Assembly: GCA_937873095.1 (NCBI GenBank)
Contig: CALMVI010000075.1
Coordinates: 1 to 33,085 of the forward strand
Source: an uncultured Acetobacteraceae bacterium
GTDB lineage: Bacteria > Pseudomonadota > Alphaproteobacteria > Acetobacterales > Acetobacteraceae
Length of the DNA stretch: 33,085 nucleotides
Reading direction: 5' to 3'
Positions 1 to 33,085 of the stretch are shown piece after piece. How positions within the stretch are numbered: the first letter of the stretch is position 1; every line of letters starts with the position of its first letter. The notes under the pieces were generated by a model that had not been told where the DNA came from, made no database searches, and saw only the letters and a program-made list of their open reading frames with translations. The position numbers and the translations under genes are program-made.

Positions 1-261
1 CCGCCCGACGGCGAGAGCATGGTGCAGGTGCTGGGCCGCGTCGGCCAGGCGATGGAACGGCTGGCGGCCGACCACGCCGGCCTCGACCTCGTCTGCATCA
101 GCCATGGCGGCGCCATCCGGGCGGCCATCGCCCACGCCCTGGGCGTCAACGCCCACGCCGCGCTGCACATGTCCGTGCAGAACCTGTCGCTGAGCGTTCT
201 GGAGCGGTTCGAGGCGGGGTGGCGGGTGGTGATGGTCAATGAGGGGGCGGACATACTATAG
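1..261 (+). CDS. Histidine phosphatase (phosphoglycerate-mutase-like), C-terminal part
   Basis: The first bases read in frame as PPDGESM and the frame stays open to a TAG at 259-261, so the 5' end lies outside the window. The visible 86 residues carry the PPxGES-type turn and the motif SHGGAIRAAIAHALG. That motif is the second conserved histidine region of the histidine phosphatase (phosphoglycerate mutase) superfamily. The first catalytic RHG motif is not visible. Members remove phosphate from small molecules or proteins through a phosphohistidine intermediate. The substrate cannot be told from this fragment; cobalamin-pathway phosphatases and general PGM-like enzymes share these motifs. The following amidase gene starts 53 bases downstream on the same strand. 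Confidence 0.82.
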   Translation, partial: PPDGESMVQVLGRVGQAMERLAADHAGLDLVCISHGGAIRAAIAHALGVNAHAALHMSVQNLSLSVLERFEAGWRVVMVNEGADIL

Positions 262-313
262 GACAGCAGCACGAGCCGCTCCGCGCCCGGTAGGCGGCCC
301 ATCGCAGGACAGC

Positions 314-904
314 ATGGCGACATCCGAAGAACGCGAAGCGGTTATGGAAGACATCCTCAGCAGCCTGAACGTGCTGCGGCGGAACAGTTGGGGGGCCAGC
401 GCGCCTGCCAAGCCGCTGGATCCGGACTGGGACTACGAGGCCATCGTGATCCACAATACCGGCCACGGCCACATCGACACGATGAAGAAGATACAGAGCT
501 TCGACTTCAGCGACCGCGGCTGGGACGACATCAGCTATCATTACGGCATCACGTCGAGCGGGTCGATAATGGAAGGTCGTCAGATCATCTACAAAGGCGC
601 CGACGTGAAGAACCAGAACACCGGCAAGATCGGCGTGGTCTGCATCGGCGACTTCGACGGTGGTGTGCGAGGCTGGCTTAGCGGGCACGGCACGGGCGGC
701 GACCCGATCACGGCCGCCATGCAAGCGGCGATCAAGCGCCTGACGGTCAAGCTGCGACTGGTCTTTCCGACCATGGAATACTTTGGCGGCCACATCGAAT
801 ACGGCGACACGGCCGATTGCCCAGGCAGCCACATGCTGCCGGTCGTGGCTTCTCTGCGCAAGGAGTTCGGCTTGGCCACGCCGATCAAGAGGTCGGGGCT
901 ATGA
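314..904 (+). CDS. N-acetylmuramoyl-L-alanine amidase, T7-lysozyme/PGRP type
   Basis: A 196-residue protein of the amidase_2/PGRP fold, expected to cut the bond between N-acetylmuramate and L-alanine of peptidoglycan. The probable zinc ligands are visible: H47 in IVIHNTGHG, H160 in FGGHIEYGD and C169 in ADCPGSHM. The core strand HYGITSSGSIMEGR and the IGVVCIGDFD strand are also present. I chose ATG 314 because AGGA lies five bases upstream; ATG 344 and an upstream ATG at 239 are alternatives. No signal peptide is visible, which is usual for phage endolysins but unusual for a housekeeping amidase. Its stop overlaps the start of the next gene (ATGA), so the two are probably translationally coupled. 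The enzyme class is fairly sure; the route to the wall is unknown. Confidence 0.85.
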   Translation: MATSEEREAVMEDILSSLNVLRRNSWGASAPAKPLDPDWDYEAIVIHNTGHGHIDTMKKIQSFDFSDRGWDDISYHYGITSSGSIMEGRQIIYKGADVKNQNTGKIGVVCIGDFDGGVRGWLSGHGTGGDPITAAMQAAIKRLTVKLRLVFPTMEYFGGHIEYGDTADCPGSHMLPVVASLRKEFGLATPIKRSGL

Positions 905-1212
905 GGGGCGGCCTGCGCGCGCTCCTGCTGATGTGTGCAGCCGGCTTCGTGGCGGCGCGGTTGCTGACCGGTATCGTCTATGAGCACGACGACCCGACCG
1001 CGTATCTGGTGCTCAAGCACACGCCGTCCCTGACCATCGTGCAGGATAACACGAGCGCACCGGTCGCCACGCGGTTCAGCGTGCTCGACGGCGACGAGAA
1101 CCAGCTTTTCTATCAGGACGGCTACGTCCTCGCGATGCGATGGGCATTCGCGGTTGCAGGATTGCTGGCATTGGGCGCGCTGCTGGCGCGACGCCGGCCC
1201 ACGCCGCGGTGA
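901..1212 (+). CDS. Small two-helix membrane protein, unknown function
   Basis: A 103-residue protein that I do not recognise. Residues about 5-25 form a hydrophobic segment (LRALLLMCAAGFVAARLL), then comes a polar loop of about 50 residues, then a second hydrophobic segment (about 77-96) followed by a basic tail RRRPTPR. By the positive-inside rule the loop is probably periplasmic with both termini inside. The gene overlaps the amidase stop by four bases upstream and the next start by four bases downstream (GTGA), so it is the middle of a three-gene unit. The position next to an endolysin-like amidase invites comparison with a holin or spanin, but no motif proves that. Confidence 0.7.
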   Translation: MRGGLRALLLMCAAGFVAARLLTGIVYEHDDPTAYLVLKHTPSLTIVQDNTSAPVATRFSVLDGDENQLFYQDGYVLAMRWAFAVAGLLALGALLARRRPTPR

Positions 1213-1763
1213 CGCGTAGAACGCTTGCGGTTCTTGCAACGGCGTCAGCCGCCTATCTCGTCGCGTTCCTCCTCGCCGCGCTGTTTCCTCCGGAAGGGCA
1301 GGCCGACATCGCCGTGGTGTTCGGCAACCAGGTGCTGGACGACGGCAACCCCTCCGCCCGGCTGCAGGCACGGCTGCAAGCGGCCGAACTCGCCTACAGG
1401 AAACACCTCGTGCCGCTCGTGCTGGTCAGCGGCGGACGCGGCGCGAGCGGCTGGGACGAGGCGTCCGTCATGCGGCAGGCGCTCCTCAAGGCAGGCCTGC
1501 CACCAGACGCCGTGCTGGCGGACGATGCCGGCGTCGATACAAGCGCCACAGTCCGCGACGCCATGCGGATCGTCCACGCGCGGAGCCTGCGTCGCGTTAT
1601 GGTCGTCACCCAGTACTTCCATGGTCCACGCTGCAGGCTGGCCTTCCGTCGTGCGGGCGCGCGTGTCGTGGTGGCGACCTACCCGCGGTTCGTCGAATTG
1701 CGGGACGTCTACTCACTCGCTCGCGAACTGGTGGCGTTGCCCGTTGAGGCGATGCGTTCGTAG
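1209..1763 (+). CDS. SanA/YdcF/ElyC family membrane-anchored protein (DUF218)
   Basis: A 184-residue protein starting at GTG 1209, which overlaps the preceding TGA. An N-terminal transmembrane anchor (residues about 6-24) is followed by the DUF218 domain: the first strand IAVVFGNQV, then LVLVSGGRG, the DTSATVRDAMRI helix and the VMVVTQYFHGPRC strand. In E. coli relatives, SanA affects envelope barrier function and ElyC affects peptidoglycan or undecaprenyl-linked precursor metabolism. The biochemical activity of the family is not firmly settled. Context with the amidase and the small membrane protein supports a cell-wall role. The gene ends about 100 bases before the convergent pckA. Confidence 0.85.
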   Translation: MTRRTLAVLATASAAYLVAFLLAALFPPEGQADIAVVFGNQVLDDGNPSARLQARLQAAELAYRKHLVPLVLVSGGRGASGWDEASVMRQALLKAGLPPDAVLADDAGVDTSATVRDAMRIVHARSLRRVMVVTQYFHGPRCRLAFRRAGARVVVATYPRFVELRDVYSLARELVALPVEAMRS

Positions 1764-1864
1764 CGCGCGCATCCATGCTCTCTGGCGGCCCGCTCTTGTC
1801 GTTTATCCCGGCGCCTGAACGCCTCGCCGAAAACAGGCCCCTTCCGTTTCGGGCGGGGACAGCT

Positions 1865-3510
<1,646 letters not shown>

Positions 3511-3514
<4 letters not shown>

Positions 3515-4341
3515 CCGTCAGCTCCACCCAGGCCGGATTGCCCGGCCGCTCTATCCAGGCCGGGTTGCCCGGCCGCTCTCCCCAGGCCGGGTTGTCCGGC
3601 CGCGCTTCCGAGACCGGGTTGTCCGGCCGCACTCCCTAGATCCGGCCCCGTTCGCTCGCCCACCATGCGCACCATCGCCGCCCGCACGCCGAACGCGTCG
3701 GCGACCGGCCTGTCGAAGGGCACCCGATGTATCGCATCGCCCGCCGCCACGTCGAATCCGTCCGCGTCCACGCCGATCATCCTTGCCGGCTCGCCAGGCC
3801 CGATCCCGGCGAGCAGGGCCAGCGTGTCGGCATGGTCCGCGTTGCAATGGCCGAGGATGCGGTCGGCGGCCGCCGCGATCGCCTGGGCGGCCTCGGCGGA
3901 CGGCACCAGCTCGTCGCGCGTCAGGCGGCCGGCGCGGGCGAACCCGGCCACGAAATGGCCGGCTTCGGGGATCACGCGCCATAACGTGAAATCGGGCAGG
4001 TCGGCGTAGAACGCGGCGTAGGGGTGGCGGTCCAGCCAATACCGGCGGGCCCAGGGCGCGGGCTCCTGGACCGCCCGCCCGGTCACCGTCAGCCGCGGCG
4101 CGGTCTGCGGGTTGGCCGACTGCGCCGCCCCGCTCACCAGCAGCGCGCAGCGCGGCTCGGCCCGCAGCTGCCGGGTATGCACCGACAGGCCAGACAGCAG
4201 CAGCAGCGCGTCGCCGTCGGGTGCCACAGCCGGCGTCACCAGCGCGGCGAAGGGTTGGCCGCCGGCCTGGGTCGCGAGCGTGCCGGCGCGCGCCGCCCGC
4301 CACAGGCAGCGCGCGTCGAAGGCGGTGTCGGCGTCGCCCAA
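3511..4341 (-). CDS. HugZ-like pyridoxamine-phosphate-oxidase-fold protein with DUF2470 and a C-terminal 9-residue repeat
   Basis: About 276 residues. The N-terminal half has the split-barrel FMN/heme-binding fold ([38 protein letters not shown]). The second half has the DUF2470 segment [16 protein letters not shown] typical of HugZ-type heme-degrading or related flavoproteins. The tail consists of four near-identical 9-residue units of the form GLGxAAGQP, encoded by 27-bp DNA repeats. I prefer TTG 4341, which has GGAGG five bases upstream. An ATG at 4428 is in frame, but its extension would run through an 11-bp repeat array whose period is not a multiple of three. The stop overlaps the pckA start. 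Heme-related function is family knowledge; the substrate here is not shown. Confidence 0.8.
3529..3636. repeat. 27-bp coding minisatellite at the 3' end of the hugZ-like gene
   Basis: Four consecutive 27-bp units begin at 3529, 3556, 3583 and 3610, with a degenerate partial fifth after 3636. The shared core is CCGGGTTG(C/T)CCGGCCGC. Because 27 is a multiple of three, each unit adds nine residues (GLGxAAGQP) to the tail of the minus-strand protein without breaking the frame. The array ends about 15 bases before the pckA start codon. Confidence 0.92.
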
Positions 4342-4351
4342 GCATCCCTCC

Positions 4352-4395
4352 GGCGCGTCTCTCGCGCGTGTCTGGCGCGTCTCTGGCGCGTTCCC
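4352..4395. promoter_or_regulatory. Four 11-bp direct repeats between hugZ-like and chvI, probable OmpR-family operator
   Basis: Units at 4352, 4363, 4374 and 4385 follow the pattern (G/C)GCGCGTCTCT. Units 1 and 3 are identical, unit 2 differs at two positions, and unit 4 keeps GGCGCGT and then diverges. OmpR/PhoB-family regulators typically bind direct half-sites spaced 11 bp apart. This array lies 32 bases upstream of the chvI start and just upstream of the preferred hugZ-like start, so autoregulation by ChvI is a reasonable inference. No protein-binding evidence is available. Confidence 0.55.
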
Positions 4396-4426
4396 TCCGG
4401 CGCGACGATGCGCCACACTCCGGGCC

Positions 4427-5125
<699 letters not shown>

Positions 5126-5153
5126 GCTCGTTATCGACGAGCACCCCAGTCAC

Positions 5154-5190
5154 ATCGTCATTGCGAGGCCACTTGGCCGAAGCAATCCAC
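5154..5190 (+). repeat. Left 37-bp terminal inverted repeat of the GIY-YIG element
   Basis: It pairs with 5516-5552 in inverted orientation, with differences only at the 18th and 20th positions. A GGCC-ACTT-GGCC mini-palindrome lies at its centre. It begins 28 bases after the chvI stop, so it could also affect the 3' end of the chvI transcript. Confidence 0.92.
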
Positions 5191-5213
5191 GGCCGGCGGA
5201 TAACGGGTGTGCA

Positions 5214-5509
5214 ATGGGGGACGACAAGCAACCCGCAACCTGCATCATGGCAACGACCGTCACGGAACCCTGTACCTCGGCGTCACCTCCAACCTGCAAC
5301 GCCGCATCCATCAACACCGGGAAGCGATGCTGCCGGGCTTCACCTCCCGTTACGGATGCCGCATGCTGGTCTGGTTCGAGCTTCACACCGACATGCTTGC
5401 CGCCATCGCGCGCGAAAAACAGATCAAGGGCGGGTCACGCGCACGAAAGATAGGGCTGATCGGATCTGCGAACCCGCACTGGCACGATCTTTACGAAAAA
5501 CTCGTCTGA
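5214..5509 (+). pseudogene. GIY-YIG endonuclease (URI/COG2827 type), frameshifted near its N-terminus
   Basis: From 5255 onward the frame reads DRHGTLYLGVTSNLQRRIHQHRE, then PGFTSRYG, AIAREKQIK and NPHWHDLYEKL, the standard body of small stand-alone GIY-YIG nucleases. The family's first strand (normally a YIMAS-like stretch) lies in a different frame: ATG 5214 gives MGDDKQPATCIMA, ending at 5252. Restoring one A at 5252-5253 would join the two as IMA-NDRHGTLYLG. The first tyrosine of the GIY strand also appears as cysteine. A GTG-initiated open frame (5207-5509, 100 residues) exists but lacks this strand. I therefore read the gene as inactivated, or as miscalled by one base in the sequence. 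Confidence 0.78.
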
Positions 5510-5515
5510 CCCGCG

Positions 5516-5552
5516 GTGGATTGCTTCGGCCAGGCGGCCTCGCAATGACGAT
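5516..5552 (-). repeat. Right 37-bp terminal inverted repeat of the GIY-YIG element
   Basis: This is the inverted copy of 5154-5190 and starts seven bases after the GIY-YIG stop codon. Its centre reads GGCC-AGGC-GGCC. The glycosyltransferase gene on the minus strand ends 28 bases farther on. Confidence 0.92.
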
Positions 5553-5580
5553 CTCGATGGGGCGGCTTCCTACGACACCG

Positions 5581-7128
5581 TCAGGAGACAGACGCAGTTG
5601 CCGTCTCCGGGCGGGACATGCGACGCCCCGTACTGCCGTCCGAGCCCGGCGCGTAGTAGCGCATCAGGTCGCGCACATGCTCGTCCATCGAAAAAATCCT
5701 GATCGGCCCGTCCCAGAAGCGGGCGAGCGAAACCTCGCCGGTGCTGAACGCGGCGATGCGACGCTGCAGGTCGTCGGCCGAGCCGCCCTGGAACACGAAG
5801 AGCGGGTTGCTGGCCACCTCCTGCGCGCCGCCGCGGTCGGAGGTCAGCACGGGGATGCCGCGCGACACCATCTCGATGGAGACCTGCGGCAGGTTGTCCT
5901 CCCAGATCGGCGGCACGATGCCGAGGTTGACGCCCTGCAGGACGGTGTCGAGCGTCTTGTGGGTAAAGCCGTCGAAATAGCGGAAGGCGGCAAAGCGCGG
6001 CGCGATGTCCGTCAGGCGCTTGTACGCGGCAGCGTCCTCCGACTTCTTCGCCGCGACCGTCAGGGTGACCTTTCCCGCGACCTCGTCGGGCAACGACGCC
6101 AGCGCGCGCAGCAGCAGGTAGAAACCCTTGTTGCGGCGCATGTAGCCGAGATAGGCGATGTGCAGCCCGTCGCCGATGCCGGTGATCCTGACGCATGTCT
6201 CGAACGCGGCGCGGTGGGCGGTGCCGATATACGAGACGGCGACGTTGTCCGGCTGCATGCCGCGCGCGAGCAGGACGTCGCGCGTGCGCTGCGACACCGC
6301 CAGCACGGTATCGAACACGGTGGCGCACAGCTCGATGTTGGCCAGGCGGTAGTTCCGGTACGGCGTGCCGTCGCCGTCATGCTTGGGGAAGGCGAAGACC
6401 GGGCCCTCGGTGTCGGTCCGGTTGAACGAGCTGCGCGGCCCGCCGGAAAAATCGTCCTCGAACTCGACCTCGGGTTCGACGGGCGCCGGCTGGCCGCGCA
6501 GACGGCGCATCACCGCCTTCTTCACCTTGACCACGCCTGGCGCGTTCTTGTTGAAGAAGCGCACCACCGGCCGGCGCCGCCGCGCGTCGCGCAGGATGGC
6601 CGTGCCCTCGCGCGGCGGGAAGCACTTGGTGCAGTTCAGCCCCTCTCGGTAATCCTCGCACACGGTGCGTTCCTGGAACCACAGATCGACCTGCGGGCAG
6701 ACCGCGCTGTAGTTGTGCGCCGAATAGATGAAGCGGGCGGCGGGGAACGCCGCGCGCAGGCTGACGAAGAAAGAGCTTGTCAGGCCCTCGACGTTCTGGA
6801 AGTGAAACACGTCGATGTCGCCGTATTTCCGGCGCAGGACCGGCGCGATGCCGTCCAGCCCGCGGCTCTCGGTGTAGGTGCCGAAATCCTCCCACGCGTC
6901 GTAGGCCGGCGCGATCATCGGCGAGTTGATCACGACGGCCCGCTCGAAGCGGTCGCGCCAGGTGCGCAGCCGGGTGCTCCGCCTGGTGAAGGAATAGACG
7001 TCGCCCGAGCTGAGGGTGATCACCCGGTGGCCGGCCTGCCGCAGGCTGTGCGCCAGGTTGGTGCTGTACACGCCCACGCCGCCGCCGCCGTCCTCGGGCT
7101 GGAGGAAGTTGTAGATCAGTATGTTCAT
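5581..7128 (-). CDS. Family 4 glycosyltransferase (GT-B fold)
   Basis: A 515-residue protein that starts at ATG 7128 after a GGGGGAA ribosome-binding site. The N-terminal domain begins MNILIYNFLQPEDGGGGVGVY, the usual glycine-rich acceptor-side loop of GT4 enzymes. The C-terminal domain has HIAYLGYMRRNKGFYLLLRAL, then VPPIWEDNLPQVSIEMVSRGIPVLTSDRGGAQEV, the sugar-nucleotide-binding E-x7-E type region. A middle insertion of about 100 residues contains a cysteine cluster (CEDYREGLNCTKC) that may bind metal. The likely role is transfer of a sugar to a surface polysaccharide or lipid-linked glycan. The gene lies 61 bases downstream of the flippase gene on the same strand. Donor and acceptor cannot be assigned. 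Confidence 0.88.
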   Translation of the reverse strand: MNILIYNFLQPEDGGGGVGVYSTNLAHSLRQAGHRVITLSSGDVYSFTRRSTRLRTWRDRFERAVVINSPMIAPAYDAWEDFGTYTESRGLDGIAPVLRRKYGDIDVFHFQNVEGLTSSFFVSLRAAFPAARFIYSAHNYSAVCPQVDLWFQERTVCEDYREGLNCTKCFPPREGTAILRDARRRRPVVRFFNKNAPGVVKVKKAVMRRLRGQPAPVEPEVEFEDDFSGGPRSSFNRTDTEGPVFAFPKHDGDGTPYRNYRLANIELCATVFDTVLAVSQRTRDVLLARGMQPDNVAVSYIGTAHRAAFETCVRITGIGDGLHIAYLGYMRRNKGFYLLLRALASLPDEVAGKVTLTVAAKKSEDAAAYKRLTDIAPRFAAFRYFDGFTHKTLDTVLQGVNLGIVPPIWEDNLPQVSIEMVSRGIPVLTSDRGGAQEVASNPLFVFQGGSADDLQRRIAAFSTGEVSLARFWDGPIRIFSMDEHVRDLMRYYAPGSDGSTGRRMSRPETATASVS

Positions 7129-7189
7129 CGTTCCCCCTGACCGGCCGGCGACCCGGCAACGCACACCCGGACCGGATCGTCGCGCATCC

Positions 7190-8650
7190 TCATCCGGCCG
7201 GCCTCCGCGCGCGCCTCAGGCGGCCGACGATCTGCAGCCAGACATCGCCCGCGAACCGACGGACCACAAGCGCATAGACGCCGGCGCCGACCGAACCGAT
7301 GATCACGACCCGCACCAGCGGCATGCCCGCCCAGGGCGGCGCGAGGGACACGGCGAGCCCGGCCCCGACCGCAAGCAACCCGTAGAGCATAGGCGCCAGA
7401 TACATCCAGGCGACCTGGCCGATGCCGACGCCGACCCGGCGGTAGACGCCGTAGACGAAGACCGGCTGCGACAGCGCATAGAACAGGCAGACGGCCCAGG
7501 CGACACCGACCGCCTGGTCCAGCAGCGCACCGGCGATGACCAGAACGAAGAAGGCGGGCACCTGGAACACCACGTAGCGCAGGCCGACGACGAACTGGCC
7601 GCGCGCGGCCAGCAGCGTGCCGGCGACCCAGGACATCGCGTCCAGCGCCAGCCCGATGCTGAGGATCTGGATGACGGGGATGGAGGCCGCCCATTTCTGG
7701 CCGAAGAACGCGGTCAGGCCGGGTCTCACCACGGCCGCCTGGATCAGCGCCACCGGCATCACGCAGAACGACAGCAGCCTGGTCGCGTCGAAGGCCGCCC
7801 TGCCCTGCCGCTCCGGCTCGGCGCTCAGCTGGATCAGCGTCGGGTAGAGGATCCCCGCCAGGTTGCCCGCCAGCACCCAGAGCGGCTGCGCCGCCAGCCG
7901 GAAGCCGAAATAGTAGCGGCCGACGACGGACTGGCTGGCCAGCAGCCCGAGCACCATGTAGTCGCCCTGGCCGATCAGCGCCACCAGCGTCTTGCTGGCG
8001 AACGAGGCGGCGGTGTTGCGCACCAGGTATTTCCACCGCCTGCGCTGGGGATGCAGCCGCGGCCGGTCGGCGATCAGCCGCCAGTACACCGCCGCGCGCA
8101 CCAGCGCGGTCAGCGGGGTGGGGATGACGAAGCTGTAGGCGCCGAACCCCGCCCAGGCGAGCCCGACCGTCATCAGCGCGGTCGCGACCAGTTCGAGCGA
8201 GCCGTACAGCGCCATCGTGCCGAATTGCAGCCGCGCCCGCATGATCAAGGCGGGCACGCTGCCCAGGGCGGCCATCGGCATGGACGCGGCCAGGATGGCC
8301 ATCAGGCCGATCAGATGCGGCTGCCCGTAGATTGCGGCGGCCAGCGGGGCGAGCGCCAGGATGGCGGCGCCGCCGGCCGTGGCCAGGCCGAGATTGATCC
8401 AGAACGCCGCCCCGCTCCAAAGATGGAGCGTGCGCTTGCGCTGCAGGATCACGTCCTCCACGCCGATGCTGGTCAGGGTCGCGACGATGGTGGTCACGCC
8501 GTAGGTCAGCCCGATCAGCCCGAAATCGGCCGGCAGCAGCAGCGCCGCGAGCGCCAGCTGGCTGGCCAGGCTGCACACGCGCCCGACCGCGTTCTGCGCC
8601 AGCGCCATGAACAGGCCGCGCAGCGCACGCTGGCCGAGCGAGACCGCCAA
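7190..8650 (-). CDS. Wzx-type polysaccharide flippase (MOP superfamily)
   Basis: A 486-residue integral membrane protein with about 12-14 hydrophobic segments. It opens with the family-typical stretch LGQRALRGLFMALAQNAVGR, followed by LALAALLLPADFGLIGL and TSIGVEDVILQR. Members move lipid-linked oligosaccharide units across the inner membrane. I use TTG 8650 because the conserved first helix needs these residues; ATG 8608 would trim it. With the downstream glycosyltransferase it forms a two-gene polysaccharide unit. The 112 bases before it, next to the RND pump gene end, hold no gene. Confidence 0.88.
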   Translation of the reverse strand: MAVSLGQRALRGLFMALAQNAVGRVCSLASQLALAALLLPADFGLIGLTYGVTTIVATLTSIGVEDVILQRKRTLHLWSGAAFWINLGLATAGGAAILALAPLAAAIYGQPHLIGLMAILAASMPMAALGSVPALIMRARLQFGTMALYGSLELVATALMTVGLAWAGFGAYSFVIPTPLTALVRAAVYWRLIADRPRLHPQRRRWKYLVRNTAASFASKTLVALIGQGDYMVLGLLASQSVVGRYYFGFRLAAQPLWVLAGNLAGILYPTLIQLSAEPERQGRAAFDATRLLSFCVMPVALIQAAVVRPGLTAFFGQKWAASIPVIQILSIGLALDAMSWVAGTLLAARGQFVVGLRYVVFQVPAFFVLVIAGALLDQAVGVAWAVCLFYALSQPVFVYGVYRRVGVGIGQVAWMYLAPMLYGLLAVGAGLAVSLAPPWAGMPLVRVVIIGSVGAGVYALVVRRFAGDVWLQIVGRLRRARRPAG

Positions 8651-8762
8651 GCCCGGCCGCCCCTGCCCTGCAACGCGCTGAGTGCTCTGCGTACTGACGA
8701 CGATGACGGCCTCGCCCTCACATCCCTGCGCCGGCCCCCGGCGTATTGCAGTGCAGCATAGA

Positions 8763-11700
8763 CTACTCGGACGCGACCGCTACCCCATGAAATCGTACTG
8801 CGTCACGCTGGCCGCCCGCATGCGACCGCGCCAACACCAGGTAGAAGGCAGGTACCACGAACAAGGTGAACAACGTGCCAACAGCCAGGCCGGATGCGAT
8901 CACCAGCCCCATGGAGAACCGGGCCGCAGCGCCCGCGCCGCTGGCGAACACCAGCGGCGCCACGCCCAGGACCATGGCCGCGGTCGTCATCAGGATCGGC
9001 CGCAGGCGAAGCAGGGCCGCGTGCTCGATGGCCTCGCGCTTGGTGTAGCCCTCGGCCTGCCGTTCGTTGGCCACCTCCACGATCAGGATGCCGTGCTTGC
9101 TGATCAGCCCCATCAGCGTCACCAGCCCCACCTCGGAGTAGATGTTCAGGGTGGCGCCGTGCACGCCGGCATAGATGAACAGCAGCGCCCCGCCGAGCGA
9201 CATCGGCACGCTGACCAGGATGATCAGCGGGTCGCGGAAGCTGCCGAACAGCGCCGCCAGCGACAGGTAGATCACCACCGCGGCGAACCCGAAGGTGGCG
9301 GCGAAGCCGGACGATTCCTGCAGGTACTGGCGCGTCGGCCCGCTGGCGTCGGTCGCGTAGTCGGGCGGCAGCACGCGGGCCGCGACCGCGTTCAGGGCCG
9401 CCACCACCTCGCCCTGGCTCACCCCCGGCATCGGCACGCCGGTGATGGTGGCCGCGTTCTGCTGCTGGAAGTGGCTGATGTTCTCCGGCACCGTCGCGGT
9501 TTCCATGTGCGCCACCGCCGAGAGCGGCACCGGGATGCCGTTGATGTTGGCCACCGTGAAGGATTTCAGCTGGTCGGGGTTCAGCCGCCAGGCGCGCGCA
9601 ACCTCCGGGATCACCTTGTACGACCGGCCGGCCATGTCGAAATAGTTCACGTAGCCGCCGCTCAGCAGGGTGTTGAGCACGTTGCCGACCTGCGTCACGT
9701 CCAGCCCGAGCGCCGCTACCTTGTTGCGGTCGATCACCACGGTGGCTTGCGGCAGGTCGATCTTGAGGTCGCGGTCGATGTAGTCGAACAGCCCGGTCTT
9801 CTTGGCCTCGTCGAGGAAGCGCGACGAGACCGTGTCGAGCTCGCTGAACGGGCGGGTGGACTTGATCACGTAGCCCACCGGAAGGTCGCCGTAACTGCCG
9901 GGCAGCGGCGGCTCCAGGAAGGCCGCCAGGTTCTCCCCTGCGATGGACCCGAGCTTGCCCTCCAGGTCCTCCAGGATCTGGGTGGAGGACCGGGTGCGGT
10001 GGGCGAAGTCCTTCAGCCCGAAGCCGCCGCCGGACTGGCCCGGCTGGTCGAACTGGTACGACCGCTCCAGCTCGGGCAGGGTGCGTTCGATGTCGGTGAT
10101 CTGCTTGTCGTAGATGCGCAGCTGGTCGATGCTGGCGGTGGGCGACACCGCGCCGCCCATCTGGATGAAGCCCGTATCCTCCTGCGGCGCCAGTTCCGAG
10201 GTGGACCCGGCATACAGGAAGTAGCTGCCCACGAAGACGAGCAGGCCGAACACGACCAGCACCGGCCGCCAGTCCAGCGCCAGGCCCAGCACCGGGCGGT
10301 AGGCACGCTGCATCGGCCCCAGCCTGGCGCGCCGGCCGGCCCCGGCCGGCGGGCGCAGCAGGAAGCGGCACATCATCGGCGACAGCGTCAGGGCGAGCAC
10401 GGCGGAGACGGTGACGCTGCCGACCAGCGTCAGCGCGAACTCCCGGAACAGCGCGCCGGTCAGGCCGGAGCGCAGCGCGATCGGCACGTAGACCGCGATC
10501 AGCACCACGGTCATCGCAATGATCGGGCTGGCCAGGCTGCGCGCCGAGCGCAGGGCGGCGTCCAGCGCTGACGCGCCCTCGGCCATCTCGCGGCTGACGT
10601 TCTCGACCACGATGATGGCGTCGTCGACGACGAGCCCGGTCGCCAGCACCAGCGCCAGAAGCGTCAGCGTGTTGATCGAGAAGCCGAACAGATAGAGGAT
10701 CGCGAACGTGCCGATCAGCGACAGCGGTATGGTGACGACCGGGATCAGCGAGGCGCGCGCCGAGCGCAGGAAGGCGAACACCACCAGGGCCACGATCGCC
10801 AGGCTCTCCAGCAGCGTCTTGACCACCTCGCTGATCGAGGCGCGCACCGTCGACGTGCCGTCATTGGCGACGTAGGCCCGCAAGCCCTGCGGCAGGTCCG
10901 CCTGCATCGCGTCGAAGCGCGCGCGCACCCGGCTGACGAGGTCGAGCACGTTGGCGTCCGGCACCGGCTCGATGTCGACCAGCACGGCCGGGCGGCCGTC
11001 GAACAGGAAGGCCTGCTGGTAGTTGTCCGATCCGAGCTCCACCTTCGCCACGTCGCCCAGCCGGATGATGGCGCCGTTGGTCTGCTTGACGACCAGCCGG
11101 CGAAACTCGTCGAGCGAGTGGACGCCGGTGGTGATCCCCAGCGGCACGGTGATCATCGCACCTGCGGTCTGCCCCGCGCCGGAGGTGAAGTTGTTGGCCG
11201 TCAGCGCGTTGGACACGTCGGCCGCGGTCAGCCCGTAGGCGGCGATCTTGTTCGGATCGAGCCAGGCGCGGACGGCGAAGTTCTGCGCCCCCCAGACCTG
11301 CGCCTTCTGCACGCCCTGGATGGATTGCAGCTGCGGCTGCACCACGCGCGTCAGGTAGTCGGTGATCTGTTCCACCGTCATGATGCCGCTGGTGTAGGCG
11401 AAGATCAGCGTGCCGCCGTTGCCGCCGGTGCGCAGGTCGATGCTGGGCGCCTGCGAGGCGGGGGGCAGCTGGTTGTGCACCGAGCTGATCTGCGTCTGGA
11501 TCTCGGTCAGCACCCGGTCGGGGTCCTCGTTCAGGCGCAGATGGGCGGTGATCGTGCTGTCGCCCGTCATGCTGGTGCTGGTCAGGTAGTCGATGCCGTC
11601 GACCTGGGCGATCGCGTTCTCGATCGGCGTGGTGATGAAGCCCGCGACCGTGCTGGCGTCCGCGCCGTAATACGCGGTCTCGACCTGGATCAGCGCGTGC

Positions 11701-11822
11701 ACGGTCCTGGGGAACTGCCGCAGCGGCAGGGATTGCTCCGTCCTCACCCCGATCAGCAGGATGAACACGCTGACCACGACCGCCAGCACCGGCCGCAGGA
11801 TGAACATGTCGGTCAGGCGCAT
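8763..11822 (-). CDS. RND-family (HAE1) efflux pump inner-membrane subunit
   Basis: A 1019-residue proton-driven efflux transporter of the AcrB/MexB class. It starts MRLTDMFILRPVLAVVVSVF (helix 1). The proton-relay acids D400 and D401 lie in LVVDDAIIVVENV, and the relay lysine K909 lies in GLISKHGILIVEVANE. Two large periplasmic loops follow helix 1 and helix 7. It is the last gene of a minus-strand operon, starting five bases after the adaptor stop, so all three tripartite parts are co-expressed. The substrate is unknown; family members export drugs, detergents or solvents. Length is slightly shorter than AcrB (1049). Confidence 0.95.
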   Translation of the reverse strand: MRLTDMFILRPVLAVVVSVFILLIGVRTEQSLPLRQFPRTVHALIQVETAYYGADASTVAGFITTPIENAIAQVDGIDYLTSTSMTGDSTITAHLRLNEDPDRVLTEIQTQISSVHNQLPPASQAPSIDLRTGGNGGTLIFAYTSGIMTVEQITDYLTRVVQPQLQSIQGVQKAQVWGAQNFAVRAWLDPNKIAAYGLTAADVSNALTANNFTSGAGQTAGAMITVPLGITTGVHSLDEFRRLVVKQTNGAIIRLGDVAKVELGSDNYQQAFLFDGRPAVLVDIEPVPDANVLDLVSRVRARFDAMQADLPQGLRAYVANDGTSTVRASISEVVKTLLESLAIVALVVFAFLRSARASLIPVVTIPLSLIGTFAILYLFGFSINTLTLLALVLATGLVVDDAIIVVENVSREMAEGASALDAALRSARSLASPIIAMTVVLIAVYVPIALRSGLTGALFREFALTLVGSVTVSAVLALTLSPMMCRFLLRPPAGAGRRARLGPMQRAYRPVLGLALDWRPVLVVFGLLVFVGSYFLYAGSTSELAPQEDTGFIQMGGAVSPTASIDQLRIYDKQITDIERTLPELERSYQFDQPGQSGGGFGLKDFAHRTRSSTQILEDLEGKLGSIAGENLAAFLEPPLPGSYGDLPVGYVIKSTRPFSELDTVSSRFLDEAKKTGLFDYIDRDLKIDLPQATVVIDRNKVAALGLDVTQVGNVLNTLLSGGYVNYFDMAGRSYKVIPEVARAWRLNPDQLKSFTVANINGIPVPLSAVAHMETATVPENISHFQQQNAATITGVPMPGVSQGEVVAALNAVAARVLPPDYATDASGPTRQYLQESSGFAATFGFAAVVIYLSLAALFGSFRDPLIILVSVPMSLGGALLFIYAGVHGATLNIYSEVGLVTLMGLISKHGILIVEVANERQAEGYTKREAIEHAALLRLRPILMTTAAMVLGVAPLVFASGAGAAARFSMGLVIASGLAVGTLFTLFVVPAFYLVLARSHAGGQRDAVRFHGVAVASE

Positions 11823-11827
11823 GGCGG

Positions 11828-12883
11828 CTACTCCTCCACCGGGTGCGGGTTCGGGTCGTTGGACGGCTGCACGGCGTTGTTCACCACCACGGCCGAGCCC
11901 TGGCGCAGCTTGATCTGCCCGGCGGTCACGACCTGCTCACCGTCGGCCAGGCCTGCGGTGACCGCAACCTGGTCGCCGCGCGCGGCCCCCGTCTGCACCA
12001 TGACCTGGCGGACGTGGCCGCCCTCCACGACATAGACCAGGCTGCCATAGGGGTTGTAGACGATCGCCGCGTTGGGCACGGTCACGTAACGGTGCACCGC
12101 GCCCACGTTCAGCTGCACGGTCGCGAACATGCCCGGCAGCAGCGCATGGTCCTGGTTGGCCGTGGTCGCGCGCACCTGCGCCATCCGGCTCGCCGCATCG
12201 ACCTTGGGGCTGATCGCGTCGATCCGGGCATCGAAGCCGCGGTCGGGGAAGGCATCCACCCGCAGCGTCGCCCGCTCGCCCACGCGCAGCTCGGCCAGCG
12301 ATTGCTGCGGCACGTAGAAGTCGACGTAGAGCGGATCGAGCGCCTGCAGCGTGACCACCGTGGTGCCGGCCGGCAGGTACTGCCCCTGGTCCACCACGCG
12401 CAGCCCGAGCCGCCCGGCGAACGGGGCGCGCACGATCTTCTCGGCCATCTGGGCCTGCAGCTGGGCGATCTGCGCCTGGGCCGAGCGCAGGTGGCTGCTG
12501 TCGGCGTCGATGCTCGCCTGGCTGACCGCCTGGGCGCGGAACTGCTTCTGGTCGCGCGCCAGGTTGGCCTGGGCCAGGTCGGCCGCCGCCTGCAGGTCGG
12601 CAAGATGCGCCGCGTCGTCGTTCGGGCGCAGGCGCAGCAGCACCGTGCCGGCAGCCACGTCGCGGCCGGAGTCGAAGTTCACGCTGTCCACCACGCCGGA
12701 CACCTCGGCGGCCAGATCCGCGCCGCGCACCGCGCGCATGGTGCCCACCGCCTGCAGCGTGTCCTGCCAGTCGGTCGCATGCGCGACCACCGTCGAGACG
12801 GTGGCCGGCGGTTCCTGCGCCAGCGCGGCACGGGCGAGGAGCAGGCCGGCCAGGGCGAGCCGGCATCCTTGAATCAGCCTCAT
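11828..12883 (-). CDS. RND periplasmic adaptor subunit (membrane fusion protein)
   Basis: A 351-residue protein starting at ATG 12883, which overlaps the outer-membrane factor stop by four bases. An N-terminal signal peptide (MRLIQGCRLALAGLLLARAALAQ) has a likely cleavage after ALA. Then come the barrel/lipoyl halves (GTMRAVRGADLAAEVSGVVDSV and KIVRAPFAGRLGLRVVDQGQYL) around a helical hairpin rich in alanine and glutamine (about residues 90-140). A C-terminal beta-barrel and membrane-proximal domain ends VVTAGQIKLRQGSAV. It bridges the pump and the outer-membrane channel. No N-terminal lipid-attachment cysteine is visible at the cleavage site. Confidence 0.94.
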   Translation of the reverse strand: MRLIQGCRLALAGLLLARAALAQEPPATVSTVVAHATDWQDTLQAVGTMRAVRGADLAAEVSGVVDSVNFDSGRDVAAGTVLLRLRPNDDAAHLADLQAAADLAQANLARDQKQFRAQAVSQASIDADSSHLRSAQAQIAQLQAQMAEKIVRAPFAGRLGLRVVDQGQYLPAGTTVVTLQALDPLYVDFYVPQQSLAELRVGERATLRVDAFPDRGFDARIDAISPKVDAASRMAQVRATTANQDHALLPGMFATVQLNVGAVHRYVTVPNAAIVYNPYGSLVYVVEGGHVRQVMVQTGAARGDQVAVTAGLADGEQVVTAGQIKLRQGSAVVVNNAVQPSNDPNPHPVEE

Positions 12884-14409
12884 GGCAGCAACGACCTCAG
12901 CAGGTTTTGAGGGGGCGGGGGCAGGTCCTGGCGGTTCCACCAGCCGCCGCCCAGGGCAGCGAACAGTGCGACGGTGTCGGTGTAGCGCGCGGCCTGGGCG
13001 CGTATCAGCCCCAGCACGGCGTTCTGATACTGCGTCTGGGCGGTCAGCACGCTGAGATAGGCGACGCCGCCGGCGCCGAACTGCAGCTGCGCCAAGCTCA
13101 GGCTGCGGGCCGCCGCCCGCTCGGCACGCTCGTTGGCGTCCAGGGCGCGGGCGTCGCCCTGCAGCGCGGTCAGCACGTCGGCCACGTTCTGGAACGCGTT
13201 GATCACCGTCGCCCTGTAGCTGGCCGCCGCAGACTGCGCCGCCGCAACCGCGGCGCGCTGCTGGTGCAGCAGCGTGCCGCCCTGGAACACCGGCGCCAGC
13301 GCCTGGGTGAGGACGGCGAAGATGCCGTTCCCGGGGGTGAAGAACTCGCCCAGCCTGGCGGGCGCCTGGCCCGCAAACGCGCTGAGGGTGAATTGCGGCA
13401 GCCGGTTGGCGATGGCGACGCCGATGTTGGCGCTCGCCTGGTGCAGCTGCGCCTCCGCCGCCCTGATGTCCGGCCGCTGGTCGACCAGCCTTGACGGCAG
13501 GCTGACCGGCAGGACCGCCGGCAGCGTCAGGTCGCGCAGCGCCAGCGCCGGCACGCTGCTCCTGGCCGGGGTGCGCCCGACATAGGCCGCCAGCTGATCG
13601 CGCGCCTGCACCAGCTGCACCTGCAGCGGCACCACCAGCGCCTGGGTGTTGGCCAGCTGGGATTCCTGGGTCGCCACGTCGGCGCCGGTGGCCCCGCCCA
13701 GCTGGAACTGGCTGCGCACGGTGCGCAGCAGCTGCTCCTCGGCGCCCACCAGCGCCTGCTCGGCGGAGATCTGGGCGGCCAGCGACGCCTCGGTCAGCGC
13801 CGTGGTGGCGACGTTGGCGGCCAGCATGTTGGCCGCACCCTCGAGGGTGAAGCGCTGCTGCTCGGCGCGCGCGCGGTCCGCCTCTATGCTGCGCCTGACC
13901 TGGCCCCAGACGTCGAAGGTGTAGGAGACGTTCACCTGCGCGTCGTAGACCGAGTAGGTGGTCGACGAGATCGGGCCGCCCGCCGACACGCCGGCCTCCG
14001 CCGGGCTCGCCTCCTGACGGTCGCGGCTGAACTGGGCGGAGACCGTCGGCAGCAGCGCCCCCTGCTGGGCCAGCGTCGTCTCCTGCGCCTGGCGCAGTGC
14101 CGCCGCCTGCGATTGCAGGGTCGGATTGCGCCGCAACGCCTCGGCCACCAGCGCCGTCAGCGCAGGCGAGCGGAACAGCGCCCACCACGCGCCGGGCACG
14201 TCAGCCCCGGGGATGAAACGCTGCGTGTGGTCCGGGACGGCGCCCTGTCCGGCCGCAGCCGTCGCGTCCGGCAGGGCATCCTCGGTGTAGCGGTCGACAT
14301 CGGGGGCGGCGGGGCGGTGGAAGTCCGGTCCGACCGCACAGCCGGCGAGCGCGCCGCCGAGCAGGCACGCCGGCACGCGGCGCGCGGCCGGTCTGGTGGC
14401 AGCGTTCAA
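12880..14409 (-). CDS. NodT/OprM-family outer-membrane efflux lipoprotein
   Basis: About 509 residues, first gene of the efflux operon. The leader RRVPACLLGGALAGC ends in a lipobox, and the mature protein begins CAVGPDFHRP, the hallmark of NodT-type outer-membrane factors. Repeated helical motifs include LRRNPTLQSQAAALRQAQ, YTFDVWGQVRRSIEADRA, LPSRLVDQRPDIRAAEAQL and LQFGAGGVAYLSVLTAQTQYQNA. The TolC fold provides the trans-periplasmic channel. I chose TTG 14409 because it leaves a normal-length lipoprotein signal. ATG 14469 is in frame and would add 20 residues. The frame remains open far upstream, antisense to the ligase gene, but that stretch is not coding. Confidence 0.92.
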   Translation of the reverse strand: MNAATRPAARRVPACLLGGALAGCAVGPDFHRPAAPDVDRYTEDALPDATAAAGQGAVPDHTQRFIPGADVPGAWWALFRSPALTALVAEALRRNPTLQSQAAALRQAQETTLAQQGALLPTVSAQFSRDRQEASPAEAGVSAGGPISSTTYSVYDAQVNVSYTFDVWGQVRRSIEADRARAEQQRFTLEGAANMLAANVATTALTEASLAAQISAEQALVGAEEQLLRTVRSQFQLGGATGADVATQESQLANTQALVVPLQVQLVQARDQLAAYVGRTPARSSVPALALRDLTLPAVLPVSLPSRLVDQRPDIRAAEAQLHQASANIGVAIANRLPQFTLSAFAGQAPARLGEFFTPGNGIFAVLTQALAPVFQGGTLLHQQRAAVAAAQSAAASYRATVINAFQNVADVLTALQGDARALDANERAERAAARSLSLAQLQFGAGGVAYLSVLTAQTQYQNAVLGLIRAQAARYTDTVALFAALGGGWWNRQDLPPPPQNLLRSLLP

Positions 14410-14715
14410 GGCGGTTCGGCTCCCTCCCGGCGGGCGGTGCGCGCTGATACCAGCACGGCACGCGGTCATCCAGGCTGTTTCGGTACGCATTCGATACGCC
14501 ACGGCTGTTGCACCGGCCCTGTCGGGCCCGCTTGCCGACGATGCTGCAGGCGGCGTGCCATCCTGCGCATGGCCGCTAAGTGTCTGACCGGCAACGTGTC
14601 TTCTCCGCCGCGAAATCTCTGTTTGGCGGTGATGACCAAGACTTAGGGTGTGGCGCCACCTCCTGACGCGGCACGCCAGCTTGCCCCTGCTGCGCCGCCG
14701 TGGAACAGGGATTCG
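14410..14715. other. Intergenic region between the divergent efflux operon and O-antigen ligase gene
   Basis: About 306 bases hold no convincing gene on either strand. It must carry the promoters of the efflux operon (leftward) and of the ligase gene (rightward). The only structured item I see is the 11-bp direct repeat at 14478-14499. An AGGG ribosome-binding site at 14707-14710 precedes the ligase ATG. Confidence 0.6.
14478..14499. promoter_or_regulatory. Two 11-bp direct repeats upstream of the RND efflux operon
   Basis: TTTCGGTACGC (14478-14488) is followed at once by ATTCGATACGC (14489-14499), with nine of 11 positions identical. The spacing fits a tandem dimer site of an OmpR-type regulator. 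The site lies about 70-90 bases upstream of the efflux operon's first start codon. Binding is inference; no regulator gene adjoins the operon. Confidence 0.4.
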
Positions 14716-16038
14716 ATGCCCCGCATCCTGACCTACCCGCAGCGCATGCGGCTCGACCGGGTGGCGGGCCAGGCGGCGCTGGCCGCCTGCCTGGCGCTGC
14801 CGCTGGCGCTGCTGCACGCGCGCGCGGCGGCCGAGATGCTGATCGCCTGCGTCGACCTGGCCTTCCTGGCCCATGTCTGGGTGGCGCGCGACCGTGCGTT
14901 CCTGCGCCGCCCCTTCGCCCGGGCGGCGGCGGCCTGGTGGCTGTGGCTGGTGCTGTGCTCTGCCCTGGGCAGCGGCGGGCTGCTGCTGGGCGTGCTTGCG
15001 GTCCGCCTGCCCCTGCTGGCCGCGGCCCTCGGCGACTGGCTGCTGACCGGCCCTGCCGGACGGGCGCGGCAGCGCTGGCTGTGGATCGTCCTTGCCGCCT
15101 CGGCCGCCTGGATCGTGGTGGAAAGCTGGCAGCAATACCTCCTCGGCGCCAATGTGTTCGGCCAGGCGCGCTGGGGCGACGGGGCGCTGACCGGGCCGTT
15201 CAACAAGCCGCGGGCCGGACCGGCGCTGATCCTGGTGTTCTTCCCGGTGCTGGTGCCGGCAACAGCGGCGTTGCTGGAGGGCAGCCTGTGGCGCCGGCTC
15301 GGCGGCCTGGCGCTGGCGGGCCTCGGGGTGCTCACGGTCGTGCTGATCGGGCAGCGCATGCCGTTCGTTCTGATGGGCCTGGGACTTGCCGTGACCAGCC
15401 TGCTGCTGCCGCGGCTGCGGCTGGCGGTGGCCGGTGCGGCCGTGCTGGGCGGCATCCTGCTCGCCGCACTGCCCGTACTGTCGCCGGCGACCCAGGGCAA
15501 GCTGGTCGTGCAGTTCGGCGATCAGCTGCGCCACTTCGCCGCCAGCGATTACGGCCTGATCTTCGTGCGCGCGCTGACGCTGGCGCAGCTCCATCCCTGG
15601 ATGGGGCTGGGGTTCGACGCGTTCAGGCGCGGCTGCGGCATCATCTGGGCGATGCACGGCATCGACTGGCTGGGCGTGCCCACCGTGCAGCTCAACGGCG
15701 GCCTGCGCGCCTGCAACATCCACCCGCACAACTACTACCTCGAAGCCCTCGACGATGCCGGGCTGCCAGGGCTGGTGCTGTTCGCGGCGATGGCCGGCGC
15801 CGTGCTGGCGCGGCTCGGGCGGGGGCTGTTCGGCCAGACCGAGGCGCCGGACGCGTTGCGCATCGGCCTGTTCGTGGGCGCGCTGGTCGCTTTCTGGCCG
15901 GCCGCCTCCACCTCGGCCTTCACGTCCATGCCGAATGGCGGCTGGGTGTTCCTGCTGGCCGGCTTCGGCTTTGCGGCCGGGAACGACCGCGCCGATGCGC
16001 CGTTTCCCCACCCTGGGCGCAGGCAGGGGTGGCCATGA
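14716..16038 (+). CDS. O-antigen ligase-like (WaaL/Wzy-type) membrane protein
   Basis: A 440-residue polytopic membrane protein with about 10-12 hydrophobic segments. The periplasmic-loop motif IHPHNYYLEALDDAGLPGL, preceded by HPWMGLGFDAFRRGCG, is the signature of the O-antigen ligase/Wzy_C family. These enzymes join undecaprenyl-linked glycans to lipid A core or polymerise them. ATG 14716 is supported by AGGG at 14707-14710, five bases upstream. The stop overlaps the next start (ATGA), indicating coupling to the 97-residue protein. Ligase and polymerase cannot be separated by these motifs alone. With the flippase and GT4 genes on the other side of the efflux operon it suggests a local polysaccharide theme. 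Confidence 0.85.
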   Translation: MPRILTYPQRMRLDRVAGQAALAACLALPLALLHARAAAEMLIACVDLAFLAHVWVARDRAFLRRPFARAAAAWWLWLVLCSALGSGGLLLGVLAVRLPLLAAALGDWLLTGPAGRARQRWLWIVLAASAAWIVVESWQQYLLGANVFGQARWGDGALTGPFNKPRAGPALILVFFPVLVPATAALLEGSLWRRLGGLALAGLGVLTVVLIGQRMPFVLMGLGLAVTSLLLPRLRLAVAGAAVLGGILLAALPVLSPATQGKLVVQFGDQLRHFAASDYGLIFVRALTLAQLHPWMGLGFDAFRRGCGIIWAMHGIDWLGVPTVQLNGGLRACNIHPHNYYLEALDDAGLPGLVLFAAMAGAVLARLGRGLFGQTEAPDALRIGLFVGALVAFWPAASTSAFTSMPNGGWVFLLAGFGFAAGNDRADAPFPHPGRRQGWP

Positions 16039-16328
16039 CGGACGAAGTGACGACCGACCACGCATTCATCCGTGCCTGGGCGGAAGCGCGGGACGGCCGG
16101 CCGGGCCTGCTGGAAGGCCGTATCTCCAGCAGCGGCGCCAGGCTGCTGCGCTTCGACTTCGGCACGCCGGAAGCAGGGCTGACCGAGATCGCCTGGGACG
16201 AGTTCTTCGACATCTTCGACGCCGACGGGCTGGCGCTGGAATACCGCGACACGCCAGGCATGGTCAGCCGCTTCTACCGGCTGGTGGCGCGGCCCCAGAG
16301 CGTGGTCGGTTCAGGTGGACTCACCTGA
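16035..16328 (+). CDS. Small conserved cytoplasmic protein, unknown function
   Basis: A 97-residue soluble protein, translationally coupled to the ligase gene. It has the layout TTDHAFIRAWAEARDGRP, then LRFDFG, then EIAWDEFFDIFDADGLALEYRD. This resembles a family of small standalone proteins (RGG-PA...ILRIDFP...ISWDEFFEKFDE...LALLYQ) that are sometimes misnamed glucan-branching enzymes; the comparison is from memory. No catalytic motif or membrane segment is visible. The last codons and the stop lie inside a strong hairpin (16304-16334), so the natural C-terminus may have been altered by that repeat. Confidence 0.75.
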   Translation: MTDEVTTDHAFIRAWAEARDGRPGLLEGRISSSGARLLRFDFGTPEAGLTEIAWDEFFDIFDADGLALEYRDTPGMVSRFYRLVARPQSVVGSGGLT

Positions 16329-16334
16329 ACGACC
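16304..16334. repeat. Hairpin spanning the end of the 97-residue gene
   Basis: GTTCAGGTG (16309-16317) pairs perfectly with CACCTGAAC (16322-16330) across a GACT loop. GGTC and GACC extend the stem past one bulged base. The stop codon of the preceding gene lies in the right arm. No T-run follows, so a classical terminator is unlikely; a REP-type palindrome fits better. Confidence 0.75.
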
Positions 16335-16390
16335 ATGCCCGTCCAATGCAGATGCGCTCCGGTGCCGTTCACTCCACAGGCTCCAGCTCG

Positions 16391-16613
16391 TTGTTTTGCG
16401 AGCATCTTCACCCGATCACACGACTCCGTCTGATCGGGATCTGCTCTTGTTTTGCGAGCATCTTCACCCGATCAGACGAAGCCGTCTGACCGGGATCTGC
16501 TCTTGTTTTGCGAGCATCTTCACCCGATCAGACGAGTCCGTCTGACCGGGATCTGCTCTTGTGTGCGAGCATCTTCACCCGACCAGAAGAGTCCGTCTGA
16601 CCGGGATCTGCTC
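16391..16613. repeat. Four tandem 56-bp palindrome-bearing repeats
   Basis: Copies start at 16391, 16447, 16503 and 16559; the last is 55 bp through a one-base deletion. Each has GAGCATCTTCA, then a 12-bp arm (CCCGATCAGACG), a four-base loop, the opposing arm (CGTCTGACCGGG), then ATCTGCTC. GAGCA and TGCTC can pair as an outer stem. Arm differences between copies are a few point changes. The array fills the gap between the polysaccharide genes and the PhlG-like gene and ends 20 bases before that gene's start. Apart from these repeats and the hairpin, 16329-16632 holds nothing recognisable. Confidence 0.93.
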
Positions 16614-16632
16614 TAAGGCGAGGATTTTCGTG

Positions 16633-17520
16633 ATGCATCTGAACTCTCCGCCGCAGCGCGCTCCGGTCACCTACGTTCCGGTCTCCATGCAGAAGCAGCT
16701 TGCCGCCAATCGGCGCGCAATCGCCGGCAAGCCTTACGAGCGGTTCTTCCTGCCGGAGATCGAGGTTCCGGCCGAAGGGGCCAGATTGCTGCGCGCCGGA
16801 CCGATGCCGAGGGAGCAGACGCTCACGCCGAGCATTGCCGATCTTGGCCGTCTGATCGATCACGCGCCGGACTTCCCGGACCATGGCTACGCGCTGCTGG
16901 ACGGACCCACGGCCTACGCGCAGAGCCGTGTCGTCATGCCGGACGTCACCACAGGCATGTTCGAGTGGTGGTTCACCTGGCACCCGATCGAGAAGGAGCG
17001 GTACATGCTGTGGTTTCCGCAAGCCCACGTCGACAACTCGGTCGTCGACCCGGCACGGCTGGCGGACACGTCTCTGAGTTATGCCGAGCGCCTCTACGAC
17101 AATCCGAACGCGATCGATGAGTTCATCGGGCCCAGTTCGCTCAAGATCGTCATCCATTTCGCGCCGCCGGCCTCGCTCGGTCTCGATGAGGATGCGCTGC
17201 GGCGGGCGGGCCTGACGACGAGCGCGAGCGGCACGATCCGCGTGGCCGATGCACCCGACACGACCTTCATGGTCATGCTGCATCTCGCGCGCGACACGCG
17301 GGCGGGCATGGAGCTTTTCAGCCGTTACTGGATCGGTGCCCATCCCGAGTTCGTCCGATTTCCCGGAGGACGGGACGCCCCGGCGCTCCTGTCCAGGCTG
17401 GGCATGGATACCGACGGCATCGAACGGCTGGCCTACGAGATGGCCGTGCACGACATGACCGAGTTCGCCCAGCTCGGGCGCATCCTGCCCGATGTGTTCG
17501 CCACCTTCGGGCCGACCTGA
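16633..17520 (+). CDS. PhlG-type (2,4-diacetylphloroglucinol hydrolase family) metal-dependent C-C hydrolase
   Basis: A 295-residue protein of the DAPG hydrolase (PhlG) family, which cleaves an acyl C-C bond on phloroglucinol-type rings. Family landmarks are visible: GYALLDGPTAYAQSRVVMPDVTTGMFEWWFTWHP, YMLWFPQAHVDN, the glutamate in AIDEFIGPSSLKI and the late H-x3-E in MAVHDMTEFAQLGRILPDVF. These correspond to the two histidines and two glutamates that bind zinc in PhlG. ATG 16633 has GAGGA eight bases upstream. The gene lies directly after the 56-bp repeat array and 66 bases before an amidohydrolase on the same strand. The substrate may be another acylated or carboxylated phenol. Confidence 0.82.
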   Translation: MHLNSPPQRAPVTYVPVSMQKQLAANRRAIAGKPYERFFLPEIEVPAEGARLLRAGPMPREQTLTPSIADLGRLIDHAPDFPDHGYALLDGPTAYAQSRVVMPDVTTGMFEWWFTWHPIEKERYMLWFPQAHVDNSVVDPARLADTSLSYAERLYDNPNAIDEFIGPSSLKIVIHFAPPASLGLDEDALRRAGLTTSASGTIRVADAPDTTFMVMLHLARDTRAGMELFSRYWIGAHPEFVRFPGGRDAPALLSRLGMDTDGIERLAYEMAVHDMTEFAQLGRILPDVFATFGPT

Positions 17521-17586
17521 CGTTCTCCCCTCACCGCAACGCAGATGAGGCTCGCGCTCCCGCGAGCAAACAGAGGAACCGCCTTG

Positions 17587-18534
17587 ATGCGCATCGCACT
17601 CGAAGAACACTTCGTCGTCGACGAGCCCGACCACGTCGATCGCTGGCTGACCCTGATCCCGACTGTGCCCAAGGACATCACCGCGAAGATCAGGCGCCCG
17701 CTCTGCGATCTTGGCGAGGCGCGGCTTGCGGCGATGGCGGAGGCCGAGATCGACTTTGCGGTCCTGTCGAATGTCGGCACAGTCCAGGGCGCCCTCGATG
17801 CCACGACCGCGATGACACTCGCCCGGCAGGCCAACGACCGCCTTGCCGAAGCCGTGCAGGCGCATCCCGACCATTTCGCCGGCTTCGCCACGGTGCCGCT
17901 GCAGGATCCGCAGGCGGGCGCTGCCGAGCTGGAGCGCGCGGTGAGCCAGCTCGGGATGAAGGGGGCCATGATCTTCGGTCAGACCGACGGCCTCTACCTC
18001 GACGATGATCGCTTCTCCCCGCTTTGGGAGCGCGCGCAAGCGCTCGACGTGCCGATCTACCTCCACGCGGCCGACGCTGCCGAGATGCCTGCGACCTACG
18101 CGGGACGCCCCGAACTGGACTATGCGACCTGGAGCTGGACGGCCGAGACGGCGGCGCACACGCTGCGCATCATCTTCGGCGGCGTCTTCGACCGCTTCCC
18201 GAAAGCGAAGCTGCTGCTCGGGCACATGGGCGAGACACTTCCCTACCTTCTCTGGCGCCTCGACAAGCGCGCGCAAGCCTTCACGGAGGGCGCCGCGATC
18301 AAGCCGTCGGAAATCTTCCGCCGCAACATCGCCATCACCACGGCGGGAACCTTCTCGGATGAACCGCTCGACTGCGCGCTGAACGCACTCGGCGAGGACG
18401 CCGTCATGTTTTCGGTCGACCACCCGTTCGAGGACATGAAGGAGGCAAGCGCGTGGCTGGACGCTGCCCCGATCTCTGACGCGGTGCGCGAGAAGATCTC
18501 CTCGGGAAATGCCAAGCGTATCCTGAAGCTTTGA
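17587..18534 (+). CDS. Amidohydrolase family 2 protein, gamma-resorcylate decarboxylase/ACMSD-like
   Basis: A 315-residue TIM-barrel metal enzyme. It starts MRIALEEHF, giving the E6-x-H8 metal pair of the resorcylate-decarboxylase branch. Further ligand candidates are H160 in PIYLHAAD, H213 in LLLGHMGETLPYLLWRLD, and D278 in MFSVDHPFED. Branch members decarboxylate (reversibly) hydroxybenzoates or related acids, and some relatives are hydrolases. ATG 17587 follows AGAGGAA by about nine bases. It forms a likely two-gene operon with the PhlG-like gene, suggesting breakdown of an acylated or carboxylated polyphenol. The exact reaction is unproven. Confidence 0.85.
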   Translation: MRIALEEHFVVDEPDHVDRWLTLIPTVPKDITAKIRRPLCDLGEARLAAMAEAEIDFAVLSNVGTVQGALDATTAMTLARQANDRLAEAVQAHPDHFAGFATVPLQDPQAGAAELERAVSQLGMKGAMIFGQTDGLYLDDDRFSPLWERAQALDVPIYLHAADAAEMPATYAGRPELDYATWSWTAETAAHTLRIIFGGVFDRFPKAKLLLGHMGETLPYLLWRLDKRAQAFTEGAAIKPSEIFRRNIAITTAGTFSDEPLDCALNALGEDAVMFSVDHPFEDMKEASAWLDAAPISDAVREKISSGNAKRILKL

Positions 18535-18585
18535 GGTTGCCCGCGTCACCTACAGCTGGGGACCCCCACTGTGTTTCCGCATCCC

Positions 18586-19431
18586 TTACCGCTGCGTGAC
18601 GGCGCAGACGAACGTGCTGCGGCCTGACTGCACGATGCGGCCGATGCCGGTGCATCTGGGCCGGCCCGGGCAGCGCTCGCAGGGCTGCCCGAAGCGGCCA
18701 TAGACCTTCCAGGCATGCTGGAAGTAGCCGAGCTCCCCGCTGGGCTGGACGTAGTCGCGCAACGACGATCCGCCGGCGGCGATCGCCTCGGTCAGGGTGG
18801 CGCGGATGGCCGGCACCAGGCGGGCCGCGCGGGCGCCGGCCACGCTGGCCGCCATGCGGCGCGGCGAGATACGGGCGCGGAACAGCGCCTCGCAGACGTA
18901 GATGTTGCCCAGTCCCGCGACCACGCGCTGGTCGAGCAGCGCCGCCTTGATCGGCGTGCGCCGCCCCTGCAGGGCGCGGGACAGGCAGGCGGCGTCGAAG
19001 CCCGGCTCCAGCGGCTCGGGACCGAGCCCCGCCAGCAGCCGGTGCGACTGCTCGGCCTGCGTCGGCACCAGGTCCAGGCTGCCGAAGCGGCGCGGGTCAA
19101 CCAGGGCCACGCGCCAGCCATCGTCGGTCAGCAGCACCAGATGCTCGTGCAGCACGCCCGGCGGGTCGGCCGTCCCCGCCCTGGCGATGGTCATCCTGCC
19201 CGACATCCCCAGATGCAGCAGCATGGACGTGCCGCCCTCCAGCCGGACCAGGATGTATTTGCCGCGCCGGGCGAGGCTGCCGACACGCGCGCCGGTCAGG
19301 GCGGCCGCGAACCCGTCCGGCACCGCCCAGCGCAGGTCGCCGCGGCGCAGCGTCGCGCTGACCACCACCCGGCCCAGCAGCCTGGCGCTGAGGCCGCGCA
19401 TCACGGTTTCGACTTCTGGGAGTTCCGGCAT
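18586..19431 (-). CDS. mutM: Formamidopyrimidine-DNA glycosylase with altered zinc finger
   Basis: A 281-residue Fpg/MutM, the base-excision enzyme that removes 8-oxoguanine and ring-opened purines and nicks the DNA. The N-terminus [14 protein letters not shown] gives the catalytic proline and glutamate; the lysine lies in [13 protein letters not shown]; the helix-two-turn-helix region has [18 protein letters not shown]. The C-terminal finger retains the catalytic arginine in GRSTFVC. It is unusual: the normal CxxC at the end reads CAVT, and an extra cysteine appears in an insertion after the first pair ([10 protein letters not shown]). ATG 19431 is 18 bases from the divergent ubiE start. The frame is open beyond the ATG, antisense to ubiE; that extension is not coding. 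Confidence 0.95.
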
Positions 19432-19449
19432 GGCGCAGTCTCGGGCAGT

Positions 19450-20262
19450 ATGGCGGTCGTGACAAACCAGCAGCCCAGCCACCCGCCGCAGGACGCGGCG
19501 AGCGATCGACCCCTGCACGACCCCGCGGCAGAGCGGACCGATTTCGGCTACCGGCAGGTGCCGGCCGGGCAGAAGAAGCCGATGGTGCGCGCGGTGTTCG
19601 ACAGCGTGGCGCCGAAATACGACCTGATGAACGACGTGATGTCGCTCGGCATCCACAGGGTCTGGAAGCGCATCTTCGCGACCCGCCTGCGGCCCTCGCC
19701 GTCCAAGACCCTGCTCGACCTCGCATCGGGCACCGGCGACATCGCCGGCGCCTGGGCGTCGATGGGCGGCGGGCCGGTCCTGCTGACCGACATCAACGCC
19801 GCCATGCTGGGCGTGGGCCGCGACCGCGCGATCCGGCGCGGCCTGATCGCGGGCTTCGCCTACGTGGTGGCCGATGCCGAGCAGCTGCCCCTGCCCGCGT
19901 CCTGCGTGGACACCGTCAGCATCGCGTTCGGCCTGCGCAACTGCACCGACAAGCGCGCCGTGCTGCGGGAGGCCCGGCGCGTGCTGAGGCCCGGCGGGCG
20001 GTTCTTCTGCCTGGAGTTCTCCCGGCTGCAGGTGGCCGTGCTGGACGGCGCCTATGACCGCTGGTCGTTCGACGTGCTGCCCAGGCTCGGCAGGCTGATC
20101 GCCGGGGACAGCGAGAGCTACCGCTACCTGGCCGAAAGCATACGCATGTTCCCCGACCAGGAGACGCTGGCGTCGATGATGGCCGAGGCGGGGCTGGACC
20201 AGGTGCGGTTCGAAAACCTGTCCGGCGGGATCGCGGCCATCCACTCAGCCTGGCGCCTCTGA
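19450..20262 (+). CDS. ubiE: Ubiquinone/menaquinone biosynthesis C-methyltransferase
   Basis: A 270-residue class I SAM-dependent methyltransferase. The UbiE signatures are clear: [26 protein letters not shown], the SAM loop [13 protein letters not shown], the post-I strand [37 protein letters not shown], and the C-terminal [25 protein letters not shown]. It adds the C-methyl group to the benzoquinol ring in ubiquinone synthesis. The start at ATG 19450 lacks a strong Shine-Dalgarno; GTG 19459 is possible. A leader of about 30 polar residues precedes the conserved core. In many alphaproteobacteria ubiB follows; here the next gene is coaBC. Confidence 0.95.
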
Positions 20263-20316
20263 CCGTCTGGCCGGAGAATGCTGCTATGCCGGCCAGACAC
20301 GTGAAGGAACAAAGGC

Positions 20317-21516
20317 ATTAAGCGGATCCTCCTGATCGTGTCGGGCGGGATCGCCGCCTATAAGGCGCTGGAGCTGGTGCGGCTGCTGCAGCGCGCGGGG
20401 TACGGCGTGACGGCGATCCTGACGGAGTCGGGCGCGCGGTTCGTCACCGCGATGTCGCTGCAGGCGCTGACCGGTGCGGCGGTCCACACCGACCTGTGGT
20501 CGCTGACCGAGGAGAGCGAGATGGGCCATATCCAGCTCAGCCGCTCGGCCGACCTCGTCGTCGTCGCACCCGCCTCTGCCGACATCCTGGCGCGCGCGGC
20601 CGCTGGGCTCGCCCCAGACCTGGCCTGCACGGTGCTGCTGGCGACCGACAAGCCGGTGCTGGCGGCACCCGCGATGAACGTGCGGATGTGGCGGCATCCG
20701 GCGACCCAGGCCAACGTCGCCGCACTCGCCGCCAGGGGCGTGCGCTTCGTGGGGCCCGACGAGGGCGAGATGGCCTGCCACGAATTCGGGCCGGGCCGGC
20801 TCGCCGAACCGGCCGCCATCCTGGCCGCGATCGAGCAGCATTTCGCGGCCGGCGCGCTGCTGGCGGGCCGGCACGTCCTGGTCACGGCCGGACCGACCCA
20901 CGAGCCGGTCGACGCGGTGCGGGTGATCGCCAACCGCAGCAGCGGGCGCCAGGGCTTCGCCATCGCGCAGGCCGCGGCGGGCTTGGGCGCGCGCGTCACC
21001 CTGGTCAGCGGCCCGGTGGCGCTGGCCGATCCGCCCGGCGTCACCGTGCGCCGGGTTGAGACGGCGGCCGAGATGCTGCGGGCGTGCGAGCAGGCGCTGC
21101 CGGCCGACGCCGCGGTGTTCGCAGCCGCGGTCGCGGACTGGCGCGTGGCGGAACCCTCGGCCGCCAAGCTGAAGAAAGCCGCGGGCCCGCCGGTGCTGGA
21201 TCTGGTGCCGACCGTGGACATCCTGGCGACCCTTGCGCGCGGCCCGCGCCGCCCGGTCCTGATAGTCGGGTTTGCCGCCGAGACCGGCGACCTGCTGGCC
21301 CGTGCGCGCGCCAAGCGCGAGCGCAAGGGCTGCGACTGGATCGTGGCCAACGACGTGGGCGCAGGGACGGGGGTGATGGGCGGCGAGCGCAACACCGTCC
21401 ACCTGATCGACGCCGCCGGAGAGGAGCACTGGCCCGACCTGCCCAAGGGCGAGGTCGCCAGTCGCCTAGTGAAACGGATTGCCGAAAGTCTCAGGAAAGG
21501 CCACGCTACGGCTTAA
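20317..21516 (+). CDS. coaBC: Bifunctional phosphopantothenoylcysteine decarboxylase / phosphopantothenate-cysteine ligase, unusual start
   Basis: This enzyme performs two successive coenzyme A steps. The flavoprotein (CoaC) half begins KRILLIVSGGIAAYKALELVR and contains PAMNVRMW and the active-site cysteine in GEMACHEFGPGR. The CoaB half contains VTAGPTHEPVDAVRVIANRSSG, AAVADWRVAEPSAAKLKK and KGCDWIVANDV. The first beta strand (KRILLIV) is encoded, but no ATG, GTG or TTG precedes it in frame; a TGA lies at 20302. ATT 20317 has AAGGAA seven bases upstream and would be a rare start. GTG 20338 would remove the strand. A one-base indel joining an upstream ATG 20286 is the other option. The body of the gene is intact to TAA 21514. 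Confidence 0.93.
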   Translation: MKRILLIVSGGIAAYKALELVRLLQRAGYGVTAILTESGARFVTAMSLQALTGAAVHTDLWSLTEESEMGHIQLSRSADLVVVAPASADILARAAAGLAPDLACTVLLATDKPVLAAPAMNVRMWRHPATQANVAALAARGVRFVGPDEGEMACHEFGPGRLAEPAAILAAIEQHFAAGALLAGRHVLVTAGPTHEPVDAVRVIANRSSGRQGFAIAQAAAGLGARVTLVSGPVALADPPGVTVRRVETAAEMLRACEQALPADAAVFAAAVADWRVAEPSAAKLKKAAGPPVLDLVPTVDILATLARGPRRPVLIVGFAAETGDLLARARAKRERKGCDWIVANDVGAGTGVMGGERNTVHLIDAAGEEHWPDLPKGEVASRLVKRIAESLRKGHATA

Positions 21517-21564
21517 CGACTGAAACGTCCGCGGACCCGCCATCGAACACCTTGCCGCCTTGCC

Positions 21565-24240
21565 ATGAGACAGGCTGGAAGCGTCCGCGCGAGGCTGCTG
21601 CGGCTTGCGCTGCTTCTGGTCCTGCCGGGCCTGGCGATCTCTGGCTTCCTCACCTGGCGCATCTTCGTCACCGCGCGGCAGGGCGCCGACACCGCCCTGC
21701 TGGCCACCGCGCGCGGGCTGGACCAGCTGGTCGACCGCGAGTTCGTCCAGGCGGAGGTTCTGCTGCGCACGCTGGCCGCGACCGACGACCTGCGGCTCGG
21801 CCGGATCGAGGCGTTCGACCGCCTGGCGCGCGCGACGGCCATGCACAACTCGTCCATCGTGCTGATCGACGCCGCAGGACGACCGCTGGTCGATACCGCG
21901 CGCGCGGCCGGCCCGGCCGCGTCGGCCCTGCCGGAAGCCAGCCTGGCGCAGCCGTCGCTTGCGCAGCCGTCTCTGGGGCAGGCGACGATCTCGGCCATGG
22001 GCGCGCCCGACGCGACCGGCGTGCCGGCGGCCCGCGTGGTGCTGCCGGTCTACGCAGCCGGGCGCCACGCCTACGACCTGGCGCTGGTGATGCCGGCGGC
22101 CGAGATGCAGTCGCTGCTGCTGCGCGACCCGCTGCCCGCCGGCTGGACGGCGAGCATCACCGACACCGCCGACACGACGGTTGCCAGCACGCGGGAGCTG
22201 CAGCGCTACGTGGGGTCCTGGGCGGGGCAGGGGCTGCCCGGCGAGCTGTCGCGCGGGGCAGAGGCGGTGCGCGAGGGCAGGTCGTCGGACGGCACGCCGG
22301 TCGTGGTCGCGTTCAGCCGGTCGGTCCTGTCCGGCTGGACGGTGGCCGTCGCCTCGCCCCGCCTGCTGATTGCGGCGGCCGGGCGGCGATCCACCGTGGA
22401 GCTGGTCTGGCTGGAGGCGGTGGCGATCGCCATCGGCCTGGTCGGCGCGCTCTACGTGGCGCGCGGCATCGCCAGGCCCATCGAGGCGATGGCCAGGGCG
22501 GCCCAGAGCCTGGGCGAAGGCGGCGGCTGGACGGCCATCCCGCAGGGGCTGTCGGAGGCCGACGCGGTGGCGCGCGCGATGTTCGAGGCGTTCCAGTTCC
22601 TGATGGAGCGGCGCGAGGCGCTGGGCGCGCTGAACGTGTCGCTCGCGACAAGGGTGGAGGCCCGCACCAGCGAGCTGGCGCGCGCCAACGCGGCGCTGGA
22701 GGAGCAGCGGCGCCAGCTGGGCGACATCCTCAACAACATGCAGGTGGGCGTCGTGGTGCACCATGCCGACGGCCGGCTGCGCTTCATCAACCGGGAGGCG
22801 CGGCGGCTGCTGCGCCTGCCGATGCAGGGCAGGATCGAGCTGACCGACTGGCCGGTGCTGCACCGCGGCGCCTCGGTGCTGACGGCCGAGGAGGATCCGT
22901 CGGCCAGGGCCCGCGCCGGCCAGCCGGTCCAGCGCGAGCTGTTGACCCTGCACCCGCAGAGCGGCGAGGACCAGGACCGGCCGACGGTCGAGCTGGAGGT
23001 GAACGCCAGTCCGCTGCGCGACCAGGACGGGCCGGTGAAGCTGGCGGTGACCACGCTGCAGGACGTGACCGCCCGGCTGGAGGCCGAGGAGGCGCGACGC
23101 CGCTCGCAGCGCCTCGAGGCGGTGGGCCAGCTGACCGGCGGTGTCGCGCACGAGTTCAACAACCTGCTGATGGCGGTCTCCGGCTGCCTCGAACTGCTGA
23201 CCCCCTATGTCGACACCGCGTTCGGCCATGGCAGCAGGGCCAGGTCGCTGCTGGCCAACGCGTTGCGGGCGACCGGGCGCGGCGCCGGGCTGACCGGGCA
23301 GCTGCTGGCCTTTGCCCGCCGGCAGCATCTGTCGGTGGAGCCGGTCGACCTGAACCAGCTGGTGGGCGGCATGAGCCAGCTGATGGAGGGCACGCTCGGG
23401 CGGCTGGTGGAGGTGGAGATCCTGGCCGACGAGGAGGTCTGGCCCGCCCTGGCAGACGCGGCACAGCTCGAGCTCGCGCTGCTGAACCTGGCCATCAACG
23501 CGCGCGACGCCATGCCGGGCGGCGGCCGGCTGATCATCCGCACCGCCAACGCGCGCACCGGTGCGGCGATGCGCGCGGAGGATCCGCCCGCGGGGGAATA
23601 CGCCGTGCTGCACGTGTCCGACACCGGGCACGGCATGTCGCCGCACGTGCTGGCGAGGGTGTTCGAGCCGTTCTACACCACCAAGGAGGTGGGGCGCGGC
23701 TCCGGCCTCGGCCTGCCGCACGTGCTGGGCGTGGCCCAGCAGCTGGGCGGCGGCGTGCGCATCGCCAGCCAGCCGGGCCAGGGCACCACGGTCAGCCTGT
23801 ACCTGCCCAGGGTGCGCACCGGCAAGCCGGTCGCACGGCCGCCGCTGCAGCCGCAGACCGCCAAGCAGGCGCTGTCCGGCGCACGGCTGCTGCTGGTGGA
23901 CGACGACCTCGACGTGCGCGAGATCGCCCGCTCCATGCTCGAGGAGCTGGGCGCGGAGGTGATCGAGGCGGACAGCGCCGCCGGTGCGCTGCTGCTGCTG
24001 CGCACCGGCCGCGTCGACCTGGTGCTGGCGGACCTGACGATGCCGCATATGAGCGGGATCGAGCTGGCCGCCGAGGTGGTGGCGATGTTCCCCAGCATGC
24101 CGGTGGTCCTGATGACCGGCTACGGGCCGGCGGCGATGGACGATGCCGGACCCCATGTCAGGGCGACGCTGCGCAAGCCGTTCCGGGCCGAGGTGCTGGC
24201 CAGGACACTTGCGGCGGAGCTGGGATTGGCCGAGGCGTAG
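21565..24240 (+). CDS. Hybrid sensor histidine kinase with C-terminal receiver
   Basis: An 891-residue membrane kinase. Helix 1 (about 8-30) and helix 2 (about 273-293) bracket a periplasmic sensing region of about 240 residues. Then come a HAMP-like linker (ARGIARPIEAM), a coiled coil, a PAS-like segment (LGDILNNMQVGVVVHHADGRLRFIN), the HisKA box with H529 in GGVAHEFNNLL, and the ATPase domain (NLAINARDAMPGGG, VSDTGHGM, GRGSGLGLPHV). A receiver with phosphoacceptor D823 (LVLADLTMP) closes it. H-E-F-N-N kinases often signal through their own receiver. No response regulator with an output domain adjoins. The dut gene follows 13 bases later. The signal is unknown. Confidence 0.92.
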   Translation: MRQAGSVRARLLRLALLLVLPGLAISGFLTWRIFVTARQGADTALLATARGLDQLVDREFVQAEVLLRTLAATDDLRLGRIEAFDRLARATAMHNSSIVLIDAAGRPLVDTARAAGPAASALPEASLAQPSLAQPSLGQATISAMGAPDATGVPAARVVLPVYAAGRHAYDLALVMPAAEMQSLLLRDPLPAGWTASITDTADTTVASTRELQRYVGSWAGQGLPGELSRGAEAVREGRSSDGTPVVVAFSRSVLSGWTVAVASPRLLIAAAGRRSTVELVWLEAVAIAIGLVGALYVARGIARPIEAMARAAQSLGEGGGWTAIPQGLSEADAVARAMFEAFQFLMERREALGALNVSLATRVEARTSELARANAALEEQRRQLGDILNNMQVGVVVHHADGRLRFINREARRLLRLPMQGRIELTDWPVLHRGASVLTAEEDPSARARAGQPVQRELLTLHPQSGEDQDRPTVELEVNASPLRDQDGPVKLAVTTLQDVTARLEAEEARRRSQRLEAVGQLTGGVAHEFNNLLMAVSGCLELLTPYVDTAFGHGSRARSLLANALRATGRGAGLTGQLLAFARRQHLSVEPVDLNQLVGGMSQLMEGTLGRLVEVEILADEEVWPALADAAQLELALLNLAINARDAMPGGGRLIIRTANARTGAAMRAEDPPAGEYAVLHVSDTGHGMSPHVLARVFEPFYTTKEVGRGSGLGLPHVLGVAQQLGGGVRIASQPGQGTTVSLYLPRVRTGKPVARPPLQPQTAKQALSGARLLLVDDDLDVREIARSMLEELGAEVIEADSAAGALLLLRTGRVDLVLADLTMPHMSGIELAAEVVAMFPSMPVVLMTGYGPAAMDDAGPHVRATLRKPFRAEVLARTLAAELGLAEA

Positions 24241-24253
24241 GGGTGATCAGGGC

Positions 24254-24739
24254 GTGCGCGCCCCCCCTGCCCGTCCGGAGGCCGCCATCGAGATCGTCAT
24301 CCTGGATCCCCGCCTGCACGACTGGGGGCTGCCGCGCTACCACTCGGCGCAGGCCGCGGCCATCGACCTGCACGCCTGCCTGGACGCGCCGCTGCGCCTG
24401 CAGGCGCAGGCGCCCGCGACCCTGATCCCGGCGGGCTTCGCCGTGCACATGTCGGACGCCCGGATGACGGCGCTGATCGTGCCGCGATCCGGGCAGGGCC
24501 ACAGGAAAGGGCTGGTGCTGGGCAATCTGGTGGGCGTGATCGACGCGGACTACACCGGGCCGATCATGGTCAGCGCCTGGAACCGCAGCGAGGCCGGCAG
24601 CCCGCCGGTGGTGATCGAGCCGGGCGAGCGCGTCGCGCAGATGGTGTTCGTGCCGATCCTGCGTCCGGCGTTCGAGCTGGTGGAGCGGTTCTCGGCAAGC
24701 TCGGAGCGGGGCGAGGGCGGCTTTGGCTCGACCGGCTGA
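24254..24739 (+). CDS. dut: Deoxyuridine 5'-triphosphate nucleotidohydrolase
   Basis: A 161-residue trimeric dUTPase that hydrolyses dUTP to dUMP and pyrophosphate, keeping uracil out of DNA and feeding thymidylate synthesis. All five motifs are visible: AAAIDLHACLDAP (I), VPRSGQGHRKGLVLGN (II), GVIDADYTGPIMV (III), PGERVAQMVFVPI (IV) and the glycine-rich arm RGEGGFGSTG (V). The open frame extends upstream into the kinase gene, but GTG 24254 gives normal length. In many alphaproteobacteria dut lies close to coaBC; here the hybrid kinase is inserted between them. Confidence 0.95.
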   Translation: MRAPPARPEAAIEIVILDPRLHDWGLPRYHSAQAAAIDLHACLDAPLRLQAQAPATLIPAGFAVHMSDARMTALIVPRSGQGHRKGLVLGNLVGVIDADYTGPIMVSAWNRSEAGSPPVVIEPGERVAQMVFVPILRPAFELVERFSASSERGEGGFGSTG

Positions 24740-24740
24740 G

Positions 24741-25397
24741 ATGGCGCCGGCGGCCGGCGCCTGGAAGGGCGCGCTGCTGCTGGCGGGGCTGGCCGGCGCG
24801 GGCCTGGCAGTTCGCGGCGCCGGGGCGGGGCTGCTGTCGGGCGCGCCGCCCACTGCCCAGGGTGCCGCGACCCTGCTCTGCGCCGGCGCCGCGCTGTCGG
24901 CCGTCGGCGTGCCGCGCCAGGCGGTGGCCTTTGCCGGCGGCTACGCGTTCGGGGCCTGGCCCGGCGGCGCGCTGGCCCTGGCGGCGCAACTGCTCGGCTG
25001 CGCGCTCGATTTCTGGTGGGCAAGGCTGGCGGCGCGCGACCGGGCCGCGGCACTGCGCGGCAGGCTGGCGCGGCTCGACCGGGCGCTGTCGGCCCGCCCG
25101 TTCGTGTCGACGCTGACCCTGCGGCTGCTGCCGGTGGGCAACAACCTGGTGCTCAACCTGCTGGCGGGGGCGTCCGGGCTGCGCGCCGGCCCGTTCCTGG
25201 CCGCCAGCGCGCTGGGCTACGTGCCGCAGACCGCGGTGTTCGCCCTGGCCGGCAGCGGCGTGCACGTGAACCGCTCCGTGCAGCTCGCCCTGGGGGGCGT
25301 CCTGTTCGCGGCCTCCTTGGGGCTGGGCTGGTTCCTGCTGCGGTCGAGCCGCGCCGGGGCCGCGGCGGCAGGGCCCGGAGAAACCGGGCGCCCTTGA
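24741..25397 (+). CDS. VTT-domain (TVP38/DedA-like) membrane protein
   Basis: A 218-residue membrane protein with about five or six hydrophobic segments. It has the VTT/SNARE-associated core: VPRQAVAFAGGYAFGAWPGGALALAAQLLGC, then LTLRLLPVGNNLVLNLLAGASGLRAGPF, then GYVPQTAVFALAG. Relatives act as lipid scramblases or flippases, including undecaprenyl phosphate recycling for some DedA proteins; which lipid this one handles is unknown. ATG 24741 is one base after the dut stop, and the stop overlaps the TTG start of the next gene. It therefore sits in a dut-VTT-GT-C transcription unit. Confidence 0.83.
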   Translation: MAPAAGAWKGALLLAGLAGAGLAVRGAGAGLLSGAPPTAQGAATLLCAGAALSAVGVPRQAVAFAGGYAFGAWPGGALALAAQLLGCALDFWWARLAARDRAAALRGRLARLDRALSARPFVSTLTLRLLPVGNNLVLNLLAGASGLRAGPFLAASALGYVPQTAVFALAGSGVHVNRSVQLALGGVLFAASLGLGWFLLRSSRAGAAAAGPGETGRP

Positions 25398-27271
25398 CCG
25401 ACCTCCTGCCGCAGGCCGCCGACATCCGTGCCGGGTTCGGAACGCTGATCGCCGCGACCGCCATGGTGTGGGCGGGACGGCAGCTGGTGGGGCGGCGCGC
25501 CGCGCCGGAAATCTGCGTCCTGGCCGGGTGGGGCGCGCTCTGCCTGGTGCTGACCGCGTGGGCGGTGGCGCTGCCCTTCACCCTCTACACCCCCATGGCG
25601 GCCTGCTTCCTGTTCGCGCTCGCGGGCTGCCGGCACCAGGGCCAGGTGGAGGGCGGGCTGTGGCGGCTGGCGCTGCTCGCCGTGCCGTTCTGGCTGGTCA
25701 TGCTGCCGGCAGAACCGAGCCAGGTCGACACCTGGCTCAACCTGCTGCCCAACCAGGCCTTCCTGGTGGACCACGCGGTGCTGCCGCGCGATGGCGGGCC
25801 GCCGCACCACTCCCTGCTGCCCGGCGCGCCCTACAACACGCAGTTCGCGGCGTTCGCGGCCTGCCTGGTCACCGGCGGCCTGGCGGGCAACGCGCTCGGC
25901 CTGTTCGGCATCGTGCTGCTCGGCGCGGCCGCGCTGAAGCTGGCCCGCGCCGCCGCCGGGCGCGACGGAGCGGACGACCCGCTGCCGCTGCCGTGGTGGG
26001 CCTGTGCCGCCGGCCTGCTTCTGGCGGCACCGCTGAACCCTGGCTTCGTGCCCCGCATCTTCCTGGCGGGCTACGGCGAGGCGCCGCTTGCGGTCGCCCT
26101 GATGTTTGCGGTGGCACTCTCGGCCGACCTGCTGGCCGCAGCGCGCCGCGGCAGTTCGGTCCGGGCCAGCGTCAGCGCGCTCGCCCTTGTGCTGGCCGCA
26201 CTGGTCAACACCAAGCAATCCTCCCCCGGCCTGATGCTGCCGCTCGGCGCCTGCCTGCTGGGCCTGGGGCTCGCCTGTCCAGGTGTCGCGCGGCGGCGGT
26301 GGTGCGCGCTGGTCGGCGCCGGCTTCGCGCCGTCCGCCCTTCTCTACGCGGCCTGGCGCTGGTTCGTGCGGCGGCATTTCGTGGCGGGCGAGCTGGAGAT
26401 GCTGCCCAGGGCGGAGTGGCATCTGGGCGCCCTGCCGCAGATCATCGCGGCGATGCTGCAGGCCGTGGGCAGGCAGCCGCTGCTGTTCCTGCTGCTCGGC
26501 GCAGTCCCGCTGCTGGCGCTGCACCAGGCGCGCCACCGCCCCTGGCAGCGCGGCACGGTGGTCCTGGCGCTGGTCGGCTTGCTGGTGCTGCTGTTCCCGG
26601 CGTTCCTGGTGTTCACCTACGTCGCGCATTTTCCGCTCAGCTGGGCGGTGCGCGCGCATTCCTTCGCGCGCTACATGTCGCAGCTCTCGCTCGCCGCCAT
26701 CCTGGCCCTGGTGCCGGTGGCGCGCCCGCACGCCGCCGCCTGGCTCGCCCGCCGCCCGATCCGGTTCAAGCGGCGGCTGGCCGCCTTGGCGGTGGCCGGG
26801 GTGGTGCTGCTGCCCGTCGCGGCGATGCGCGTGCTGCGGTTCGACCTGGCGCCGCCGCAACCGCTGCTGCGCTCCTTTGCGCGCCGCGCCGGACCCTATC
26901 TGGCGGCCGGGCAGACCGTGGCGCTGATCGTTCCGGGCGACGTGGACGATGCGGTGGCGAGCATGCTGCGCGGGGTGCTGCTGTTCACGCCGCCACGTCA
27001 GAAGGGGCTGAGCTTCCGGACCGAGCTCACCGCCGACGACGCCGCCCTGGACGACGCGGCCGCGGCAGGGGCCACCCGCGCGTTGGTGACGTGCTCCGGC
27101 GCAGGGTTGGGGAGATTGCCGCCTGGCACGGCCGGTCTGCTGTCACGCGACGGCGGGCATTGGCACCCTGTCGCCGTGTGGCTGTACGACAGGCCGCTCA
27201 CAAAAATCCACTTCTCGGCGATGATGCCGCACGCGCCGTTCTGCGGCAGCGACGCGCCGCCCACCCTGTAG
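25394..27271 (+). CDS. Large polytopic membrane protein, possibly a GT-C glycosyltransferase
   Basis: About 625 residues with 11-13 hydrophobic segments over the first 480 residues and a soluble periplasmic-type tail (about 500-625). The first large loop contains an acidic site and a layout (VDTWLNLLPNQAFLVDH...LLPGAPYNTQFAAF) that resembles the loop-1 region of GT-C lipid-linked glycosyltransferases. I do not recognise a specific family. The chosen start, TTG 25394, overlaps the preceding stop (TTGA); an ATG at 25463 is the next possibility. A polyprenyl-phosphate-sugar-using transferase would fit the neighbouring VTT protein, but this is inference. It converges on apt with one base between stops. 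Confidence 0.7.
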   Translation: MTDLLPQAADIRAGFGTLIAATAMVWAGRQLVGRRAAPEICVLAGWGALCLVLTAWAVALPFTLYTPMAACFLFALAGCRHQGQVEGGLWRLALLAVPFWLVMLPAEPSQVDTWLNLLPNQAFLVDHAVLPRDGGPPHHSLLPGAPYNTQFAAFAACLVTGGLAGNALGLFGIVLLGAAALKLARAAAGRDGADDPLPLPWWACAAGLLLAAPLNPGFVPRIFLAGYGEAPLAVALMFAVALSADLLAAARRGSSVRASVSALALVLAALVNTKQSSPGLMLPLGACLLGLGLACPGVARRRWCALVGAGFAPSALLYAAWRWFVRRHFVAGELEMLPRAEWHLGALPQIIAAMLQAVGRQPLLFLLLGAVPLLALHQARHRPWQRGTVVLALVGLLVLLFPAFLVFTYVAHFPLSWAVRAHSFARYMSQLSLAAILALVPVARPHAAAWLARRPIRFKRRLAALAVAGVVLLPVAAMRVLRFDLAPPQPLLRSFARRAGPYLAAGQTVALIVPGDVDDAVASMLRGVLLFTPPRQKGLSFRTELTADDAALDDAAAAGATRALVTCSGAGLGRLPPGTAGLLSRDGGHWHPVAVWLYDRPLTKIHFSAMMPHAPFCGSDAPPTL

Positions 27272-27272
27272 C

Positions 27273-27788
27273 CTACGACTCGTAGGCGATCAGCGCTTCG
27301 GTCGGCACGTCCAGTCTTGCCCGCCCGCCCAGGAACGCCAGTTCGATCAGCACCGCCGCGGCAGGAACCTCCGCCCCGACGCTGCGCAGCAGCGCGATGC
27401 CGGCCGCCATGGTGCCGCCGGTGGCGAGCAGGTCGTCGACCACCACCACGCGCCGGCCGCGGGCGACGGCGCCCTGCTGGATCTCGACGCGGTCGGTGCC
27501 GTATTCCAGCGCGTAGTCCAGGCCGATTGTGGCGCCCGGCAGCTTGCCGGGCTTGCGGATCATCACGAAGCCGCAGCCGAGCTTCAGCGCCAGCGGGGCG
27601 GCCAGCAGGAAGCCGCGCGACTCGATGCCGGCGAGCAGGTCCGGCCGGTACGGCCCGACCCGGCTGGCAAGCCGGCCCATCGCCACCTGCCACGCGTCGG
27701 GATGCGCCAGCAGGGTGGAGATGTCGTAGAACAGGATGCCCGGCTTGGGAAAATCCGGGATCGAACGGATGTGGTCCTTGAGGTCCAT
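27273..27788 (-). CDS. apt: Adenine phosphoribosyltransferase
   Basis: A 171-residue purine-salvage enzyme converting adenine and PRPP to AMP and pyrophosphate. The start [23 protein letters not shown] is typical of bacterial Apt. [15 protein letters not shown], the flexible-loop region [11 protein letters not shown], and the PRPP-binding motif [17 protein letters not shown] follow. ATG 27788 has no strong ribosome-binding site. The gene appears to be transcribed alone from the region that also holds a REP-like palindrome (27865-27892). Confidence 0.97.
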
Positions 27789-27864
27789 GGTCGGCAGGTG
27801 CTCGCGATGTGGCGGGCTGGGAGGCCGCAGGCTGTATGGCGCACGGGCGCGGCCTTGCCCACCT

Positions 27865-27892
27865 CCCGGCCCGGTGATTCCACCCGGTCGGG
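27865..27892. repeat. REP-like imperfect palindrome upstream of apt and the DUF2842 gene
   Basis: CCCGGCCCGGTG (27865-27876) and CACCCGGTCGGG (27881-27892) pair at 10 of 12 positions across ATTC. GAAATGCTC follows immediately. It shares the GGTGATTCCACCC core and the GAAATGC/GAATGC tail style with the palindrome at 30715-30740. It lies between divergent genes, so a transcriptional role is possible, but the shared core suggests a dispersed repeat. Confidence 0.6.
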
Positions 27893-27913
27893 AAATGCTC
27901 TACCACCGCCGCC

Positions 27914-28105
27914 ATGTCGCGCACGCCCGTCGCAACCCTGGCCATCTGCGTCTTCGTCCTGTGCTGGATCGCCGGCGCCGCCGTGCTGGCGGACGCGGTG
28001 CGGCCGCTGCACTGGGCGATCCAGGCGGTGTACTACCCGCTGGCCGGCTTCGTCTGGGTGTTCCCGGTGCGCTGGCTGATGCTGTGGGGCGCCCATAAGC
28101 GATAG
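27914..28105 (+). CDS. Small DUF2842 membrane protein
   Basis: A 63-residue protein with two hydrophobic segments (about 7-27 and 37-57). The pattern HWAIQAVYYPLAGFVWVFPVRWLMLW matches the alphaproteobacterial DUF2842 family (aromatic-rich second helix, basic tail). Function is unknown for the family. The acyltransferase reading frame begins about 13 bases after its stop. Confidence 0.8.
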   Translation: MSRTPVATLAICVFVLCWIAGAAVLADAVRPLHWAIQAVYYPLAGFVWVFPVRWLMLWGAHKR

Positions 28106-28118
28106 GGGCGGGTGCCGC

Positions 28119-29198
28119 ATACCGGCGCTGACCGGGCTGCGCGGCGCGGCCGCCCTGTGGGTCGCGGCCTATCACCTGCTGCTGCCGGGCCGGCTGATCG
28201 GCGGCTGGCCCGCCGGCATCGTCGGCCGCGGCTACCTGGCGGTCGATGTGTTCTTCGTGCTCAGCGGCTTCGTCATGGCGCTGAGCTACGGGGCGCTGTT
28301 CGAGGGGTTCTCCTTACGTGCCTTGGCGGGCTTCATGCGCCGGCGCGCAGCCCGCCTCTACCCGCTCTACGGCGTCGTCCTGGGCGCACGGCTGGCCTAT
28401 ACCGGCTGGCGCTACGGCCGGTTCGACCTGCCGCGCCCCTGGATCGCCGCACCTTTGCCGCATCCTTGGACGGACATCCCGGCCAACCTGCTGCTGGTGC
28501 AGTCCTGGGGCTTGGCGCCGAGCTCGATCGGGCCCGCATGGTCGATCAGCACGGAATGGGCGGCGTACTGGGCGTTCCCCCTCCTGGCCGCCTGCATGCT
28601 ACATCGCGGGGCGCGCGCCGCCGCGGCCGGCGGGGCGGCTGCGGTGGCGCTGCTGCTGGCGACCGCGGCGCTGCTGCATGCCGAGCACCAGCAAAGGGTG
28701 CTGGACGCCTGGAACGGGCAGACCGCGGGGCCGCTGATGCGCTGCCTGGCGGGGTTCACCCTCGGCCTGGGGGTGAGGCGGCTGTCGACGTCGCCCGCGA
28801 TGCGGCGCCTGTCCGGCCGCCCGGCCGCGGCATGGACGGTGCTGCTGCTGCTGGCGGGCGCACTGGCCCTCGGGGCGTCCGACCTTGCCGTGTACGCGCT
28901 GTTCCCGCCCCTGGTGCTGTGCCTGGCCTGCGGCACGCGGGGGCCGTGCCGCCTGTTCGCCCTGGCCCCGGCGGTCTGGCTGGGCGAGGTGTCCTACTCG
29001 CTCTACCTGCTGCACATCTTCCTGCTGCACCCGCTGGACCTGGCGCGGGCCGCCGCCCGCCTGGTCCTGCCGCCCGCTTCGGCCGACCTGCTGGCGGCGG
29101 GCCTCGTCCTGGCGGTCCTGCTGGCGGCGTCGGACGCGAGCTACCGCCTGATCGAGCGCCCTTGCAGGCGCGCACTGGCTGGGCGTTACGCCCCCTGA
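28119..29198 (+). CDS. Acyltransferase-3 family membrane protein, start codon unclear
   Basis: About 360 residues with roughly ten membrane segments. The family N-terminus IPALTGLRGAAALWVAAYH (with the conserved helix-1 histidine) is encoded from 28119, followed by YLAVDVFFVLSGFVMAL and the R-R-x-A-R-LYPLY region. The end reads SYSLYLLHIFLLHPL, then RLIERPCRRAL. Members transfer acetyl or other acyl groups onto surface sugars or lipids. No usual start codon precedes the N-terminus in frame; the first in-frame GTG, at 28248, would delete helix 1. A GTG at 28112 lies one frame off; deleting one C at 28115-28116 would give V-R-I-P-A-L-T-G. It overlaps the convergent MFS gene by 13 bases. Confidence 0.85.
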   Translation: MPALTGLRGAAALWVAAYHLLLPGRLIGGWPAGIVGRGYLAVDVFFVLSGFVMALSYGALFEGFSLRALAGFMRRRAARLYPLYGVVLGARLAYTGWRYGRFDLPRPWIAAPLPHPWTDIPANLLLVQSWGLAPSSIGPAWSISTEWAAYWAFPLLAACMLHRGARAAAAGGAAAVALLLATAALLHAEHQQRVLDAWNGQTAGPLMRCLAGFTLGLGVRRLSTSPAMRRLSGRPAAAWTVLLLLAGALALGASDLAVYALFPPLVLCLACGTRGPCRLFALAPAVWLGEVSYSLYLLHIFLLHPLDLARAAARLVLPPASADLLAAGLVLAVLLAASDASYRLIERPCRRALAGRYAP

Positions 29199-30676
29199 GC
29201 CAGCGCCCGGCGCACTTCCGCCTCGTGCACCGCCTCGTCCGCGCGGGCCTGGCCGGGGCTCCAACGGCCCTTCATGGAGAAGATGAACGCCACGAACACC
29301 AGCGCGCCCGCCGCGCAGGCCAGGAACCACGCCTGCCATTGCCCAGGGGCTGCGGCCGCCGCCTGCACCACCGCGCGCATGCGGGCGACGAGATCGGGCG
29401 GGATGGCCGCGTGCGCCGCGCTCAGCCGGTTGAACGCCTCCACCGTCGGCGGCGCTTCGACCAGAGTGGTCACCGTGTCGACCACGTGCGGCAGCACCAG
29501 GAACGACACGGTGACCACCAGGCGCAGCAGCCAGCCCCACACGGCCAGCCCGGTCGCGGTCAGCGCCGGGTTGTGCGCCTCCACCGTCTCCGTGAAGCTC
29601 GCCATCCAGGTGGCGTAGGCGCCGCCCATCAGCACGGAGATCGCCGCCCCGACGCAGGCCATCGCGGCGTAGTCGGGCGCAGCACCCCTGGTGGCGGGCG
29701 CCTGGCCCATGAACCAGGCGATCAGCACGGCCGCGCCGAGGCCGCCCGCCAGCATGAACGGCTTGCGCACGCGCAGCGCGTCCGACCACAGGCCGGCCGC
29801 GATCAGCGCCACCGCGTTGGCGCCCCAGCTCCAGTTCAGCAGGCTGTTGGCCCTTGCCGGCGTAAAATGGTACACCGTGACCAGGTAGATCACCCCGAAC
29901 GCGACGGTGGTGTAATACACTAGCAGCAGCAGCGAGACGCCGAGTGCCGAGCCCAGCACGTCCGGCCGCAGCATCTGCGCCCAAGGGTTGCGCGTGTCGA
30001 CCGCCACGCCGGCCTGCGCCCGCCGCTCGTTCAGCAGCCGGTCCTGCTCGCTGACCATCACCTGGTCGCGCAAGCCCGCCCGCAGCTCGCGCAGGCCGAA
30101 GAAGGCGAGCAGCCAGACCGCCACGCAGAACACGCCGCAGTAGAAAAACTGCGTGCGCCACTCGGGATGCGTGGGCAGGGTGGCGCTGTTCACCGCACTG
30201 GTCAGCAGGCTGCCCAGCACGGGGCCCACCGTCCAGAACCCCATCGCCGTCGCCCGCCCCACCTGCGGCGAGAAATCGCGGATCAGCGCAGGGGTCGCGA
30301 CCAGGATGATGCCCTCGACGAAGCCCGTCACGATCCCCAGAGCGGCATAGGCCAGCCGGCTGTGCACCGCGGGCACCGCGAGGCCGGTCAGCAGCGCCAC
30401 CACCAGCAGGCCGTACACCACAAGGTTGGCCCGCCCGAACCGGTCCGACAGGCCAGCCAGGAGCGAGGCGAAGGCGCCGAGCAGGTTGGCCAGCGCCAGC
30501 AGGCCGACGAGGTAGCCGAACGACATGTGCAGCTCGCGCATCACCAGCGGCGTGACTCCGCCGCCGACATAGAGGGCGTAGTAGAGCGCCACGGTGATCA
30601 GCACGACCAGGCCGAGCTGCAGGCGGCGCTGGGCGGGGGCCGGATAGTGCTCCAGCTCGCGGTTCCAAAGTTTCAC
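29186..30676 (-). CDS. MFS transporter
   Basis: A 496-residue secondary transporter with about 12 membrane helices and an extra soluble stretch before the last one. Motif A is clear between helices 2 and 3 (GLSDRFGRANLVVYG). The N-terminus VKLWNRELEHYPAPAQRR is polar and cytoplasmic. The central loop (DQVMVSEQDRLLNERRAQAG) is long. GTG 30676 has AAGGGA about ten bases upstream. The substrate cannot be predicted from the motifs. It is on the same strand as, and 134 bases downstream of, the BLUF sensor gene, with a palindrome in between. Confidence 0.88.
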   Translation of the reverse strand: MKLWNRELEHYPAPAQRRLQLGLVVLITVALYYALYVGGGVTPLVMRELHMSFGYLVGLLALANLLGAFASLLAGLSDRFGRANLVVYGLLVVALLTGLAVPAVHSRLAYAALGIVTGFVEGIILVATPALIRDFSPQVGRATAMGFWTVGPVLGSLLTSAVNSATLPTHPEWRTQFFYCGVFCVAVWLLAFFGLRELRAGLRDQVMVSEQDRLLNERRAQAGVAVDTRNPWAQMLRPDVLGSALGVSLLLLVYYTTVAFGVIYLVTVYHFTPARANSLLNWSWGANAVALIAAGLWSDALRVRKPFMLAGGLGAAVLIAWFMGQAPATRGAAPDYAAMACVGAAISVLMGGAYATWMASFTETVEAHNPALTATGLAVWGWLLRLVVTVSFLVLPHVVDTVTTLVEAPPTVEAFNRLSAAHAAIPPDLVARMRAVVQAAAAAPGQWQAWFLACAAGALVFVAFIFSMKGRWSPGQARADEAVHEAEVRRALAQGA

Positions 30677-30714
30677 GTGGATGCGTCCCTTTTTTGCCCG
30701 GCATAAAGCAGTTT

Positions 30715-30740
30715 CCGGCCGGGTGAAATCACCCGATCGG
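30715..30740. repeat. REP-like palindrome between BLUF-sensor and MFS genes
   Basis: CCGGCCGGGTGA (30715-30726) pairs with TCACCCGATCGG (30729-30740) at 10 of 12 positions around a two-base loop. GAATGC follows within ten bases. It resembles the palindrome at 27865-27892. On the minus strand it lies between the two genes and could form an RNA hairpin that processes or attenuates the message. Confidence 0.6.
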
Positions 30741-30810
30741 AAGGAATGCCCGAGAATTGGAGCAGGGCAGCGGCATCGCGCGACGGACGCGGCGGGTCTT
30801 TAAGGCGGCG

Positions 30811-32109
30811 CTACGCGGTCAGCGCAGTGACCTCCATCGTGGCCAGCGGCGTGGGCTGGCCGGTCCTGGACGCGGTGACCGTGCGCAGGATGGACCGGTC
30901 CACGCCCAGCGCGCTCCTGCTGGCCAGGTCGGCGCCGACGGCCGCACCTGCCGTGCTCTCCTCGACGAACAGCCGTCCGCCGACCAGCACCAGCAAGGCG
31001 GGGTTCTGCGAGGCGCGGCGCGCCTGCGCGATGGTCTGCGTCAGCCGCGCCACCCGCTCCTCGCGCCGGAACGCGACGCTGAGCGACAGGTCCAGCACGT
31101 CCACCCAGGCCGACGACAGCAGGTCCTGCAGCGCCCTGTCGTCGGCGGGGTACTCGCAGCGCGGCGACCAGCCGGCGTCTCGAAGCACGGTCCCGTCCAT
31201 CGCGGCGCCCAGCCGGTGCAGCTCGCCCGGTTCGGGCGCGATCAGCACCACGGGGTGGCGCGCGGCGGCAAGCCGCACGGGGCCCGCCGCGAGCAGACGC
31301 ACCGCGTTCTGCAGCCGGCACAAGCCGAGCGTCACGTCGAACTCGCTGCACAGATCCTCGGTCCACAGATCGCCGAGCGATCGCGCCGCCGGCTCCAGCA
31401 GCGCCGCGTACAGCATGGCCTGGCTCCGGCCCGGCGCGCGCATCTCCTCGATCAGCTCGCGTGCGGCACACTCGTCGGTGGCGATCAGCAGCTCGGCCAG
31501 CTCGGCCGCGCGCCGGTTCGCCGCCGGGCCAGGATGCACGCCGCCCGCCAGCTGCGGGACCACCTTGGCCAAAATCACGCTCTTGAGCACCGCGGCGGCC
31601 GCACTCTGCAGCGGCATGTGGCTGATCGCGTCGGCCACCGAGTTCGCCTCGGCCTCGACGGCCGACAGCGGCAGCAATCTCGCCAGCAGCACGGGCGCCG
31701 CCTCGGGGCGCTTGCGCAGGCCTTCCACGATCTCCTCGGGCGGGGCGATCACCTCGCGCCGCCACGAGGCGCTGGCCGGCACCTGGGCGGCCAGCTTCAT
31801 CGTCCAGCCGTCGAAAGTGCGCGAGCGCACCGCCTGGTTGTCGAGGATCTCGATGTCCTGGTGGCGCCGGTCGGCGCGGATCGAGTCCATCACCCGGTCC
31901 ACGCTGCCTGGCGGCCCCTCCAGCCACTGGAAGAACCGTTCGTTGTCGTAGAGCATCAGCCCGGTGACCGACTCGCGCGCGTTGCGCGCCTGGGCCACGC
32001 GGGTCAGCTCGTGCAACTCCGGCGGCGACAGGGCTTTGACCGCCTTGCTGCGATAGACGATGGTCGACAGCGCCGGCTGCGTGTGCAGCGACGTGAACGG
32101 GTTCAGCAT
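30811..32109 (-). CDS. AppA-like blue-light sensor: BLUF domain plus B12/SCHIC-type domain
   Basis: A 432-residue soluble photoreceptor. The BLUF domain (about 12-105) holds the full flavin photocycle set at positions two lower than in AppA: Y19 (STIVYRSKAV), N43 (QARNARESVTG), Q61 (FFQWLEG), W102 and M104 (FDGWTMKL). A helical linker leads to a four-helix bundle (LWTEDLCSEFDVTLGLCRLQ) and a Rossmann-type half with PGELHRLG and GAxxxADLASR-like C-terminus, as in SCHIC/MerR-partner cobalamin domains. AppA senses light and redox and blocks the repressor PpsR. A cysteine-rich tail like AppA's is absent. ATG 32109 has GAGGG nine bases upstream; a TTG at 32214 is less likely. The partner is not in the window. 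Confidence 0.88.
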   Translation of the reverse strand: MLNPFTSLHTQPALSTIVYRSKAVKALSPPELHELTRVAQARNARESVTGLMLYDNERFFQWLEGPPGSVDRVMDSIRADRRHQDIEILDNQAVRSRTFDGWTMKLAAQVPASASWRREVIAPPEEIVEGLRKRPEAAPVLLARLLPLSAVEAEANSVADAISHMPLQSAAAAVLKSVILAKVVPQLAGGVHPGPAANRRAAELAELLIATDECAARELIEEMRAPGRSQAMLYAALLEPAARSLGDLWTEDLCSEFDVTLGLCRLQNAVRLLAAGPVRLAAARHPVVLIAPEPGELHRLGAAMDGTVLRDAGWSPRCEYPADDRALQDLLSSAWVDVLDLSLSVAFRREERVARLTQTIAQARRASQNPALLVLVGGRLFVEESTAGAAVGADLASRSALGVDRSILRTVTASRTGQPTPLATMEVTALTA

Positions 32110-32444
32110 GCCGGCTGACCCTCGTGACTGGCGTTCCTCATTGGCCGCTCCCGATCCGTTATCGGCCGGTGAGGCATCTTGGCTGATGCCTTGGCCGCAG
32201 TCTTGTTCCGGCAAGTCGTGCCGGACGGCGCCTTATCGGCGCATCTTGAACAACTCGGCAGGGCGGTCAAGGAAGTTCGCAACCAAACCGTAAACCAGGT
32301 GTGGACAACCTGGCCGAGCAATCGCCGCCCGGGCTCGCCGTCACGCAGGCGTATCGTCGTGAAGCGGCGCGGCGCGGCGCGCGTTTCCCGTCTTAACGCC
32401 CCTCGAATGTTCATGCTCCTTGGGGCCAGCTTCGGAGAACCGCC
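32110..32444. other. Intergenic region between divergent BLUF-sensor and SDR genes
   Basis: About 335 bases with no convincing gene. It must hold both divergent promoters. A perfect 7-bp inverted repeat, TCCGGCA (32207-32213) and TGCCGGA (32219-32225) around five bases, could be an operator. A GGAG at 32434-32437 serves the SDR start. I could not place a convincing -35/-10 pair. Confidence 0.5.
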
Positions 32445-33085
32445 TTGGACGCCAACGACCCGCTATCCCGCCGCCAGGTCTTCAACACCGCGGGGCTGGG
32501 ACTCGCCGCAGCCGCCATCGGCTCGGCGGCCGTCGCTGGCACGGCGCAGGCGACGGCACCTGCCGAACCGGCACTGTCGGACCCCCGGAGCAAGTATCCG
32601 CGGCCGCCGTTCCAGAAGCAGTCGCAGCCCTGGCCGGGACTTGCGAGCCGGATGGAGCCGCGGCCCGACCACGGCGAGACCAGCTATCGCGGCTCCGGGC
32701 GCCTGGCCGGCCGGCGCGCGCTGATCACCGGCGGCGATTCCGGCATGGGGCGTGCCGCGGCCATCGCGTTCGCCCGCGAAGGCGCCGACGTCGCCATCAA
32801 CTACCTGCCCGCCGAGGAGCCCGACGCGCAGGAGGTGATCGCCCTGATCCGCGCCGAGCGCCGCCGCGGCCTGGCCATCCCCGGCGACCTGCGCGACGAG
32901 GCGTTCTGCCGGCACCTGGTGGACGAGGCGGTGCGCGGCATGGGCGGGCTGGACATCGTGGTCAGCAACGCCGCCCGCCAGCAGGCTCGGCCGTCGATCC
33001 TGGACGTGACCAGCGAGGATTTCGACGCCACGATGAAGACCAACATCTACGCGCCGTTCTGGATCATCAAGGCGGCGCTGCCGCA
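32445..33085 (+). CDS. Tat-exported short-chain dehydrogenase/reductase, 5' part
   Basis: The frame opens at TTG 32445 behind GGAG and runs off the window end, giving 213 complete codons. The N-terminus DANDPLSRRQVFNTAGLGLAAAAIG carries a twin-arginine signal (SRRQVF plus a hydrophobic stretch, likely cut near GTAQA). The SDR fold follows: the cofactor loop ALITGGDSGMGRAAAIAFA, the acidic PGDLRDE strand end, VVSNAARQQ and the TNIYAPFWIIKAAL helix. The segment KYPRPPFQKQSQPWPG before the fold is typical of the YghA/YdaD-like general-stress reductases. The catalytic YxxxK lies beyond the end. Which redox substrate is reduced is unknown. Confidence 0.87.
   Translation, partial: MDANDPLSRRQVFNTAGLGLAAAAIGSAAVAGTAQATAPAEPALSDPRSKYPRPPFQKQSQPWPGLASRMEPRPDHGETSYRGSGRLAGRRALITGGDSGMGRAAAIAFAREGADVAINYLPAEEPDAQEVIALIRAERRRGLAIPGDLRDEAFCRHLVDEAVRGMGGLDIVVSNAARQQARPSILDVTSEDFDATMKTNIYAPFWIIKAALP

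Follow-up and report, generated by a model that had tools for sequence, protein, structure and literature searches.

Described palindromic repeats and GIY-YIG nucleases

The CGTC-tagged REPs form a superfamily that includes dRS3 of Neisseria and RPE-4/RPE-6 of Rickettsia (Di Nocera et al. 2013, PMC3733652). The available text of that paper describes dispersed, often paired repeats with an 8–9 bp stem starting with AT, a loop of 4–5 nt and a CCA-like tail, found in five phyla and apparently served by no dedicated transposase. Transposase genes flanked by CGTC units had been sought and, according to the same text, only fortuitous associations were found. The REP/RAYT system (REPtron) has GTAG-tagged REPs and an HUH tyrosine transposase as its enzyme (PMC3733652, in the text available). 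GIY-YIG nucleases are known from homing endonucleases, and the accessible part of a survey of the family draws no link to palindromic repeats (PMC1564403). A search of the open-licence literature, which can miss subscription papers and preprints, returned no title tying GIY-YIG nucleases to bacterial palindromic repeats, and a search with the end sequence of the locus described below gave unrelated titles among the matches listed.

A GIY-YIG gene between CGTC-tagged palindromes

The window, i.e., the whole 33,085 nt stretch of contig CALMVI010000075.1 from an uncultured Acetobacteraceae bacterium, contains the following features.

5156..5550, strand not assigned: whole unit, consisting of a REP, a broken GIY-YIG gene and an inverted REP (from arms, score and sequence)
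5156..5189, + strand: left CGTC-tagged palindrome (REP) (from sequence and fold)
5214..5509, + strand: decayed GIY-YIG nuclease gene (from Pfam PF01541 and alignment with L071, L054 and L041)
5517..5550, - strand: right CGTC-tagged palindrome (REP), an inverted copy (from sequence and fold)

A repeat search placed the inverted arms at 5144–5196 and 5510–5562 (53 nt, 85% complementary). When 250 nt on each side of the locus were scored for inverted repeats (match +1, mismatch -1), the locus reached 37, against a maximum of 19 at 309 other positions of the window. The inverted ends reported by the earlier note around a GIY-YIG frame are thus real, and so is the lack of a transposase: the unit measures 395 bp from CGTC tip to CGTC tip, which leaves no room for one. 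The GIY-YIG frame is the sole frame between the ends, with no transposase frame in the unit and no HUH tyrosine transposase between the REPs (a second Pfam row falls below its cut-off). Rfam gave no match to window positions 4900–5800 up to E=1.

Both ends start with CGTC, and in the left REP the tag is outermost with the CCA tail facing the gene. The stem starts with AT, and the REP has a 4-nt loop and a CCA tail, while the stem is split into 5 + 4 bp by an internal loop. As DNA, the left and right REPs are predicted to form imperfect hairpins of -8 kcal/mol (z -2.2) and -7.3 kcal/mol (z -1.3), respectively. The window ends, like many of those in the census below, fit the CGTC REP as outlined in the available text of PMC3733652 in part, in having a tag at one end, an AT start, a short loop and a CCA-like tail. 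Two points set the window REP apart from those described there: an internal loop interrupts its stem, and no dispersed copies are seen in the host; nor does that text report a dedicated enzyme, whereas here a GIY-YIG gene lies between the REPs.

In related genomes, the chvI end of window positions 4427–5580 was matched and the downstream glycosyltransferase side was not, so that the unit sits at a break in synteny and no empty site could be read there.

Decay of the window copy and a second nuclease in the same genome

The interior of the unit matches the Pfam GIY-YIG domain (PF01541, E=5e-10) over profile positions 12–75 of 78, i.e., the domain begins only at position 12. The start of the gene was set by alignment to three relatives whose ends are of this kind (L071, L054 and L041), and the reading frame shifts near the 5′ end. 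In this alignment the gene is one base short near its 5′ end, and the tyrosine of the GIY motif, invariant across 29 aligned element proteins, is replaced. Given the missing base and the lost tyrosine, the window copy is most likely a fossil, barring a sequencing error, and the idea that it is a working unit finds no support.

With up to three mismatches allowed, the window end occurs twice in the host genome, both times at this unit, so no dispersal is seen there. The description of the end as a dispersed palindromic repeat, made from the window alone, therefore holds for other genomes and is not borne out in the host; likewise, the first of the two grounds for rejection in the earlier note, a repeat occurring nowhere else, is true of the host genome only.

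The same genome carries a second GIY-YIG gene (L252; G000:C85:11186-11458) with an open frame and the motif tyrosine present. It is flanked by GGCCGG-type palindromes, of which there are 29 copies in the genome (up to three mismatches; a reversed-pattern control gave 0). Nine palindrome pairs that were read there have the inverted layout of the L252 unit, span 111–241 bp and resemble the unit only at the ends. Since homology is confined to the ends in these nine pairs, a derivation of the host REP pairs from the GIY unit by internal deletion is unsupported. One genome thus holds two nuclease-palindrome pairs, one intact-looking and one broken; the intact-looking nuclease is accompanied by 29 palindromes, the broken one by its own two only.

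The nuclease family

Tyrosines, an arginine and a glutamate, among them residues taken to be catalytic, are conserved in the 29 aligned element proteins. An AlphaFold model of the nuclease has a mean pLDDT of 90. Its top Foldseek matches are the UPF0213 protein BH0048 (E=0.0013), Slx1 and the UvrC nuclease domain, none of them below E=0.001, and sequence-profile matches were to 1zg2 (6e-8) and 1ywl, both UPF0213, and to UvrC (1yd6). The closest solved relatives are UPF0213 and the UvrC N-terminal domain by profile, and UPF0213, Slx1 and UvrC by fold. The UPF0213 entries are labelled hypothetical proteins, while UvrC and Slx1 represent larger repair proteins or complexes, and repeats are mentioned in none of the listed entry titles. 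The title of one Slx1 entry refers to branched DNA substrates, which makes it plausible that the nuclease modelled here could cut hairpins or cruciforms. Searches of NCBIfam and PADLOC gave weak partial matches only, none naming the nuclease family.

The same arrangement in other genomes

A pattern scan for the outer ends at the spacing of the window returned at least 117 stretches from a species-genome collection and 4 from a viral collection. Among the matches listed, 53 of 131 (some overlapping) contain a GIY-YIG frame, in six of them in more than one piece; this is not an independent census, as the profile used was built from the hits that it counted. In many of the other 78, the longest frames appear on visual inspection to be translations of clustered copies of the end repeat. 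The GIY-positive loci include Chryseobacterium, Flavobacterium, Dehalococcoidia, Woesebacteria, Daviesbacteria, Melainabacteria, Omnitrophota, Fibrobacter, Rhodospirillales and Gammaproteobacteria. That GIY-YIG genes of this type might never lie between such ends elsewhere, which the earlier note had named as grounds for rejection, is contradicted by these loci from several phyla and by the protein-only census below, which is independent of the ends. REPs of the ATTGC type were present in 3–173 copies in all 33 genomes searched, two copies being expected from the selection of these genomes for an ATTGC-type unit.

Homologues were found by tblastn in 33 plasmid records, and none in the phage collection at E≤1e-8. 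Among five records of the plasmid collection, matching palindromes flank the gene at L317 (score 62) and L318 (score 31), while the ends are weak at L316 (score 16) and without a match at L315 (score 9). At L314, from Neisseria gonorrhoeae, ATTCCCGC-type palindromes lie on both sides with their tags inward (score 24). The L314 record (NZ_CP119140.1) is 2.17 Mb long, is filed as a plasmid, and may be a mislabelled chromosome. At L316, on plasmid p1 of Planktothrix agardhii, the GIY-YIG gene has an MmeI-type restriction gene on one side and drmA of DISARM on the other.

A more weakly matching GIY-YIG subfamily (L264–L283) was also seen between inverted palindromes, several of which belong to another class (CTTCGACAAGCTCAGG-like). 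Ten of these 20 loci score at least 20, compared with 0 of 36 displaced positions.

Protein-only census

Searched with a profile of the 29 element proteins (A1), 108 of 299 genomes from the window's phylum gave a match at E≤1e-8. From 117 listed matches at E≤1.1e-21, 110 loci were read, the window's own and six others being left out. Inverted-repeat scores around these genes were compared with positions displaced by 540 nt at the same loci: 82 of the 110 genes score at least 15 (displaced, 7/206), 72 at least 20 (2/206) and 62 at least 25 (0/206), leaving 28 below 15. A null made by pairing flanks across loci (400 pairings) has its 99th percentile at 25 and its maximum at 59, and is high because the loci share REP types. 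With a looser detector, tagged palindromes were found on both sides at 71 of the 110 loci, against 34 of 206 displaced positions. At 55 of these 71 loci the stems of the two flanks are identical at 7 of 7 letters, as they are in 7% of cross-locus pairs; the palindromes vary between loci, and those flanking one gene are mostly alike. The nearest pair is inverted with its tags outermost at 41 of the 71 loci and otherwise oriented at 30. A UvrC control was nearly empty because its profile located just 3 of 14 loci, with 0 of the 3 scoring at least 15.

The second phylum covered contains Chryseobacterium oranimense; in it, a match at E≤1e-15 was found in 76 of 148 genomes. Here the strict score reaches at least 20 at 7 of the 30 loci read (controls, 0/58), and a still looser detector found tagged palindromes on both sides at 28 of 30 (controls, 16/58). 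Support from this phylum is weaker, partly owing to its longer, imperfect palindromes.

Palindrome type follows the nuclease

Co-variation of nuclease and palindrome was assessed at those 89 of the 110 loci to which a stem was assigned (seven of them by hand), the 21 stemless loci being left out; host kinship was handled by restriction to cross-family pairs alone. Protein and stem identity are correlated over 3530 cross-family pairs (r=0.32; the highest of 2000 permutations gave 0.20) and over 47 pairs from the same genome (r=0.52, p=0.001). The nearest nuclease from another family shares at least six of seven stem letters at 44 of the 89 loci, where permutation gave a mean of 18 and a maximum of 32. 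One genome (G219) has four stem types at its five assigned loci. In this first phylum, both the association of nuclease with palindrome and their co-variation are strong.

Resident REP populations were compared with the presence of a strong nuclease match (E≤1e-18), using copy-number lists and a set of strong-match genomes compiled by hand. Uncorrected for kinship, such a match is present in 12 of the 14 genomes with at least ten ATTGCGAG-type REPs and in 60 of the remaining 285 (p=1e-6); where the REPs are of the ATTCCCGC type, again ten or more, it is present in 9 of 17 genomes and in 63 of the other 282 (p=0.008). Some REP-rich genomes have no strong match: G306 (107 ATTGC-type copies) and G056 (69 ATTCCCGC-type copies) have no nuclease among the matches listed, and G130 and G108 have partial nuclease matches only.

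Duplicates, empty sites and selection

An alignment of units L239, L241 (from the genome of L239), L246 and L249 is close from one palindrome tip to the other and poor outside. In blastn, the likeness of L239 to L241 covers 738 bp and extends past the tips, and L246 resembles L249 on the upstream side, which speaks against reading these pairs simply as movement. Within a single genome, L258 and L262 share 82% identity across 414 bp. Another two units, L349 and L350, lie 6.4 kb apart in one genome and are 99.0% identical over 420 bp; their likeness ends at a palindrome tip on the 3′ side and within a REP cluster on the 5′ side. At two units of one genome, L352 and L353, each flank seems to consist of a complete REP pair, directly oriented, in place of a single inverted REP.

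In Chryseobacterium, the unit is found at one site in eight loci (L040, L048, L049, L092, L097, L101, L108 and L134), between genes that we take, from their translations, to be barnase-like and barstar-like. It probably splits a toxin-antitoxin-like pair here, and in L092 the barstar-like side is displaced. A search with the joined flanks matched 98 of 98 genomes of the genus, at least 18 of them with one match across the join; 13 of these 18 were mapped (two as split matches) and 11 were inspected as sequence. Five (L285, L286, L287, L289 and L290) appear to be clean empty sites, three (L288, L295 and L312) retain apparent palindrome scraps at the joined site, and three (L291, L298 and L299) have no recognisable palindrome there. 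Judged by these alignments, the site shows presence and absence of the unit, leaving the direction of change aside. No target-site duplication was recognised at the site, where the flanks are about 70–80% identical and too diverged to exclude one.

Six intact orthologs (L040 being left out) gave dN values of 0.03–0.20, with dS of 0.59–1.94 in 12 of 15 pairs and saturated in the other 3, and are under purifying selection. Four within-genome pairs were left out for their differing lengths.

Discussion

The window element is probably a decayed copy of a widespread two-part system, in which a bare GIY-YIG endonuclease gene lies between two copies of its own REP, mostly CGTC-tagged, and the nuclease drives the spread. 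The data show a specific association with the palindromes, matching flanks, co-variation, whole units that recur with their limits near the palindrome tips, presence and absence at one orthologous site, and purifying selection on intact orthologs; that the nuclease does the cutting and moving, we infer.

The parallel with RAYT/REP pairs drawn in the earlier note is a close one. Both systems have dispersed short palindromes, REP pairs and an enzyme gene flanked by copies of the same palindrome. The gene is flanked by its own dispersed REP family in the nuclease family at large and at L252; the window copy is flanked in the same way, by a REP that is not dispersed. In place of the transposase and the GTAG tag of REP/RAYT stands a hydrolytic GIY-YIG nuclease of about 95–100 residues with a tag that is mostly CGTC. 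Free-standing GIY-YIG homing endonucleases offer a second parallel, as there too a GIY-YIG nuclease is tied to selfish spread. The nucleases described here, of about 95 residues, differ from them in having no intron, intein or extra DNA-binding domain, and in that their units are palindrome-flanked and their cognate REPs are dispersed rather than placed at one allele.

Under nuclease-driven spread, the enzyme would recognise its own palindrome as a hairpin or cruciform and cut at or near the tag, and host repair or replication would then place copies of the unit, or of palindromes and palindrome pairs that lack the gene, at new locations. Where the nuclease is broken, as in the window, its palindromes would stop multiplying and fade.

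A homing-type process is unlikely. In such a process, the nuclease would make a break in a REP, a REP pair or an empty site that is already there, and homologous repair would copy the unit in, with the palindromes serving as homology. Homing would suit the known occurrence of GIY-YIG nucleases among homing endonucleases (PMC1564403, in the text available), the position of L349 and L350 in or beside REP clusters, and the whole REP pairs on each side of L352 and L353. It would spread the gene into existing REPs without creating a REP population, and does not explain why REPs and REP pairs without a gene are dispersed or why they match the resident nuclease; moreover, five empty sites of the Chryseobacterium genus contain no recognisable REP.

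Alternatively, a RAYT or other host transposase might move the CGTC REPs, the GIY-YIG gene simply travelling along between two of these. Passengers are common in non-autonomous elements, and some REP-rich genomes are without a strong nuclease match. Against this stand the repeated occurrence of one gene family between the ends, the way palindrome type follows the nuclease across families and within genomes, and the outcome of the search by Di Nocera et al. for CGTC-flanked transposase genes, from which the available text reports fortuitous associations only (PMC3733652). Transport as a passenger is accordingly quite improbable in our judgement.

It is very unlikely that the nuclease is a domesticated host factor that trims or resolves palindrome cruciforms or hairpins, its linkage to REPs being regulatory and not for spread. 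Such a role would agree with the unit having been kept by descent at a single site across eight related loci, with purifying selection and with the repair or branch nucleases among the fold neighbours, but the recent 99% duplicate and the presence within one genome of several nucleases whose palindromes differ resemble the behaviour of an element. That an inverted repeat happens to flank a nuclease fragment by chance, for which the absence of a third end copy in the window's genome might be cited, is a negligible prospect given the score of 37 against at most 19 at 309 other window positions and the recurrence of arrangement and end type in 53 of the 131 same-spacing matches listed from two public collections, and is refuted by the protein-only census.

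The interest of nuclease-driven spread lies in the family, which offers a candidate nuclease partner for REPs that were thought to be orphans. Since the same pairing is found in many other bacteria, the results suggest that these GIY-YIG nucleases are the partner so far missing for a common class of repeats in bacteria, one without a known mover. A cognate nuclease would be a concrete, testable answer to the apparent want of a transposase among CGTC REPs, as that want is set out in the available text of PMC3733652. More tentatively, there may be a second kind of REP system, run by bare GIY-YIG nucleases with neither a transposase nor a recombinase; each would recognise its own tagged hairpin and spread the unit as well as gene-less REPs and REP pairs. 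Such a system could explain the CGTC REPs regarded as orphans (dRS3, RPE-4/6 and, from several phyla, the ATTGCGAG repeat), and a sister subfamily of nucleases would serve another class of palindrome (e.g., CTTCGACAAGCTCAGG-like). If this is true, a hydrolytic nuclease can replace a transposase in spreading short palindromes, and many natural nuclease-palindrome pairs of differing specificity would be open to study.
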